This document shows, in pieces, positions 1 through 64,000 of a DNA stretch of 64,000 nucleotides. This DNA comes from Spartobacteria bacterium LR76 (GTDB lineage Bacteria > Verrucomicrobiota > Verrucomicrobiia > Chthoniobacterales > Terrimicrobiaceae). The position numbers and the translations under genes were made by a program. The stretch covers positions 62,001 through 126,000 of the forward strand of contig QAYZ01000012.1 of the NCBI GenBank assembly GCA_003054655.1, read 5' to 3'. The first letter of the stretch is position 1. Every line of letters begins with the position of its first letter. The notes beneath the pieces are model-generated. The model saw only the letters and a list, made by a program, of their open reading frames with translations. It ran no database searches and was not told the origin of the DNA.

Positions 1-1
1 G

Positions 2-82
2 TTGCGGGAAATCCTCAAGCCTGCCGCACCTGCCGAGGCCGCAGCGCCGCAGAGTGTATCTACTCCGGGTACAAATCCTTGA
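2..82 (+). CDS. possible C-terminal tail of a gene entering from the left
   Basis: Frame 2 is open from the window edge to a TGA at 80-82 and encodes a short Ala/Pro-rich tail (REILKPAAPAEAA...). Such tails are common at C-termini in this genome, for example in the ribosomal proteins. It would converge on the acyl-CoA ligase and overlap its last 23 bases. Only 26 codons are visible, so no function can be given and the frame may be chance. Confidence 0.3.
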   Translation: MREILKPAAPAEAAAPQSVSTPGTNP

Positions 83-1973
83 TCAGGCCGCCGTACATCT
101 CGGTGATGACGTGGCGTTTCAGCTTGTAGGTGCCCGTCAGCTCCCGACCGACCTCAAATGGGCGCGTCACGAAGCGAAAGTCCGTGATGCGCTCGAAGTT
201 TTTGAATCCCGTGGCCTTGCTGACGAGTCCGCGTAGTTCCTGATCCATCAGGTCGCGGGCCTCGGGGTCTTTCGCGATATCCTCGAGGCTTGAAGCCTGG
301 ATGCCCGACGAGCGGAAGCCGAGCAGGCTCGGGACGATGAGCGCGGCTAGGGCCTTCTGGTCCTGGCCGACGACCATGCAGTTGTCGATCAGCGGAGAGT
401 GAACGAGGCGGCACTCGATCGGCACCGGCTCGACATTTTCCCCGCTGAGCAGGACGATCGTGTCCTTGGACCGGCCGAGGATTTTCAGGCAGTCGTTGAA
501 GGTGACCATGCCGATGTCTCCCGTATTCAGCCAGCCATCATGCAGCACGCTGGCGGTGCCAGCCGGGTTCTTGTAGTAGCCCTTCATCACCTGGGGACCC
601 TTGATGTGGATCTCACCGCGCAGCCCGCGCCCATGACCGCGCAGCGACTTGTTGGGGTACAGGATGTCACCGGTATTGAGGTCGAGGATACGCAGTTCGG
701 TCTGCGGATACAGCGGGCCTACGGTGCCGATGACGAGGTTGTCCCAGGTGCGAACGGCAAGGACGGGCGAGGACTCCGTCAGGCCGTAACCTTCCAGCAC
801 CGGAATGCCGATGAAGTTGAAAAACTCATCGACATGCGGCTGGAGCGCGCCGCCGCCAGAGATGGTGCCGCGGAATTCCGAGCACCCCACCGCCTCGCGG
901 ATCTTGGACAGAACGATCGTGTCGAGGATGCGGTGGGGGAGGTAATACAAGAGCCAGTTGGCGGCGTGGCCGAGGCCGAGCTGGAGGTTTTCCTTGGCCG
1001 AGCGGCCGGTGAGATCGAGCTGCTGGCCCCGGAAGAAGCGCTCGGCGCGCTTGACCGCGCAGGTGCTGTGCTGGGCCATGTGAAAGAGCCGCCGCTTGAA
1101 TGGCGCTCCCTCCTCCACGCGATGCATAAGTTTTTGGTAGAGATTCTCCCAAAGGCGCGGAGCCGAGCACATCACGTTGGGCTTCACGGTCTTCAGATCC
1201 TCCGCAATCGAGCGGATCGACGTGTAGTACGTGCAGGCACCCATGCTGATGGCGACCATTTCAAAGACGCGTTCGTAGCTGTGCCAGATGGGCAGGATGG
1301 ATAGCGTGCGCTCCCCGGGCATCAGATCAAAGGGCAGGTTGCGCACTTGCGACGCCATGTTGGAGTGGGTGAGCTGGACGCCCTTCGGAGTGCCCGTCGT
1401 CCCCGACGTGTAGATGATGGTGAAGAGATCCTCTGGCTGGATGGCAGCGCTACGCTCCTCGGCGCGGCGATCCCCGGCGGTGCGGAGTTCAGCGCCCCGG
1501 GCCAGCAGATCCTGCAATCTCAGGACGCCATCGCGCGGCGCGGCCTTGGGGTCCATGAGGATGATCGTTTCGAGCTGGTTGAGCTGCCCCTGCACGCGGC
1601 CGAGCTTTTCCAGCGTGGCGAGATTCTCGACGAAGGTCACCCGGATGTCCGCATGGTCGAGGATATAGGCGATCTCTCCCTCCGTAATATCCGTGCCGCG
1701 CGGGACGTCGGCGCACCCGGCGAGCTGTACGCCTGCGTCGCAGATGATCCACTCGAGGCGATTATCCGCCAGGAGGCCGATGTGTTCGCGCGGCTTTACG
1801 CCGAGGTCGATCAGCGCAGTGGCGAGGGCGAGACCCTGCTCATAGAGCGAGCGATAGCTGGTGGGGCGGTACTGGCCCTCGGCGTTCTTCGAGGCAAATG
1901 CCGGGCGGTTCTCATACGCCTCGGCGGCGTTGCGATACAACTCGGCCAAGGTGGAGACTTGGAGACGTGCCAT
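60..1973 (-). CDS. long-chain fatty acid--CoA ligase (AMP-forming)
   Basis: A 637-residue ANL-superfamily enzyme that activates long-chain fatty acids with ATP and CoA through an acyl-adenylate. The AMP-binding motif YTSGTTGTPKG lies at about residues 188-198, followed by GYGLTESSP at 395-403 and a LNTGDIG motif further on. Length and order match the long FadD15/eukaryote-type acyl-CoA synthetases rather than the roughly 560-residue E. coli FadD. It is the last gene of the minus-strand set LuxE-like, LuxC-like, IF-1, ligase. The IF-1 gene ends 20 bases before its start, so co-transcription is likely. The neighbours point to fatty acyl activation for reduction or lipid remodelling. The family is clear; chain-length preference is not visible. 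Confidence 0.93.
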   Translation of the reverse strand: MARLQVSTLAELYRNAAEAYENRPAFASKNAEGQYRPTSYRSLYEQGLALATALIDLGVKPREHIGLLADNRLEWIICDAGVQLAGCADVPRGTDITEGEIAYILDHADIRVTFVENLATLEKLGRVQGQLNQLETIILMDPKAAPRDGVLRLQDLLARGAELRTAGDRRAEERSAAIQPEDLFTIIYTSGTTGTPKGVQLTHSNMASQVRNLPFDLMPGERTLSILPIWHSYERVFEMVAISMGACTYYTSIRSIAEDLKTVKPNVMCSAPRLWENLYQKLMHRVEEGAPFKRRLFHMAQHSTCAVKRAERFFRGQQLDLTGRSAKENLQLGLGHAANWLLYYLPHRILDTIVLSKIREAVGCSEFRGTISGGGALQPHVDEFFNFIGIPVLEGYGLTESSPVLAVRTWDNLVIGTVGPLYPQTELRILDLNTGDILYPNKSLRGHGRGLRGEIHIKGPQVMKGYYKNPAGTASVLHDGWLNTGDIGMVTFNDCLKILGRSKDTIVLLSGENVEPVPIECRLVHSPLIDNCMVVGQDQKALAALIVPSLLGFRSSGIQASSLEDIAKDPEARDLMDQELRGLVSKATGFKNFERITDFRFVTRPFEVGRELTGTYKLKRHVITEMYGGLIKDLYPE

Positions 1974-1993
1974 TAGTGGAAAATACGGGTCGC

Positions 1994-2245
1994 TTAGCGG
2001 CGACGGTTGGGGGAATTCGGGGAATAGTCGGACTCGCGGAACGTAATGCGAGCCTTGGTCAGGTCGTAAGGGGAGATTTCAAGACTCACGCGGTCGCCTG
2101 GAACGATGCGAATGAAGTTCTTCCGCATCTTGCCGGAGATATGTGCGAGGACGACATGCCCGTTGGGCAGTTTTACCCGGAACATCGTTCCCGGTAGAAC
2201 GTCCACAACAACCCCATCTGCGGTAATCGAATCGTCTTTAGGCAC
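1994..2245 (-). CDS. infA: translation initiation factor IF-1, second copy
   Basis: An S1-fold OB protein that binds the 30S A site during initiation. Core residues [34 protein letters not shown] and [13 protein letters not shown] are all present. I chose the GTG at 2245 (83 residues). An upstream ATG at 2365 would add about 40 residues that overlap the LuxC-like gene and look unlike IF-1. No good ribosome-binding site precedes the GTG, so the start is provisional. Compared with the canonical copy at 19151-19396 it has a short extra C-terminal tail ending NSPNRRR. It sits between fatty-acyl genes, away from the ribosomal operon. Confidence 0.88.
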
Positions 2246-2264
2246 AGGAGAAGATGGCCGACTC

Positions 2265-3341
2265 TTACCTGATATCGGCTTCAAAATCAACCCATCGCAC
2301 GAGTCCGGCGAGATTTTGTCGCCCCTCCTGATGCCAGGACCATGGGGGAAGCTGCATATGGCCAAGCGGGCAGATGCGTGAGGGGGCGAGCGGAGCGACG
2401 AGTTCCGCCACCTCGGGAAGGGACGGCCAGATGCCGACGGCGCCGAGCCAGCCGAGCACCGGCCCGAGCGCGGCGGACGGATCGCCCTCCGGCCAGGGCT
2501 TCACGTAGACGACACGGTTCAGGCAGGAACTCGCAAACCACGGGTCGTTTTCGTAGATCACGGTCCAGTCGAGCGAGTCCTCGCTTTCGTAAAGCTTCAC
2601 CCGCGCATCGCTAGCGGAGCGGAAGCGGTAATTCGCCCGCACATTGTGAATTTCCGCCGCCTCGGCCACGGTGACTGGCAGGGGCGGTTCCGTCGCGGCA
2701 AAGTCCCCCATGGCGCGGGCCAGTTCGGCGGCGAAGGCGGCGGCATCGCCCCGGACGTAAATATCGTGGGGCGAAAGGCAGCCCTTTTGGTTGAAAAGCG
2801 AGATGTCCCGAGCGGCGGCATCAGCCGCGCCGGGCGTCGGCGATGCGACCAGGCCCAGGCTGAAAAGATGACCGTGGGGTTCGAAACGCACGCCGGGACG
2901 CGCCTGCGAGCGGAAGTGCGCGATGGTTTCATCCGAGCCGAAGACAATCCACGCCTCCGCCTCGCGCAGCCATTCCGCGGGAAGCGTGGTGGAAATCGTG
3001 GCACGGTCACGGAGCCCGGCTGGAAGGAGGGAGAGAAACTCCCCGACCTCCGGCAGGCCTTCCGACGGGAGCTTCATGCGGTTCTGCGCGCCCAGCAGCA
3101 GGCCGCGAATGAGACTCTGGAGGGCGGCATGCGGCGTGTTGCCGCTCACGATGTGAAGCAGTGGAGAGAGGCAATACGCCCGGGCAAAGTTTGCCCCATA
3201 CGGGCGGAAGCCGTCGAGGATCTCCGCGTGGCCCAGCTCCAGGCGCACTACCTCGAGGAGGTCTTCGGCGGAGCAGGGGCCGAGGATGGGAAAATGCGAC
3301 GCCGCCCTGGCGAGGGCATCGGCTCGGGAGGCGGTATTCAT
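2265..3341 (-). CDS. LuxC-like acyl-CoA/acyl-protein reductase
   Basis: A 358-residue protein of the LuxC (acyl-CoA reductase, PF05893-type) family, which reduces activated fatty acyl groups to aldehyde with NADPH. Supporting residues are the N-terminal [11 protein letters not shown] segment (about 63-73) and [11 protein letters not shown] (about 183-192), with Cys188 as the likely acyl-thioester nucleophile. It overlaps the LuxE-like gene by 4 bases, so the two are translationally coupled. In luminous bacteria LuxC works with LuxE and LuxD to make aldehyde for luciferase. No luciferase is visible here, so a non-luminescent role such as making fatty aldehyde, alcohol or a modified lipid is inferred. 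It is shorter than the roughly 480-residue Vibrio LuxC. Confidence 0.8.
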
Positions 3342-4324
3342 CGGCTCAGGAGATCATCGGCGGCGCGGGAGCATCCGCGAGGCAGGGCGGAGGGATCGCG
3401 TCCCAGGAGGACGAAGCCCTCCTCATGGCGGACGGCGAGATCCTGGGTTTGCAGGACGCAGGAGGAGTCAATATTCGCCAGATCAAAGATGACCAGCACC
3501 CCGGTTTCGCCAACGCCAACCTCGCGGCCCGTTGAGGGGTCAATCACAAGGCCGCGCACCCACGAACCGCCGCGATGCGGGGCCTTGAGGCCGCGCGTGT
3601 AAAATTGCGACGACAGCTCGGTCATGCCGTATTCGTTCCAGACATCGTCGGCTTCCAGTCCAAGGTGCTTTTGAAAAAGCGCATAAAGCTCTTCCTTGGG
3701 CAGATTGCGCCGCGTGCCCTTGTAGCCGCCAGTTTCCATCGCGGCCGAACCAGCGGGGAGAGTCAATGCTCGGTCGCCGAGGAATTCGAAAAAGTCGAGG
3801 AATCCCAGCGCGGTGCCGAAGAGCACCAGCGGCTCCTCCGCGGCGGCCAGGGAGTCGGCGAGGCGCTCCCATTGGTTCCAGAAGAAATCCTCCGGCTGCA
3901 CGAGCCACCCGGCCATCGCGCTGAGCGAGGAGTGCGGAGTCTCCGTGGGAGGCGGGGCCAGCCCGATCACCCGATGACCGGGTATCCCGGCCCGACGCCA
4001 TCCGGCCATCGCGGCGGCGTGATAAACGTCGAGGGTGGCGAAATGATGCTGCCCATAGCCCTCACCGGTGGTGCCGCTGGTGCGAAAGGTGCGCACGGTT
4101 TCACTCTCCGGGAAGGTGGCGATGCGGCTCCAGCGGAACGCCCCGAGCGGCAGGGGTGGGATCTCTCGCCAGGTCGACGGGGCGGGAAACCCCTTGCAAT
4201 ACTCGTGGTACGGATGGCAGAGCTCGCGCTGACGGCGATGCACATTCACGAGCAGATCGGCAAAGTTGCCTTCGCCGTGCTCGATATAGCGGATGACTTG
4301 ATAATGGAGGTTTGGGTGTTCCAA
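3338..4324 (-). CDS. LuxE-like acyl-protein synthetase
   Basis: A 328-residue member of the LuxE (PF04443-type) branch of adenylate-forming enzymes. These activate a fatty acid as acyl-AMP and pass it to their own cysteine and on to LuxC. The adenylate motif RTSGTTGEGYGQ lies at about 81-92, with METGGYKGTRR and YGMTELSSQFY further on. It is the first gene of the minus-strand acyl cluster and overlaps the LuxC-like gene by 4 bases. It is divergent from the desaturase across about 120 bases that must hold both promoters. The exact substrate cannot be read from sequence. Confidence 0.82.
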   Translation of the reverse strand: MEHPNLHYQVIRYIEHGEGNFADLLVNVHRRQRELCHPYHEYCKGFPAPSTWREIPPLPLGAFRWSRIATFPESETVRTFRTSGTTGEGYGQHHFATLDVYHAAAMAGWRRAGIPGHRVIGLAPPPTETPHSSLSAMAGWLVQPEDFFWNQWERLADSLAAAEEPLVLFGTALGFLDFFEFLGDRALTLPAGSAAMETGGYKGTRRNLPKEELYALFQKHLGLEADDVWNEYGMTELSSQFYTRGLKAPHRGGSWVRGLVIDPSTGREVGVGETGVLVIFDLANIDSSCVLQTQDLAVRHEEGFVLLGRDPSALPRGCSRAADDLLSR

Positions 4325-4417
4325 GGCGGTGACGGAACTCGCAGCTTCTCATAGGAGGCAGCCCATCGGCAAGGAAGGGGCGAAAAGCGGCTTCGCAAAA
4401 ATTTAAGTCGCCAGCTC

Positions 4418-4439
4418 CCGGAACGCGTGTAGGTTCCGG
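4418..4439 (+). promoter_or_regulatory. hairpin just upstream of desaturase start
   Basis: A perfect 7-bp inverted repeat CCGGAAC/GTTCCGG with an 8-base loop ends 4 bases before the desaturase ATG. No clear Shine-Dalgarno is present between them. It could gate translation, or be a DNA operator in the divergent promoter region. The function is inferred. Confidence 0.4.
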
Positions 4440-4443
4440 CCTT

Positions 4444-5598
4444 ATGCTACGAATCCCTTGGGAAAAAGTGCGATGGGCAAACAGCCTGTTTCTCATCACG
4501 ACTTTTGTCACAACCATCACAGCGGTGCCTCTTTACATTATGCGCCATGGAGTGGATGCTTTCCAGTTTTGGTTGTTCTTTTTCTTCTTCATCGCCACCG
4601 GCTTGAGCATCACGCTCGGCTATCATCGGCTTTTTTCGCACCTGACTTTCCATGCTTCGTGGCCGGTCAAGGTCTTCACCCTGCTCTTCGGAGCGGCGGC
4701 GTTTGAGGGTTCGGCTCTCGGCTGGTCTGCGGATCACCGCCGCCACCACAAGTTCGTCGACCACGACGACGATCCATACGATATTTCCAAGGGCTTCTTC
4801 CATGCCCACATCGGCTGGCTGCTCTTCCGCACCGGGCCGGATACGCCGCTTACCTGGGTGCGCGACCTGCAAAAGGACAAGCTCGCCTGGTGGCAGCACC
4901 AGTTTTACGTCCCGCTGGCGTTCGGGGTCGGCTTCGGCCTTCCAGCGCTCATCGGTTACCTCTGGGGCGGCCCTACGGCGGCTCTCGGGGCCTTCCTCAT
5001 GGCAGGTGTGGCGCGCGTCGTCTTCGTGCATCACATGACGTTTTGCATCAACTCGCTCTGCCACTGGATCGGCGATCGGCCTTACTCGACGAACTGCACG
5101 GCACGCGACAGCTTCCTCATGGCTCTCTTCACCTTTGGCGAGGGGTACCATAATTTTCACCACGAGTTTCAGTACGACTACCGCAATGGCGTGAAGCCGT
5201 GGCAGTTTGACCCGACGAAATGGTCCATCTGGCTCCTGCACAAGCTCGGCCTCGTGCGCAATCTGCGCACCGTGCCGGAGGAGAAGATCCTCAAGGCCCA
5301 GATCGCCGAGCAGCAGCGCCGTATCGCTGCGGCGCTCGAGAATCACCCGACACCGCTCTCCGAGTCCCTGCAGACGATGCTGCACTCCGCCCAGCAGCAG
5401 ATGCACGACGCGCTGGCTCATTGGGAGCAGCGGCTGTCCGAGTACCGCGCCGCCAAGGAGCGCCGTCACGAGATTTCCCGCCGTCAGCGCCGCCAGCTCA
5501 AGCGCGAGCTCGCGCAGGCCTCGTCCCAGCTCCGTGAGGCGCTCGGTGAGTGGATGAGCGCGCATCGCGTCATCTTCGGCGGCACCGCTGCGGCTTAA
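4444..5598 (+). CDS. membrane fatty acid (acyl-CoA delta-9 type) desaturase
   Basis: An integral-membrane di-iron desaturase that introduces a double bond into an acyl chain. All three histidine boxes are present: HRLFSH (61-66), HRRHH (98-102) and HNFHH (236-240). Hydrophobic segments flank them (about 14-32, 40-59, 155-175 and 180-198). After the catalytic domain there is an unusual roughly 100-residue charged, Gln/Arg/Glu-rich helical tail (about 275-378) that looks like a coiled coil. It is divergent from the LuxE/LuxC/FadD cluster, which supports a shared lipid theme. Expression may be temperature- or membrane-responsive, as in other bacteria, but only the start-proximal hairpin hints at control. 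Confidence 0.92.
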   Translation: MLRIPWEKVRWANSLFLITTFVTTITAVPLYIMRHGVDAFQFWLFFFFFIATGLSITLGYHRLFSHLTFHASWPVKVFTLLFGAAAFEGSALGWSADHRRHHKFVDHDDDPYDISKGFFHAHIGWLLFRTGPDTPLTWVRDLQKDKLAWWQHQFYVPLAFGVGFGLPALIGYLWGGPTAALGAFLMAGVARVVFVHHMTFCINSLCHWIGDRPYSTNCTARDSFLMALFTFGEGYHNFHHEFQYDYRNGVKPWQFDPTKWSIWLLHKLGLVRNLRTVPEEKILKAQIAEQQRRIAAALENHPTPLSESLQTMLHSAQQQMHDALAHWEQRLSEYRAAKERRHEISRRQRRQLKRELAQASSQLREALGEWMSAHRVIFGGTAAA

Positions 5599-5640
5599 GG
5601 CTGCGGCCGAGTTTGAGGCACTCTTCATCGGGGTTTATGC

Positions 5641-5681
5641 CGGGAGGGTGCCTGGGGCCAAGGCTCCTCCCGTTCCGTTTT
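5641..5681 (+). terminator. intrinsic terminator of the desaturase gene
   Basis: A GC-rich stem CGGGAGGG/TCCTCCCG (5641-5648 with 5665-5672) continues past a bulge into GCCT/AGGC. It is followed by TTCCGTTTT and lies 40 bases after the desaturase stop codon. Confidence 0.65.
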
Positions 5682-6299
5682 ACGCCATCGGCCTCCTTCG
5701 TCCAGGGCGATGCGGTTTACTCGCCTTCTTTGGAGCGTCTTGCCGATCTCAAAGCCTGAATCCAGAGAAACTCCGGGATCCAGGCGAGGCTTCGCGGTCG
5801 ACCGCCGCGTCATTCTGCTCCAGCAGGCTTTCGCGGCGCAATCTGCCAAATACAATGTTGGTGGAGCGTGGCTCGCGGATCACTTCTTATTGAGTGTTCT
5901 TACGGCTGAACCGAGCGATGAATCGGGGTTCGGCGTCATCTCCGAACGATCTTTCTCCCAAAACGCGACAACGAGGTGGAACTCTTGCGTCACAAATTCT
6001 CGGGAGTTGGACGCAGAAAAAGCGGGACGTCATTCAGTCACCTGATGAGCCGCTGAGACCAGTCCGACACCCTGCGAGGCTGTCACGATGAGCGACTGTA
6101 AATCTATGAAGTCGAGGCCGTTCTCACTGGTGCGCATTGGCGGTGAGGGCGGTCCCCCCCGAAGTGGAGAGAAAAATGCTTCATCCGCTCTTCGTTCCAG
6201 CCCCTTAAAAAATTCCCAAGAAATTCCAAAATAAGGCTTGCTTCCATTGTGCGTATCAATAGCTTCTTCCCTCCCGCACACAGACGGGGGAATGAGTAG
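5682..6299. other. gene-poor region upstream of the ribosomal operon
   Basis: About 620 bases with no convincing coding sequence, tRNA or repeat. The short open frames here lack family resemblance or ribosome-binding sites. The local AT-rich patch near 6205-6235 probably contains the S10 promoter, but I cannot place -35 and -10 boxes with confidence. Confidence 0.5.
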
Positions 6300-6321
6300 A
6301 GCACCTCAGAGTGCTTTTTTT
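6300..6321 (+). terminator. orphan intrinsic terminator / S10 leader attenuator
   Basis: AGCAC, a six-base loop, then GTGCT followed by a run of seven T. It lies about 170 bases upstream of rpsJ and has no protein gene directly before it. It would end either a small RNA from the preceding region or an attenuated S10-operon leader. Confidence 0.6.
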
Positions 6322-6488
6322 GTCCCCTGATGCCTTCCGAGGTTGTGTGGGCCTAACCAAACAATGCAAACGCGCGTCCATATCGAAAAGATGATGTCCT
6401 GCTGGGCCGGACTGCGCGTGCATCGACGAAAACGAATTTCCTAACCATCTAACCAAGGGGACCGCCCTCAACTGTTCTTTATCAGATT

Positions 6489-6806
6489 ATGTCAGCTCCT
6501 GCCGGTCAACGCATCCGCATCCGCCTCAAGGCGTTTGATTATCGAATCCTGGACGCCTCGGCGGCCGAAATCGTCGAGACAGCCAAGCGCACGGGCTCGA
6601 AGGTGACAGGCCCCATTCCGCTCCCGACCCGGATCGAGAAGTTCACTGTCAACCGCTCCCCCCACGTGGACAAGAAGTCCATGGATCAATTTGAGATCCG
6701 CACGCACAAGCGCCTGCTGGATATCGTCGAACCCACCGCCAAGACCGTGGACGAGCTGCGCAAGCTCAATCTCCCGGCCGGCGTTGATATCACCATCAAA
6801 ATCTGA
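6489..6806 (+). CDS. rpsJ: 30S ribosomal protein S10
   Basis: A 105-residue S10 of the 30S head; in other bacteria (NusE) it also bridges ribosome and transcription complex through NusB/NusG. Recognised by [35 protein letters not shown] and the C-terminal [11 protein letters not shown]. It opens the long ribosomal block. No Shine-Dalgarno is evident before the ATG. The leader holds a terminator-like hairpin at 6300-6321 that may regulate the whole operon. The usual upstream partners (rpsL, rpsG, fusA, tuf) are absent here. Confidence 0.98.
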
Positions 6807-6814
6807 TCGCCGCC

Positions 6815-7462
6815 ATGAGCATTGGACTTTTAGGAAAAAAACTCGGGATGACCCGCGTCTATGACGACAAGGGCCGCATCACCACCGCCACCGTCATCGA
6901 AGCTGGTGGCAACCGCATCCTCCAGGTGAAGAACACGGAGAAGGACGGTTACAACGCCATCCAGGTCGGCTTCGGCGACCAGAAGGCCCAGCGCGTCAGC
7001 AAGGCGCAGACCGGGCACTTCGCCAAGTCTTCCTCCACCGCGAAGAAGTTCATTCGCGAATTTCGCCTCGCTGAAGGTGAGACCGCTCCGGAGAGCGTCG
7101 ATCTCGGCCTCGGCACCTTTGAGGTTGGACAGTGGGTCGACGTCATCGGCCAGTCCAAGGGCAAAGGCTTCCAGGGCGTCGTCAAGAAGCACAATTTCGC
7201 CGGACAGCCCGCGAGTCACGGTTCCATGATGCATCGTCGTAACGGTGCCATCGGCAACCGCTCCACTCCCGGTCGTGTTTGGAAGAACATGGGCATGCCT
7301 GGTCACATGGGTGACGAGCGTGTCACGGTTCAGAACCTGCGAGTCCTGCAGGTCCGCGAGGAAGACGGTGTCATCCTCGTGAGCGGCGCGATTCCCGGAG
7401 CCAAGGGCACGAATGTCATCGTGCGCCCGGCCAAGAAAAAGAAAGCCCCAGCCAAGAGCTAA
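6815..7462 (+). CDS. rplC: 50S ribosomal protein L3
   Basis: A 215-residue L3, an early assembly protein that reaches toward the peptidyl transferase centre. Typical segments are [17 protein letters not shown] at the start and [40 protein letters not shown] in the loop region. It starts 8 bases after rpsJ in the context gccgccATG with no Shine-Dalgarno, and ends with a short Lys-rich tail. Confidence 0.98.
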
Positions 7463-7465
7463 GCC

Positions 7466-8080
7466 ATGAGCGCCATTGTATTTACTGCTGAAGAGGCCAA
7501 GAAGGCCAATATCGAGCTCATCACCGAAGAGGCAAAGGGCCGCCAGGCCGTCCACGATGTCGTGGTCGCCATGCGCGCCAACCGCCGTCGCGGTACTGCC
7601 AGCACCAAGACCAAGGCCGACGTCGCCCTGAGCGGCGCGAAGCCCTGGCGCCAAAAGGGAACCGGACGCGCCCGCGCCGGTTACAAGTCCTCCCCCGTGT
7701 GGGTGGGCGGTGGTGTTGCCTTCGGCCCGCATCCCCGCGATTACTCGAAGAAGACCCCCAAGAAGGTGAAGGTCCTCGCCTTCCGCAAGGCTCTCAGCGA
7801 GCGCATCCTCGCCGGCGACGTGCTGGTGACCGACGCTTTCGTTGTCGCCGAGCCGAAGACCAAGCAGTTCCTCGCCCTCGTGGCTGAAAATGCCAAGGAC
7901 GCCCGCAAGACGCTCGTCATTGGCAACGGCTTCGACGAAAAGACCTTCCTCGCGGCCCGCAACGTCCGCACCGCCCAGTTGGTTCGCGCCCTGGACGTCA
8001 ATACCGAGCAGCTCCTCGCCTTCGACAAGATCATCGTGACGAAGGAAGCGCTCACCACCCTCTCCGAAAGGCTCGCGTAA
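7466..8080 (+). CDS. rplD: 50S ribosomal protein L4
   Basis: A 204-residue L4, which lines the peptide exit tunnel. The hallmark loop [19 protein letters not shown] followed by [10 protein letters not shown] and [13 protein letters not shown] is clear. E. coli L4 autoregulates its S10 operon through the leader; whether that holds here is unknown. It starts 3 bases after rplC (context aagccATG), and its TAA overlaps the rplW ATG by one base. Confidence 0.98.
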
Positions 8081-8364
8081 TGAACGAACCCTTTGACCAT
8101 CTGCAAACGGTCCTCCTGACCGAGAAGGCGACCCTGCTTTCCGAAAAGGCGAACCAGTACGTGTTCCGCGTCGCTCCCCGGGCCAACAAGCTCGATATCA
8201 AGCGTGCGGTGGAAGTCCTCTTCAAAAAGACGGTTGTCAACGTCAATACCGCGAACTTCGCCGGTAAGAAGAAGCGCGAGCGCACTGCCAGCTTTGGCCG
8301 CCGCGCCAACTGGAAGAAGGCGATCGTAACCCTCAAGGAGGGCGAGAAGCTCGACCTCGTCTAA
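8080..8364 (+). CDS. rplW: 50S ribosomal protein L23
   Basis: A 94-residue L23 at the tunnel exit, the docking site for trigger factor and SRP. Recognised by [41 protein letters not shown] and [16 protein letters not shown]. The ATG overlaps the rplD stop in a TAATG arrangement, so coupling is likely. Confidence 0.97.
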
Positions 8365-8378
8365 GGAGACACACAGCC

Positions 8379-9224
8379 ATGGCACTCAAGACCTTTCGAC
8401 CCCTTACGCCCGCGAGCCGCTTCAAGGCGCTCCCGGACTTTGCCGAGATCACGAAGGATACCCCGGAGAAGTCTCTCCTGGAGCCCCTGAAGAAATCCGG
8501 CGGACGCAACAACAACGGCCGCATGACCTCGCGTCATCGCGGCGGCGGACACAAGCGCAAATACCGCGTGATCGATTTCAAGCGCAAAAAGCGCGACATC
8601 ATCGCCGACGTGATCGCGATCGAGTACGATCCGAACCGCTCCGCCCGCATCGCCCTCCTTCAGTACGCGGATGGCGAGAAAGCCTACATCCTCGCTCCCG
8701 TCGGCCTCGCGGTCGGCACCAAGGTGAGCGCTGGCGAAAAGGCAGATCCGGCGGTCGGCAATGCGCTCCCGCTCCGTGCGATCCCGCTCGGTACGGCCAT
8801 TCACAACGTTGAGATCACCCCGGGCCGCGGTGCCCAGATGATCCGCAGCGCCGGTGCCCAGGCCGTCCTCGCCAACCGCGAGGCGGGCTTCGCCCTCATC
8901 AAGCTGGCCTCCGGTGAGATCCGCAAGATCAACGATGACTGCTACGCCACGATCGGGCAGGTCGGCAACACCGACCACATGAACGTGTCGAGCGGCAAGG
9001 CTGGCCGCTCCCGTTGGCTCGGTCGCCGTCCGCATGTCCGCGGCATGGTCATGAACCCCGTCGATCACCCCATGGGTGGCGGCCAGGGCAAGAGCAAGGG
9101 CGGTGGCGGACGTCACCATCCTGTCAGCCCCTGGGGCCAGTTGGCCAAGGGCTTCAAGACCCGTCGCAAGCACAAGAACTCCGACCGCTTCATCGTCCAG
9201 CGGCGCAAAGCTAAAGCTAAGTAA
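8379..9224 (+). CDS. rplB: 50S ribosomal protein L2
   Basis: A 281-residue L2, needed for subunit association and the peptidyl transferase region. Typical motifs are [20 protein letters not shown] near the N-terminus and [20 protein letters not shown] near the C-terminus. The conserved first His of the DHPxGG motif is present, while the position usually His after Pro is Met here. A Shine-Dalgarno (AAGGAG) lies about 11 bases before the ATG, which is unusual in this operon. Confidence 0.98.
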
Positions 9225-9226
9225 CC

Positions 9227-9505
9227 ATGGCACGTTCGCTCAAAAAAGGCCCCTACGTGGAGTGGAAGCTCCTCGATAAAATCGACCGGATGAATGACTC
9301 CGGCGCCAAAAAGCCGATCAAGACCTGGTCGCGGCGCAGCACGGTGACCCCCGACTTTGTGGGCCACACCTTCAACGTGCACAACGGCAAGACCTTCATC
9401 CCTGTGTTCGTCACCGAAAACATGGTCGGACACAAGCTGGGTGAGTTCTCCCCGACCCGAATCTTTAAGAAACACGGTTCTCACACCGCTAAAGTGACCA
9501 AGTAA
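9227..9505 (+). CDS. rpsS: 30S ribosomal protein S19
   Basis: A 92-residue S19 of the 30S head. Recognised by [37 protein letters not shown] and [16 protein letters not shown]. It starts 2 bases after rplB in a taaccATG context. In most bacteria rplV follows directly; here an unrelated exported-protein gene begins 2 bases after the rpsS stop. Confidence 0.98.
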
Positions 9506-9507
9506 CA

Positions 9508-10317
9508 ATGAGACTCGCTGCGATAGCGGCGGGACTTATCGCTCTCCTCCTGGCCGTAAGGTCGGAGGCACAGAGCAGCCGATCTTTGACAGACTCTGAT
9601 AGTGGTACTCTCCTCGCGCAGGGGGTCACGATAACCGTGCCCACGAGCGAAGAGAACAGCTCCAATGATATTGGCGACGAAAGCCTGCAGGAGAAAGTGA
9701 TCCTGCTGCGATCGAGCGTCAAATCGCTGACGGACAGCCTGGCCATCGCAAATGCGGAGGCCGAGATGTTCAAGCGCCAGTCTGCCGATCTCGCAATGAA
9801 ACTCGAGGCCCTGGGTGTCCCAGGTGCCGAAAAGGATCAAAGCAAAGTCGAGCAGCGCCTGCTTTCCGCTGTCCGCGACCTCCGATTGCTCAAGCAGCAA
9901 AACGAAGACGCGGTCAACCAGTTGGTGAGACTGACCGAAGCCGTACAGGTGCTCCTGAAAAGCACCGAACAGATCGACCCGCAGATCCGCATGACGGTGG
10001 AGACCGAATTGCGCAAGACCAACGAAGTGCTCGGCACTCCGGCGGCGGTGAAAGCCAGTGCGGTCGAAGCCACCCTCAACGATGGAATGGTCCTGGATGT
10101 GAAAGAGGATCTTTCGCTCATCGTCGCCAACATCGGCGAAAAACAGGGGGTGAAAATCGGCATGCCCTTCCAGATCTGGAGGGACAACAAGGTGGTGGGC
10201 GAGGTGCGCGTCATCGACGTACGCGATCGCATCAGTGGAGCAATCATTCAGAGTCTCGCATCGGAGAAAGAGCCGATCAAAACCGGCGACCGCCTCAAGG
10301 TGGACGCCCGGCAGTAG
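9508..10317 (+). CDS. exported coiled-coil protein inserted in the S10 operon
   Basis: A 269-residue protein I do not recognise as a named family. It has an N-terminal signal peptide (about 1-21, hydrophobic AAIAAGLIALLLAV then SEA/QS cleavage) and a charged linker. A predicted coiled coil spans about 58-165. The C-terminal domain (about 195-268, pattern VANIGEKQGVKIGMPFQIW, VGEVRVIDV, KTGDRLKV) has the look of small beta-barrel domains seen at the end of some envelope and flagellar accessory proteins. The gene sits 2 bases after rpsS and 30 bases before rplV in the same direction, so it is almost certainly co-transcribed with ribosomal genes. Its start context (taacaATG) matches that of rplV. 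It is probably periplasmic; the function is unknown. Confidence 0.88.
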   Translation: MRLAAIAAGLIALLLAVRSEAQSSRSLTDSDSGTLLAQGVTITVPTSEENSSNDIGDESLQEKVILLRSSVKSLTDSLAIANAEAEMFKRQSADLAMKLEALGVPGAEKDQSKVEQRLLSAVRDLRLLKQQNEDAVNQLVRLTEAVQVLLKSTEQIDPQIRMTVETELRKTNEVLGTPAAVKASAVEATLNDGMVLDVKEDLSLIVANIGEKQGVKIGMPFQIWRDNKVVGEVRVIDVRDRISGAIIQSLASEKEPIKTGDRLKVDARQ

Positions 10318-10347
10318 ACGGCGAAAAACCAAATAACTAAGACAACA

Positions 10348-10830
10348 ATGCAGGTTAAATCGATCTACCGCAATGCGCGGATCTCGGCCTTCAAGGCTCG
10401 CGAGGTCACGCGGGAAATTCAGGGTCTTCCGGCTACGGACGCCCTGGACTTGCTCCGCTTTGTGCCCAAGAAGGCAGCCGAGCTTATCTTCAAGACGCTC
10501 TCGAGCGCGATTGCGAACGCCGAGAACAATAACAACCTCAATGTTGCCAATCTGGTCGTCCAGGAAGCCGTTGTGGGCGAAGGGCCGACCTTCAAGCGTT
10601 TCCAGCCCAAGGCCCGCGGCAGCGCAGGCCCGATCCGCAAGCGCACGAGCCACATCCGCATCGTTCTGACCGACGAGGTGGAGATCAAGCGCCGCGAGGA
10701 CAAGGCTGCGAAAAAATCCAAGAAACCCGCCGCCAAAAAGACCGGCGCCAAGAAGACCACTGCCGCCGCAAAATCGGCTGCTACCGAGACCGCCGCTCCC
10801 GAGACGACGGCCACCGAAACCAAGGAATAA
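10348..10830 (+). CDS. rplV: 50S ribosomal protein L22 with basic C-terminal tail
   Basis: L22 contacts all 23S domains and the exit tunnel. The core spans about residues 1-113 ([50 protein letters not shown]). After it comes a roughly 45-residue Lys/Ala/Thr-rich low-complexity tail ([15 protein letters not shown] then acidic [14 protein letters not shown]) that is absent from typical 110-residue L22. It follows the inserted exported-protein gene rather than rpsS. Confidence 0.97.
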
Positions 10831-10832
10831 TC

Positions 10833-11597
10833 ATGGGACAGAAAGTCAATCCAATCGGCTTCCGCCTTCCGATCAGCCGCGACTGGTCGTCGCGCTGGTA
10901 CGCCTCGCGCAAGGATTTCGCCGACTACCTCTTTGCGGACGGCAAGATCCGTGAGTTCCTCAAGAAGAAGCTCCGTCAGGCCGCTGTGGCCCGCATCGTC
11001 ATCGAACGCGCCTGGAACAGCCTGCGCGTGACCATTCACACCGCCCGCCCGGGTGTGGTCATCGGCCGCAAGGGTTCCGAGATCGAGAAGATGACCGAGG
11101 AGATTTCCCGTCTCGCCGGTGGCAAGCAGGTGAAGATCGACATCGTCGAGATCAAGACGCCCGACACCGACGCTCAGCTCGTCGCGGAGAACGTCGCCTC
11201 GCAGCTCGAGCGCCGCATTTCCTTCCGCCGCGCCATGAAGCGCGCCGTGCAGCTCGCCATGGAACAGGGCGCTCTCGGCATCAAGATCCGCTGCTCCGGC
11301 CGCCTCGGCGGTGCGGAAATCGCCCGTACCGAGTGGTACCGCGAAGGCAAGATCCCGCTTCATACCATGCGCCAGCCGATCGACTACGGCTTCACCGAAG
11401 CCAACACGATCGCCGGCAAGATCGGCATCAAATGCTGGGTCTGCAAAAAGCCGGATCGCCCGGAAGACCAGCAGCAGGACGGCCAGGCCGACCAGCCGGC
11501 TCCCCGCCGCGAGCGTGGACCCCGCGGTCGTCGTAATAACAACGACTCTGCGCCCGCCGCCCCGGCCCCTGCTCAGAACGCACCCGCCAACGCTTAA
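10833..11597 (+). CDS. rpsC: 30S ribosomal protein S3
   Basis: S3 forms part of the mRNA entry channel. It starts [22 protein letters not shown] and contains the KH-domain motif [13 protein letters not shown] and the C-terminal [21 protein letters not shown] signature. Unlike the usual 210-230 residue protein it carries a roughly 45-residue Gln/Pro/Arg/Ala-rich tail (about 210-254). It starts 2 bases after rplV. Confidence 0.98.
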
Positions 11598-11618
11598 TTT
11601 TTAGGAGGATAGAGAGCC

Positions 11619-12041
11619 ATGCCATTGATGCCCAAACGCGTGAAGTATCGCAAAACCCAGCGCGGAAGCCGCTCGGGGAACGCCTCACGTACGCTCAAAA
11701 TTGACTTCGGCGAATTCGGGTTGCAAACCCTCGAGCGCGCCTGGATCACAAACACCCAGATCGAAGCCGCCCGTGTTGCCATGACCCGCAACATGAAGCG
11801 TAAAGGAAAGCTCTGGATCCGTATTTTCCCCGACAAGTCCGTCACCGCCCGCCCGCCGGAAACCCGAATGGGTAAAGGTAAGGGCCAGCCCGAGTACTGG
11901 GTGGCCGTTGTCCGTCCGGGCAACGTGCTGTTCGAACTCGACGGCGTGCCGGAATCCGTCGCCCGCGAGTCCCTGCGTCTCGCCGCCAACAAGCTGCCCG
12001 TGCGTACGCGCTTCGTCGCCCGCCACCACGCTGTCAAATAA
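11619..12041 (+). CDS. rplP: 50S ribosomal protein L16
   Basis: A 140-residue L16 that helps position A-site tRNA. It has [51 protein letters not shown] and [18 protein letters not shown] strong Shine-Dalgarno (TAGGAGG) precedes it at about 11602-11608, one of the few in the operon. An in-frame ATG three codons later would also give a normal L16. Confidence 0.98.
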
Positions 12042-12050
12042 TCCTGAGCC

Positions 12051-12260
12051 ATGAGCAAGATCGTCGATTTCAAGGAGCTCACCATCAAGGAGCTCGAAGC
12101 TCGCAAGAGCGAACTGCGCCACGAGGCGTTCAACCTGCGCATCCAGCAGCAGGGTGGCCAGCTCGAGAAACCCCATCTGCTTCGTAGCATTCGTCGCGAT
12201 GCCGCCCGCATCGAGACCGTGCTGACCGAGAAGCGCAACGCGGCCAAGTCCGCCAAGTAA
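12051..12260 (+). CDS. rpmC: 50S ribosomal protein L29
   Basis: A 69-residue L29 near the exit tunnel, a helical hairpin. Recognised by [26 protein letters not shown] and [17 protein letters not shown]. It starts in a gagccATG context 9 bases after rplP. Confidence 0.96.
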
Positions 12261-12262
12261 CC

Positions 12263-12550
12263 ATGAGCGAAGAAGTTTCTACTACAACGACCGCCCCGGA
12301 GCGTGAGCGCAACCTGCGCAAGACCCGCGTCGGCGAAGTCGTCTCCAGCGCGATGGACAAAACCATCGTCGTCCGCACCGTCACCCGTGTGCCCCACCCG
12401 AAGTTTGGCAAGATCACCAAGCTGGTGAAAAAGTTCTACGTCCACGACGAAAAGAACGAAGCCAAGGTGGGCGATCGTGTGAGCATCGCGGAAACCCGCC
12501 CGCTCTCGCGCCTCAAGCGCTGGCGCCTCGTTGAAATCCTCAAACACTAA
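12263..12550 (+). CDS. rpsQ: 30S ribosomal protein S17
   Basis: A 95-residue S17, an OB-fold early 16S binder. Recognised by [39 protein letters not shown] and the signature [24 protein letters not shown]. It has a short Thr/Glu-rich N-terminal extension (about 12 residues). It starts 2 bases after rpmC with context taaccATG. Confidence 0.97.
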
Positions 12551-12565
12551 CTTTCCGACTCCGCT

Positions 12566-12931
12566 ATGATTCAGATTCGCTCCCGCCTCGACGTTGCCGA
12601 TAATACCGGCGCCCGCATGGCTACGATGATCGGCGTGATCGGCAAGCCCACCCGCACGGCTCACGTCGGTGACATCATCACCGCCAACGTGAAGGAAGCC
12701 TCCTCTGGCGGCACCGTGAAAAAGGGTGACGTGGTCCGCGCGGTCATCGTGCGCTCCAAGCATCCCGTTAAGCGCGAAGACGGTTCGTACCTTCGTTTTG
12801 ACAACAACGCCATTGTCATCATCGACAAGGACTCGAACCCCCGCGGCACTCGTATCTTCGGCCCTGTGGCCCGCGAGCTCCGTGAGAAGAACTTCATGAA
12901 GATCATTTCCCTGGCGCCCGAAGTCCTATGA
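12566..12931 (+). CDS. rplN: 50S ribosomal protein L14
   Basis: A 121-residue L14 at the subunit interface. It has [52 protein letters not shown] and the C-terminal [29 protein letters not shown]. The last four bases overlap the rplX start. Confidence 0.98.
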
Positions 12932-13200
12932 GCACTGTCAAAACCCATGTCCGTCGCGGCGACACCGTCCAGGTGATCTCCGGCAACCACCGTGGTTCGG
13001 CCGGCAAGATCCTTCAGGTGAACCCGACCAAGTCGCAGGTCATCATCGAGGGCGTGCGCATGATCAAAAAGCATCAGCGCAAGACCCAGGACAACCCCAA
13101 CGGCGCCATCATTGAACGCGAAGGCCCGATTCACATCTCCAATGTGAAAGTCGTCGAGCGCGCCACCACCGAGAAGAAGGCGAAGAAGAAAGCCGCCTAA
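12928..13200 (+). CDS. rplX: 50S ribosomal protein L24
   Basis: A 90-residue L24, an assembly initiator with a KOW domain ([23 protein letters not shown], about 7-29), followed by [25 protein letters not shown]. It has a Lys-rich end (EKKAKKKAA). It overlaps rplN by 4 bases (ATGA), indicating coupling. Confidence 0.97.
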
Positions 13201-13210
13201 ATAAACCACC

Positions 13211-13825
13211 ATGGCTACCCAACTCGATCCCGAGCTTTACACAGAATACAAGACGCGCGTCGTGCCCGCTTTGCGCGAGAAGCACGGTTACAAGAACATT
13301 CACCAGATCCCCAAGATCGAGAAGGTGGTGGTCAACAGTTCCGTGGGTGCAGGCGCCGACAGCAAAGAGGCGCTGGAAGTCGCCAAGTCGGAAATCGCCC
13401 TCATCACCGGCCAGCGTCCGATTGCCACGATCTCCAAGAAGAGCATCGCGAACTTCAAGCTGCGCCAGGGACAGGCGATCGGAGCGAAGGTGACCCTTCG
13501 CGGCCGTACGATGTATGAGTTCCTCGAGCGTCTCATCAAGATGTCGCTCCCGCGCATCCGCGACTTCCGCGGCGTGTCGACCAAGGCCTTCGACGGCAAT
13601 GGCAACTACACGCTCGGCGTCACTGACCAGTCCATTTTCCCTGAAGTCGAACTCGACAAAATCAAACGCAACATCGGTTTTGACATCACCATTGTCACGA
13701 CCGCGCGCACAAACGAGGAAGCCAAGTCGCTTCTGACGGAGCTGGGCATGCCCTTCTCCGACAAGAAGAAACCGGCTCCCGCGCCCAAAACCGAGGAGCA
13801 GCAAGAGGAAGCCACGGCTGCCTAA
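13211..13825 (+). CDS. rplE: 50S ribosomal protein L5
   Basis: L5 binds 5S rRNA in the central protuberance. Recognised by KYKNIHQIPKIEKVVVNSSVG-like sequence, ALITGQRPIATISKKSIANFKLRQG and RIRDFRGVSTKAFDGNGNYTLGV. The core is about 180 residues, followed by a Pro/Glu/Ala tail (APAPKTEEQQEEATAA). Only 16 bases separate it from rpsH: the rpsN gene that normally lies here is absent. Confidence 0.97.
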   Translation: MATQLDPELYTEYKTRVVPALREKHGYKNIHQIPKIEKVVVNSSVGAGADSKEALEVAKSEIALITGQRPIATISKKSIANFKLRQGQAIGAKVTLRGRTMYEFLERLIKMSLPRIRDFRGVSTKAFDGNGNYTLGVTDQSIFPEVELDKIKRNIGFDITIVTTARTNEEAKSLLTELGMPFSDKKKPAPAPKTEEQQEEATAA

Positions 13826-13841
13826 CTACTGCTACACATAA

Positions 13842-14234
13842 ATGACCGATCCCATCGCAGATATGCTCACCCGCTTGCGCAACGCCTCGAGCGCCCGCAA
13901 GACGGAATTCCTGGTTCCTTACTCCAAACTCAAGAGTGAGATCGCCCGTATCCTCCTGAAGGAAGGATATATCGAGGGCTTTGAACTCGAGACCCCGGAG
14001 AAGGGCAGCCCGCAGCTCCGCATTCGCAACAAGTTTGTTAACAAGACAGCCGCCATCGCCGGCCTAAAGCGCGTCAGCAAGCCGGGTCTCCGCCGTTATG
14101 TCGGAGCCACGGAAGTGCCCCGCGTCCTCGGCGGCATGGGCATCGCCGTCCTCTCGACCTCGCGTGGGATCCTCACCGGTCAGGAAGCTCGCAAGCAAAA
14201 CGTTGGCGGGGAACTCCTCGCCTACATCTGGTAA
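13842..14234 (+). CDS. rpsH: 30S ribosomal protein S8
   Basis: A 130-residue S8, which binds central 16S rRNA and in E. coli regulates the spc operon. It starts MTDPIADMLTRLRNA and ends with the STSRGILTGQEARKQNVGGELLAYIW signature. It directly follows rplE. Confidence 0.98.
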   Translation: MTDPIADMLTRLRNASSARKTEFLVPYSKLKSEIARILLKEGYIEGFELETPEKGSPQLRIRNKFVNKTAAIAGLKRVSKPGLRRYVGATEVPRVLGGMGIAVLSTSRGILTGQEARKQNVGGELLAYIW

Positions 14235-14240
14235 TCAGCC

Positions 14241-14780
14241 ATGTCACGTATCGGCAAAAAACCCATTGAAGTGTCCGCCAAGGTCAAAGTGGCGGTCGGC
14301 AGCGAAGGTGCCGTGACGGTGGAAGGACCCAAGGGCAAGTTGTCCTGGACTCTTCCGAAGGCTGTCAGCGCCCGCCTCGAAGGCAGCACGCTCACGGTCG
14401 ACCGGGCGGATGAAACCCGCCAGTCGAAGGCCCTCCATGGCCTGAGCCGCTCTCTCCTCGCCAATATGATCGTTGGCGTCGAGCAGGGCTTCCGCAAGGA
14501 TCTTGAGATCCAGGGCGTCGGCTTCAAAGCCGCTGTCCAGGGCGACAAGCTCAACCTCAGCCTCGGCAAGTCCCACCCGATCCTCTTCAGCATTCCGAAG
14601 GAAGTGAAGATCACGGTCGCGGACAACACCAAGATCGCCATCGAAGGCATCGATAAACATCTCGTCGGGCAGACCGCTGCCGACATCCGCGCGTACTACC
14701 CGCCCGAGCCTTACAAGGGCAAGGGCATCCGCTTCGCCGGAGAACAAATCCGCCGCAAGGAAGGCAAAACCGTCCAGTAA
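14241..14780 (+). CDS. rplF: 50S ribosomal protein L6
   Basis: A 179-residue L6 near the factor-binding site. It starts MSRIGKKPIEVSAKVKV and carries the second-domain signature YYPPEPYKGKGIRFAGEQIRRKEGK. It starts in a cagccATG context 6 bases after rpsH. Confidence 0.98.
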   Translation: MSRIGKKPIEVSAKVKVAVGSEGAVTVEGPKGKLSWTLPKAVSARLEGSTLTVDRADETRQSKALHGLSRSLLANMIVGVEQGFRKDLEIQGVGFKAAVQGDKLNLSLGKSHPILFSIPKEVKITVADNTKIAIEGIDKHLVGQTAADIRAYYPPEPYKGKGIRFAGEQIRRKEGKTVQ

Positions 14781-14783
14781 GCC

Positions 14784-15146
14784 ATGGCCGAAAAGCAATC
14801 CAACAAACGTCAACTCCGTCACGTGCGCCTTCGCAAGAAGGTCGCCGGAACCACCGAGCGCCCCCGCCTGGCAGTTCACTTCTCGGAGCGTCACATCACC
14901 GCCCAGGTCATCGACGACACGATCGGCAAGACGGTCGCCTCCGTGCACACCACGGAATCCGAGCTTCGCTCCGACAAGACCGCCCGGGCGAACGTGGAAA
15001 CCGCCGTCAAGGTGGGCAAACTCATCGCCGAGCGCGTTTCTTCCAAGAACGTGAAGAAGGTCGTATTCGACCGCGGCGGTTTCAAATATCACGGCAAGGT
15101 GAAGGCTCTGGCCGACGCCGCCCGTGAAGCAGGACTCGAATTCTAA
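14784..15146 (+). CDS. rplR: 50S ribosomal protein L18
   Basis: A 120-residue L18 that binds 5S rRNA. It has [34 protein letters not shown] and [28 protein letters not shown]. It begins 3 bases after rplF with context aagccATG. Confidence 0.97.
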
Positions 15147-15152
15147 AAGACC

Positions 15153-15704
15153 ATGGCTCCTCCAAGAAAACACAACAATCATCGCTCCAACGACAACTCC
15201 GACAAGGAGCCCAAGGAGACGACAGAGAAGGTGGTCTTCATCAATCGATGCGCCAAGGTCGTGAAGGGCGGACGCCGCTTCAGCTTCAGCGCGCTCATCG
15301 TTTCTGGAAACCACAAGGGCCGCGTGGGTATCGGCTTCGGCAAGGCCAATGAGGTCAGCGAAGCGATCCGCAAGGCGACTGAGTCGGCCAAGAAGCACAT
15401 GCTCGACATCGCCGTGCACGAAAACACGATCCCGCATGAGGTGATCGGCGAGTTCGGCGGCGGTCGAGTGCTGCTCCGTCCCGCCTCGCCTGGTACCGGC
15501 ATCATCGCCGGTGGTGCTGTGCGTGCGGTCATCGAGGCTGTGGGCATCCGCGACGTCCTCGCGAAGTCCCTCGGCTCCAGCAACCCGTCCAACGTGTCCA
15601 AGGCCACCCTCGAGGCGCTCACCGCGCTTCGTCCGAAAGAAGCCATCTTCAAAATCCGCGGCAAGGAGATCAAGCCCAAGGCTGCTCAACCCGTCGCCGC
15701 TTAA
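15153..15704 (+). CDS. rpsE: 30S ribosomal protein S5
   Basis: A 183-residue S5 important for decoding fidelity. The double-stranded-RNA-binding-like N domain has [24 protein letters not shown] and [21 protein letters not shown], followed by the [32 protein letters not shown] signature. It has a roughly 25-residue charged N-terminal extension. rplO follows after 3 bases; the rpmD gene usually found between is absent. Confidence 0.98.
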
Positions 15705-15707
15705 TCC

Positions 15708-16181
15708 ATGAGACTGCACGATCTTAAACCCAATCCTGGTGCCAAGCACCGCCGCAAGCGTCTCGGTATCGGTGAGAGCTCCGGCAAAGGTAAAACCTCG
15801 GGCAAAGGCCACAAGGGTCAGAAGGCCCGCTCCGGTGGCAGCATCCGCCTCGGTTTCGAAGGCGGCCAGATGCCCCTCTACCGTCAGCTCGCCAAGCGCG
15901 GCTTCAATAACACCGCCTTCAAGACGGTCTACGGTGTCGTGAACATCGACGACCTCGAGAAGCGCTTTGAAGACGGCGCCGCCATCAACGAGAAGCTTCT
16001 CCGTGGTTCGGGCCTTATCAAGGGCACGTTCGACGGCGTGAAAGTCCTCGGCCGTGGCGAGACCACAAAAAAATTCCACCTGGAAGTGGACAGCATCAGC
16101 GCCTCTGCCAAAGAGAAGATCGAAAAGGCAGGCGGCTCGGTGACGTTGACTCGGAAGCCGGAAACGGCTAGCGGGAAGTAG
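15708..16181 (+). CDS. rplO: 50S ribosomal protein L15
   Basis: A 157-residue L15, a late assembly protein. It has MRLHDLKPNPGAKHRRKRLGIG, the Gly-rich GKTSGKGHKGQKARSGGSIRLGFEGGQMPLYRQLAKRGF and LRGSGLIKGTFDGVKVLGRGE. A strong 9-bp hairpin covers its stop codon. Confidence 0.98.
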   Translation: MRLHDLKPNPGAKHRRKRLGIGESSGKGKTSGKGHKGQKARSGGSIRLGFEGGQMPLYRQLAKRGFNNTAFKTVYGVVNIDDLEKRFEDGAAINEKLLRGSGLIKGTFDGVKVLGRGETTKKFHLEVDSISASAKEKIEKAGGSVTLTRKPETASGK

Positions 16182-16194
16182 TTTTTTCCCGCTA
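16169..16194 (+). promoter_or_regulatory. 9-bp hairpin spanning the rplO stop, upstream of secY
   Basis: TAGCGGGAA and TTCCCGCTA pair perfectly around an 8-base loop, with the rplO TAG (16179-16181) inside the loop. No T-run follows, so it is not a classical terminator on the plus strand. It may be an mRNA-processing or attenuation element that sets secY level relative to ribosomal genes. The role is inferred. Confidence 0.5.
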
Positions 16195-16210
16195 ACCTTT
16201 CTCTCTCCCG

Positions 16211-17716
16211 ATGATCTCTGCCTTCACCAACATCTTTAAGATTCCGGAACTTCGTCAGCGTGTTCTCTTCACGCTGGCGATGATCATCATCATTCGTGCT
16301 GGCTCCGCCATCACGACGCCCGGTGTGAATGCAGAGGTGCTGCGGCAATGGTTCGAGCACGCGGGGTCCAATCCCGCGGGCGGCATTGCGGCATTGTTCA
16401 ACCTGTTCAGCGGCGGTTCCTTGGCGCATTGCGCCATCTTCTCGCTTGGCGTGATGCCGTACATCAGTGCGTCCATCATGCTGCAGCTCCTCACTGCGGT
16501 CATCCCGCAGCTCGGCAAGCTCTCCCGCGAGGACGGCGGCCGCCGCAAGATCATGCAGTACACGCGTTACGCGACGATCGTGCTCTGCGTGTTCCAGGGC
16601 TTTCTCCTGGCGAAGTCGCTGGAGAACCCCCAGGCCAATCCTTTCCTGCCTGGCATCGTCGATACGATGAACCGCCTCGGCATGGCGCTGGTTCCAGTGC
16701 CAGGATGGCAATTCCAGGTTATTACCATCCTGACCCTTACGGCGGGTACGATGTTCCTCATGTGGCTGGGCGACCAGATCACGGAGCGAGGCATCGGTAA
16801 TGGCGTCTCGCTTATCATTACCGTGGGTATCCTGGCGCAGCTCCCGGCTGGCCTGGTGTTTGCCTGGCGGACGTTCGTACCCTCGGGTGCGGCCCAGCAG
16901 GCAAATGTGAGCCCGATCGTCTTGGTGCTCCTGTGCCTGTTCCTTGTCTTCGTCATTGCCTCGGTCATCGCGGTGACTCAAGCCCAGCGAAAGATCAGCA
17001 TCCAGTACGCCAAGCGCGTGGTGGGTCGCAAGGTCTACGGCGGCCAGACGCAGTACATGCCTCTGAAGGTCAACTACGCGGGTGTGATGCCGATCATCTT
17101 CGCTCAGGCCATCCTGCTCTTCCCTTCGACCATCATCAACATGGCGTTCCCGCAGAATCCTACTGCGCAGTGGCTCGCCAATATGCTGGCCGTGGGATGG
17201 CTGCATTACGTGCTCTTCGGAGCGATGATTTTCTTCTTCAGCTATTTCTGGGTGGCTACCCAGTTCCAGCCGGTCCAGATCGCTGATGATCTTAAGAAAT
17301 ACGGTGGCTTCATTCCGGGCGTGCGACCGGGCAAGCCGACAGCCGACTTCCTCGACTTCACGATGTCGCGGTTGACGTTTGCCGGAGCCATCTTCCTCAC
17401 GGTCATTGCGGTGTTGCCGCAGCTCCTTTCCCAGTGGCTGCGCGTCCCGTACATGACCGCTCAATTCTTCGGCGGCACAGGTGTACTGATTATCGTTGGC
17501 GTCGTGCTTGATACGATGCGCCAGATCGAAACTCACCTGCTGCAGCGCCATTACGATGGATTCCTGCGCAAAGGCAAGATCCGTGGGGCTCGCGACTCTC
17601 GCCCCCGCATGGGATCGGGCCAGGTCCTCGACGATAGCAAGCTCGTTCTGATCTACGCTTTTGTCGGCCTCATTGTGATCGCAGGCGTGACCGTCCTCGC
17701 CTTGCGACCGCGGTAG
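16211..17716 (+). CDS. secY: preprotein translocase subunit SecY
   Basis: The central channel of the Sec translocon in the inner membrane, ten transmembrane helices. It begins with the typical NIFKIPELRQRVLFTLAMI segment and has SAITTPGVNAEVL (plug side), FSLGVMPYISASIMLQLL (TM2) and ERGIGNGVSLII. The C5 loop sequence GGFIPGVRPGKPTADFLD and C-terminal KGKIRGAR are present. At 501 residues it is longer than E. coli SecY (443), due mostly to longer loops in the first half. It sits in the classical spc position. Confidence 0.98.
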   Translation: MISAFTNIFKIPELRQRVLFTLAMIIIIRAGSAITTPGVNAEVLRQWFEHAGSNPAGGIAALFNLFSGGSLAHCAIFSLGVMPYISASIMLQLLTAVIPQLGKLSREDGGRRKIMQYTRYATIVLCVFQGFLLAKSLENPQANPFLPGIVDTMNRLGMALVPVPGWQFQVITILTLTAGTMFLMWLGDQITERGIGNGVSLIITVGILAQLPAGLVFAWRTFVPSGAAQQANVSPIVLVLLCLFLVFVIASVIAVTQAQRKISIQYAKRVVGRKVYGGQTQYMPLKVNYAGVMPIIFAQAILLFPSTIINMAFPQNPTAQWLANMLAVGWLHYVLFGAMIFFFSYFWVATQFQPVQIADDLKKYGGFIPGVRPGKPTADFLDFTMSRLTFAGAIFLTVIAVLPQLLSQWLRVPYMTAQFFGGTGVLIIVGVVLDTMRQIETHLLQRHYDGFLRKGKIRGARDSRPRMGSGQVLDDSKLVLIYAFVGLIVIAGVTVLALRPR

Positions 17717-17721
17717 AGGCC

Positions 17722-18417
17722 ATGAAAAATCGGATCGTACTCCTCGGCCCGCCTGCTACAGGCAAGGGCACGCAAGCTGCTCTCCTCTCGGCGACGTTTG
17801 GAATCCCGGCAGCTTCGACCGGAGCCATGCTCCGCGAGGAGAAGGCGCGTGGAAGCGCCGCGGGCATCGAGGCGGCCAGGTGGACCGACCGCGGCATGCT
17901 TTTCCCGGACGATCTCGCTCTGCGTGTCGTGTGGCAGTGGATCGATGGCCGGGAGCGTTTCATTCTTGATGGATTTCCCCGTACCAAGGGCCAGGCCGAG
18001 ACCTTCGACGCCGGATTGAAGGAACGCAACCTCGACCTGGACGTGGTGTATTTCCTCGACCTGCCCGAGGACATCATCCGCGAGCGCATGTGCAGCCGCC
18101 TGACGTGCACGAAGTGCAGCGCGGTATACAATGAGACCTTTCATAAGGTGACGGTCGACACTCCGTGCCCGGCCTGCGGTTCGCCGCTTGCCCGTCGCGC
18201 CGACGACACCCACGAGGCGCTCGACAGCCGCATGACCCAGTACCGTGAGCACACGCTGCCGGTCGTGGAGCATTACCGCGCCACCGGTTTGCTCAAGACG
18301 ATCGACGCCCGCCCGGGTCGCGACGCCATTTTCCAGACTCTGTACCGGGACATCTCCGGCAATGAACTACCCGCCAACTCGCAAGAGGTGCGCGCAGCCT
18401 TGGAGGCGCTCGCATGA
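17722..18417 (+). CDS. adk: adenylate kinase, zinc-lid type
   Basis: Catalyses ATP + AMP to 2 ADP. The P-loop reads LLGPPATGKGTQAA (about 7-20) rather than the commoner GPPGAGKGT, but keeps the Gly-Lys-Gly-Thr end. DGFPRTKGQA is the AMP-site motif. The lid (about 128-158) has paired CTKC and CPAC, so it should bind zinc. The second half (HTLPVVEHYRATG) is normal. It is 231 residues, slightly longer than the usual 215. It lies between secY and map, and its end overlaps the map start by 4 bases. Confidence 0.95.
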   Translation: MKNRIVLLGPPATGKGTQAALLSATFGIPAASTGAMLREEKARGSAAGIEAARWTDRGMLFPDDLALRVVWQWIDGRERFILDGFPRTKGQAETFDAGLKERNLDLDVVYFLDLPEDIIRERMCSRLTCTKCSAVYNETFHKVTVDTPCPACGSPLARRADDTHEALDSRMTQYREHTLPVVEHYRATGLLKTIDARPGRDAIFQTLYRDISGNELPANSQEVRAALEALA

Positions 18418-19178
18418 TCCCGATCAAGCGCGGACCCGAGATTCAAAAGATGCGCAAAGCCGGTGAAACGGCGGCGAACATCCTCAATCGCCTGGCGGAC
18501 CTCATTGCGCCCGGCGTCACCACCGGCGAGATCGACCATGCCGCTTCGCAGTACATGGCCGAGGCCGGGGTAAAGAGCGCCTTTCACGGATACAAAAAAT
18601 TCCCGGGCTACATCTGCATCAGCCTCAATGAAGAGGTGGTGCATGGCATCGGCGGTCCCCGCAAGATCCAGTACGGCGATGTGGTGAAGCTCGATGTCGG
18701 CGTGGTGCAGGATGGATGGATCGGCGACACGGCCGCGAGTATTCCTGTCGGCATCATCGATCCCGAGACCGAGCAGCTTTTGACCATTTCCGAGCAGTCG
18801 CTGAATATCGCGGTTTCCCTGGCTCGCGCCGGAACCCATCTCGGAGACGTGTGCGCCTCGGTGGAGGAGCATGTTTCCAAGTACGGCTACACCGTGGTGC
18901 GCGAGTTCGTCGGCCATGGCGTCGGCCGCAGCCTGCATGAGGAACCGCAGATCCCAAATTTTGGCCGCCGCGGCACAGGGCCTACCCTGCGCGCTGGCAT
19001 GACGCTCGCCATCGAACCCATGGTCAACATGGGGACGGCCCGCGTTAAACTCCTCTCCGACAAGTGGACAGTGGTGACCCAGGATGGTCGTCCGTCTGCC
19101 CATTTTGAACACACCGTACTCGTAACCGACGGCGATCCCGAAGTCTTGACATGGCCAAGAAAGACGCTATTGAAGTAG
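18414..19178 (+). CDS. map: methionine aminopeptidase type I
   Basis: Removes initiator Met from nascent proteins. All five metal ligands are seen: Asp94 (KLDVG), Asp105 (IGDTA), His168 (FVGHGVG), Glu201 (AIEPM) and Glu232 (HFEHT). It is 254 residues with no N-terminal SH3/zinc extension. It overlaps adk by 4 bases, and its last 28 bases overlap the start of infA. Confidence 0.97.
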
Positions 19179-19396
19179 AAGGGAAGGTCGTCGAGTTGCT
19201 GCCCAATACCATGTTCCGAGTCGAACTGTCGAATGGGCACCGCGTACTTGCACACATTTCCGGAAAGATGCGGCTGCACTTCATTCGCATTCTTCCTGGT
19301 GACAGAGTCATGGTGGAGATGTCCCCATACGATCTCACCAAAGGCCGCATAACATTCCGGCATAAAGATACGCCCAAACCACAAACTGCAAAATGA
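19151..19396 (+). CDS. infA: translation initiation factor IF-1, operon copy
   Basis: An 81-residue canonical IF-1 ([58 protein letters not shown]) in the expected position between map and rpmJ. The ATG lies inside map, giving a 28-base overlap in another frame. The infA stop overlaps the rpmJ start in ATGA. A second IF-1 gene is at 1994-2245, and the two cores are closely similar. Confidence 0.97.
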
Positions 19397-19506
19397 AAGT
19401 TCGAGCCTCCGTTAAACGTCAGTGTGAAAGCTGCAAGATCGTGCGCCGTAAGAATGTCGTGCGCGTGATCTGCAAGAATCCGCGCCACAAGCAGAAGCAG
19501 GGCTAA
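19393..19506 (+). CDS. rpmJ: 50S ribosomal protein L36, zinc-ribbon form
   Basis: A 37-residue L36 ([19 protein letters not shown] then NPRHKQKQG). Cys11, Cys14, Cys27 and His32 form the classical zinc site. Its ATG overlaps the infA stop (ATGA). It is followed by rpsM after 40 bases. Confidence 0.97.
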
Positions 19507-19546
19507 TTGCCTGACCTGAAGTACAACTCTTAACCGACCTAATAGT

Positions 19547-19942
19547 ATGCCCCGCCTTCTTGGAGTAGAAATTCCCGGTGACAAACGCATCGAGGCCTCG
19601 CTGCCGTACATCTACGGCATCGGCCCGAGCAATACCAAGCGCGTGTTGGAGACTGCCAACATCGACCCCAACACCCGCGCCAAAGACCTTTCGCCTGAAC
19701 AGCTCAATGCGATCATCCACGCGATCAACTCGCTGAAGATCGTGATCGAAGGCGATCTCCGCCGCGAGGTGCAGAGCAATCTGAAGCGCCTCCAGGCCAT
19801 TAACTGCTACCGCGGCATCCGCCACCGGCGTGGATTGCCTGTCCGCGGACAGCGCACGTCCACCAACGCCCGCACCCGCAAGGGACCGCGCCGGACCGTT
19901 GGCGTGCAGCGCAACCCGAACGCCAAAGCCGGCAAAGTGTAA
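19547..19942 (+). CDS. rpsM: 30S ribosomal protein S13
   Basis: S13 of the 30S head, contacting tRNA and the 50S bridge. Recognised by [55 protein letters not shown] and a Lys/Asn-rich end. Its 131 residues are slightly more than the usual 118-126. Confidence 0.98.
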
Positions 19943-19953
19943 TTGATTGAACC

Positions 19954-20655
19954 ATGGCTGACGAATTGAACCCTACGCCTGCGGCTCCTGAAGGAGACGC
20001 AAAGCCCGCCGCCGAGAAGAAGCCGAAGGCGGCCCCCAAGAAAAAAGAAGCTCCTGCCACGGAAGCTGCCGCGCCGGTTGAGGCCGCTGCTCCCGTAGAG
20101 ACTGCTGCTCCTGCTGAAGTCGCCGCGCCCGTCGCTGGTGCCGAGGCTCCTGCTGCCGCCGCTGCGGCTCCCAAGGAAGCCAAGCCCAAGGCCGCCAAGA
20201 AGGCCAAGAAAGAGGAGAAGAAGGAAGCCGCCGCTCCGGTTAGCGTGAGCCTCTCCCTCGACGACGCGATCGAACCGATCAAGGTCGTCAAGGCCAAGGG
20301 TAGCAAGAACGTCACCCAGGGCGTCGCCCACGTGCAGGCCAGCTTTAACAACACGATCATCAGCATCACGGATCTCCGCGGTGGGGTCATCGGTTGGTCG
20401 AGCGCCGGCAAATGCGGCTTCAAAGGCTCCCGCAAGAGCACGGCCTACGCCGCCCAGATGGTCGCCCAAGACGCCTGCAAGCAGGCCATGGGACACGGCC
20501 TCAAGGAAGTGGAAGTCCGCGTCAAAGGCCCCGGTGCCGGCCGCGAATCCGCCGTCCGCGCCATGCAGGCCATCGGCCTCGAGATCACCGTCATCCGTGA
20601 CGTGACCCCGGTGCCTCACAACGGTTGCCGCCCGCCGAAACAGCGCCGCGTCTGA
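19954..20655 (+). CDS. rpsK: 30S ribosomal protein S11 with long low-complexity N-terminal extension
   Basis: The S11 core starts at about residue 115 ([63 protein letters not shown]) and ends with [13 protein letters not shown]. Before it lie about 110 residues made almost only of Ala, Pro, Glu, Lys and Val, with blocks such as [20 protein letters not shown] and [15 protein letters not shown]. The ATG at 19954 is 11 bases after rpsM in a gaaccATG context, so the extension is probably translated. An internal GTG near 20244 could give a nearly normal protein, so this needs a protein-level check. Confidence 0.95.
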
Positions 20656-20678
20656 TCAGATTTTAGGAAAGGAAAGTT

Positions 20679-21290
20679 ATGGCTCGTTATACAGGACCCA
20701 AGACCAAGGTCAGCCGCCGTTACGGCACGCTCATTCACGGTTCTCCGAAGGCATTTGAACGCAAGAGCTACCCGCCGGGACAACACGGCCCCAAGGGCTC
20801 CCGTCGCAAGCTCTCCGACTACGCACTCGCTCTCGCCGAGAAGCAGAAGCTCCGCTTCCAGTACGGTGTGCTCGAGCGTCAGTTCCGCCGCTACTTCGCG
20901 CTGGCTTCCAGCAAGCGTGGCGTCACCGGTGAGATCCTGCTCCAGCTCCTCGAGACCCGTCTCGACAACGTGGTGCAGAAGCTCGGCTTCGCCAAGACGC
21001 TCCGCGCCGCCCGCCAGATGGTTTCCCACGGCCACGTCACGGTGAATGGTCGCAAGACCAACGCCTCGTCGATGAACGTGAAGCCCGGCGACAAGGTGGC
21101 TGTGAAAGTGACCGAACGCTCCAAGCGCCTCGCCGTCAAGGCCATCGACCAGACCTCGGCTCATGCGACCCCGGACTGGCTCCAGGTCGACAAGGACGCT
21201 CTCATCGGCACCGTCGTTCGCATCCCGACCCGCAGCGACATCAATCCGATCGTCAACGAGCAGCTCGTTGTCGAACTTTACTCCCGCTAG
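20679..21290 (+). CDS. rpsD: 30S ribosomal protein S4
   Basis: S4 is a primary 16S binder. It is a 203-residue cysteine-free (zinc-less) form starting MARYTGPKTKVSRRYG, with YPPGQHGPKGSRRKLSDYALALAEKQKLRFQYG and an S4 domain at about 93-155 (RLDNVVQKLGFAKTLRAARQMVSHGHVTVNG). A Shine-Dalgarno AGGAAAGG precedes the ATG. It is the last gene of the block: a strong terminator follows and rpoA/rplQ are missing. Confidence 0.98.
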   Translation: MARYTGPKTKVSRRYGTLIHGSPKAFERKSYPPGQHGPKGSRRKLSDYALALAEKQKLRFQYGVLERQFRRYFALASSKRGVTGEILLQLLETRLDNVVQKLGFAKTLRAARQMVSHGHVTVNGRKTNASSMNVKPGDKVAVKVTERSKRLAVKAIDQTSAHATPDWLQVDKDALIGTVVRIPTRSDINPIVNEQLVVELYSR

Positions 21291-21320
21291 TCTCTAGCGG
21301 AGTCAAAGTCCTCTCCTTTG

Positions 21321-21351
21321 AAAAAGCCCGCTGGCCACAGCGGGCTTTTTT
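21321..21351. terminator. bidirectional terminator after rpsD
   Basis: AAAAAGCCCGCTG pairs perfectly with CAGCGGGCTTTTT around a 4-base loop. It ends the ribosomal operon on the plus strand and the toxin-antitoxin unit on the minus strand. Confidence 0.92.
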
Positions 21352-21372
21352 GCGTCTTGAGAAAGTGAAGAG

Positions 21373-21678
21373 TTACCCGATTCGGGAAAGCTTCTCGCGA
21401 ATCCAGTCGGGATTTCTCCGAAGATCGAGAATCGCAATGACTTCCACCCAAGAGAGCTGGGCGCGGTAAAAGATGCCGAAGGGAAACACCTTGCTTAGCA
21501 ACCGGTGTACATCACCATGAATGACCGGATTGATAGGTCCGTTGCGGGACAGGCTCTCGATGTCCTCGGCTATGCGCTTCTTGAAGTATTTTCCGAGTCC
21601 CGGTGAGAGATGATCGTAGAATCGGGAAGCTTCCCAGATGTCATCGACGGCATCTTGGGAAATACGGACGCGGATCAT
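21373..21678 (-). CDS. ParE/RelE-superfamily toxin
   Basis: A 101-residue protein with the ParE-type order: an N-terminal helix hairpin (ISQDAVDDIWEASRFYDHLSPGLGKYFKKRI), then beta strands with VHRLLSKVFPFGIFYRA and VEVIAILDLRRNPDWIREKL. ParE-like members poison gyrase and RelE-like members cleave mRNA; this one is closer to ParE by its VIAILDxRRNPDWI end. It overlaps the upstream antitoxin gene by 4 bases. Confidence 0.85.
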   Translation of the reverse strand: MIRVRISQDAVDDIWEASRFYDHLSPGLGKYFKKRIAEDIESLSRNGPINPVIHGDVHRLLSKVFPFGIFYRAQLSWVEVIAILDLRRNPDWIREKLSRIG

Positions 21679-21884
21679 TCTGCCAGGAACTGATCACGAA
21701 CATCCGGCCATTCCAGAAGCTTGCTATCGCCACGGTCGACGCGAGCCGCACGTGCATCCAGTAATCTGGCCAGCTCCATGGAAACCTCATCGGACTCGAA
21801 ATGCGGATGCAGATCTTCCCAGAGAGCTTCCATGATCTGAAGCTTCTCCTCCAAGGGAAGGGCGCGAATTTCCGCTACCGACAT
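21675..21884 (-). CDS. addiction-module antitoxin
   Basis: A 69-residue protein that starts MSVAEIRALPLEEKLQIMEALWEDL, the signature of the putative addiction module component family (PF09720-type). It precedes and overlaps the ParE-like toxin by 4 bases, the usual antitoxin-first order. It probably binds and neutralises the toxin and represses the operon. Confidence 0.83.
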   Translation of the reverse strand: MSVAEIRALPLEEKLQIMEALWEDLHPHFESDEVSMELARLLDARAARVDRGDSKLLEWPDVRDQFLAE

Positions 21885-21980
21885 GGTGTTATGGTACGCA
21901 GCAGAGTGGAATCATTCAATGAATTGGTGCCGGAGATGAGAAATGGGTCCATCGAAGGGATTTTTCCGGGATGGGAGCTT

Positions 21981-22010
21981 GATATCGCGAAATATCCCGA
22001 TAAAGTCGGG
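21981..22010 (+). promoter_or_regulatory. inverted repeats upstream of recA
   Basis: Two short inverted repeats sit directly before the recA ATG (22018): GATAT/ATATC around TCGCGA-containing sequence (21981-21996), and CCCGA/TCGGG with a 5-base loop (21996-22010). They match neither the E. coli nor the Bacillus LexA box that I know. They are candidate operator or leader hairpins only. Confidence 0.35.
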
Positions 22011-22017
22011 CGACACT

Positions 22018-23058
22018 ATGGCCAAGACCGACGACGTCTCCTCTCCGACTGATGACAAAGCCGCAGCGCTGCGCAACAAAAACCTGGAGCTTGCCATCCA
22101 GCAGATTGAAAAGGATTACGGCAGCGAGGCGATCCGCCGCCTCGGAGATGCCAGCACCTCGGCAGTGGAAGTCATTCCCACCGGGAATATCTTGATCGAT
22201 CGCGCTCTCGGCGTGGGAGGATTCCCCCGCGGCCGCATCGTGGAAATCTACGGTCCGGAAAGTTCCGGCAAGACGACTCTCACTCTCACCGCCATCGCCC
22301 AGGCGCAAAAGCGCGGCGGTCTGGCGGGCTTCATCGACGTGGAGCATGCGCTCGATCCGTCCTACGCCCGCAAGCTGGGGGTCAATCTCGACGACCTCCT
22401 CGTCTCCCAGCCGAGCTCGGGTGAGGAGGCTCTCCGCATTTGTGAAACCCTCGTGCGCTCCAATGCGCTCGACGTCATCGTCCTCGATTCCGTCGCTGCG
22501 CTGGTGACAAAATCGGAGCTGGAAGGCGAAATCGGCGACGCGGTGGTCGGTGCCCAGGCGCGCCTGATGAGCAATGCCCTGCGCAAGCTCACGGCCTTCA
22601 TCTCCAAGGCGCAGACCGTCTGCGTCTTCACGAACCAGATCCGCGAAAAGATCGGCGTGATGTTTGGCAATCCGGAGACGACCCCGGGCGGCAAGGCGCT
22701 GAAGTTCTACTCCAGCGTCCGCATCGACATCCGCCGCATCGGCGCGATCAAGACGAGCGACGGCACCGTGACGGGCAACCGCACCAAGGTGAAAGTGGTG
22801 AAAAACAAGGTGGCCCCGCCGTTTGCCGAGGCCGAGTTTGACATCATGTACAACGAGGGCATCTCGAGCACGGGTTCGCTCCTCGACCTCGCCATCGAGA
22901 AAAACGTCCTCGAGAAGCGCGGCTCCTGGCTCAGCTACAAGGGCACGCAGCTCGCGCAAGGGCGCGATGCCGCCAAGGAGGCGCTCAAGAGCGACCCCGA
23001 GCTGTACGCCAAAATCGAAGCCGAGGTGCGCGAGGCACTGGACAAAGACAAGAAGTAG
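22018..23058 (+). CDS. recA: recombinase RecA
   Basis: A 346-residue DNA strand-exchange ATPase and SOS coprotease. Walker [10 protein letters not shown] (79-87), Walker B region [11 protein letters not shown], and the MAW-like [26 protein letters not shown] are all normal. I chose the ATG at 22018 (MAKTDD). The frame is open upstream to 21943, but those residues do not resemble RecA. A GC-rich hairpin follows at 23080-23108. Confidence 0.97.
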
Positions 23059-23079
23059 GCTTCCTTACAAGGTCACGAC

Positions 23080-23108
23080 GCACGGGCGGCCAGGTGGTCG
23101 GCCCGTGC
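23080..23108 (+). terminator. hairpin after recA
   Basis: GCACGGGC and GCCCGTGC pair perfectly around a 13-base loop, 22 bases after the recA stop. No clear T-run follows, so termination is uncertain. Confidence 0.4.
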
Positions 23109-23156
23109 AGTCGCGCATTGATCTTTTCCGCCAAAATCCCTATTCCGATTACCACA

Positions 23157-23657
23157 ATGAAAAAGCTGTTAACCGTAGCTGCTGCACTGGCGCTGGTGCT
23201 GAGCTTCGACTCCTGCAAAAAGAAGGAAAACAATCAATTCGCCGGTATTGATGGCGATTATGTGACGGGCACCCCGCTGCCGGATCGCATCGAAGGCTCG
23301 AATTTCTTCGGTGGCAATGTCGAGCGCGGTCAGTTTGCCCCGGTTTACTTCGGCTACGACAGCTTCTCGGTTTCCGACTCCGAGCTGATCAAGCTCGAGA
23401 AGGTGGCGACCGCGATGAAGAGCATCAGCAAGACGCTCATCATTGCCGGTTTCACCGACGAGCGTGGCACGGAGGAATACAACCGCGGTCTTGGCGAGAA
23501 GCGCGCGGGTGCCGTGCGTGACGCCCTTATCTCCATGGGCGTGAGCGGATCAAAGATCCAGACCGTAAGTTTCGGTGAAGAAATGCCGGCCGATCCCGGC
23601 AGTGGCGAATCCGCCTGGGCTCTCAATCGTCGCGCCGAGTTCGGCGTCGTCAAGTAA
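23157..23657 (+). CDS. pal: peptidoglycan-associated lipoprotein, OmpA-like
   Basis: A 166-residue outer-membrane lipoprotein of the Tol-Pal system that tethers the outer membrane to peptidoglycan. It has a signal peptide MKKLLTVAAALALVLSFDSC, with Cys20 the likely lipid site although the lipobox (FDSC) is atypical. The OmpA-like domain includes YFGYDSFSVSDSEL, GFTDERGTEEYNRGLGEKRA and ESAWALNRRAEF. I chose the ATG at 23157 over an upstream one because only it gives a signal peptide. tolB is encoded about 18 kb away (41565-42701). Confidence 0.9.
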   Translation: MKKLLTVAAALALVLSFDSCKKKENNQFAGIDGDYVTGTPLPDRIEGSNFFGGNVERGQFAPVYFGYDSFSVSDSELIKLEKVATAMKSISKTLIIAGFTDERGTEEYNRGLGEKRAGAVRDALISMGVSGSKIQTVSFGEEMPADPGSGESAWALNRRAEFGVVK

Positions 23658-23665
23658 GGCGCGCC

Positions 23666-24859
23666 GTGGGCGTGCCCCTTCTTGACCTTCCGCGTCAGCA
23701 CGAGCGGGTTAGCACCGCCGTTGCTGACGGAGTCGCTGCAGTCTTTGCCTCGCAGCAGTTCATTCTCGGCAAGACGGTCGAGGATTTTGAAAAGAGTTTC
23801 GCTGAGTTGATCGGTGTGCCGCATGCCGTGGGCATGTCGTCCGGCACGGATGCCCAGCTCGCCATCCTCATGGCGATGGGCATCGGCGAGGGCGACGCGG
23901 TCATCACGACCCCGTACACCTTCTTTGCCACCGCCGGCTGTATTCATCGCGTCGGAGCGGAGACGGTGTTCATCGACATCGATCCCTCCACGTATCTCAT
24001 CGACCTCACGCTGCTTGAGCAGTATCTGGACTCCCGCCCGCGGGACGACGAAGGATACCTTCTCACCGACAAGGGAGCGCGCATCCGGGCCATCATCCCG
24101 GTGCATCTCTTCGGCGTCTGTGTGGCAGCGGATGTCCTGCAAGCCCTCAGCGCAAAATACTCGGTGCCCATCATTGAAGACGCGGCGCAGGCCGTGGGCG
24201 CGGAGTTTCGTTCCTGGACCACAGGTGAGATGTCGCGAGCGGGTGCCATCGGTGATTCCGCCTACTTCAGCTTTTTCCCGACCAAGAATCTCGGTGCCGC
24301 CGGAGACGCTGGCATCAGCGTCTGCAAGGACGCCGATTTTGCCAACAAACTCCGCCTGGTGCGCAATCACGGCATGGAGCAGCGCTACTACCATCGCGTG
24401 GTAGGAGGCAATTTCCGCCTCGACGCCCTCCAGGCCGCCGTCCTGCTGGCCAAGATGCCGCTCGTGCACGAGTGGAACTCCGAGCGTCGTGGCAATGCCA
24501 CCGACTACCGCGACGGCTTCACTGCCGCCGGGTTGCTCGACTTTGTCACCCTGCCTGCCGAGCCATGGTATGGCCGCGCGGTGGAGAATCACCACATCTA
24601 CCACCAGTACGTCCTGCGCGCCCATCGCCGCGACGAACTGATGGCGCACCTCCAGGCTCACAAGATCGGCTGCGCGGTGTATTACCCCGTCCCGCTGCAT
24701 CTTCAGGAGTGCTTTGCCTACCTCGGTTACGAGGAAGGCAGCCTGCCTCATGCCGAGGCCGCAGCACGCGAGACAATCGCCCTGCCGATTTTCGCGGAGC
24801 TTCGCCCCGAGGAGATCAAGGAAGTCGTCGACACGATCGCGAAGTTCTACAAGGGATAG
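23666..24859 (+). CDS. DegT/DnrJ/EryC1/StrS-family sugar aminotransferase
   Basis: A 397-residue PLP enzyme that usually aminates a nucleotide keto-sugar for cell-surface glycans. The PLP lysine is Lys207 in FFPTKNLGAAGDAG. SSGTDAQLAIL (58-68) holds the phosphate end, and PIIEDAAQAVGA carries the conserved Asp that contacts the PLP ring nitrogen. It starts at a GTG 8 bases after pal. No other sugar-nucleotide genes are adjacent, so the substrate is unknown. Confidence 0.9.
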   Translation: MGVPLLDLPRQHERVSTAVADGVAAVFASQQFILGKTVEDFEKSFAELIGVPHAVGMSSGTDAQLAILMAMGIGEGDAVITTPYTFFATAGCIHRVGAETVFIDIDPSTYLIDLTLLEQYLDSRPRDDEGYLLTDKGARIRAIIPVHLFGVCVAADVLQALSAKYSVPIIEDAAQAVGAEFRSWTTGEMSRAGAIGDSAYFSFFPTKNLGAAGDAGISVCKDADFANKLRLVRNHGMEQRYYHRVVGGNFRLDALQAAVLLAKMPLVHEWNSERRGNATDYRDGFTAAGLLDFVTLPAEPWYGRAVENHHIYHQYVLRAHRRDELMAHLQAHKIGCAVYYPVPLHLQECFAYLGYEEGSLPHAEAAARETIALPIFAELRPEEIKEVVDTIAKFYKG

Positions 24860-24877
24860 GACGATATCTGTTCGCGG

Positions 24878-24896
24878 GGTCGGCGTTCCGCCGACC
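24878..24896. terminator. hairpin between convergent genes
   Basis: A perfect 8-bp stem GGTCGGCG/CGCCGACC with a 3-base loop, 18 bases after the aminotransferase stop. It has no T-run. A second, looser repeat GCTCGCT/AGCGAGC follows (24898-24928). Probably transcript-end structure between convergent genes. Confidence 0.4.
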
Positions 24897-24987
24897 TGCT
24901 CGCTGGGAAAGTTCAAGCCGGAGCGAGCGTGATTTCCGATTTCGACAGCCGCACTTGCAGGCTGGCGGGACGCGAGTCCTACGGGGC

Positions 24988-25785
24988 TTACGCCGGGAAA
25001 TGCCGCAGGGCGGTCACGCCGTTCCAGCGGTGGGACTGGCGGATGGCTGCGGTGATGTATTCCTTGGCAGCGCCGACCGCTTTGGAAAGCGAGAGGCCTT
25101 TGGCCAGATTGGCGGCGATGGCGGATGAGTACGTACAGCCGGTGCCGTGGGTTTCCACGTTGGGGACGAAGGGTGCGGCGAATTCCTCGAATCCGTCCTC
25201 CGTGGCGAGGAAGTCAATGGCGGTGCGTCCGCGCAGATGACCGCCTTTCAGGAGGAAGGCGGTGCCGTAGCGCTCAACCAAGGCACGCCCGGCATCCTTC
25301 ATTTTCTCCAGCGAGTCGGTCTCGCGGCCGGAGAGCATGGCGAGTTCGTCGAGGTTCGGCGTAACCAATGTGGCTCGGCCCAAGAGCAGCGATTCGTAGG
25401 CGGCGATGGCGGATTTCTTCAACAACGGGTCGCCGCTTGTGGCAACCATGACGGGATCGACGACGACCGGACCTTCGTAGAGGTCGAGATTCTCGGCGAC
25501 CTCCTCGATGATGGCGGTCGAATACAGCATCCCGGTTTTGACTGCGCCGACGGGAAACGCCTCCAGGCTCAAGGCGATTTGTTCGCCGACGATCTCCGGT
25601 TTGACCGGCTGGATGGCGGTGACCTTGCCCGGAATCTCCGCCACCACGCAGGTGATAGTGGTGAGGCCGTAGACGCCGAAGTAGGAGAACGACTTGAGGT
25701 CGGCCTGAATGCCGGCTCCGGCACTGTTGTCGGAGCCGGCGATGGTCAGGGCGACCGGCGTGGCGCGCTTAGCGTTCTTCGCCAC
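24988..25785 (-). CDS. thiD: hydroxymethylpyrimidine (phosphate) kinase
   Basis: A 265-residue ribokinase-fold enzyme that phosphorylates HMP and HMP-P in thiamine synthesis. Motifs are TIAGSDNSAGAGIQADLKSF near the N-terminus, VVVDPVMVATSGDPLL, TPNLDELAML, LLKGGHLRG, and the anion-hole/catalytic HGTGCTYSSAIAANLAKG. It overlaps the upstream zinc peptidase gene by 17 bases. No other thiamine gene is nearby. Confidence 0.92.
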   Translation of the reverse strand: MAKNAKRATPVALTIAGSDNSAGAGIQADLKSFSYFGVYGLTTITCVVAEIPGKVTAIQPVKPEIVGEQIALSLEAFPVGAVKTGMLYSTAIIEEVAENLDLYEGPVVVDPVMVATSGDPLLKKSAIAAYESLLLGRATLVTPNLDELAMLSGRETDSLEKMKDAGRALVERYGTAFLLKGGHLRGRTAIDFLATEDGFEEFAAPFVPNVETHGTGCTYSSAIAANLAKGLSLSKAVGAAKEYITAAIRQSHRWNGVTALRHFPA

Positions 25786-26461
25786 GATTGCCGGTCAGGA
25801 TAAGGACGTAATACAGAAGCTGGCCGAGCACTGCGACGAAGGCAGCGACATAGGTGAGCGCGGCGGCATCGAGCACTTTGTTGACTCCTCCGGCCTCCGT
25901 GCCAGGGCTGATCATGCCCATCTGCTGGAGGATAACCTTGGCTCGGCGCGAGGCGTCAAACTCCACTGGCAGCGTGATGAGCTGGAAGAGTGCAAGCACC
26001 GCGTAGCAGACGGCAGCGATCATGATGACCTTCATGCCGAGAGCGGGGACAAACAGACCGGCCAGGATGATAACCGGCAGGATGTTTGACACCACCATGG
26101 TCAGAGGCACGATGGCCATGCGCCAGTGCAGGGGCGCGTATCGTTTCGCGTCCTGGATGGCGTGACCGCATTCGTGGGCGGCGATGCCGAGGGCGGCGAC
26201 TGACGGGGTATTGTACACGTCCGTGGACAGGCAAAGGCGTTTGTGCGTCGGGTCGTAGTGATCACCGAGCATGTCGTTGATCTCAAGGACTTCGACATCG
26301 TTGATGTTGGCCGCGCGCAGGATTTCGCGCGCCGCCTGGGCGCCGGTGACGCCCGACGAGGCAGCTACCTGGCTCCAACGATTGAATGCGCCTTTGACCC
26401 GCATCTGGGCCCAGAGGCCAAGCAGGATCGGTACACCAATAAGTAATATCCAGAGTATCAT
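25769..26461 (-). CDS. membrane zinc metallopeptidase (YugP type)
   Basis: A 230-residue membrane protease of the PF04298-type family. It has an N-terminal membrane helix (1-17), then a catalytic HECGH motif (about 96-100) in AALGIAAHECGHAIQDA. Two to three hydrophobic segments follow (about 118-140, 143-165, 205-225). Substrates are unknown. It is likely co-transcribed with thiD, which overlaps its end by 17 bases. Confidence 0.88.
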   Translation of the reverse strand: MILWILLIGVPILLGLWAQMRVKGAFNRWSQVAASSGVTGAQAAREILRAANINDVEVLEINDMLGDHYDPTHKRLCLSTDVYNTPSVAALGIAAHECGHAIQDAKRYAPLHWRMAIVPLTMVVSNILPVIILAGLFVPALGMKVIMIAAVCYAVLALFQLITLPVEFDASRRAKVILQQMGMISPGTEAGGVNKVLDAAALTYVAAFVAVLGQLLYYVLILTGNRGEER

Positions 26462-26530
26462 AGCGGTCGGAAAGTTATCTTGGTTCTTCAGACAATCAAC
26501 CGAAACCGGACGTTCATCAAATTCGTCGCT

Positions 26531-26550
26531 CCCCGATGGGCGGATCGGGG
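26531..26550. terminator. hairpin downstream of pepP
   Basis: CCCCGAT/ATCGGGG pair around a 6-base loop in the 120-base gap between the pepP-like gene and the zinc peptidase gene. There is no clear T-run, so the terminator call is tentative. Confidence 0.35.
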
Positions 26551-26582
26551 GCGGGCCTCAATGGCTTTGGCCGATGGCGTGA

Positions 26583-27707
26583 CTACGCAATCTCGAACGG
26601 TTTTGGGTATTTCGTCAGGAGCTTGCAGCCGGTTTCGGTGACGACAACGACGTCCTCGTGGCGGACTCCGCCGATGCCCGGCCAGTAGATGCCAGGCTCC
26701 ACGGTGAAGACCTGTCCGGGCTGGAAGGTGGCGGCGGCAAAGCGCGGTTCCTCGTGAATCTCCAGGCCGAGTCCGTGTCCCGTGCCGTGGAAGAACCCAT
26801 GCCAGCGCCCATCGCGAATCTCGGTCGGGTAGCCCTGCTCGGCGAAGTACGTCTTGATGCCGTTGTGAATCTCGATGCCTGCGATGCCGGGACGGATGGC
26901 TTTGAGCGCGAACTTCTGGGCGGCGAGGCAGGTCTCCCAAATCCGGAGCTGGGCATCACTGGCTCGACCGCGCAAGACGGTGCGGGTGATGTCGCCGTAG
27001 TACCCGGACCCGGCGGCACGCGGGAAGATGTCCAGAATGATGAGCTGGTGGGCAAACAGTGGACCATGCCCGCGCTCGTGCGGGTCGCAGGCGGCATCGC
27101 CGCAGGCCACGATGGTGTCGCCTCGCGCTTCGCCTCCGGCGCGCACCACGGCGATTTCCATCTCGGTGCGGAGGGTCTCGGAGGTCAGGACTTTTCCGCT
27201 CCAGAGGAGCTTGTGGTCCTTGCGGATCTCCGAGGCTTTGAGGATTTCCTCAGCGCGGGCGAGCCCGGCTTCCGCGATACGATTGGCTGCGGTGATGGCC
27301 TTGATTTCGTCCGGCGTCTTGATGACACGCTCCGGCCAGAGCGTCGACGAGGCGGGGGCGGTCTTGATGCCTTCCTTTTGAAGATTCGTCGCGATGAGAT
27401 GGGGGAAGTCGCCAGGCACCTCGACGCGGTTGATCCGGCGGGACTTGAGGAAACTCGCGACGACCTGCGCAATGGCAGGGCGAGCCTTCTTTTTGCCCTG
27501 TATCTCCTTTTCCAAAGCTGAATAGGAAAGCACCTCGTCGACCTGGGCGTCGCGGCGGCCGCGGTCGATCTCAAGATCGCTCAGGAGGAGCGTCTTCCTG
27601 CCATCAACCTCCAGCAGCACGAAAGCGTCGGGCGCGCGGAACCGGGTGGCGTACAGGATGTCGGCGTTGGATTCGCTGGCGGCGATGATCAATTTTGCGC
27701 GTTTCAC
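26583..27707 (-). CDS. Xaa-Pro aminopeptidase (M24 family)
   Basis: A 374-residue M24B peptidase: a creatinase-type N domain (about 1-125) followed by a pita-bread catalytic domain. Metal ligands are seen at Asp226, Asp239, His311 (HGTGHGLG), Glu337 (VEPGIY) and Glu351 (VRHEDV). I chose the GTG at 27707. The frame stays open to 28367, but that extra part lies opposite prmA and has no peptidase features. The start is then only 12 bases from the divergent prmA start, which is too tight for two promoters, so one start may be mis-set. Confidence 0.88.
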   Translation of the reverse strand: MKRAKLIIAASESNADILYATRFRAPDAFVLLEVDGRKTLLLSDLEIDRGRRDAQVDEVLSYSALEKEIQGKKKARPAIAQVVASFLKSRRINRVEVPGDFPHLIATNLQKEGIKTAPASSTLWPERVIKTPDEIKAITAANRIAEAGLARAEEILKASEIRKDHKLLWSGKVLTSETLRTEMEIAVVRAGGEARGDTIVACGDAACDPHERGHGPLFAHQLIILDIFPRAAGSGYYGDITRTVLRGRASDAQLRIWETCLAAQKFALKAIRPGIAGIEIHNGIKTYFAEQGYPTEIRDGRWHGFFHGTGHGLGLEIHEEPRFAAATFQPGQVFTVEPGIYWPGIGGVRHEDVVVVTETGCKLLTKYPKPFEIA

Positions 27708-27719
27708 GATGGCGGAATT

Positions 27720-28589
27720 GTGCTCAAGGTACCACGCGTGATCAAGAACCTCCACCGATGGACCCGCCTCAGCTCGCAGAAGTGGGAAGATGCCTGGACG
27801 GAACGCCTGCGGTTCCTCGATCCCGAGCGGGTCGTGATGCTGACGTGGCCGAACTCGCGGGCGCTGAAGATCGAGGTGTATTGCGATGAGGCGACATCGA
27901 AGCGGCTGGTGAAGAGTTTCGGCGGGCGGTCGGCCAAGGTGGCGCCCGAGGCATTTACCGGCACGCCTTCCGCGCCGCGCGCCCCACTGGCGATCCGGGG
28001 CAAGCTCAAGGTGTACTCCGACGAGGTCTCCTGGCGGGAATGGAAGGACTCGGGACGCAAGCCGCCAGGCATCCTGATTCCCGCCGGCATGGCTTTCGGC
28101 ACGGGCGAGCATGCGACCACTGCGACCTGTTTGCGCTTCCTCGCGGACGTGGCGGAGGAATTGCCGGAGGATTTTGCCGCGCTCGACCTCGGAGCGGGGA
28201 GCGGAATTCTCGCCGTGGCTGCGGAGGCGTTGGGAGCGGGAGCAGTCAGCGCGATTGATTACGATCCGGCGGCGGTGCGCATCACGCGTCAGAACGCGAA
28301 GATCAATGGCTGCCGCCGCGTGAAATCGGCACAGGGTGATGCGTTGGAGTTCAACGAGCGCGGTCAATACGACCTCGTGATGGCAAACCTCTTCAGCGAA
28401 GTCCTCATCTCCGTCGCACCCCGCATCGTTCGGGCGCTGAAGCGCAAAGGAGTGCTCATTTTTTCCGGCGTGCTGCGCAAGCAGGCGGAGGAGGTCGTGG
28501 CTGCCTTTGAAGCCAAAGGCCTGTCAAAACCCCACATCGTCACGCGCGGCAAATGGTGCGCGGGCATCTGCTTCAAGGGGCAAAAGTAA
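27720..28589 (+). CDS. prmA: ribosomal protein L11 methyltransferase-like protein
   Basis: A 289-residue SAM-dependent methyltransferase of the PrmA family. PrmA-type motif IPAGMAFGTGEHATT, motif I DLGAGSGILAVAA, AIDYDPAAV, and the active-site-like LVMANLFSEVL are all present. GTG codons at 27720 and 27738 are both possible starts; no ATG fits. The divergent Xaa-Pro peptidase gene begins 12 bases away. A strong terminator follows. Confidence 0.87.
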   Translation: MLKVPRVIKNLHRWTRLSSQKWEDAWTERLRFLDPERVVMLTWPNSRALKIEVYCDEATSKRLVKSFGGRSAKVAPEAFTGTPSAPRAPLAIRGKLKVYSDEVSWREWKDSGRKPPGILIPAGMAFGTGEHATTATCLRFLADVAEELPEDFAALDLGAGSGILAVAAEALGAGAVSAIDYDPAAVRITRQNAKINGCRRVKSAQGDALEFNERGQYDLVMANLFSEVLISVAPRIVRALKRKGVLIFSGVLRKQAEEVVAAFEAKGLSKPHIVTRGKWCAGICFKGQK

Positions 28590-28628
28590 TCGTCTCCCGC
28601 CGGGCCGAGAGCCGCGGTATCAGGGCAC

Positions 28629-28662
28629 AAAAAAGCCGGAGTTCGATGAACTCCGGCTTTTT
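28629..28662. terminator. bidirectional terminator after prmA
   Basis: GCCGGAGTTC/GAACTCCGGC with a 3-base loop, flanked by A6 and T5. It serves prmA on the plus strand and the deacetylase gene on the minus strand. Confidence 0.92.
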
Positions 28663-28685
28663 GCGTGATTGGACTGGTGACCGCG

Positions 28686-29888
28686 TTAGTTCTGCGGAGC
28701 CGGAGCCGCGGTCGGGTCGTACTTGAAGGTCCAGCGGGTCTCGATCTTGCGACCGCCGGCGGTCGCCGAGATGATGACCGTGGCTTCGCTCGAGCGGATC
28801 TTCTGCTGCATCTTGTACGAGACGGTCTTGGTGGCCGGGTCGTAGGTGGCCGGGACGGCGCCGAGGCCGCTGACGCGCATGACGACGGATTTCGGGTCGA
28901 TGTTGCCGAGCGAGGCGAGGTTGGCCTTGATCTCGGGTTCGGCGGTGGTGACGGTCTCGCCTTCAGCAGGAATGGTCACCATGGCGGCGCTGGCCGGGAT
29001 GGCGGTGATGCCCTCCGCTCCGGCGGGAGCGGCTGCACCTGCACTGAAGGCAATCGCTTTCTGGAAGACCTCGGGTTTGGTGGATTCGATGGCGTAGCGG
29101 CCCTGCATGACGGGATCGCCGCCGAAGCCCAGGTGCTGACCGTAGACGGTGAAGGCCGCCTCGTAACCCGCATCCGTGGCAGCCTTGCGCACGAGTTCGT
29201 TGTGCATGCCGTACGGATAGGCGAGGGTCTTGATCTGGATGCCGAGCTTTTGCTCGAGGATCTGCTTGGAGCGCTCGAGTTCATCCTTTACCCAGGCCTC
29301 GTACTGCTCGGGCGAGCGGCCTTTCTTACCGGTGAGAGCGGTGTGCGAGACGGTGTGGCTGCCGATGTCGACACCGGCGTCGCGCATCTCGGCGAGCTGC
29401 TCCCACGTCATGGACTGGCCGCCGGACTTCGGTCCGCCTTTCACGTAGTCTGTGTAGATGAACATGGTGAAGGGATAGCCGAACTTCTGAAGGATCGGCC
29501 AGGCGGTGGTGTATCCGGAGACATAGCCGTCATCGATGGTGACCACGGCAGCCCTGGCCGGGATGTTCTTTTCCCCGCGACGCCAGGCAAGGAAGTCCTC
29601 CATGGAGATGACCTCGATGCCCTGGTCCTTGAGGGCCTGCATCTGCGCTTCAAAATCCTGCGGCGAGATCGAGAGGCTGTCCTTCGGCTTCTGGTCGAAG
29701 CGATGGTAGCACAGCACGATGACGCGGGCGGTTTTGTCGATCACGACCGGAGTGGGCGTGGGCTCGGGTGTAGGAGCCGGGGTCGCGGTGGGAGCCGGAG
29801 TGGGTTCGGGCGCGGGAGCCGGAGCGGATTTCTTGCAGCCTGAGAACGCGAGGGCCGCCATGGCCACGGCGAGGAGACATTTACGCAT
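28686..29888 (-). CDS. polysaccharide deacetylase lipoprotein
   Basis: A 400-residue NodB-fold (CE4) protein. It has a lipoprotein signal peptide MRKCLLAVAMAALAFSGC (lipobox FSGC), then a Pro/Ala/Thr linker of about 40 residues (PAPEPTPAPTATP...). The CE4 motifs are TIDDGYVSGY (metal Asp pair), GSHTVSHTALTG (metal His pair) and LAYPYGMHNE. The C-terminal 120 residues form an extra beta-rich domain of unknown role. I chose the ATG at 29888, which gives the signal peptide. It probably deacetylates peptidoglycan or a surface glycan in the envelope. It starts 33 bases after purB. Confidence 0.9.
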   Translation of the reverse strand: MRKCLLAVAMAALAFSGCKKSAPAPAPEPTPAPTATPAPTPEPTPTPVVIDKTARVIVLCYHRFDQKPKDSLSISPQDFEAQMQALKDQGIEVISMEDFLAWRRGEKNIPARAAVVTIDDGYVSGYTTAWPILQKFGYPFTMFIYTDYVKGGPKSGGQSMTWEQLAEMRDAGVDIGSHTVSHTALTGKKGRSPEQYEAWVKDELERSKQILEQKLGIQIKTLAYPYGMHNELVRKAATDAGYEAAFTVYGQHLGFGGDPVMQGRYAIESTKPEVFQKAIAFSAGAAAPAGAEGITAIPASAAMVTIPAEGETVTTAEPEIKANLASLGNIDPKSVVMRVSGLGAVPATYDPATKTVSYKMQQKIRSSEATVIISATAGGRKIETRWTFKYDPTAAPAPQN

Positions 29889-29921
29889 AGGATTCGATAG
29901 CAGGAGTTTCGCTTCGTGCAA

Positions 29922-31217
<1,296 letters not shown>

Positions 31218-31220
<3 letters not shown>

Positions 31221-31241
31221 CCGCTGGAGGGTAAGCGGGTG
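31218..31241 (-). promoter_or_regulatory. hairpin that includes the purB start codon
   Basis: On the minus strand CACCCGCT and AGCGGGTG pair perfectly around an 8-base loop, and the last GTG of the stem is the purB start codon. If formed in the mRNA it would hide the start codon. No riboswitch motif was recognised around it. Confidence 0.45.
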
Positions 31242-31258
31242 AGCGCCGTGTTACCAAT

Positions 31259-31286
31259 AAAAAACCCGGGGGATTATCCCTGCCAG
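31259..31286 (-). terminator. terminator overlapping the osmC stop
   Basis: On the minus strand an imperfect stem (CTGG..GGGA pairing with TCCC.CCGG) is followed by GTTTTTT. The osmC stop codon lies inside it. It separates osmC from purB. Confidence 0.55.
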
Positions 31287-31690
31287 TGAAAGGTCACCGC
31301 CTTCTCCGTCTCGGGATGAAGGCTCAGGGCGACCGGGCAGGTAAGGGCGGCATTCTCGATCTCAGCGCGATCCGGATGACTGGCGGGCTGCGGAATGGTG
31401 ATTTCCACCTCGATTTTCGCGATGCGACGCGGCGGTGCCGGGGTCATGTGCTTGCGAATGACGGCGGAGGACCCTGCGAGTTCGATGGCGAGGCCCTTTT
31501 TCTGAGCGATGATGCCCATCGTGGTGAGCATGCAAGTGCCTAATGATGTGGCGGTAAGGTCCGTCGGACTGAAGGCTGCTCCGCGCCCCATATTATCGGC
31601 GGGTGCGTCGGTGGACAGTGTGGCCTTTGACGGGCCGTGGCTGGAGGAACAGTGGAGTTCCCCCTCGTATTGGACAGTGATCTCTACCAT
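31274..31690 (-). CDS. OsmC/Ohr-family peroxiredoxin-like protein
   Basis: A 138-residue thiol peroxidase fold protein. The two reactive cysteines expected of the family are Cys53 (LGTCMLTTMG) and Cys118 (LTCPVALSLHPE). It also has GPSKATLSTDAPADNMG near the N-terminus. It likely detoxifies organic hydroperoxides in the cytoplasm; OsmC versus Ohr subgroup is not resolved (YhfA-like members share this look). Confidence 0.88.
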   Translation of the reverse strand: MVEITVQYEGELHCSSSHGPSKATLSTDAPADNMGRGAAFSPTDLTATSLGTCMLTTMGIIAQKKGLAIELAGSSAVIRKHMTPAPPRRIAKIEVEITIPQPASHPDRAEIENAALTCPVALSLHPETEKAVTFHWQG

Positions 31691-31735
31691 GCGCCCAGAC
31701 TAGCTGAGCGGCATGGTAAAGAAAGACGTAAAGCG

Positions 31736-31918
31736 TTACGCGGCAACGCGAACCCTCTTGAGCTTGCCGTTGCTTTCAACGCGGACGCGTCCGGTTTCAA
31801 AAAGATCAACGATGGCAGCAAGAGTTTCACGGCTGTCGCGGGCGCAAGAGGAGACGATCTCGACCAGTTCTCCGAGCGAGTAGTGCTTGCGATTGATTTT
31901 GCGGTAGCGGTTTTTCAT
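31736..31918 (-). CDS. small basic protein of unknown function
   Basis: A 60-residue basic protein (MKNRYRKINRKHYSLGELVE..., ends KLKRVRVAA). A Shine-Dalgarno (GAAGGA) lies about 7 bases before the ATG, which supports it being real. The middle, LGELVEIVSSCARDSRETLAAIVDLF, could be two helices of a small DNA-binding-type fold with a basic strand after it. It lies between the kinase and osmC genes on the same strand. No family recognised. Confidence 0.6.
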   Translation of the reverse strand: MKNRYRKINRKHYSLGELVEIVSSCARDSRETLAAIVDLFETGRVRVESNGKLKRVRVAA

Positions 31919-32000
31919 AGGAGTTCCTTCAAAAGGATTTACGGGTTAGACGGGAGCTTGGTTGTCCCCGTTCAAAAAATTCGAAGGAGGAGGGCGACGA

Positions 32001-35000
32001 TCAGGGAGATACCTGATGGTCCATGCGCTGGAAGAAATCCGCCGCCTTCTGGTCGGCGGGATCGTTGGGTGACCTTAAGGTCTTGAGGGAACGGTGCTTG
32101 CGGAGGGTTTCGACCCAGGAAAGGTCGGTGATCGTCTCGGGGCTGAGCGTGAGGGAATCGAGCGGCAGGGAGGCGAGGACGCGAATCCCGGCGGGGTTCA
32201 AGCCGGAGATGTCGAGCCGTCGCAGATAGCGCGACCCCGCCAGTGGTGAAAGGTCGCTTACATAGGTATTGGCAAGGGACAGATCCTCCAGGGCGGCGAC
32301 AAGCCGGAGCGCATCGATGTTCGTGACCCGGCTGCCGGAGAGATCGATCGATTTCACCCGCAGGAGCGTGCGCGACATGGGGAGAGAGTCGATACGACAG
32401 TCCGTGAGAGCGAGCTTCTCGAGAGGCAGCCCGAGCAGAGAGGCCCAGTCCATGCCTCCCGCCCCCTGGATGGTGAGGCTGGAGACATTGAGCTGCTTGA
32501 GCGGAGAGAGATCGATGAGGTCGCCGCTGGTCTTGAGGACTACCGCAAACCGGCCCGAGGGGTCGGACGAGAGTGCTGGCGTGGAAATGCCGGGGTTCCT
32601 GGTCAGGAGGGAAAGGGCGACCTCATTGGCAGTGGGAGCGCGGGTTTCCGTGACGGCGGTGCTGCGGCGGGCGTTTTTCTCGTTGAGCGTCTTGATGATC
32701 GCGATGGTGGACTCGCTGCCCGGGATGTTGGCGTCGGAGAGGAGCGAGAGAGTGCGCTCCGGGCGATCTCCGAAGGATTTGAGGGCATCCTGGGCGACAG
32801 TCTGGAGGCGCTGGGCATCATCGGAGATCTCGTTTTTTCCGTACTTTGCGGCTTGGGCAAAGCTGTCGGCGGCAAGGTCGCACTCAAGCAGGGCGAGGTG
32901 CATGCGGCCTTTGAGCAGCCAGGCCGGGGCAAAGGTGGGATTGGCCAGGAGGACCATGGAAGCCTGGTCGATCGCGCTGGTGACTCGCCGGATGATCTCC
33001 GCCGGCGAGCGGGAGAGGCGCTGAACCTCGAGAGGGGCGAGTTCCCAGCGCCAGATGCGGATGGCTTCCTTCATCTGCTCCTGGTAGGAGGGATCGGGCG
33101 TGGTCTCGATCTGTGCCGGGCGGTGGACCTCCTGCGAATTCTCTGCGGCAATGCGCAGGTTTTCCATGCGTTCGCGGGTCTCGCGCAGAAGCTGCTCGTT
33201 GGTCTGGGCGTTTTTTTCGGCCTCCTCGCGGCGCTTGCGTTCGGTCTCCGAGAGTGCGGTGGCTTCTGCGCCGAGCTCCTTGGCGCGTCTGGCCTCATCG
33301 AGGGCATCCCGGGCGATTTTTTCCTGATTCTCGGCATGGGCCTGGGCGGCGCGGGCCTTGGTCTCCTGGTCCTCCGCGGCCCGGCGACGCATCTCGGCGA
33401 GGGCGCGCTGCTCCTCGGCGAAGGCCTGCTGCTGGTGAGCGAAATCGGAGGCATCCTGCGCGCGCTTGAGCTGGCGGGAGAGGATGACGATGGCGACGAG
33501 GGTGCCGGTGATGAAAACGAGGATGGAGGCTGCCGTGACGGCGGCGACCGCGCGATTGCGCTGGATGAGTTTTTTGACGAGATCGATGGCCTGTACGGGC
33601 TTGGCAGAAATCACCTCGCCCTTGCGGAAACGCCCGATATCGGCGCTGAGGGCGGCCACGTTGCGATATCGCTCGGCGGGATCATTGCGCAGCGCCTTCA
33701 GGGTGATGATCTCGAGATCGGGGTCGATCTTGGGATTGATCGACCGGAGCTTGGGCGGCTCGTGTGTCTGGAGGGCCTGGGCGTCGCCGATGATGTTGCC
33801 GGTGGCTTCGAAGTGCCGCCGTCCTGTCAGCATCTGGTACAGGATCGTACCCAGGCTGTACACGTCGGCGCGTTCGTCGACATCCTTGCTCGATTCGGCC
33901 TGCTCGGGGGCCATGTTTTCCAGCGTGCCGACGACATGGCCGGTGACGGAAAGCGAGTGCGTGCCATCGGCGCTCAATTTCGCCAGGCCAAAGTCCGCCA
34001 CCAGCGGCTCGCCATCCTCACGCAGGAGGATGTTACCGGGTTTCAGATCCCGATGGAGCACGCCGTGCTCGTGGGCGAATTGCACGGCATCGCACACTTT
34101 GAGGAAAATATTGAGCGTCTGCTCGACTGGCAGGATGCGGGTGTCTTTGGGGCGGCTGACCTCGGGGGGATTTTCGCCCTCCGGGGGCGGCAGGCTGTCG
34201 CGCAGGGACTTGGCCGATCGGATGGACGAGATGAGCGCGGGCAGGTCGACATGCTCGCGGGTGACGGTCTTTTCGGATTCCGTCGGAGTGCTCTCGTACA
34301 GCAGATCGTAGAGAGGCAGGCCGTTGACGAACTCCATCGCCAGGTAGTGAATGCCCTCGAATTCGTTCATCTCGTACACCCGGCAGATGTTGCGATGAGG
34401 CAGGCGGGCCATGACCTCGGCCTCGCGGCGGAAGCGCTTCAGTTGTGCTTCCGTGACGGATTCTGCTGTGTGCAGGACCTTGATGGCGACGGAATTGCCG
34501 AAGCGGTCGCTTCCGCGCCAGACCTTGCCCATACCGCCGGTGCCCACGACCTCGATGAGCTTGTATTTGCCGACGGTCTGCACCGACTGGGAGATGACAT
34601 TGTCGTCGCGCAGTTCGAGCGAGTCGCCGACTTCCTGCGGTCGCACGACGCGCAGGATGGGAACGGTCTGGTCGCGACCGGGCACGCGGAATGACCAGAG
34701 GTAGTCGAAGTAATATTCGGCGTTGGCGGTGTTGTTCTGCACGTCGGGGCCGACGAGATACACGATGCGCTTCAGATTCTCCGGGAGCGGAGCCACCTCG
34801 TCGCCGACCCACTGGAAGTCGCTGAGATCGGGTTCGGTGGAATTCTCCGCCCGCACGTGCTGCCAGCCCGGAGGCAGGACGCGCAGGATGTGGGTGAGCG
34901 TGTGCTCGGGAAGGATGGTTTCGCCCGGGCGGGCCAGATCGGAGAGGCGGCGGGCTAGCTCCACCGGCTTGCCCAGGGCGGTGTAGTGCTGGGAATACGA

Positions 35001-35747
35001 GTTGCCCACGGAGCCGACGAGAGTGTCGCCGGTCCAGAGGCCGCAGGAGCACGGAGGGAGTTCCTTGCCCTGGCGCAGAAACTCGCCATGGATGCGGGAC
35101 ATTTTCGCCATCTGCTCGCAGGCCGAGCGAATGGCCCGCAGAGGGTGGTCGGCGAAATAGCGAGGCGCGCCATAGATGCCCAGGATCGATCCGCCCTGGA
35201 TCTCGCCCACGGTACAGCCCGACTCCCAGACAGCGTCGCCCGCTTCTTCGATGAAGCAATTCACCATCAGCCGCACGTCCATGGCCGAGGAGCGTTCGCT
35301 GACCTCTGCCAGACCCCGGAGCTGGGTGTGACCGATCGTGATGTAGCGGCGCTCCGGCAGGCGGGCGGTACGCAATTCATCCTCCTCGAGTGATTCAAAA
35401 GGCGTGCCGCTGGCGTAGCGCAGGTCGCTGCCGACAAATTCCGTGCTGGAAACCTCGTCGAGCACGATATCGAGCACGCCTCCCTCGCTATAGATCTTTG
35501 CCTCAAAGACGCGGCCCTCGGCATCCGTGACGAGGTGGTTGCTGGTACGGTGGCTGACGTCGCGGACGAAGCAGGAGGAGATCTCCCCCTGGCAGCGAGC
35601 CGCCAGCACGTCCAGCGGAGTGCCGATGAGGTCGCGCTTGGAAACCCCGAGATACTGGCAGAGCGATGCATTCGCATAGATCACGAGATCATTCTGCGAG
35701 ACCCTGGCCAGCATCGCCCGCAGCGGCACCCTAGGGGACGTTTCCAT
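32001..35747 (-). CDS. PAS / degenerate cyclase / Ser-Thr kinase / coiled-coil / LRR protein
   Basis: A 1248-residue multidomain signalling protein. Order: a PAS-like domain (about 10-110, IYANASLCQYLGVSKRDLIG), a class III nucleotide-cyclase-like domain (about 130-290), a Hanks-type kinase (about 393-710), one transmembrane helix (about 735-756), a long coiled coil (757-870), a helical TPR-like part (about 930-990), and leucine-rich repeats (about 1075-1215). The kinase is complete: P-loop GTGGMGKV (402-409), Lys423 (VAIK), HRDLKPGN (565-572), DFG (585-587), MAPEQ (612-616), with a roughly 50-residue insert at 485-540. The cyclase-like part keeps GLWTGDTLVGSVGNS and YTALGKPVELARRL but lacks both metal-binding Asp (TIGHTQLRG and GGSILGIYG), so it is probably regulatory. 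The single helix puts kinase and sensor in the cytoplasm and the LRR outside. Confidence 0.93.
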   Translation of the reverse strand: METSPRVPLRAMLARVSQNDLVIYANASLCQYLGVSKRDLIGTPLDVLAARCQGEISSCFVRDVSHRTSNHLVTDAEGRVFEAKIYSEGGVLDIVLDEVSSTEFVGSDLRYASGTPFESLEEDELRTARLPERRYITIGHTQLRGLAEVSERSSAMDVRLMVNCFIEEAGDAVWESGCTVGEIQGGSILGIYGAPRYFADHPLRAIRSACEQMAKMSRIHGEFLRQGKELPPCSCGLWTGDTLVGSVGNSYSQHYTALGKPVELARRLSDLARPGETILPEHTLTHILRVLPPGWQHVRAENSTEPDLSDFQWVGDEVAPLPENLKRIVYLVGPDVQNNTANAEYYFDYLWSFRVPGRDQTVPILRVVRPQEVGDSLELRDDNVISQSVQTVGKYKLIEVVGTGGMGKVWRGSDRFGNSVAIKVLHTAESVTEAQLKRFRREAEVMARLPHRNICRVYEMNEFEGIHYLAMEFVNGLPLYDLLYESTPTESEKTVTREHVDLPALISSIRSAKSLRDSLPPPEGENPPEVSRPKDTRILPVEQTLNIFLKVCDAVQFAHEHGVLHRDLKPGNILLREDGEPLVADFGLAKLSADGTHSLSVTGHVVGTLENMAPEQAESSKDVDERADVYSLGTILYQMLTGRRHFEATGNIIGDAQALQTHEPPKLRSINPKIDPDLEIITLKALRNDPAERYRNVAALSADIGRFRKGEVISAKPVQAIDLVKKLIQRNRAVAAVTAASILVFITGTLVAIVILSRQLKRAQDASDFAHQQQAFAEEQRALAEMRRRAAEDQETKARAAQAHAENQEKIARDALDEARRAKELGAEATALSETERKRREEAEKNAQTNEQLLRETRERMENLRIAAENSQEVHRPAQIETTPDPSYQEQMKEAIRIWRWELAPLEVQRLSRSPAEIIRRVTSAIDQASMVLLANPTFAPAWLLKGRMHLALLECDLAADSFAQAAKYGKNEISDDAQRLQTVAQDALKSFGDRPERTLSLLSDANIPGSESTIAIIKTLNEKNARRSTAVTETRAPTANEVALSLLTRNPGISTPALSSDPSGRFAVVLKTSGDLIDLSPLKQLNVSSLTIQGAGGMDWASLLGLPLEKLALTDCRIDSLPMSRTLLRVKSIDLSGSRVTNIDALRLVAALEDLSLANTYVSDLSPLAGSRYLRRLDISGLNPAGIRVLASLPLDSLTLSPETITDLSWVETLRKHRSLKTLRSPNDPADQKAADFFQRMDHQVSP

Positions 35748-35799
35748 CAGGCTGCCTTCTTAACTGCCTGAGGCTGAATACGCAACCCTCCGTTGCTTG

Positions 35800-36162
35800 C
35801 TAGGCGAGACCCCGATCCTCCACCTCATCCTCATCCCAGCCCAGAAGGTGGCCGATTTCGTGGAGGAGCGTAACACGCACCTCCTCGTCGAAGGTCGTGC
35901 CCGCCTCCTCGGCTTCGCAGCGGATGTTCTCCAGCCAGAGCCGGATGCAGGTCATGGGAGCGGCCTCGGGACCCGGATCGAAAAGCCCGAGTGTCTCCGG
36001 GTCGATCCCATCCTCAACATCCCGGTCGGAGGGAACGGCCTCGAAAAAAATCGGCACCTCGGCGACTGCCGAGCGCACCTCTGGGGGGAGTTCCTCCAGG
36101 GTTTTTTGCGAAATTTGCTCCGCGCGGGAGACCATTTGTTTGAAATTCATTGCCGTTGTCAC
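35800..36162 (-). CDS. small metallopeptidase-like protein (HEIGH motif)
   Basis: A 120-residue protein of the minimal zincin family (PF06262-type). The C-terminal EEVRVTLLHEIGHLLGWDEDEVEDRGL carries HEIGH plus the downstream acidic residues typical of it. The N-terminal half FKQMVSRAEQISQKTLEELPPEV also fits the family. The ATG at 36162 or at 36150 could be the start. It is divergent from zwf across only 28 bases. Confidence 0.82.
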   Translation of the reverse strand: MTTAMNFKQMVSRAEQISQKTLEELPPEVRSAVAEVPIFFEAVPSDRDVEDGIDPETLGLFDPGPEAAPMTCIRLWLENIRCEAEEAGTTFDEEVRVTLLHEIGHLLGWDEDEVEDRGLA

Positions 36163-36190
36163 CAGCCGATTGAACGTTTATCAAACGCCC

Positions 36191-37723
36191 ATGCCAGATA
36201 CCAATGAAGGAAATCCGCTCCGCGAAGGCCTCTCGAGCCGCAACATGCCCGAGCCTTGCGCCGTGGTGATTTTTGGCGCCACCGGCGACCTCACCCACCG
36301 GAAGCTGGTTCCCGCCCTGTACAATCTCGCGGCCGATGGAGCTCTCCCTCCGGCTGTAAGCGTCGTCGGGTTTGCCCGCCGCGACAAGACCGATGAAGTT
36401 TTCCGCACGGAAATCGAGGAAGCGGCCCGGAAATTTTCCCGGCAGAAGATCAATGACGAGCTGTGGTCCAGTTTCTCGTCATCGATCTTCTATCACCGCA
36501 GCGAGTTCGACAACCTTGAGGGCTATGAGGCTCTCGCCCGACGGCTCGACGAACTCGACGCCCAGCGCGGCACCAGAGGCAATCGGCTGTTTTATCTTTC
36601 CGCCGGCCCGGACCAATTTCCGGTCATTCTCGAAAATTTGCGCAAGAGCGGCCTGAACAAGGCGCAGCCCGGCAGTTGGGCGCGAGTGATCGTGGAGAAG
36701 CCTTTTGGCACCGATCTGCCGACGGCACAGATCCTCAACAATATGGTCGTTGAGGCGTTCCCGGAAAAAGACACCTTCCGCATCGACCACTATCTTGGCA
36801 AGGAGACGGCGCAGAACATGATGGTGCTGCGTTTTGCCAATGCGATCTTTGAGCAGTTGTGGAACTCCCGCTACATCGACCACGTGCAGATCACGGCCAG
36901 CGAGCCGCTCGGCGTGGAGGGCCGCGCCGGCTATTACGACAAGTCGGGTGCGCTGCGCGACATGGTGCAGAACCACCTGCTGCAACTCCTCTGCCTCACC
37001 GCCATGGAGCCGCCGGCCGGTCTCGATGCCGACGCCATTCGCGATGAGAAGGTGAAAGTCTTGAAATCTCTCCGACCGATCGTGGGCGACGATGTGCGCA
37101 AGTACGTGGTGCGCGCCCAGTACGGCGCGGGAGCGATCAACGGCAAGCGCGTTGCGGCCTACCGCGACGAGCAGGGTGTTCATCAGGATTCCGTCACGGA
37201 GACCTACGTGGCTCTCCAGGTGAATATCGACAACTGGCGCTGGGCCGGCGTGCCGTTCTTCGTGCGCGTGGGCAAGCGCCTCCCCAAGGCCTGCACGGAA
37301 ATCGCGATCCAGTTCAAGGGCGCTCCGGCGGTGCTTTTCAACGCCACGGGAGAGACGATCGACAGCAATGTGCTCGTCATCCGCATCCAGCCCGACGAGG
37401 GCATCTCCCTGCGCATGAGCGCGAAGATGCCGGGATCGAGCCTGCAGATCGAGCCGGTGAAGATGGATTTCCATTACGGCACCAGCTTCGGAAAGGCCAC
37501 GCCGGAGGCCTACGAGCGCCTGCTTCTCGACGCGATGAGCGGCGACGCGACGCTCTTTGCCCGCCGCGACGAGGTCGAGGAAGCATGGAAGTTTGTCGAC
37601 GCCCTGCACGACGCGTGGGCGAAGGAATCCGAAGACCTCGCCATGTACTCCGCAGGCACGTGGGGGCCGACCGAGGCTGACGAACTCATCAAGCGCCACG
37701 GCGCAACCTGGAGAAGACTATGA
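36191..37723 (+). CDS. zwf: glucose-6-phosphate 1-dehydrogenase
   Basis: A 510-residue first enzyme of the oxidative pentose phosphate and Entner-Doudoroff routes. NADP-binding GATGDLTHRKL (29-39), substrate signature RIDHYLGKE (197-205) and EKPFGTDL are intact. I chose the ATG at 36191; the frame is open further upstream, but that part is opposite the metallopeptidase gene. A CGTTT/AAACG inverted repeat ends 3 bases before the ATG. Its end overlaps opcA by 4 bases. Confidence 0.97.
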   Translation: MPDTNEGNPLREGLSSRNMPEPCAVVIFGATGDLTHRKLVPALYNLAADGALPPAVSVVGFARRDKTDEVFRTEIEEAARKFSRQKINDELWSSFSSSIFYHRSEFDNLEGYEALARRLDELDAQRGTRGNRLFYLSAGPDQFPVILENLRKSGLNKAQPGSWARVIVEKPFGTDLPTAQILNNMVVEAFPEKDTFRIDHYLGKETAQNMMVLRFANAIFEQLWNSRYIDHVQITASEPLGVEGRAGYYDKSGALRDMVQNHLLQLLCLTAMEPPAGLDADAIRDEKVKVLKSLRPIVGDDVRKYVVRAQYGAGAINGKRVAAYRDEQGVHQDSVTETYVALQVNIDNWRWAGVPFFVRVGKRLPKACTEIAIQFKGAPAVLFNATGETIDSNVLVIRIQPDEGISLRMSAKMPGSSLQIEPVKMDFHYGTSFGKATPEAYERLLLDAMSGDATLFARRDEVEEAWKFVDALHDAWAKESEDLAMYSAGTWGPTEADELIKRHGATWRRL

Positions 37724-38763
37724 GCCTCGCGGTGGACCCCGGATTGCCGGTGGAAATCGGCACGATCGGCAAGGAACTCGGGAAATTGTGGGAGGAGAGC
37801 GGAGACACGAAGACCCGTGCGTCTCTCATCAATCTCGCGATCTATACCGAGAATCCGGACGCGGTGCCGTGGAATACCGGACTCATCGCGGAAATCGCGG
37901 GCGAGCATGCCTGCCGCGCGCTGTTGATCTTTGCCGACCCGGCCTCTGGGAAATCCGAAGCCCGTGCCTGGATCAGCGCCCACTGTCACATGGCGGGCAA
38001 GGGCGAGCGGCAGATTTGCTCCGAGCAGATCACCTTCGAACTCGGCGGCGAGATGGTGCATTCGCTTCCGAACATCGTCTTTTCGCATCTCGATTCCGAC
38101 CTGCCGCTCTATTTCTGGTGGCAGGGGGAGTTTCGCGAGCCTCTGGACCAGAAGCTCTGGAGCTGGATCGACCGGCTCATCTTTGACAGCGCCGACTGGC
38201 GGAAGCCCGTCGAGCAGCTCGCCATCGCCCGCAAGATCGCCACGCTCAATGCCGAGCGCACGATCCTGTGCGACCTGAACTGGACGCGCCTGCTCGGCAC
38301 GCGCTTTGCCCTGGCCCAGTTGTTTGATCATTCCTGTGCGAATGCCCGCATGCGGGAGATCGAGAAGGTCTCGATCACGACCTCTCGTCGCAGCACCGGT
38401 CTGCTCCTGCTGGGGTGGCTCGCCACGCAGTTTGGCTGGAAGTTTCAGTCGCTGCTGGGGAAGGAGTTCTTCCTTCCGCAGAGCGGCGGGCATATCGACT
38501 TCAGCGTCACGGAAAAGCCCGGCGCGGATATCGCAGAGGTGTCGTTCCAGACGGCGGATGTCTCCTTCGGCATCCGGCGGGAGGAGTATTCCGACTATTT
38601 TCACGGCTACATCGACGGCGGCGGATTCTGCAACACGAACATGGTGCTGTCGGCCGGCAAGTCCCGCATCGAGGACATCCTGCTCATGGAACTCAGCCGT
38701 GGCGGCAAACACCCGCTGTACGCCAAGGCGATTTGCGCCATCGAGCCGCTGCTCGGCCACTAG
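37720..38763 (+). CDS. opcA: glucose-6-phosphate dehydrogenase assembly protein OpcA-like
   Basis: A 347-residue protein of the OpcA family, best known from cyanobacteria and actinobacteria as an activator or assembly factor for Zwf. Recognisable parts are TRASLINLAIYTENP near the start, ERQICSEQITFELGG, and SHLDSDLPLYFWWQGEF. It overlaps zwf by 4 bases, which fits joint action. A terminator follows. Confidence 0.87.
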   Translation: MSLAVDPGLPVEIGTIGKELGKLWEESGDTKTRASLINLAIYTENPDAVPWNTGLIAEIAGEHACRALLIFADPASGKSEARAWISAHCHMAGKGERQICSEQITFELGGEMVHSLPNIVFSHLDSDLPLYFWWQGEFREPLDQKLWSWIDRLIFDSADWRKPVEQLAIARKIATLNAERTILCDLNWTRLLGTRFALAQLFDHSCANARMREIEKVSITTSRRSTGLLLLGWLATQFGWKFQSLLGKEFFLPQSGGHIDFSVTEKPGADIAEVSFQTADVSFGIRREEYSDYFHGYIDGGGFCNTNMVLSAGKSRIEDILLMELSRGGKHPLYAKAICAIEPLLGH

Positions 38764-38785
38764 ACGGCCCCGAAAAAGCTCCGAG

Positions 38786-38826
38786 GCCGCAGCCGTCGAT
38801 CATCAGGTCGATCGCTGCGGCTTTTT
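38786..38826 (+). terminator. terminator after zwf-opcA
   Basis: GCCGCAGC and GCTGCGGC form the base of an imperfect hairpin around GTCGATC repeats, followed by T5. It lies about 25 bases after the opcA stop. Confidence 0.75.
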
Positions 38827-38915
38827 CGTGGCAAGGAGGAGTCTGGGTAAGCTTCAGGGAACACCGCTTGCGGAGCAGGCATTCTTGTGCTAACGGCGCG
38901 GAGTCGTCTCATCGC

Positions 38916-41552
38916 ATGAACGGAAAACTTGTCAGGAGAGGTGGTTGGATTGGAGCCTTGTCGCTGCTCATGGCCGGGATGGCTCCCGCAGCCTGGAATG
39001 ATCCGGTGTCAAATACGCCCTCCATCATTCAGCTCGATTTCGGACCTTATGGGAACAAGCTGCCAGGAGACGGGCAGAACTACTGCGAGCCGACCTCGGC
39101 GGTGATGTCGCTCTTCTGGCTGGGCAGCAATGGATTCACCCAGATCACGCCTGCGACTTATCCCGGGCAGAATGATCCTTATACCTACAATCTTGAGCGT
39201 CTCATGGGAGGACTCATGCAGACCTCGTCCACGCAGGGGACATATGATTCTGCTGCGATGCAGGGGATTTCGGATTATCTCTCCGCGGCAGGACTCAGCG
39301 GGGCGTTCAGCCATGTTTATAATGGTGGAGACTCGACCTCGAATCTGTTGAGTCCGTCCTGGATGGCCGCGCAGCTCGCCTCCAACGCCGGGGAGAACCC
39401 GAGCACGATCACATTCGTCAATTTTTCCGTGGCGTGGTACGGGCAGAATTCCCCCAGTTCGACGATCTTCTCTGCGGAAGGCGGACATGAACTCGCTCTC
39501 CTCACGGTGCTTGATCCGACCGGCAATGCGCAGCTCATCCTGAACAACGCCTACCCGAACGCGCTGGAGAATGTTCCCAACATCCCGGCAAGCAACCCTC
39601 AAACGCTGGGCATCACACAGGTCCCCGCAGGCTGGGACTTGCCTGGCATGGCGCTGGAGTCGCAGGACTACTGGCAGCTCCAAAGTCCCGATGGAACCGT
39701 GGGGGATGACTCCACCACCAAGGCGATCGTCAGCTCCGCCTATGCGTTTTCTGTCGATACCTCTGCCAATCCGACTCTGAACCCCTCATGGACCCCGGCG
39801 GACTGGGTGATCTCGGGCAGCAAGACGATCAATACAAACGGAGCCACCTTCACCGTCCAGGCGGCGGTGATCGGGGCAGGAGGCCTCACCAAGACCGGCG
39901 AAGGCTCGATGGTGCTCACCTCGGGGGATGATCTCACCGGGAACAATGTGGTCTCGGGCGGAACGTTGGGCAGTACGTATGCCGGAGATGCCACGCCTTT
40001 GGGTACTGGCTCATTCGTGTTGACTAATGGCGGTACCATCGGGTTGAGCCCGGCTGGCAGCGGGGGGCCGCTGGCCTTTGCGGTTGCCTCCGGTTCCGGC
40101 AGCTCGGTGACATTTGGACAGGGTGGGGGAGCCATCGAAGTCAATGCGGGATCGAACAGCTCGCTGGCGGTCACGCTCGGTGATGCCGGTGCGACCTCGG
40201 CCAACCTGGTCCGCCAGAATGCCGGCACCTTTGTCGTCATTCCCGCTCATGGCATCTCCGCTCTTGGTTCCACTGAGAAAGTGCTCGTGGCTGGCGGCGC
40301 ATCGAGCCGTCCGCCGGTCGCGAATGGCATGGTCGCTCCTTACATCGTGGGGCAGGATAATGACGCGAATGCCAGCGGCTATTTCCTCAACTACGATGGA
40401 GGCGAGGGCTTCAAGGAAGCCGCAGCGGTCTCCTCTCTGACCTCCGCGATCAACGCGGCCACGAGTTCCACAGTCTATGCGGCGGACACAGACCAGGCGG
40501 TCACCACCAACGGTGTTGCCAGCGTGTATGCCCTGCAGGTCAATGAGGCCACGGTGAGCGGAACCAATGCCACCCTGCAGGTCGGCTCCCAGCAGGCGGG
40601 CGACTCGGCCGGGGTGATCCTGAACGGCGGCGCGATCGCGACCAGCGCCGTGAGCTTCGGAGCGGCGGAAGGTGTGGTTTATGCGAGTGAAGCAGGCGGT
40701 TCGATCTCCTCGACGATCACGGGTTCAGGAGGCCTGACCACCTTTGGCCCCGGTGCCGTCACGCTGACAGCCGACAATTCCAGCACGCTATCCGGACAGG
40801 TAACGGTGAATTCCGGCACGCTGGTGGCGCAAAGCGCCACGGGATCGGCGACAGGATCTGGCAATGTTGCGGTCCAGGCCAATGCGACCTTTCAGGTAAG
40901 CGGTGGCACCGTGGCCGGCAATGTTTCTGTGCTCAACTCCGGCACGCTGGTGCTCGCGGGAGGAACGATTTCGGGCAATGTGTCCGTGGCAGAGGTCGGG
41001 CAAAGCTCGGCTAACCCGGGCGGCACGCTTCAGGGCAGTGGCACGATCGAGGGGTCGACGACGGCTCGCGGTGTCATCACTTCCGGGGCATCGGGCGGCA
41101 ATATCACCTTTGCCGGATCAGCGAATCTGAACTACTCGCAATTCTTCTGGCATCTGGATTCGCTGACTTCCGATTCGTCGCAGGCCGGGATTGAGTGGAA
41201 CATGCTCACCTTCCTGGGCGATGCGACCGTCGGCACGTCGGACTCCGATGCGGCCACAGTCTATATCCAGTTCGGAGCGGGAGTGGCTACGCCCGATACG
41301 GTCAATGCCTTCTGGCAGACCGAGCACTCCTGGAAGATCTGGGATTTCTCCCAGGCGACCTCCTATAATTGGTACCAGTCGGGAGATGGAAATACGGCGT
41401 TTACCTATGGGAATTTCGACGTCTACGAGCGGAATGACGACTCGTCGGTCTACTTGAGATTTACGCCGGTGCCGGAACCGTCGGCCATCTGGCTGGCGCT
41501 GGCGGGATGTGGGGCGATGATTGTCGCCCGGAGACTCCGCCAACGCCGTTGA
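38916..41552 (+). CDS. secreted C39-like peptidase / autotransporter-repeat / PEP-CTERM protein
   Basis: An 878-residue exported protein. It has a signal peptide (about 1-26, GALSLLMAGMAPAA). Residues about 27-290 look like a papain-fold C39-type domain: NYCEPTSAVMSLFWLG gives Cys57, EGGHELALLTVLD gives His191, and LILNNAYP gives Asn210 or Asn211 as a possible triad. Residues about 310-760 are Gly/Ser/Thr-rich beta repeats including the autotransporter-associated strand pattern (GGLTKTGEGSMVLTS, GGLTTFGPGAVTLTA, VNSGTLV). The C-terminus is a PEP-CTERM signal: VPEPS, a hydrophobic helix and RRLRQRR. Sorting by an exosortase is expected; none is in the window. I chose the ATG at 38916 as it gives the signal peptide. 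Confidence 0.86.
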   Translation: MNGKLVRRGGWIGALSLLMAGMAPAAWNDPVSNTPSIIQLDFGPYGNKLPGDGQNYCEPTSAVMSLFWLGSNGFTQITPATYPGQNDPYTYNLERLMGGLMQTSSTQGTYDSAAMQGISDYLSAAGLSGAFSHVYNGGDSTSNLLSPSWMAAQLASNAGENPSTITFVNFSVAWYGQNSPSSTIFSAEGGHELALLTVLDPTGNAQLILNNAYPNALENVPNIPASNPQTLGITQVPAGWDLPGMALESQDYWQLQSPDGTVGDDSTTKAIVSSAYAFSVDTSANPTLNPSWTPADWVISGSKTINTNGATFTVQAAVIGAGGLTKTGEGSMVLTSGDDLTGNNVVSGGTLGSTYAGDATPLGTGSFVLTNGGTIGLSPAGSGGPLAFAVASGSGSSVTFGQGGGAIEVNAGSNSSLAVTLGDAGATSANLVRQNAGTFVVIPAHGISALGSTEKVLVAGGASSRPPVANGMVAPYIVGQDNDANASGYFLNYDGGEGFKEAAAVSSLTSAINAATSSTVYAADTDQAVTTNGVASVYALQVNEATVSGTNATLQVGSQQAGDSAGVILNGGAIATSAVSFGAAEGVVYASEAGGSISSTITGSGGLTTFGPGAVTLTADNSSTLSGQVTVNSGTLVAQSATGSATGSGNVAVQANATFQVSGGTVAGNVSVLNSGTLVLAGGTISGNVSVAEVGQSSANPGGTLQGSGTIEGSTTARGVITSGASGGNITFAGSANLNYSQFFWHLDSLTSDSSQAGIEWNMLTFLGDATVGTSDSDAATVYIQFGAGVATPDTVNAFWQTEHSWKIWDFSQATSYNWYQSGDGNTAFTYGNFDVYERNDDSSVYLRFTPVPEPSAIWLALAGCGAMIVARRLRQRR

Positions 41553-41564
41553 GACGGGCTGGCC

Positions 41565-42701
41565 TTACAGCGACCAGGTGGGCTCGGTTACTTTGCCGAG
41601 ACCTGTGACAATCGGAACCTGACGGCCATTCTGCGTATCGAGCAGGATGAGCGAGGAGCCGTTGCTGAAGATGACATGGCGGGAATCCGCCCCGAAGACG
41701 GGATCTTCACCTGCCGTCAGGATCTGGGTGGCTCCGCTCTGGAGGTCCTTCACGGCGATGGAAAATCCGCCTGTGCGGACGGTGAAGGCGACTTTGCGGC
41801 CATCGGGCGACCAGCTTGGCTCGGTGCAGTAGTTGTAGCCGGTCGAGATGGGCTGGCCGGAGCCTCCGCCCGCGCCGATCTTGTAGAGCTGCGGACCGCC
41901 GCGGTCGTCGGAGGAGTAGATGATCTGCGAGCCATCGGGCGACCAGGTGGGCGAGGATTCCACGCCGGAGGTCTTGGTCAGGCGGCGTGCGCCGGAGCCG
42001 TTGGCACCCAGGATGTAGAGTTCGGGGTTGCCGTCCTTGCTCAGCGTGCAGGCGATGCGGTCGCCATCGGGCGAGAAGGAAGCGCCGGAGTTGGTGCCGG
42101 GGAACTTGATGATGCGATTGCGTGCGCCGGAGGCGAGTTCGATGAGATAGATGTCGGCGTAGCCGCTCTGGTAGCCGGTGTAGGCCAGCTTCGATCCATC
42201 GGCGGAGAGAGCCGGGGCCACGCTGATCGATCCATCGTTGGTGATCTGTCGCACATTGGCCCCGTCGTAGTCGGCTGTGTAGATCTCCTTGCGGCCCGTA
42301 CGGGTGGCGACAAAGGCGATCTTGGAGCTGGCGATGCCTTTTTTGCCGGTGAGCGTCTCGACGATGTCGTCGGCGAACTGGTGCACGGCGGCGCGAGTGC
42401 CGCCGGAGTACGACTTCTGAAGCACGACGCTGCCGCGCTGGTCGACGACCTGGCCCTCGATCGAACCGCCATTGGCGTTGCCGGAGATGATGTAGCTGGC
42501 ACGCTCGGGCGGCGTGATGGAGAAGAGGCCGGAGAGATCGAGGTCGTTCTGTAGCACCTTGGTGGCGGCTGCGCCGTCACCGCCTGCGATGGCCTTCAGC
42601 GCCACGCTGGTGGTATCGCCTTTGCGGATGGTGATGGTGGCCGGTTCCTGCGCTTGCGCCAGGGCGGCAAGGGCAAAGAGGAGTAGGACAGCTCGCTTCA
42701 T
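41565..42701 (-). CDS. tolB: Tol-Pal system protein TolB
   Basis: A 378-residue periplasmic beta-propeller. It has a signal peptide MKRAVLLLFALAALAQAQ, an N-terminal alpha/beta domain (about 20-130), then WD40-like PD40 repeats (ALSADGSKLAYTG, SFSPDGDRIACT, TWSPDGSQIIYSS, SWSPDGRKVAFTV). I chose the ATG at 42701 because the longer frame to 42746 lacks a signal peptide. It normally works with Pal (gene at 23157). No tolQ, tolR or tolA is visible. It converges on the PEP-CTERM gene with a 12-base gap. Confidence 0.92.
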   Translation of the reverse strand: MKRAVLLLFALAALAQAQEPATITIRKGDTTSVALKAIAGGDGAAATKVLQNDLDLSGLFSITPPERASYIISGNANGGSIEGQVVDQRGSVVLQKSYSGGTRAAVHQFADDIVETLTGKKGIASSKIAFVATRTGRKEIYTADYDGANVRQITNDGSISVAPALSADGSKLAYTGYQSGYADIYLIELASGARNRIIKFPGTNSGASFSPDGDRIACTLSKDGNPELYILGANGSGARRLTKTSGVESSPTWSPDGSQIIYSSDDRGGPQLYKIGAGGGSGQPISTGYNYCTEPSWSPDGRKVAFTVRTGGFSIAVKDLQSGATQILTAGEDPVFGADSRHVIFSNGSSLILLDTQNGRQVPIVTGLGKVTEPTWSL

Positions 42702-42747
42702 AATGATGGTAGGTGAGAATTGGCCAAAAGAATGGCGGGTTTGCAAC

Positions 42748-43572
42748 TTACGATTTGAAACGCCCTCGCACCGGGAACGTTCCCAGGCTCACGAGCGACT
42801 CGGAAAGCTTGCGCGCGCGGGTGAGAGCCTTCGCGGCAGCCGGATCATGCTCGCCGCCCTCGATCTCGACGAAAAAGACATAAGTCTGCGGTTTTCCTGG
42901 GACCGGACGGGAGACGATGCGGGTAAGGCTTACGCCCTGCCGGGCGAAGGGTCCGAGGAACTGATGGAGGCTGCCGCAGGAGTTGGGCAGTGCGGCGATG
43001 AGGGCGGTCTTGCGGGCTTCATCAGTCTCGGGCGCGGGCGATGCGCCGATGATGGCAAAGTGGGTCACATTCACACTGCCAGCGCGGGATTTTTCCAGCA
43101 CGTCGAGGCCATAGACCCCGGCGGCTCCCGGCGAGGCGAGGGCGGCGGCATGGGGCGAGGCCTTTGCCTTCTGTGCGGCGATGGCGGTGCTGGCGACGGC
43201 ACGCTGGCGGGCTTTGGGAAAGCGCTGCTTGAGCCACTCCGCGTGATGCTTGAGCTGGATGAAGTGCGAGTAGATGGTCGTCACCTCCTGCCCGGCATGG
43301 CCGAGCAGGGCGATGCGCACGTCGAGGGAGAGTTCTTCGCGGAGAAAGATCTTCCCGGCATTGCGGATCATGGCGTCGACGGAATCGTACACGGTGCCGC
43401 CACTGGAATTCTCCACGGGCACGAGGCCGAGGCCGGCGGGGTTTTCGCGGACACGATCGTAAACAGCCTCGATCGCCGGGCACGCGACGAGACTGGCGCG
43501 ATGGCCAAATCGCTTCCGGGCCAGGATATGAGAGAAGGTTCCTTCAGGCCCCAGGTAGTAAATCTCCGGCAT
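42748..43572 (-). CDS. pheA: prephenate dehydratase with ACT domain
   Basis: A 274-residue enzyme making phenylpyruvate for phenylalanine synthesis, with no chorismate mutase domain. PDT domain: YLGPEGTFSH, GLVPVENSSGGTVYDSVD, and ASTAIAAQKA with the catalytic Thr. ACT domain: NSCGSLHQFLGPFARQGVSLTRIVSRPVPGKP (regulatory, Phe-binding type). I chose the ATG at 43572 (MPEIYYLGP), since upstream codons do not resemble the family. Confidence 0.93.
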   Translation of the reverse strand: MPEIYYLGPEGTFSHILARKRFGHRASLVACPAIEAVYDRVRENPAGLGLVPVENSSGGTVYDSVDAMIRNAGKIFLREELSLDVRIALLGHAGQEVTTIYSHFIQLKHHAEWLKQRFPKARQRAVASTAIAAQKAKASPHAAALASPGAAGVYGLDVLEKSRAGSVNVTHFAIIGASPAPETDEARKTALIAALPNSCGSLHQFLGPFARQGVSLTRIVSRPVPGKPQTYVFFVEIEGGEHDPAAAKALTRARKLSESLVSLGTFPVRGRFKS

Positions 43573-43667
43573 TCCTATCTTTTTCCGGCTGATGCGGGCG
43601 CGTGACAAGTGGCGAGTTTGCATTATTTCACTTGTCAGCGGGCGACGGGGGGACTCTACATCACGGA

Positions 43668-43901
43668 ATGCCCACGTACGTGTATGAAACGATCCCGGCA
43701 AAGAAGGGTGCCAAGCCGCGCCGCTTCGAGATTCGCCAGAGCATCAAGGATGCTGCGTTGACGCACGATCCCGAGAGCGGCGAACCCGTGCGGCGGGTGA
43801 TCGCAGGAGGAGTCGGAGTGCTGACCGGTGCATCCTCCTCGGCGAGCCGTCATGTTCACACCTCGTCCTGCGGATGTGGCGCAGGGGGATGCGGTCGGTA
43901 A
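43668..43901 (+). CDS. FmdB-like protein without the zinc-ribbon cysteines
   Basis: A 77-residue protein. MPTYVYETI, FEIRQSIKDAALT, and PVRRVIAGGVGVL follow the FmdB/CxxC-CxxC-SSSS family layout. However, the two usual CxxC pairs are replaced (TIPAKKG and HDPESGE). Cysteines occur only at the end (SSCGCGAGGCGR). This could be a diverged or metal-site-relocated member. Its TAA overlaps the next ATG by one base. Confidence 0.75.
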   Translation: MPTYVYETIPAKKGAKPRRFEIRQSIKDAALTHDPESGEPVRRVIAGGVGVLTGASSSASRHVHTSSCGCGAGGCGR

Positions 43902-44398
43902 TGCGCATTCTCTGGAGCATCGCCCTTGCTCTTGCGCTGGCCTGCCTGCCGGTAGGATGCTCCCTTTTTAACAAGAAGGAACCCCAGCCTGCCGGGACCA
44001 CTGCCACCGCGCAGACACCGAGCCTTTTGCGCCCTCCCCCGATGCCGACGGCTGCACCGACCCCGGCGCAGGTGCCGAAAGTCAAAAAACCATTTCTCGC
44101 CCAGGTCTTCTCCTGCTTCGGCCTGCTGGATAAGCTTTTCCCAAAGAAAAAGGAGCCGCCGAAGGCTGAGCCGGCACAACTGATCGGTACGGTCAAGATG
44201 GTCAATCTCGACGACAAGTTTGTCCTCATCGATGCCTTGGTCTACACACCGGGAGCCCCGGGCGAATCTCTGGTTTGCATCGCAAATCAACGCGAATCCG
44301 CGAGCCTTCACATCAGCCCCTTCCGCAAACCGCCCTTTCTCATTGCCGACATCGTCTCCGGGACCCCATCGGTGGGGGATCGTGTTTACAAGCCATGA
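43901..44398 (+). CDS. lipoprotein of unknown function
   Basis: A 165-residue protein with a lipoprotein signal (MRILWSIALALALACLPVGC), a Pro/Thr/Ala linker (about 28-62) and a Lys-rich stretch (FPKKKEPPKAEP). A C-terminal domain follows (IGTVKMVNLDDKFVLIDAL, VGDRVYKP) that looks like a small beta-barrel. It begins in the stop codon of the FmdB-like gene. No family recognised. Confidence 0.78.
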   Translation: MRILWSIALALALACLPVGCSLFNKKEPQPAGTTATAQTPSLLRPPPMPTAAPTPAQVPKVKKPFLAQVFSCFGLLDKLFPKKKEPPKAEPAQLIGTVKMVNLDDKFVLIDALVYTPGAPGESLVCIANQRESASLHISPFRKPPFLIADIVSGTPSVGDRVYKP

Positions 44399-44401
44399 TG
44401 G

Positions 44402-44444
44402 TTGACAACATGAAGTTTGCCCCCTAATCCTTAACCACCTTAAC
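44402..44444 (+). promoter_or_regulatory. promoter and repeat region upstream of marR-tolC
   Basis: A perfect -35 hexamer TTGACA (44402-44407) with 17 bases to a weak -10 candidate TAATCC (44425-44430). Just downstream are direct repeats CCTTAAC at 44429-44435 and 44438-44444, preceded by a near copy CCTAATC. This is a plausible MarR autoregulation site by position only. Confidence 0.4.
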
Positions 44445-44452
44445 TATTTTTC

Positions 44453-44926
44453 ATGGCGATAGACCAGACAGCGAACCAAAGCCGATCCGATGTGGAGAGG
44501 CTTGCCGATATCGTGATGTCGCTTCAGCGCTGTTTTGTGCTGCGTCTCTCGGAGCAACTCGGTCGCGGGCAGGTGTCGTTCCCGCAGTACTTCCTGCTGG
44601 GCCATCTGTCCGACGGGATGCCGGTGACGATGAGCGAGGTGGCCGAGCGGATGGACCACTCCACCGCCGCTGCGACAGGGTTGGTCGATCGTCTGGAAAA
44701 TCTCGGGTACGTGGAACGTACTCACGCGACCAACGATCGGCGAAAAGTCCTCGTGCGCATCACGCCCAAGGGGACGGAGCTGGTCGAGCGGATGCGTCAG
44801 GACATCGTCAACAACCTCAGCCAGATCATGGAAATGCTCGAGCCGGAAGAGCGCAGATCCTGGCTGAACATCTACGAGAAGATTTACCAATTTTGCCACA
44901 ACAAGGAAAAGTCATGCGAAGCCTAG
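44453..44926 (+). CDS. MarR-family transcriptional regulator
   Basis: A 157-residue winged-helix repressor. Recognised by TMSEVAERMDHSTAAATGLVDRLENLGYVERTHATNDRRKVLVRITPKGTELV-like sequence (about 63-110) flanked by dimer helices. It overlaps the tolC-like gene by 13 bases, so it probably controls that efflux gene and itself. Ligand unknown. Confidence 0.93.
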   Translation: MAIDQTANQSRSDVERLADIVMSLQRCFVLRLSEQLGRGQVSFPQYFLLGHLSDGMPVTMSEVAERMDHSTAAATGLVDRLENLGYVERTHATNDRRKVLVRITPKGTELVERMRQDIVNNLSQIMEMLEPEERRSWLNIYEKIYQFCHNKEKSCEA

Positions 44927-47019
44927 TCACCGTCAGCACGATTTACAGGACGACCATTTGCGCTTGGGCGATCACGGCCTCCGTGGGCTTTGCCCAGACC
45001 AGCACGAACAGCCAGTTCCCGACCCCGGCTCCTTTGCCGACGCCCAACCTGAGCGCAAACCAGCCGGTGCTGCCGCAGATGCCCGCCTATGCCGGCCCAG
45101 GCACGCCGCCGCCGATGCCGACGCCGTACAACCTGAACCAGCAGCCGACCTCGCTGGCCAATCCCGTGCAGGTCACCCTGGCCTCGCCCACCCCGACGCC
45201 AGCGGCCACGCCCACGCCGGGAGTGACCCCGGCCCCGACTCCGCTGCCGGATGGCACGATGCCCCTCACGCCTCCGCCACTGCCCACCCCGGTGCTGCCG
45301 GATGCCTCGACGCTTTCCGACCAGTTGCCCCCGCTGCCCGCGCCCACTCAAGCCGCCGAGAATCTGCTGCCGACCAAGGAGACAGGCAGGATGGAGAGCT
45401 CCGAGGAGCTGGCGATGAAGCAGAAGATGGTGATGGCCGACTTTGAAAAGTCTCTCACCGCCCTCATCGCCCGCCAGCGCAACCCCAATGTCGCCGACCT
45501 GACGTTGAACGACGCTGTGCAGATCTCGTTGAAGCAGAATCCGCAGATCCTCAATGCGATCCAGCAGATCCGGTTGACCCGCGGCCAGTTGATCCAGGTG
45601 GTGTCGCAGGTGATGCCGCAGCTCGGCATCTCCTCGAACTATACCCAGCAGGCGCAGGATATTACCACGAATGGCCGCTCGACTGGTACGACGATCGAAA
45701 TTCCCAACCCCAATGGCAAAAAGCCGACGGTGCTGACCTTTGGAGGCAACCAGGGAGGAGTGCAGAACCAGACGTGGAACATCCAGTTCCAAGCCACGCA
45801 GACGATCTTTGACCTTCAGGCCGTGGCAGGCATCTCGGCTGGAAGCTCCACCTACAATAGCGCGTTCTTCAGCCTCCGTGCGACGATCGACAACATTGTC
45901 TCGCAGGTGGTCACGCAGTTTTACCAGGTGGTGCTGAACCGCGCTCTCATCGTCGCACAGGAGCAGAACGTGAACCTCCTCCAGCAGCAGGTGAAAGATC
46001 AGCAGAATCGCTATGAGGCGGGCACTGTGCCGCGCTTCAACGTGCTGCAGGCCGAGGTCGCGCTGGCCAATGCCCAGCCGCCGCTCATCCAGGCGCAGAA
46101 CGCCTACCGCATTTCGCTCTACCAGCTTGTCGCCCTGCTCGGCATGGATTATCCGAAAGGCCGCCCGAGCGAAGTGCCGTTCAACGTGGTCGGCAATCTT
46201 GGGTACAATCCGCGCAAGATCGACACGGATGAATCGATCCGCGTGGCCATCGCCCGCAACCCGTCTCTCAAGGCCCAGCGCCTCGACATCATTTCCAACG
46301 GAGCCAACGTGAACGCCCAGCTCGCCGGATTCCTCCCGACGATCAGTGCGAATGGGGGATACCAGTATACGAATAACACGGGCTCGACGAATCTCGCCGA
46401 TACCCTGGCGGGTTGGTTCTTTGGTGCGACGGGCACCTGGAACATCTGGGACGGCGGCCTCACCTACGGCAATGTCGCACAGGCCAAGGCGCAGTTGATG
46501 CAGTCGAAGAATACCTACGACAACGGCATCCGCCAGGTCGTGCTCGATGTGCAGCAGTCGATTTCCAACCTGCAGCAGGCCAAGGAGACCATCGACAGCC
46601 AGACGGCCAGCGTCGTGCAGGCTACGGAAGCCCTCCGCCTCGCCCGTGAACGACTGGATGCCGGAGCTGGCACCCAGCTCGACGTCTTGAACGCCCAGGT
46701 GCAGCTTCTCCAGGCGCAGACGAACGTGCTCCAGGCTCGCTACGATTACATCGCGGCGATGGCCAGCTACGACTACGCACTCTCGCTCGATACGCAATAC
46801 GTCGAGACCTTCTCCGATCCGCTCGTGCGCCCGCTCAACCCGCAGGCTCTCAGCAAGGCGGAGACGGCTCACTTCCAGAAGGCGACAAACCCGGAAAAGC
46901 CGCAGCCGGCCTTGCCGCGCGCCTTCCGCGACAGCGACCTGATCAAGCCGATCCTCGAGACCAGCCCGACCCCGGCTCCAAAGAAGAAGCAGCAGAACAA
47001 GGCAAATCCCTCGAAGTGA
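44914..47019 (+). CDS. TolC-family outer membrane efflux protein
   Basis: A 701-residue protein. It has a signal peptide (about 1-28, ending VGFAQ), then a long Pro/Thr-rich region (about 30-145), then two OEP repeats (about 165-380 and 395-630) with TolC-type coiled helices (VTQFYQVVLNRALIVAQEQN, LQQQVKDQQNRYEAGTVPRFNV, RLARERLDAGAGTQLDV, LLQAQTNVLQARYDYIAAMASY). A Pro/Lys-rich tail ends it. It is larger than E. coli TolC (about 470 mature) because of the linker. No inner-membrane pump or adaptor is next to it. Confidence 0.9.
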   Translation: MRSLVTVSTIYRTTICAWAITASVGFAQTSTNSQFPTPAPLPTPNLSANQPVLPQMPAYAGPGTPPPMPTPYNLNQQPTSLANPVQVTLASPTPTPAATPTPGVTPAPTPLPDGTMPLTPPPLPTPVLPDASTLSDQLPPLPAPTQAAENLLPTKETGRMESSEELAMKQKMVMADFEKSLTALIARQRNPNVADLTLNDAVQISLKQNPQILNAIQQIRLTRGQLIQVVSQVMPQLGISSNYTQQAQDITTNGRSTGTTIEIPNPNGKKPTVLTFGGNQGGVQNQTWNIQFQATQTIFDLQAVAGISAGSSTYNSAFFSLRATIDNIVSQVVTQFYQVVLNRALIVAQEQNVNLLQQQVKDQQNRYEAGTVPRFNVLQAEVALANAQPPLIQAQNAYRISLYQLVALLGMDYPKGRPSEVPFNVVGNLGYNPRKIDTDESIRVAIARNPSLKAQRLDIISNGANVNAQLAGFLPTISANGGYQYTNNTGSTNLADTLAGWFFGATGTWNIWDGGLTYGNVAQAKAQLMQSKNTYDNGIRQVVLDVQQSISNLQQAKETIDSQTASVVQATEALRLARERLDAGAGTQLDVLNAQVQLLQAQTNVLQARYDYIAAMASYDYALSLDTQYVETFSDPLVRPLNPQALSKAETAHFQKATNPEKPQPALPRAFRDSDLIKPILETSPTPAPKKKQQNKANPSK

Positions 47020-47669
47020 TCGCCTGTCCGGTCGAGACGTTTCCCGCCCTCGACGCCCTGCCATTCGTGCGGGCAGCGTTTCTCCAGCGCGCGCGCGGCG
47101 TCGATGTCCTGACCGACCGGGAAACCGCGCTGGCGCGGCTCTGGGAGGTGCATCGCCACACTGCCGATGAGGCGGGCTTTGCCGGAATGCCCTTTGCCAT
47201 CGCCGAGCAGGTGCATGGTAATGTCGTTGCCGCTGTATCGGTGCCCACCTCCGCGCCTGTTCCAGGGGCGGATGGGCTTATTACCTCATCCCGCGGCGTT
47301 TGTCTCGCGGTGTATGTGGCGGACTGTGCCGCAGTTTATCTCGTCGACAAAAAAGGGCGCGGCATCGGACTCGTTCACTCCGGGAAGAAAGGAACCGAGC
47401 AGCGCATCGTCGTGGCGGCGATCGAGGCCTTGCGCACCAGCTACGGCATTCCTGCGGAAGACCTCGTGGTGCAGATCGCGCCATGCATCCGTCCGCCGCA
47501 CTATGAAATCGATTTTGCTGCGCAGATCGTGCGCGATGCGCGCGAGGCAGATGTTGGTGAAGTGATCGACTGTGGCACGTGTACGGCCTCACATCCCGAT
47601 ACATACTATTCCTATCGCCGCGAGATGGGACGGACGGGCCGCCTGCTTGCCTTGCTCGCGCTGACGTAG
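47016..47669 (+). CDS. LACC1/YfiH-family (purine nucleoside phosphorylase-like) protein
   Basis: A 217-residue protein of the multicopper-laccase-like DUF152 family, members of which are reported as purine nucleoside phosphorylase/adenosine deaminase. Zinc-site residues seen are His in AEQVHGN, Cys in VADCAAVYL and His in GLVHSGKKGT. The last replaces the common HAGWRGT motif. It overlaps the tolC-like gene by 4 bases. Confidence 0.83.
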   Translation: MIACPVETFPALDALPFVRAAFLQRARGVDVLTDRETALARLWEVHRHTADEAGFAGMPFAIAEQVHGNVVAAVSVPTSAPVPGADGLITSSRGVCLAVYVADCAAVYLVDKKGRGIGLVHSGKKGTEQRIVVAAIEALRTSYGIPAEDLVVQIAPCIRPPHYEIDFAAQIVRDAREADVGEVIDCGTCTASHPDTYYSYRREMGRTGRLLALLALT

Positions 47670-47712
47670 CGCAGGATTGCGGGCCGGGTCGCCTTTTGGC
47701 AGGCTATCGTCC

Positions 47713-48057
47713 ATGGGATGTTTCTCTGTGCCGAGTTACCGGGATACACCGGGGCTGCAAAAGTTTCCGCCGGAGAAGCAGCATCTCATCTATCGTACGC
47801 AGCACCGAAAGCTACTGGACGGTGATCCTGCATATCACCGGGCTTGTCTGCGTTACTCGATGCTCGTCGTCGGCTTGTGCCTCCTGGCAGTCGTCCTTCA
47901 GGTTTTGCAAATCTTCAACATCATCGGTTCTTTGCTGACGACTTTGGCCTGCATCCTTTTCATGATTGTCGTGATTGTCGCGGCATTTCGCGCCCAGCGA
48001 TATCGCAATTTTCGCATCGGCTGGGAGCTCCAGAAACAAGAGGCCAGCAAGGTCTGA
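47713..48057 (+). CDS. small two-helix membrane protein
   Basis: A 114-residue protein with a cytoplasmic-looking N-terminus (PEKQHLIYRTQHRKLLDGDP) and two hydrophobic helices at about 47-68 and 70-90 (LVVGLCLLAVVLQVLQIF, LACILFMIVVIVAAF). A basic tail follows. I took the ATG at 47713. No family recognised. Confidence 0.6.
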   Translation: MGCFSVPSYRDTPGLQKFPPEKQHLIYRTQHRKLLDGDPAYHRACLRYSMLVVGLCLLAVVLQVLQIFNIIGSLLTTLACILFMIVVIVAAFRAQRYRNFRIGWELQKQEASKV

Positions 48058-48120
48058 GGATTTTTACTCGCGGCATGGGCCATCGCCCAGCACGGCACCT
48101 GGAATATTCCTAAGGCTTTC

Positions 48121-48588
48121 ATGCACATCGACTACCTCTCCAACCACCCCAGGCTGATCGCCTCGCTAGCCCAGCAATGTGTCGACGAATGGGCGCACCT
48201 GTATCTTGCTTGGGGTGAAGGCGAAGCGGCGCGGGAGTTTCGCATGGCACGAACGGACGGCAGCATCCCGGCGACCCTCGTCGCACTCGATGAAGACGGC
48301 GCGCTGCTCGGCACGGTGAGCGTGATCGAGGACGACCTTCCGGGTTTCGAGCATCTGAATCCCTGGCTGGCTACGCTCCTCGTATTGCCGGATCATCGGG
48401 GGAGAGGCATCGGAGCATTTCTGGTGCGGGAAGCGGAACGGCTTGCGCGTGAGGCCGGAAACAAGGAAATGTACCTTTTCACGGAGTCCGCTGATGGGCT
48501 GTTTCGTCGGATGGGTTGGGAGGAAGTGAACAAAACGACCGCCAACGGGCATGAAGTCCGCATTTTCCGGCGACTGCTTCAGGCGTAA
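48121..48588 (+). CDS. GNAT-family N-acetyltransferase
   Basis: A 155-residue protein. The acetyl-CoA motif A is LLVLPDHRGRGIGAFLVREAERLAREAG (RGRGIG), preceded by GTVSVIEDDLP. The substrate is unknown. It lies between a small membrane protein gene and the D-lactate dehydrogenase gene. Confidence 0.88.
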   Translation: MHIDYLSNHPRLIASLAQQCVDEWAHLYLAWGEGEAAREFRMARTDGSIPATLVALDEDGALLGTVSVIEDDLPGFEHLNPWLATLLVLPDHRGRGIGAFLVREAERLAREAGNKEMYLFTESADGLFRRMGWEEVNKTTANGHEVRIFRRLLQA

Positions 48589-48645
48589 AAGCCTTGCAAA
48601 TCATCGTGCGAATACCGCAAAGACGTGCGCACCATTTTGCTACGC

Positions 48646-49647
48646 ATGAAAATCGCCGTGTTCAGCACGAAGCAGTATGACCAGAAGTTCCTTCTCGCCG
48701 CCAACGGCGCGGTGGAGCATGAGTTCAACTTCTTCGAAGAAAAACTCAACGCCAACACCGTCTTTCTCGCCCAGGGGCATGATGCGATCTGTTGCTTCGT
48801 CAACGACATCCTGACCGCGCATGTGCTGGATCAGCTCAAGGCCTTTGGCATCAAGTTCATCGCCTTGCGCTGCGCGGGGTTCAACCAGGTCGACATCCGC
48901 CATGCGGATTCCATCGGCATCAAGGTGACGCACGTTCCGGCCTACTCGCCCTATGCCGTGGCGGAGTTTGCGCTCACGCTCATCCTTGCGCTGAACCGCA
49001 AGATTCACCGCGCCTACAACCGCGTGCGCGACGGCAATTTCTCCATCGAGGGCTTGCAGGGCTTCGATCTCAATGGCTGCACGATCGGCCTCGTCGGCAC
49101 GGGCAAGATCGGCCGCGTGATGGCGCAGATCCTTTCCGGCTTCGGCGTGCGCGTGCTCGGGTACGACGTGTTTCCCAACAAGGAATTCGGCGCGATGGGC
49201 AAGTATGTCGATCTGGACACACTCTTTGCCGAGTCGAATATCGTAAGCCTGCACTGTCCGCTCACGCCCGACACGTATCACATCGTCGACCAGCATAGCA
49301 TCGCAAAGATGAAGCGCGGCGTGATGATCATCAACACGAGCCGCGGTGCGCTCGTCGATGCCCCGGCGGTGATCGAGGGACTCAAGAGCGGCCAGATTGG
49401 TTATCTCGGTCTCGACGTGTACGAGCAGGAGGCGGATGTCTTTTACGAAAACCTCTCCGAGGAAATCATTCAGGACGACGTGCTCCAGCGTCTCGTCGCC
49501 TTCCCCAATGTCCTCGTGACCTCGCACCAGGCGTATTTCACAGACACGGCGCTCAAGAACATCGCCCAGACCACGCTCGACAACGTGGCCGCCTTCGCCA
49601 ATGGCGAGGAACTGAAAAACGCGGTGACAATCGAGATGCTCCACTAA
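48646..49647 (+). CDS. D-lactate dehydrogenase (2-hydroxyacid dehydrogenase)
   Basis: A 333-residue NAD-dependent enzyme of the LdhA type: pyruvate + NADH to D-lactate. It has RCAGFNQVDI (substrate Arg), the Rossmann motif GLVGTGKIGRVMA, MIINTSRGALVDAPAV and catalytic His in VTSHQAYFT. The ATG at 48646 (MKIAVFSTK) fits LdhA better than the one 21 bases upstream. It supports a fermentative capacity. Confidence 0.92.
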   Translation: MKIAVFSTKQYDQKFLLAANGAVEHEFNFFEEKLNANTVFLAQGHDAICCFVNDILTAHVLDQLKAFGIKFIALRCAGFNQVDIRHADSIGIKVTHVPAYSPYAVAEFALTLILALNRKIHRAYNRVRDGNFSIEGLQGFDLNGCTIGLVGTGKIGRVMAQILSGFGVRVLGYDVFPNKEFGAMGKYVDLDTLFAESNIVSLHCPLTPDTYHIVDQHSIAKMKRGVMIINTSRGALVDAPAVIEGLKSGQIGYLGLDVYEQEADVFYENLSEEIIQDDVLQRLVAFPNVLVTSHQAYFTDTALKNIAQTTLDNVAAFANGEELKNAVTIEMLH

Positions 49648-49671
49648 GGGAGCGTCTTCAGCATAAAAGAG

Positions 49672-49705
49672 AACGCTCCGCCAGCCGGTCGGCGAGCGGA
49701 GCGTT
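49672..49705. terminator. bidirectional terminator between ldh and pfk
   Basis: AACGCTCCGC/GCGGAGCGTT perfect 10-bp stem with a 14-base GC-rich loop. It is followed by TTT on the plus strand and by a T-rich stretch on the minus strand. It serves both convergent genes. Confidence 0.75.
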
Positions 49706-49732
49706 TGGGAATGCAGTTGGTCAGGGTCTGGC

Positions 49733-51052
49733 CTAGTAGAACCGGGCGGGTTGTCCGGTGGACTCCAGCACGGAGAGCCAGATGTCGCCCTTGGGGTCGA
49801 CCTGTTTGCGGGCCGAGGTGACGAGGCTGATCGGCAGGTGCACGTAGGTGCTGTGCCAGCGGCCCACGACGATGCCGGTCTTGCCCGCCATGGCGGCGTG
49901 CACGGCGGCCTGGCCGAGGCGCATGCAATAGATGCGGTCCTGCGGCGAGGCGGGCACGCTGCGGATCATGTAGCTCGGATCGATGTACTTGAGCGTCAGC
50001 TCGGTCTCGCGGCTGCGGAAATACTCCTCGATCTTGCCTTTCAGGAAGATGCCGATGTCGCCGAGCTTCTTGTTGCCGGAGGCATCTGCGCCGCCAGGGC
50101 CGGTCATGAGGTGTTCGCCCGCGCCCTCGGCCACGATGATCACGGAATGGCCGCGGCGCATGACGCGCTCGTAGAGGTTGGCTAAAACGCCATGCTCTCC
50201 GTCGAGCTCGAACGGCACCTCGGGAATGAGGACGCAATTCACGTCGCCGCTGGCGATGGAGGCGGAGCAGGCAATAAAGCCGGAGTGGCGGCCCATGAGG
50301 CGGACCAGGCCCACGCCATTGCGGGCGCTGCGGGCCTCGGTGTGCGCGGCGTTGATGGCGGTGACGGCGGCGGCGCAGGCAGTTTCGTAGCCGAAACTCT
50401 TGTCCATGTAGATCATGTCGTTGTCGATGGTCTTGGGCACACCGACAACGGCAAGCTCCATGCCGCGGCGAATCGCTTCCTGTTCGATCGCGAGCGCTCC
50501 GCGCTGGGAGCCGTCGCCTCCGATGACGTACAGGATGTTGACGCCGAGATCGGAGAGGTAGTCCACCATCTTCGCCGGGTCCTGCGGACCGCGCGAGGAG
50601 CCGAGCCGCGTCCCACCAAAGGAGTGGATGTTGCTGACGGACTCGGGGGTGAGGTTGTACGGCTGGTGGCCGTAGGATTCCACGAGGCCTTCAAACCCGT
50701 AGCGAATGCCGAAGATGCGGCGCACGCCGTAGCGGTAGAAGGACTGGTTGACGATGGCGCGAATGACGTCGTTCAACCCGGGACACAGGCCGCCGCAGGT
50801 GACGATGGCACCGGTGGTCTTCCTCGGGTGGAAGTAGATTTTGCGTCGCGGCCCGGCTACTTCGAAGCAGGCGGGCTCTGCGCCATGGAGGTTCTTCAGA
50901 TGGCTCAGCGAGTGGTCCACCAGCACGCGCGAATCGTCGGAGAAAAACGCGTGTTCGTATCCCATCTCGCCGAACTGGATTTCCAGAGGCGAAACGATGG
51001 TTCGCTCGCCCAGGTTTCTGACTGTCAGGTCGGCAGGCGTGAGTTCTTTCAT
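49733..51052 (-). CDS. pfkA: 6-phosphofructokinase (plant/trypanosome-like ATP type)
   Basis: A 439-residue phosphofructokinase. CGGLCPGLNDVIR (about 86-98), GGDGSQRGA (178-186), PKTIDND (206-212) and MGRHSGFIA are conserved. A Gly in GGDG, rather than Asp, indicates ATP over pyrophosphate; the Lys in PKTIDND with that Gly is the combination known in plant and trypanosomatid ATP-PFKs. Phosphoryl-donor assignment is inference. It is longer than the 320-residue E. coli enzyme because of an N-terminal extension. Confidence 0.93.
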   Translation of the reverse strand: MKELTPADLTVRNLGERTIVSPLEIQFGEMGYEHAFFSDDSRVLVDHSLSHLKNLHGAEPACFEVAGPRRKIYFHPRKTTGAIVTCGGLCPGLNDVIRAIVNQSFYRYGVRRIFGIRYGFEGLVESYGHQPYNLTPESVSNIHSFGGTRLGSSRGPQDPAKMVDYLSDLGVNILYVIGGDGSQRGALAIEQEAIRRGMELAVVGVPKTIDNDMIYMDKSFGYETACAAAVTAINAAHTEARSARNGVGLVRLMGRHSGFIACSASIASGDVNCVLIPEVPFELDGEHGVLANLYERVMRRGHSVIIVAEGAGEHLMTGPGGADASGNKKLGDIGIFLKGKIEEYFRSRETELTLKYIDPSYMIRSVPASPQDRIYCMRLGQAAVHAAMAGKTGIVVGRWHSTYVHLPISLVTSARKQVDPKGDIWLSVLESTGQPARFY

Positions 51053-51132
51053 GAAAATTCTATCCCCTTGTGCGATGGCACCCTTCGGGGATGGAAAAAT
51101 AATCGGATTCTGAGGGAGGGGCGAGCGAATTA

Positions 51133-52845
51133 TTACATTCGCTCAGGGCACTGTATTCCCATCAGCCCGAGACCATGGCGCAGGATGCGGGCCGTCAGGT
51201 CGCAAAGGGCTAAGCGCGAGGAACGTACCGGTTCCCCCGACTTCAGCACGGGGCAGGCCTCGTAGAAGCCGTGGAAGGTAATCGCGAGCTCGTAGAGGTA
51301 GTTCGCCAGCAGGTTTGGGCGGAAATCCTCCAACACGAGTGGGAGGATCTCGGCGAACTGGCCGAGCTTGATCGCGAGAGCGCGCTCGGCATCCTCGTTC
51401 ACGCTGATCGTCGCCGTGGCGGGATCGAAGGGCGTCTCCAGCTTGCGGAAAATGGAGCGAATGCGCACGTAGGCGTTTTGCAGATACGGCGCGGTGTTGC
51501 CCTGGAAGGAGAGCATTTTCTCCCACGAGAACACGTAGTCCGTCATGCGATGCTGCGAGAGCTCGGTGTATTTCACTGCACCGAGGCCGATGGCCCGGGC
51601 GATGGCGTCGCGATCCTCGGCAGGAAGGTCGGGATTTTTCTCCGAAATGACTGCGGTGGCGCGTTCGATGGCTTCGTTCAGCACGTCATCGAGACCCACG
51701 CTTTCGCCCGCGCGGGTGCGCATGATCTTGCGGTCTTCACCGAGGATGCTGCCAAAGGCGATGTGCTTCAGCTCGGCATTCACGCCCATGCGCTGGGCGG
51801 CGAGGAAGATCTGCTGGAAGTGCAGCGCCTGGGGTGCGCCGACGACGTACCAGATGGCGTCGGGATTCCAGTGCTTCACGCGGTACTCGATGGTGGCGAG
51901 GTCGGTGGTGGCGTAGAGGAAGCCTCCGTCGGCCTTGCGCACGATTGCGGGCTTCTCGGCCAGCTCCGGGATGTCGCGGAAGAAAATGCAGAGCGCACCT
52001 TCGCTGACCTCGGCGATGCCGTCCTTCTGAAGGCGTTCGCAGAGCGGGGCGAGGGCGTCGTTGTAGGCGCTTTCGCCGAGGACGGCGTCGAAATGGATGT
52101 CGAGCAGGCGGTAGATTTTTTCAAACTCGGCCCAGGAGAGCTTCACGGTTTCCTGCCAGATGGCGAAATTCTCCGCGTCACCCTGCTGGAGTTTCACCAG
52201 CTCCTCGCGCACGGTCTTCTTCAGCGTCTCGTCGGTTTCCTCGGCAGCGTTGACCTTGCGATAAAGGCCGACGAGCGTGCCGATGGGATTGGCGGCGAGT
52301 TCCTCGCGGTCGAGGAAGTGCTTCCAGCCGTAGATGACCTTGCCAAATTGCGTACCCCAGTCGCCGATATGGTTGTCCGCGATGACCTCGTGGCCGAGGA
52401 AACGGGCGATGCGCACGAGGGTGTCGCCGATGATCGTGCTGCGGATGTGGCCGACATGCATCGGCTTTGCCACGTTGGGCGAGCTGAAATCGACGACGAT
52501 GCGGCGCGGCTGCTTCGAGTCCGACACGCCGAGACGGTCGTCCTTCACGATCTCCTGCGCTCGGTCGGCGAGGAATTGCGGGAGGAGGCGGAAATTGATG
52601 AACCCGGCCCCGGCGATCTCCGGTGCGGTCGAGATGTCGTCGACGGCGAGGTGCTGAATGATCTCCGCAGCGACCTGACGGGGGTTCATGCGGCGCTGCT
52701 TGGCGAGGATCATCGCCGCATTTGCCTGATAGTCGCCAAAGCGCGCGTCGGCGGTGGGGGTGACTTCGGGAGTGATGTCGGAAAAGCCCGCGGCGTCGAG
52801 CGCCGACTTGAGCCGTTCCGCGAGGAGTTCGCGAACGGTGATCAT
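51133..52845 (-). CDS. argS: arginyl-tRNA synthetase
   Basis: A 570-residue class I aaRS. It has an N-terminal Add-1 domain (about 1-85), HIGH motif as KPMHVGHIRSTIIGD, NHIGDWGTQFGK, LYATTDLATIEYR and the KMSKS-equivalent KIMRTRAG. A C-terminal anticodon-binding DALR domain (about 455-570) ends with the conserved helical tail. It lies 3 bases after the ptsN-like gene. Confidence 0.97.
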   Translation of the reverse strand: MITVRELLAERLKSALDAAGFSDITPEVTPTADARFGDYQANAAMILAKQRRMNPRQVAAEIIQHLAVDDISTAPEIAGAGFINFRLLPQFLADRAQEIVKDDRLGVSDSKQPRRIVVDFSSPNVAKPMHVGHIRSTIIGDTLVRIARFLGHEVIADNHIGDWGTQFGKVIYGWKHFLDREELAANPIGTLVGLYRKVNAAEETDETLKKTVREELVKLQQGDAENFAIWQETVKLSWAEFEKIYRLLDIHFDAVLGESAYNDALAPLCERLQKDGIAEVSEGALCIFFRDIPELAEKPAIVRKADGGFLYATTDLATIEYRVKHWNPDAIWYVVGAPQALHFQQIFLAAQRMGVNAELKHIAFGSILGEDRKIMRTRAGESVGLDDVLNEAIERATAVISEKNPDLPAEDRDAIARAIGLGAVKYTELSQHRMTDYVFSWEKMLSFQGNTAPYLQNAYVRIRSIFRKLETPFDPATATISVNEDAERALAIKLGQFAEILPLVLEDFRPNLLANYLYELAITFHGFYEACPVLKSGEPVRSSRLALCDLTARILRHGLGLMGIQCPERM

Positions 52846-52848
52846 GTG

Positions 52849-53316
52849 TTATCCGCGAGGGGAACGGTTTTCGAAAACCTGGAGAATCTGCTGAGCGTCC
52901 TTCGCCTTGCCCAATTCGTCGCGCACAGCCTTGTCGTTGAGAAACTTCGCGATGGCCGCCAGCGTGCGCAGATGGGTCTGGAACTGATCGCGGGGAACGA
53001 CAAAGAGCACGACAAAGAAGACCGGCTGGCCATCGAGCGATTCAAACTCAATGCCAGTGGTCGACCGGCCGAAGGACGCCACGACTTCGCCGACTTTCTC
53101 CGACGAAGCATGAGGGATGGCAATGCCGAAGCCGATGCCGGTGCTCATGGTCTGCTCCCGCTGCTTGATCGACTCGAGAACGTGTTCCCGGTCGTCTGAG
53201 CGAATGCGTCCCGCTGCCACCAGCCTGTCGACCAATTCCGCAATGGCCTCCCACCGTCCTTTGGCCTTCATTTCCGGCACGATTTGCTCGGCCGATAAAA
53301 GATTTGCCAACGTCAT
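52849..53316 (-). CDS. PTS EIIA (PtsN/fructose-type) domain protein
   Basis: A 155-residue EIIA of the Fru/Ntr family with the phosphorylated His in GFGIAIPHASSEKV (about 71). Other family parts are EAIAELVDRLVAAGRI, REQTMSTGIGFG and FFVVLFVVPRDQFQTHLRTLAAIAKFL. A nitrogen-PTS-type regulatory role is likely as no sugar permease is nearby. argS follows after 3 bases. Confidence 0.88.
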   Translation of the reverse strand: MTLANLLSAEQIVPEMKAKGRWEAIAELVDRLVAAGRIRSDDREHVLESIKQREQTMSTGIGFGIAIPHASSEKVGEVVASFGRSTTGIEFESLDGQPVFFVVLFVVPRDQFQTHLRTLAAIAKFLNDKAVRDELGKAKDAQQILQVFENRSPRG

Positions 53317-53385
53317 GTGCGAGGCGTGAGGCTACTGATCACCCCAAAGATGACAAGAGGGAAAAGCATTTCCCCGTCGTATGGA

Positions 53386-53415
53386 ACGCAATGTTGCGTG
53401 CGAGAATTATTCGCA
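53386..53415. promoter_or_regulatory. adjacent inverted repeats upstream of the EIIA gene
   Basis: ACGCAA/TTGCGT (53386-53399, 2-base gap) and TGCGA/TCGCA (53399-53415, 7-base gap) lie side by side in the 126-base space upstream of the EIIA gene. They could be a regulator site. No T-run is present. Confidence 0.35.
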
Positions 53416-53442
53416 ACGTCCGTCATTCCTCCCGCGATCTCT

Positions 53443-53703
53443 TCAATCGGACGAGACGCCAGTGGCTCCGGAAAATGAGTCCTGAAAGGTGCTCGCGCGG
53501 AATCCGGCCTGGCGCAGGGTGTGGCAGATCTCATCCTTGCTCACGCTGTCAGCGCGATAAGTGACGAGGGCACCGCCGGTGACGAACCGCACGGATTCAA
53601 TTCCCGAGATGCCGCGAAGAGCCGCTCCGGCCCTGGCCTCCTGCTCGGGATCGTGCAATTCGGGAATCATCAAATCCAACTCATCGAAGCCGTGATGTTT
53701 CAT
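53443..53703 (-). CDS. HMA-like small protein without CxxC
   Basis: An 86-residue protein (MKHHGFDELDLMIPELHDPE...). The pattern ALRGISGIESVRFVTGGALVTYRADSVSKDEICHTLRQAGFRAS follows the beta-alpha-beta layout of heavy-metal-associated domains, but the metal-binding CxxC loop is replaced by HDPEQEAR. It may have a non-metal binding role. The frame is open far upstream, but that part has no family resemblance. Confidence 0.7.
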   Translation of the reverse strand: MKHHGFDELDLMIPELHDPEQEARAGAALRGISGIESVRFVTGGALVTYRADSVSKDEICHTLRQAGFRASTFQDSFSGATGVSSD

Positions 53704-53907
53704 AGTGCTCGAAGCGATTGCTTTTTCATGTTTGCACCGGAAGTGCCCGAGGGGAAGGGATTTCCTGCAAAACCGCGTGGGAGGGAAGTGGAGAGGGTAC
53801 GACGGGCTTCCATGGCAAAGGAGATCGGCAACGAGGTGCGGAGTGGATGCCGGAGTCCGGGAGTTTTGCCGCTTGCCCCTGAAGTCACGGGATGCAACCT
53901 GTCTGGA

Positions 53908-54462
53908 ATGATCGTACTCATCCGCCATGGGCGCACCGACTGGACGGACCTGCGTCTGCACACGGGCCGTAAGGACATGCCGCTGAACGAAGAAGGCCGC
54001 TCCGAGGCGAGGAAGGCGGCGTTCAAGCTGGAAGGCTTCGCCTTTCAGACCGTCCTGAGCAGCCCGCTCGCACGGGCCCGGGAGACGGCGGAGATCTGCG
54101 GATTCGGCCAGAGGCTCGTCACGGTCGATGACCTGATGGAGTGGAACTACGGTGAGTACGAGGGGCTGACGGTCGAGCAGATCCGGGAAAAAGAACCCGC
54201 GTGGTCGCCGTGGACGCACGGGTACCCCGGCGGTGAAACGCACGAGGACGTAGCGGTCCGCGCGAGGCGTGTGCTGGAGCGTGTGCAGGAAGAACCCGGC
54301 CCCGTCGCCATCTTTGCCCATGGCCATCTGCTGCGTACGCTGACCGCGTGCTATCTCGGGTTGCCGCCGGTTTTCGCCGGACAGCTCATGCTCCAGACCG
54401 GATGCGTCTCGGTGCTCGACCGGGAGTTTGGTCTCCCGGCGATCCGCCGCTGGAACCGCTAG
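53908..54462 (+). CDS. histidine phosphatase family protein
   Basis: A 184-residue phosphoglycerate-mutase-fold phosphatase. The catalytic motif is LIRHGRTDWT (about 4-13), with SSPLARARETAEI, EWNYGEYEGLT and the second His in AIFAHGHLLRTL. The ATG at 53908 gives MIVLIRHG. Its stop and the stop of the MCE gene share the tetranucleotide CTAG. Confidence 0.9.
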   Translation: MIVLIRHGRTDWTDLRLHTGRKDMPLNEEGRSEARKAAFKLEGFAFQTVLSSPLARARETAEICGFGQRLVTVDDLMEWNYGEYEGLTVEQIREKEPAWSPWTHGYPGGETHEDVAVRARRVLERVQEEPGPVAIFAHGHLLRTLTACYLGLPPVFAGQLMLQTGCVSVLDREFGLPAIRRWNR

Positions 54463-55418
54463 GGGTTGTAAGGCAGCGGCTTGGCGGACTTGAGGATTTC
54501 CTCGGGGCTCGGCAGCTCGTTGGGACGGCGCGTGCCCCAGATGAGCTGCTGTGGGCGTGCGGCGAGGCTGCGGAGGAGGAAGCGCGTGTAGGTCGAGGTG
54601 ATCTTGAGATTCTCGGCGGTGACGCGGAAATCCGAGAGGAGCGGAGCGATCTTGGTTTCCGTGGTGTTGATGAAGGTCGTGGCGCGGACGGTGAGCTTGT
54701 CGAGCGATACGCTGGCGCGCTCGAGGTTCGTCACCGTACGGGTGATGCCGTCGCGGTTTGTCGTGATCAACTGACGCGAGTCGGTAAGGAGCGCCGAGGC
54801 GTCCTGCACGACGGGCTTGGCCGAGGTGATGAGGCCGCGAGCCTCGTCGAGCGCCTTCTGAGCGTTCTGGATGAAGGCCTGGAGTCGGTCGAAGAGATCG
54901 CTGGAGTCGCCGGGCGAACTCTTCAGGATGCCCGAGATGCCGTCGATGACGCTGTCGAGATTGCGGGTGAGACGGTCGAAGGTGACGGGAGTGACGCCCT
55001 GGAGGACGAATTTGTCGTCGAGGATCGGACCGGCGGGATCGCCGCCCGAGATCAGGATGAACTTGTCCGCCAGCAGTGTATCGGCGGCCACGCTCACCTC
55101 GACATCGGCGGGCAGGGCGGGGACGCGGCGGTCGATGGCGAGGGAAAGCTCCACGACATTGCGCGGGTCGCCTGTGGCGATGCGCTCCTGCGGCGAGAGC
55201 ATGCGAATGCCCGCGACGCGTCCGGCGGGAGCACCGGCGTAGCGGACATTGGAACTCACCTTGATGCCCGTGACATCGTGGAAATAGACCTTCAGGGTGC
55301 GGCCCGGTTGTGTAATCAGGCGACCGCTTAAAGCCATGGCAAGCGCGGCGAAAAGTGCCACGCTGCATGCGACCACTACCAATGCGACCGCCCAATCGCC
55401 GAAATTCTTGCTTTTCAT
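54459..55418 (-). CDS. MCE/MlaD-family lipid transport protein
   Basis: A 319-residue protein. It has an N-terminal membrane anchor (about 8-35), an MCE domain (LKVYFHDVTGIKVSSNVRYAGAPAGRVAGI, about 42-125), then a long helical region (about 140-290) with DALNGL-like spacing. Such proteins form hexameric periplasmic tunnels for lipids. The partner permease and ATPase (MlaE/MlaF type) are not in the window. It is divergent from tamB. Confidence 0.85.
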   Translation of the reverse strand: MKSKNFGDWAVALVVVACSVALFAALAMALSGRLITQPGRTLKVYFHDVTGIKVSSNVRYAGAPAGRVAGIRMLSPQERIATGDPRNVVELSLAIDRRVPALPADVEVSVAADTLLADKFILISGGDPAGPILDDKFVLQGVTPVTFDRLTRNLDSVIDGISGILKSSPGDSSDLFDRLQAFIQNAQKALDEARGLITSAKPVVQDASALLTDSRQLITTNRDGITRTVTNLERASVSLDKLTVRATTFINTTETKIAPLLSDFRVTAENLKITSTYTRFLLRSLAARPQQLIWGTRRPNELPSPEEILKSAKPLPYNP

Positions 55419-55511
55419 GTTCCCACGAGTCGGCTTTGACGCCGTAATGTAGGTGTTCTCTATGCGTCTGGACTCGACGTATCAAGGCCTAACTCCGGAG
55501 ACCGCGCTCCC

Positions 55512-58500
55512 ATGACCGGGGAGCCGCGTCCGCGTGCCCGGCTCTCCCGCTGGAGGCGCCTCCTGGCCGTGCTGGCGGTCCTGGCGTTGCTCGCCGCAGT
55601 GTTTCACCCCCTTCTGCTCGGTTTCGCGTTGCGGGAGGGGCTGCGCCATGTCATCGGGATGGCGTGGTGGAAGATCACAATCGGCGAGGTGCAGGTCGCG
55701 GCGGGCCGGCCGGTCGTGCTCACCGATGTGCATATTTATGCCGATAACCCAAAGCGCTCCGGCACGAACGTCCGAGTCCAGCGCCTGGAGGTGGATTTTT
55801 CCAATTTCTGGAGCGTCTGGAAAGGAAGGCAGCGGCTGATCGGGCTGGCGGAGATCAAGGGCATCCGGGGAAGCTTCGACCTGCGGCCGACGGCGCTGCC
55901 GCCCCCTCCGCACATTCCCGACCTGACGGCGGAGGAGCAGCGTCTTCAGGCCGAGACGATCCTGAAGTTCCTCCCGCACGAGGTGCGGCTGCGCGAGGCG
56001 GACCTGACCTTTCTCGGTATCGACCAATCCTATCGCCTGATGAATGCGGCGGCGGATTTTCGGGAGGACCGGCCGGGAACCCTCACGGCGGAATGGGCGG
56101 AGGTGAATGCCGGCGGCATCCATACCCGGATCGGGCCGCTGCATGCGGTGACGCAGTGGGGGCGAGGCACGGCATCGCTCTCCGACTTCACGTTGCGCCC
56201 GGACATGAAGGTGAATCTTTTCGAGGCGAGGTTTACGCAGAGGGAGGGCATCACGCTCACGCTGGATGCGAATGTTTTCGGTGGAACGCTGGACGGGCAG
56301 ATCACTTTCATCGGGCATCGCGGACTCCCAGGCATCGATACGACGGTCACGGCACGGAGCGTTTCACTGGCTCCGCTCTGCGAGTTGCTCAACCTCGCTC
56401 CCGCCGCCTCCGGCATGCTGGCCGAGGGCGGGTATGCCTTCCGGGGTATCCCCGAGCGGGCGTTCGAGGCACGGTCGTCGACCCGCCTCTTGCTGAAGGA
56501 TCTCGTGTGGCAGAGGCGCTCATGCGACACCCTGGAGGCGGCGGCGTCCTATGAAAACGAGGTGCTGCGCGTGAAGCGATTCTCCATCGCGCGGCAGCAA
56601 AGCTCGCTGGAAGGCGATGGCGAGCTCACCACGATCGGCGGGCATTTTGATGCGGAGAAGGGGGACTTCCTGGTGAATCTCCGGGGTCGTGCGGAAGGCG
56701 GCGATCTGGCGGAGTGGTTCGGCTTGCCACGGGAGGATGCGGCGGGCTGGGTGTCCGTGCTGGCTGCGGCGTCGCGCAAGAGCGGCGTGCTCGATGGCTC
56801 GGCCAGCATCGAGACGGGTGAGGCGTCGTTTCGCGGGCTGACGGTCGACCGTTCGCGGGCCGAGGCGGTTTTCCGCGATGGAAAAGTGACGATCACTTCG
56901 GTGGAGATCCAGAGCGGGACGGATACGATCCGCGGCTCGGGCGAGGCGGCATTGCAAAAGCCCTTCGCCTACTCCGGCACGCTGCGGGCGGATCTGGGCG
57001 AGATCAGCTCGTTTCTGTCGCTCATTCCGGGATCGGAGGCCTTGGGGATTTATTCCGGCGGCCTTACCGTGCAGTGGGATGGCAGCGGGAGCGAGGCCGG
57101 GCACTCGGCGACTTTTGACATCGCACTGCGCGATCTCTTCACGGAGAAGACTGCGGGCGGATTGAATGGGAGGTTCGCCGGATCGTACTCGCCGACGGCG
57201 CTGAACCTCACGGTTTGCGATCTTTCCTCCGGTCCCTTGCAACTCACGACAGCGGTTTCGTTCACGCCGGACGGCCTGTCGGTTTCCGGTCTGAAGCTCG
57301 TCTCGGGAGCGACTCCACTGGCGGGCGGCGATATCTACCTGCCGATTGACTATTCCGCCCTGGTGACCCGAAAGCCGCTGGGCGAGGCTCTCATTGCCGC
57401 ACGGGAGGTAGCCGCAAATCTGGCAACGGCGGGAGCACTTGGCATTTCCGATCTCGGGCGACTCTTTGGTCAGGCGCTTCCCACGGAGGGCACGGTGGCC
57501 CTGAATCTCAAAGCCTCGGGGCTGCCCTCCGCGCTGGCGGTGGATGGATCACTGCAAGGGCGGGAACTCGCCGTGCGCATGGATGATCACACCAGCCCTC
57601 GCGCGAATTTCGATGCCACGCTGCGTGCGGCCAATGGCAAGGCTTCACTCGCGGGAACGCTGGCGACTCCCGGCTTCCCCTCGCTCACCGTCTCGGCGCA
57701 GGCTCCCTTTGGAGTTATGCGCGGGGCGGATGGCAGACTGGCCTGGATGAATCCTGATGGCACCATCTCGGGCAGCGTCTCGGTACCGCGTACGGATGTG
57801 GGCGCGTTGCAGCCGTTCTTTCCCCCGATGCGGCGGTTGACTGGCACGCTCACGGGCGGACTGACTCTCTCCGGGACGCTGGCGAAGCCCAAGGTCGAGG
57901 GTGTGATCGCGCTCTCGGGCGGCAGTTTCCAGATTTCCACGCGTGCGCCGATCATCGGGAATCTCAATGGTTCGGTGCGCTTTGATTCGGACAGCGTGGC
58001 CGTCGAGCGCTTCACGGGCGACATGGCGGCGGGGCCGTTTCAGGTGACAGGAGGCGTGACGTTTTCCGATCCGAAGAACCTGAAGTACGACATCGCGTTT
58101 ACCGGACGGAAAATCCTGATTGCTCGCGACGCCGGTCTGCGGTTGCGGGCCAATCTCGATCTCCGCGCCCGGGGCGACAACTCGGGCGGCTCGGTTGCGG
58201 GAACAGTCAAACTTGTCGACGGGCGGCTCTATCGGAAGCTGGAGATCACGCCGCTGCTGGTGCCATCGCCGGTGAATGGCCCGCTCTGGGTCCCGCCAGC
58301 GCTGGCGGGGCTGGCCCCGGCACCATTTGCGGGATGGACGGTGGACATCGGGATTTCCAACGAGACCCCGTTCAAGATCGTCGGCAATATCGCGTCGGGC
58401 GAAATCATTCCCGACCTGCGCCTCGTCGGCACGCTCGGCGATCCCGTGCCTTCCGGTCGCGTGACCCTAGAGGACACGCGGGCTTACCTCCCGTTCAGCA

Positions 58501-58985
58501 CGATGCAGATCCCGCAGGGAGAGATCACCTTTACGCCGGCGAGCCCCTGGGTGCCCATGCTCGACATTCACGCCACGGCGCAGGCGCTGGATTACACCGT
58601 GCAGGCCTATGCCTACGGTCCGCTGGATGAAAAGCATCTCATCCTGCGCTCGGAGCCGCCGCTGCCGCAGGAGTCCATCGTACTCCTGCTGACGACAGGT
58701 TTTGCACCGGGCGCGTATGCCGGGGCGGGATTTGGCGAGGCGGCGATGGGCCAGGGCGGGCTGCTCGTGCTTCGCACACTGCTGCGCCAGATCGATGCCA
58801 AGGGTTTCGATGTGGAGTCGCTGGTGAACCGCCTCCAGATCAGCGCCGTGCCGCCGGTCGATCCGTACGACCGCGCGGGTATCCGGGGGCGCTTTGAGAT
58901 CTGGCGCGGGCTTTCCGTGATGAGCGAGCGTGACAGCTACGGTTATTACAATGCCGGAGTCACCTACCAGTTGAGGTTCCGATGA
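55512..58985 (+). CDS. tamB: TamB-like translocation/assembly protein
   Basis: A 1157-residue AsmA/TamB-family protein that spans the periplasm and is thought to bridge phospholipids or outer membrane protein assembly. It has an N-terminal membrane anchor (about 15-37), long beta-rich repeats and a C-terminal DUF490 domain (GTLGDPVPSGRVTLEDTRAYLP, ITFTPASPWVPMLDIHATAQ, LRSEPPLPQESIVLLLTTGFAPG). It overlaps tamA by 4 bases. Gene order tamB-tamA is the reverse of E. coli tamA-tamB. Confidence 0.9.
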   Translation: MTGEPRPRARLSRWRRLLAVLAVLALLAAVFHPLLLGFALREGLRHVIGMAWWKITIGEVQVAAGRPVVLTDVHIYADNPKRSGTNVRVQRLEVDFSNFWSVWKGRQRLIGLAEIKGIRGSFDLRPTALPPPPHIPDLTAEEQRLQAETILKFLPHEVRLREADLTFLGIDQSYRLMNAAADFREDRPGTLTAEWAEVNAGGIHTRIGPLHAVTQWGRGTASLSDFTLRPDMKVNLFEARFTQREGITLTLDANVFGGTLDGQITFIGHRGLPGIDTTVTARSVSLAPLCELLNLAPAASGMLAEGGYAFRGIPERAFEARSSTRLLLKDLVWQRRSCDTLEAAASYENEVLRVKRFSIARQQSSLEGDGELTTIGGHFDAEKGDFLVNLRGRAEGGDLAEWFGLPREDAAGWVSVLAAASRKSGVLDGSASIETGEASFRGLTVDRSRAEAVFRDGKVTITSVEIQSGTDTIRGSGEAALQKPFAYSGTLRADLGEISSFLSLIPGSEALGIYSGGLTVQWDGSGSEAGHSATFDIALRDLFTEKTAGGLNGRFAGSYSPTALNLTVCDLSSGPLQLTTAVSFTPDGLSVSGLKLVSGATPLAGGDIYLPIDYSALVTRKPLGEALIAAREVAANLATAGALGISDLGRLFGQALPTEGTVALNLKASGLPSALAVDGSLQGRELAVRMDDHTSPRANFDATLRAANGKASLAGTLATPGFPSLTVSAQAPFGVMRGADGRLAWMNPDGTISGSVSVPRTDVGALQPFFPPMRRLTGTLTGGLTLSGTLAKPKVEGVIALSGGSFQISTRAPIIGNLNGSVRFDSDSVAVERFTGDMAAGPFQVTGGVTFSDPKNLKYDIAFTGRKILIARDAGLRLRANLDLRARGDNSGGSVAGTVKLVDGRLYRKLEITPLLVPSPVNGPLWVPPALAGLAPAPFAGWTVDIGISNETPFKIVGNIASGEIIPDLRLVGTLGDPVPSGRVTLEDTRAYLPFSTMQIPQGEITFTPASPWVPMLDIHATAQALDYTVQAYAYGPLDEKHLILRSEPPLPQESIVLLLTTGFAPGAYAGAGFGEAAMGQGGLLVLRTLLRQIDAKGFDVESLVNRLQISAVPPVDPYDRAGIRGRFEIWRGLSVMSERDSYGYYNAGVTYQLRFR

Positions 58986-60997
58986 AGCGGAGGCTGGTAT
59001 TCCTTTCTGTTCTCGTCTGCTGTGCGGCGGCGATGGCGCAGCAGGCGACGGAGTTTGCCTTCGAGGGCAATGAAACCTACACCCGCGCGCAGTTGATCAA
59101 GGCGCTGAGCCGTTACGAGATCGATCTCACCCCGCCCATCGAACCGACGACGGCGGACGATGCGGCGTATTTTCTGCGGGAGTTTCTCTTTGATCAGGGA
59201 CTGCCGGAGGCCGATGTTGAGTACCGCTTTGCGGGTACGACGGTCTTTTTCACCATCAGCGAAGGGCCAAAATACCTGCTCGGCAAAGTGACCTTCTCTG
59301 GCGGCGAGGCGATCACCTCCGAGCGCATGGAGGATATCTTCTCGGCGGAGATGCGGCAGGCGACGCGCAATCCCTTTGGCGCCCTGCGCTACGTGCAAAG
59401 CGCGACGGAAAGCGCCGCAGACCGCATCCGCCAGGCGCTCGTGCAGGATGGGTTTCTCGGTGCGAAGGTGGAGGTGAAACCCGAGTTTGCCGACAGGATG
59501 GTGAATGTCGCCGTGACGGCCGATCCCGGACGGCAATCCGTCATCGACGCCGTCGTGATCGAGAGTGCGGCGGAACTGCCGGAGAAGGTCCGTGAAATCG
59601 CGAGCCAGGCGCAGGGCGGGGTGTATCACCCGGGGCAGGAGATTACGCTGCGCTCGCAGGTGATCGACTACCTGCGGGCCGATGGATACTTCAACGCGAC
59701 GGTGACACAGCAGACGACCTTCGACGCGACGACCGGCGGAGTGCGCATCGTCATCGCGGTGCAACCCGGCGGCCAGTTTCGCATGGGCACGATCGGCGTG
59801 GTGGGAAACAGGCGCACGCTGACGACCGCCATCCTGCAAAGGCTCGGGTTGCGGGCGGGCAAGATGTATGATGCCGCCCTGGTGGATGCGGGAGTGCGGC
59901 GGCTGTGGTTCACCGGGGCGTTTTCCGATGTGGATGCGAGGCAGGCACCCACGCCGGATGGCACGGTCAACATGGTGGTGCGTGTGACGGAAGCTGCCGC
60001 CAAGCAACTCACCACCACGCTCGGATACGGGCAATGGCAGCGAGGTTTTGCCGACGTCACCTACACGGATCGAAACTTCCTCGGCACCCTCAACCGGTTT
60101 TCGCTGCGAGGCAATATCTCGACAAAAAACTACGGCATCCAGGCGGCGCTCTCCGATCCGTTTTTTCTGCGCACGCCGGTCATTGCGACGATCAGCGGAT
60201 TCGCGCAGCGGGAGGAGACGCCGGCCTATGAGGTGAGTCAATATGGCGGCGGCTTCGACGTGGAGAGGCAGTATGACCAGAATCACCTCACCGGCTGGCG
60301 GGCCGGGTATCAATGGAAGGCTGTGACCAACTCGGTGATCTACGCCGATGAAGAGAACGATGCTCTCGATGATTACACGCTTGGCGCGGTGAGCTTTGAG
60401 CAGACCCTCGACCGGCGCAACGATCTGCTCTCGCCGACCAAGGGGTACTTCCTCAACTGGCAGGGCGATGTGGCCTCGCGCTATCTGGCGGGTGAGGTAT
60501 CGTTTCTCCGGCTCTCCGTCCAGGCGACGTGGTATCTGCCGCTCCGGCAGATCACGCAGGAGCGGCCATTTGTTCCGTTCGTGATCCTGAATCACCGGGC
60601 CGGGCTGATGGTCCCGTATGACACCACCACCACGGCCCCGATCCCCGAGCGTTTCTTTCTCGGCGGCCCGGATACCGTGCGGAGCTTCCAGCTCGATGGC
60701 CTGGGGCCGAAGGACCAGAACGGCTATCCGGTCGGCGGCATGGCGTATCTGCTCGGCAACGCAGAAATCCAGTGGCCGATCTGGCGGGCGCTTTACGTTG
60801 CGGGTTTTGTCGATGTGGGAAATCTCTCGCCCAGCCTGGAGTCGCTTTCCTGGAGTTATACACGGATCGGCCCGGGCCTCGGCGCGCGGCTTTACACGCC
60901 TATCGGGGCGCTGCGGGTCGACTACGGGTACAACCTTATTCGCAAGGAGGGCGATCCGATCGGTGCATGGCAGTTTGGCTTTGGCTTCACCTTTTGA
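58982..60997 (+). CDS. tamA: TamA/BamA-like outer membrane protein (Omp85)
   Basis: A 671-residue protein. It has a signal peptide (MKRRLVFLSVLVCCAAAMAQ), POTRA domains over about 23-330 (FEGNETYTRAQLIKAL, ISEGPKYLLGKVTFSG, PGGQFRMGTIGVVGNRRT) and a 16-strand Omp85 barrel. Typical barrel parts are NRFSLRGNISTKNYGIQ, RFFLGGPDTVRSFQLDGLGP and the end FGFGFTF with a terminal aromatic. It partners TamB upstream. Confidence 0.92.
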   Translation: MKRRLVFLSVLVCCAAAMAQQATEFAFEGNETYTRAQLIKALSRYEIDLTPPIEPTTADDAAYFLREFLFDQGLPEADVEYRFAGTTVFFTISEGPKYLLGKVTFSGGEAITSERMEDIFSAEMRQATRNPFGALRYVQSATESAADRIRQALVQDGFLGAKVEVKPEFADRMVNVAVTADPGRQSVIDAVVIESAAELPEKVREIASQAQGGVYHPGQEITLRSQVIDYLRADGYFNATVTQQTTFDATTGGVRIVIAVQPGGQFRMGTIGVVGNRRTLTTAILQRLGLRAGKMYDAALVDAGVRRLWFTGAFSDVDARQAPTPDGTVNMVVRVTEAAAKQLTTTLGYGQWQRGFADVTYTDRNFLGTLNRFSLRGNISTKNYGIQAALSDPFFLRTPVIATISGFAQREETPAYEVSQYGGGFDVERQYDQNHLTGWRAGYQWKAVTNSVIYADEENDALDDYTLGAVSFEQTLDRRNDLLSPTKGYFLNWQGDVASRYLAGEVSFLRLSVQATWYLPLRQITQERPFVPFVILNHRAGLMVPYDTTTTAPIPERFFLGGPDTVRSFQLDGLGPKDQNGYPVGGMAYLLGNAEIQWPIWRALYVAGFVDVGNLSPSLESLSWSYTRIGPGLGARLYTPIGALRVDYGYNLIRKEGDPIGAWQFGFGFTF

Positions 60998-61046
60998 GAA
61001 AGATTCCCCTGTTGCCCGGAGGCTGGCTCGTGCGTAAGTAGATGCA

Positions 61047-61598
61047 ATGAATCGCGTCGTCAGGATCGTCGTGGTGCTGCTGGTCGTCTGGGCCGTGGCG
61101 GCGGGGGTCATGTTTTGGATGCGGGGGTTGAAACCCACCCCGGCCTCGTTGCAGGCCTACATCGACAAGCATCCGATTGCCTCGCTGTCGGAATCCGGTC
61201 GCGAGGATGTGATTCGCGGCGTGGCGGACCGATTGAACCGGCTGAATTTCGACGAAAGGCAGGAGTTGCGGCGCGGAGGCGCGGACCGGAAGTTCTTCGA
61301 TCAGCTTACTCCCCCTGAGCGGAAGCAGTTCCTCGAAATGACGATGCCCGAGGGGTTCCGCCAGTTCATGCTCGCGCTCAACAAGATGGACCCCGAGCGG
61401 CGCAAGCGTGTTGTAAAGCGGGCGCTGGAAAATTTGGAGAAGGACAATCCCGAGGTCAGCCAGCGGTTGCAGGAGGATGAGGTGCGCAAGATCGTGAACG
61501 AAGGGATGAACAGCTTTTACGAAGAGGCCAATGCCGATGTGAAACTCGACTTCGCCCCGGTGATCGAGCAACTCCAGCGGGCGGCGCAGCGGCCATGA
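61047..61598 (+). CDS. membrane-anchored unknown protein
   Basis: A 183-residue protein with one N-terminal transmembrane helix (about 4-25, VVLLVVWAVAAGVMFWM) and a charged helical domain. The domain has repeated Phe/Leu spacing (FDERQELRRGG, FDQLTPPERKQFLEMTMPEGFRQFMLALNKMDPERRK). It overlaps the next prepilin-like gene by 4 bases. No family recognised. Confidence 0.7.
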   Translation: MNRVVRIVVVLLVVWAVAAGVMFWMRGLKPTPASLQAYIDKHPIASLSESGREDVIRGVADRLNRLNFDERQELRRGGADRKFFDQLTPPERKQFLEMTMPEGFRQFMLALNKMDPERRKRVVKRALENLEKDNPEVSQRLQEDEVRKIVNEGMNSFYEEANADVKLDFAPVIEQLQRAAQRP

Positions 61599-62110
61599 AA
61601 CGGAGCGCCTTTACCTTGATCGAGGTGCTGGTGGCGATCGGGATCATCGTACTGCTCGCTGGCGTGACCGTGCCGCTTTTCTCGATGGTAAAAGCGCGCG
61701 GAGAATCGGCGAAGTGCCTCGGCAATCTGCGATCCCTCGGCGTGGCCTTGAGCGCCTATCTGGCCGAGCACGATTCCACCATGCCGGACCTGAAGGCTGG
61801 CCGCGCCTCGCGCAATGAAGATGTGCCGGTCATCGACAACACGCTGAACTCTTATGTCGATGATCAGCGGGTTTTCGCCTGTCCATCGGATCGCCGATAC
61901 TTCCGCGAGACCGGCACGAGCTACTACTGGAACAGTGCGCTCAATGGCCAGCGGCTGGCGGCGTTGAATCTCTTTGGCATGGTGTCGGATCTCGGGCGCA
62001 TTCCCGTGCTGGTCGACAAGGAGGGGTGGCACACGTACTCGGATAACAAGGTGAATCATCTCTTCGCCGATGGCCACGCGACGAAGGAGCTGAGGCTTTT
62101 CACGGAGTAA
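61595..62110 (+). CDS. prepilin-like protein (PVC H-x-DG type)
   Basis: A 171-residue protein. The N-terminal type IV/type II prepilin signature RSAFTLIEVLVAIGIIVLLAGV has Glu5-type spacing after Phe and a hydrophobic helix. The C-terminal NHLFADGHATKEL is the PVC pseudopilin tail. A prepilin peptidase site before Phe is predicted. It sits between an anchored unknown and an ABC transporter. The assembly machine is not in the window. Confidence 0.88.
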   Translation: MKRSAFTLIEVLVAIGIIVLLAGVTVPLFSMVKARGESAKCLGNLRSLGVALSAYLAEHDSTMPDLKAGRASRNEDVPVIDNTLNSYVDDQRVFACPSDRRYFRETGTSYYWNSALNGQRLAALNLFGMVSDLGRIPVLVDKEGWHTYSDNKVNHLFADGHATKELRLFTE

Positions 62111-62114
62111 CACG

Positions 62115-62984
62115 GTGGTCCGGCTCGAACGTCTCTCCAAATCCTGGCGCGGGTGCAAGGCGCTCGACTCGCTCTCGCTCGAGATCGCGAAGGGCGAGAT
62201 TTTCGGCCTGCTCGGCCACAACGGCGCGGGCAAGAGCACGACCTTTGGGATGATGCTCGGGCATGTGCATCCCGACGAGGGCGATGCTTTCATCGACGGG
62301 CATTCCGTCACGCAGAACCGTCCGCGTGCACTGGAAAAGGTGGGGGCGATTTTTGAAACGCCGTCCTTCTACGATTACATGAGCGGCTGGCAGAACCTGC
62401 GGTTCTTTGTCTCGCTGAGCGGCGCGGTGAGCCGCGAGCGCATGCAGGATGTGCTGCGATTGGTGGGACTCGAAAAACGCATCAATGATCCCGTGCGCAC
62501 CTACAGCCACGGCATGCGGCAACGGCTCGCCCTGGCGCAGGCTTTGCTGCCCGATCCCGATTTCATCCTGCTGGATGAACCGACGGAGGGACTCGATCCG
62601 CAAGGCATTCGCGAAATGCGCGAGATGATCCTGCGGCTGCGCGATGAACATGGGCTCACCATCCTGCTTTCCTCGCATCTGCTCTCGGAGGTCGAGCAGT
62701 TGTGCGACCGCGTCGCGATCCTGCATCAGGGGCGGCTGATGTATTGCGGCAACTGGCGCGATGCACGACCGGAGTGGGAGCTGGAGGTCGATGCGTGGGA
62801 GGTGGCGGATCGCGTCCTTGCGATGCTCAAGGTCGTGCGCACGGATTCACATGTCGCGTTGCCGGACGGACTGGAGATCGCAGATGTGGTCGCCGCGCTG
62901 GTGCGCGGAGGCGTGCGGGTGAGCCGCGTGCAGCCGTACGAGCGCACGCTGGAGAACTTTTACCTGGAGCGCACGACGGGATGA
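62115..62984 (+). CDS. ABC transporter ATP-binding protein
   Basis: A 289-residue ABC ATPase. Walker A GHNGAGKST, signature SHGMRQRLALAQALL, Walker B FILLDEPTEGLDPQG and switch His in SSHLLSEVEQ are present. It starts with GTG. It overlaps the permease gene by 4 bases. The pair resembles ABC-2 exporters; the substrate is unknown. Confidence 0.92.
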   Translation: MVRLERLSKSWRGCKALDSLSLEIAKGEIFGLLGHNGAGKSTTFGMMLGHVHPDEGDAFIDGHSVTQNRPRALEKVGAIFETPSFYDYMSGWQNLRFFVSLSGAVSRERMQDVLRLVGLEKRINDPVRTYSHGMRQRLALAQALLPDPDFILLDEPTEGLDPQGIREMREMILRLRDEHGLTILLSSHLLSEVEQLCDRVAILHQGRLMYCGNWRDARPEWELEVDAWEVADRVLAMLKVVRTDSHVALPDGLEIADVVAALVRGGVRVSRVQPYERTLENFYLERTTG

Positions 62985-63826
62985 CTCTCTTCTGGCTCCA
63001 ACTGCGTGGGGAAACCCGCAAGCTCTTCGCCCGCAAGCGGACGTTTATCGGCTTCGGCGCGTTTCTGGTTTTTGAAATCGTCGTGCTCTTCCTGCTGCGG
63101 CTGCCGCCGGTGCAGAGGTCGCTCTCCGGCGCGATCGAGCGGATGGGCTACGATCCCACACAATATCTCTCCGGCCTCACTCTGGGTCTCCTCATTGTGG
63201 CTTGGACGGTGTTTCTGCTTGAGGCGCTGTTTCTCGCGCTGGTCGCAGGCGACGTGGTGAGCAAGGAGGTGGAGGATGGAACGCTGCGCATGATGCTTTG
63301 CCGGCCGATCTCCCGTACCCGCATCCTGACGGTGAAGGTGATCGTGGCGCTGCTGTACACGATCGTGCTGACGCTCTTTGTCGGCCTTACTGCGCTGGCG
63401 GTGGGACTGCTGAACAGCGGCCCTGGCGGTCTATTCGTAGTCGATCCCCCGGCGGGTATCTTTTCGTTTCATGATTTCTGGCCGGGGCTGACCCGCTACG
63501 CTATCGCGCTGCCTTTGCTGGCGCTGAGCCTGTGTACGGTGACGCTGCTGGCCTTCTGCCTGTCGTGCTTCAACATGAAGCCGGCGGCGGCGACGATCAT
63601 CACGCTGTCCCTGCTCTTTGCCGATGTGATTGTGCGGAGCGTCCCCTTCTTTGAAGGCATCCGAGGATGGTTTCTTACCACGAAGATGTCGGCATGGATT
63701 CAGGTCTTTCAGGCGCGGGTGCCCTGGGAGATGATGGTGGAGAGCTACGTGTTTCTCCTCGCCATCAATGTCACGCTTTTCGTCATTGGCTGGGCGGTCT
63801 TTGAGCGGCGGGACTTCAAGTCGTGA
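62981..63826 (+). CDS. ABC-2 type permease
   Basis: A 281-residue membrane protein. The start MTLFWLQLRGETRKLFARKRT precedes about six hydrophobic segments. GDVVSKEVEDGTLRMMLCRPISRTRI is the conserved ABC-2 cytoplasmic loop. It overlaps the ATPase gene by 4 bases and likely forms a homodimeric or paired exporter with it. Confidence 0.88.
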   Translation: MTLFWLQLRGETRKLFARKRTFIGFGAFLVFEIVVLFLLRLPPVQRSLSGAIERMGYDPTQYLSGLTLGLLIVAWTVFLLEALFLALVAGDVVSKEVEDGTLRMMLCRPISRTRILTVKVIVALLYTIVLTLFVGLTALAVGLLNSGPGGLFVVDPPAGIFSFHDFWPGLTRYAIALPLLALSLCTVTLLAFCLSCFNMKPAAATIITLSLLFADVIVRSVPFFEGIRGWFLTTKMSAWIQVFQARVPWEMMVESYVFLLAINVTLFVIGWAVFERRDFKS

Positions 63827-63859
63827 CAACAGGTGCTCCACCCCGCTAGAGGTTTTCCG

Positions 63860-64000
63860 ATGAAGAGCATGACCGGCCACGGACGAGGCGAGACCGCCGC
63901 CAAGGGCGTGCGCGCCGTCGTGGAGTGTTTCTCCGTCAATCGCAAACAAGCCGAGGTGTCGCTGGCTGCTGGCCGCGAGCTCGCCTGGCTCGAGCCGCAT
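63860..64000 (+). CDS. YicC-family endoribonuclease-like protein, cut by window end
   Basis: The first 47 codons start MKSMTGHGRGETAAKGVRAV, matching the MIRSMTGFGRGE start of the YicC/YloC family. The rest lies beyond the window. In E. coli, YicC takes part in RNA turnover. Confidence 0.8.
   Translation, partial: MKSMTGHGRGETAAKGVRAVVECFSVNRKQAEVSLAAGRELAWLEPH

Follow-up and report, generated by a model that had tools for sequence, protein, structure and literature searches.

A gene for an exported coiled-coil and beta-domain protein is kept directly upstream of rplV in the ribosomal protein operon of many Verrucomicrobiota

The window analysed in this study, a stretch of 64,000 nucleotides from contig QAYZ01000012.1 of Spartobacteria bacterium LR76, carries on its plus strand a run of S10-spc genes that begins with rpsJ at position 6489 and continues through rplC, rplD, rplW, rplB, rpsS, rplV and rpsC to secY, adk, map and infA. 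This order is near-canonical apart from an additional gene, here termed X, which is embedded between rpsS and rplV, a gene pair that ranks among the most stable ones in bacteria:

9227-9505, plus strand: rpsS (ribosomal protein S19, Pfam PF00203), the left neighbour of X, ending 2 nucleotides ahead of it
9508-10317, plus strand: X, an exported coiled-coil and beta-domain protein of an unnamed family, recognised by its open reading frame, its translation, its co-located homologues and purifying selection
10348-10830, plus strand: rplV (ribosomal protein L22, Pfam PF00237), the right neighbour of X, starting after a spacer of 30 nucleotides

X starts with ATG, spans 810 bases coding for 269 amino acids and is present in a single copy in its genome. 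Its placement within an otherwise regular S10 operon had been described in a first-pass annotation of the same DNA and is borne out by the reading frames, by the Pfam matches to S19 and L22 on both sides and by the gene order from rpsJ to infA. The same annotation had stated that the start context of X copies that of rplV, which is correct for this genome, where AACA precedes the ATG of both genes; the likeness is confined to these four bases and does not hold in relatives. A consensus scan of positions 5600-12000 did not reveal any promoter-like site, nor did such a scan detect a terminator-like site on the plus strand around X, and thus nothing was seen that would isolate X from the operon in the way expected for a gene with a promoter and a terminator of its own. 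Based on the spacing and the lack of terminators we infer that X is co-transcribed with its neighbours. In the loci of relatives, the median distances amount to 4 nucleotides between rpsS and X and 18 nucleotides between X and rplV. Elsewhere in the window (2265-4324, minus strand, and 4444-5598, plus strand), two minus-strand reading frames, which by eye resemble an acyl-CoA reductase of the LuxC type and an acyl-protein synthetase of the LuxE type, diverge from a gene that by eye resembles a fatty-acid desaturase.

The protein encoded by X consists of an N-terminal export signal, a helical region and a folded C-terminal domain, with the following features:

9508-9570, plus strand: signal-peptide-like N-terminus (residues 1-21, read by eye), with likely cleavage between SEA and Q
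9580-9594, plus strand: RSLTD motif just past the presumed cleavage site, from the alignment of members of the order
9673-10032, plus strand: helical coiled-coil region (residues 56-175), from the AlphaFold2 model
10084-10302, plus strand: six-stranded beta domain (residues 193-265) at the C-terminus, the constant part of the family, from the AlphaFold2 model and structure matches

The N-terminal segment reads MRLAAIAAGLIALLLAVRSEA, followed by Q, and does not contain a lipobox cysteine in the window member; according to hydropathy, a hydrophobic segment is found at this position in all members of the family whose start is resolved. While most forms of X have either a membrane anchor or an ordinary signal peptide, a lipobox-like LVAAC was noticed in the form from a distant family (f53; locus L157, 979-1488, minus strand), which may thus be a lipoprotein. 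The motif following the cleavage site takes the form [RS]S[LF][ST] and is conserved almost throughout the order, with S26 and L27 found in 90% or more of the alignment rows and the entire stretch missing from a single row (L021). In the AlphaFold2 model (mean pLDDT 75, about 90 for the C-terminal domain), helices at residues 56-101, 111-151 and 158-175 precede a confidently predicted beta domain at 193-265, so that the signal peptide, the coiled coil and the C-terminal beta-type domain proposed in the first-pass annotation are all recovered. The coil varies in length between lineages, from being absent in the short forms of several families to more than 200 residues. The beta domain contains the residues that are invariant in the alignment of the order (G210, G214, V215, G218, V238, R239, G244, Q248, G260, D261 and L263), and a separately modelled short form displays the same order of strands. 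The window protein matches the family profile with 294 bits (E 7e-89) and combines the three features by which we define the family, namely an N-terminal export signal or anchor in hydropathy, a C-terminal profile match and a gene located directly upstream of rplV.

Neither X nor its distant members match any entry of Pfam or NCBIfam above cut-off, PHROGs contains only a coiled-coil match of unknown function, and a search of solved structures by sequence identified only coiled-coil or chance matches. In structure comparison, the best solved match of the beta domain is the C-terminal domain of FlgT (3w1e and 8z5n; Z 11.4, rmsd 2.0 over 75 residues), just ahead of the N-terminal barrels of F1-ATPases (Z about 10), and the MreC structures 2j5u and 7eft are among the top Foldseek matches. 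FlgT and MreC appear again among the matches of the short form, whose best Foldseek match, alanine racemase, is taken as a generic barrel. The modelled domain thus belongs to the kind of fold that is shared by the C-terminal part of FlgT, MreC and F1 barrels, which says little about function since, as the scores of the F1-ATPases illustrate, it is generic. For the same reason, the fold of the FlgT C-terminus, although present in X, is weak evidence of membership in that family. FlgT, a component of the flagellar H-ring (PF16538), is like X an exported protein whose C-terminal beta domain superposes on that of X, but the alignment covers no more than about 75 residues of FlgT chains that are 352-356 residues long, a long coiled coil is missing from FlgT and the gene for X resides in a ribosomal operon. 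In sequence, the resemblance is restricted to a weak match of 26 residues (205-230) which, with 17.5 bits, does not reach the curated cut-off of 27 bits, and we thus do not regard X as FlgT. The family TIGR04211 (SH3 domain and anchor) is similar as an idea in its combination of coil, beta domain and anchor, but relatives of X show only weak coiled-coil matches far below cut-off and X itself shows none.

A parallel in architecture is offered by the rod shape-determining protein MreC (PF04085), where an N-terminal membrane segment, a coiled coil and a C-terminal barrel follow each other in the same order as in X. Together with the Foldseek matches to MreC and a weak NCBIfam MreC match of one member (L148, 16.7 bits), this parallel raises the question whether X could be a second elongation factor of the MreC kind, acting directly with MreB, MreD and the cell-wall synthases. 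We consider this improbable, as X contains one barrel compared to the two found in MreC, does not match PF04085 up to an E value of 1 (curated cut-off 28 bits), exists in short forms without a coil, is flanked by rpsS and rplV instead of mreB and mreD and, in a comparison by hhalign, is related to the MreC of its own genome with a probability of only 0.7%. This true MreC is encoded elsewhere (G000:C10:219264-219716), adjoining an mreB-like gene. Still less probable, in our estimate, is a role as periplasmic chaperone of the Skp/OmpH type whose supply would keep pace with translation and secretion. The signal peptide, the long helices and the presence of secY in the same run of genes would suit such a chaperone, as would a weak OmpH match of one distant member (15.2 bits), but the window protein does not match OmpH (PF03938), its domain order is unlike that of Skp, and forms devoid of helices exist.

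Among relatives, X is anything but an isolated occurrence. A match was found in 47 of 58 genomes, and its absence in three of those counted without it (G046, G049 and G052) is uninformative because rpsS and rplV are missing from these assemblies too. S19 is encoded directly upstream in all 30 loci fetched from these relatives and L22 downstream in 29, with the contig ending in the last one. A scan of GTDB genome contigs provided 80 loci (L031-L110), which partly repeat the genomes of the 58 relatives and are not all independent; all are located on records named Verrucomicrobia, Spartobacteria, Chthoniobacterales or near relatives. When these are combined with 29 loci of a phylum search into a set that includes other families of the class (L114-L139), the order S19-X-L22 is found in 107 of 109 cases, the two others stopping at a contig edge. 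Wherever the contig of a fetched locus includes both flanks of X, which is the case for more than 130 loci from Chthoniobacterales and further orders of its class, X is found between rpsS and rplV. The possibility that the gene might occur only in this genome is thus contradicted by homologues in relatives, in the phylum search and in the even sample described below, and the scan for synteny places it at the same position across order and class.

So that cases would not be hand-picked, 59 genomes of Verrucomicrobiota with a completeness of at least 90% were drawn evenly, rplV was located in each and the region preceding it was searched with the profile of the family. X is found within about 100 nucleotides upstream of rplV in 32 of these genomes, 18 times in the arrangement rpsS-X-rplV and 14 times leading the rplV half of a split operon, and in at least one genome of 12 of the 20 families. 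It is absent in the other 27 and consequently not universally needed. Genomes without a strong match were inspected via their rpsS locus. In several families belonging to the class of LR76 the gap carries a secreted protein of 110-140 residues, which corresponds to the C-terminal domain only, and in more distant families it is filled by longer forms that have a membrane segment at the N-terminus (L146, L148, L151, L157, L180, L181 and L183, and further L184, L194, L195, L202 and L203). In several families the break in the S10 operon falls precisely behind rpsS (L186-L190, L192, L193, L196, L197, L199-L201, L204 and L206-L208; L209-L225), and two transcription units seem to meet at the rpsS/rplV junction. 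In gaps of 105-110 bp without X (L198, L264 and L268) we noticed promoter-like boxes by eye, such as TTGGAA...TATAGT before rplV in L198, which suggests that a second promoter may be located at this junction. Among genomes with a split operon, a homologue of X lies directly before rplV and heads the rplV-rpsC-rplP run in 13 of 17 cases, identifying rplV, rather than rpsS, as its conserved partner.

These features bear on the question why X is found at this site. The proposal of the first-pass annotation that a lineage-specific factor was captured by a strong promoter proved too weak, since X is distributed phylum-wide, is inherited with the ribosomal proteins and stays with rplV where the operon breaks. 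The main rival of the explanation that we favour is that X encodes an envelope protein functionally unrelated to the ribosome. Its gene would have entered, long ago, an operon with strong and constitutive transcription and would stay there since moving it would break this operon. We regard this as possible, although on the unlikely side. It would account for the fact that the junction is a weak point in the phylum, being split, empty or filled depending on the family, and that X is traceless in many families, where rpsS and rplV are linked at a distance of mostly 15-131 bp and no degenerate remnants were found in the gaps tested. It does not readily explain why X in most operon splits goes with rplV, and not away from the ribosomal genes, and why the linkage has outlasted the divergence of several classes. 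Two reduced genomes of 0.9 Mb (L140, equivalent to G031, and L231, equivalent to G040) do not contain X and have gaps of 151 and 316 bp without recognisable remnant. Larger members of their genus carry the gene (L015 and L018), which the reduced ones have lost, and this loss fits better with a role in the envelope than with a ribosomal one.

The history of X parallels that of its neighbours. Pairwise distances of its C-terminal domain track the distances of L2, S3 and L22 (Mantel r 0.90, 0.91 and 0.89, respectively), compared to a maximum of about 0.2 in permutations, and we conclude that the gene was inherited with the ribosomal genes, mostly vertically, instead of being shuffled between lineages. 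The profiles of long and short forms are related with an hhalign probability of 97.7 (E 1.7e-12 over 69 columns) and those of the long form and the form found in split operons with an E value of 1.7e-9. In a tree of the domain, the proteins from split operons are placed closer to paralogues than other forms of X are, without firm support, and their orthology rests mainly on the location before rplV, so that orthology over the whole phylum is based in part on position. The paralogues constitute a family encoded elsewhere in genomes of the phylum, including that of LR76, whose members have the C-terminal beta domain in common with X and combine it with a transmembrane segment and a long coil:

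2320-3150 of locus L168, minus strand: paralogue, with others in L169, L170 and L171-L177
1459-2241 of locus L226 (G000:C11), plus strand: paralogue in the own genome

In architecture and beta domain these proteins are like X (E 1e-24 to 1e-37 in iterated profile searches), but their genes do not adjoin rplV and they form a group of their own in the domain tree, whose support of 83 is not conclusive. The one tested does not match any family of Pfam or NCBIfam over cut-off. Secondary profile matches elsewhere in the genomes had been considered as MreC, a reading that was rejected in favour of this paralogue family. Its domain carries the signature 'GRILAVNxAWNFVVLxxGDKxGV...PGD', tandem pairs are seen in L176 and L177, and in the own genome the paralogue is located near a gene resembling an LPS heptosyltransferase.

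The codons of X are under purifying selection. Among three congeners (G000, G001 and G002), dN/dS amounts to about 0.10-0.14 for the whole gene, 0.02-0.04 for the coil and at most 0.08 for the C-terminal domain; the corresponding values of L22 and S3 against G002 are artefacts of indels and were ignored. A different pattern is confined to the first 55 codons (window positions 9508-9672), where pairs of congeners show 0-1 synonymous differences despite the presence of non-synonymous ones, while the remainder of the gene is normal, and it is possible that this scarcity reflects either a constraint at the level of RNA or a small-sample effect. The pattern would suit a role of X in cis, where its translation or its mRNA would regulate the rplV half of the operon, as leader, by an arrest peptide or by anchoring polysomes at the membrane. 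L22 lines the exit tunnel of the ribosome at the site where arrest peptides act, and X, where present, is directly upstream of its gene. We nevertheless consider a role in cis very improbable, because selection acts on a folded protein: the strongest constraint at the protein level is found on the coil and the folded C-terminal domain, whereas the last residues differ between lineages, the length of the coil varies freely, and a search of Rfam found no element.

In its codon adaptation to ribosomal genes, X (0.49) is the lowest in the operon, below secY (0.56) and the ribosomal proteins (0.62-0.78), and it is also lowest in 46 of 107 related loci, with a mean difference of -0.107 from the ribosomal mean. 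An output equal to that of ribosomal proteins is thus not implied, and X probably shares the operon but not their abundance. Codon use that is not ribosomal-like would also be expected of an envelope protein that had merely gained a place of strong expression.

In the explanation that we favour, and to which we would assign an even chance, X encodes an ancient scaffold or anchor protein of the envelope whose synthesis is tied to that of ribosomal proteins. The gene has been kept directly upstream of rplV over much of the phylum, and its product, exported by or anchored through its N-terminus, would display the beta domain in the envelope, usually on top of a coiled-coil stalk. With a construction resembling that of MreC or of the C-terminal part of FlgT, it might oligomerise via its coil and act as a scaffold or adaptor with partners docking on the beta domain. 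If transcribed with the S10-spc genes, which include secY, its supply would follow ribosome synthesis and therefore growth rate, and this coupling could have been the selective reason for its position. The suggestion of the first-pass annotation that envelope growth may be tied to ribosome synthesis agrees with the fold, with the signal for export and with a conserved linkage that looks like an ancient, hard-wired tie between the making of ribosomes and the building of the envelope. Against the scaffold role stands the absence of the coil, its main element, in several families, and the low codon adaptation speaks against an output at the ribosomal level. A stronger version of this coupling, in which X would be a dedicated device, appears rather unlikely to us. 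Being exported and translated from the mRNA of the ribosomal proteins, X would in that case scale with ribosome synthesis either the capacity for envelope building or the recruitment of this mRNA to the membrane.

Whereas proteins with this kind of architecture are known, the fixed location of the gene in a ribosomal operon across a phylum appears to be undescribed, as we found no account of an insertion of X between rpsS and rplV in the open-licence literature. The family, at present a widespread hypothetical protein in many free-living Verrucomicrobiota, would gain a name and a lead to its function. For Verrucomicrobium spinosum, one publication (PMC12283558) presents a transposon-essentiality data set and targeted mutagenesis, and the essentiality data should show whether the orthologue of X is required. 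Since X follows rplV at operon breaks, its family offers a natural test of the way in which cells adjust the growth of their envelope to the production of ribosomes and, should it indeed act as a growth-coupling device, it would reveal a hard-wired coupling of ribosome and envelope that has existed since early in a bacterial phylum.
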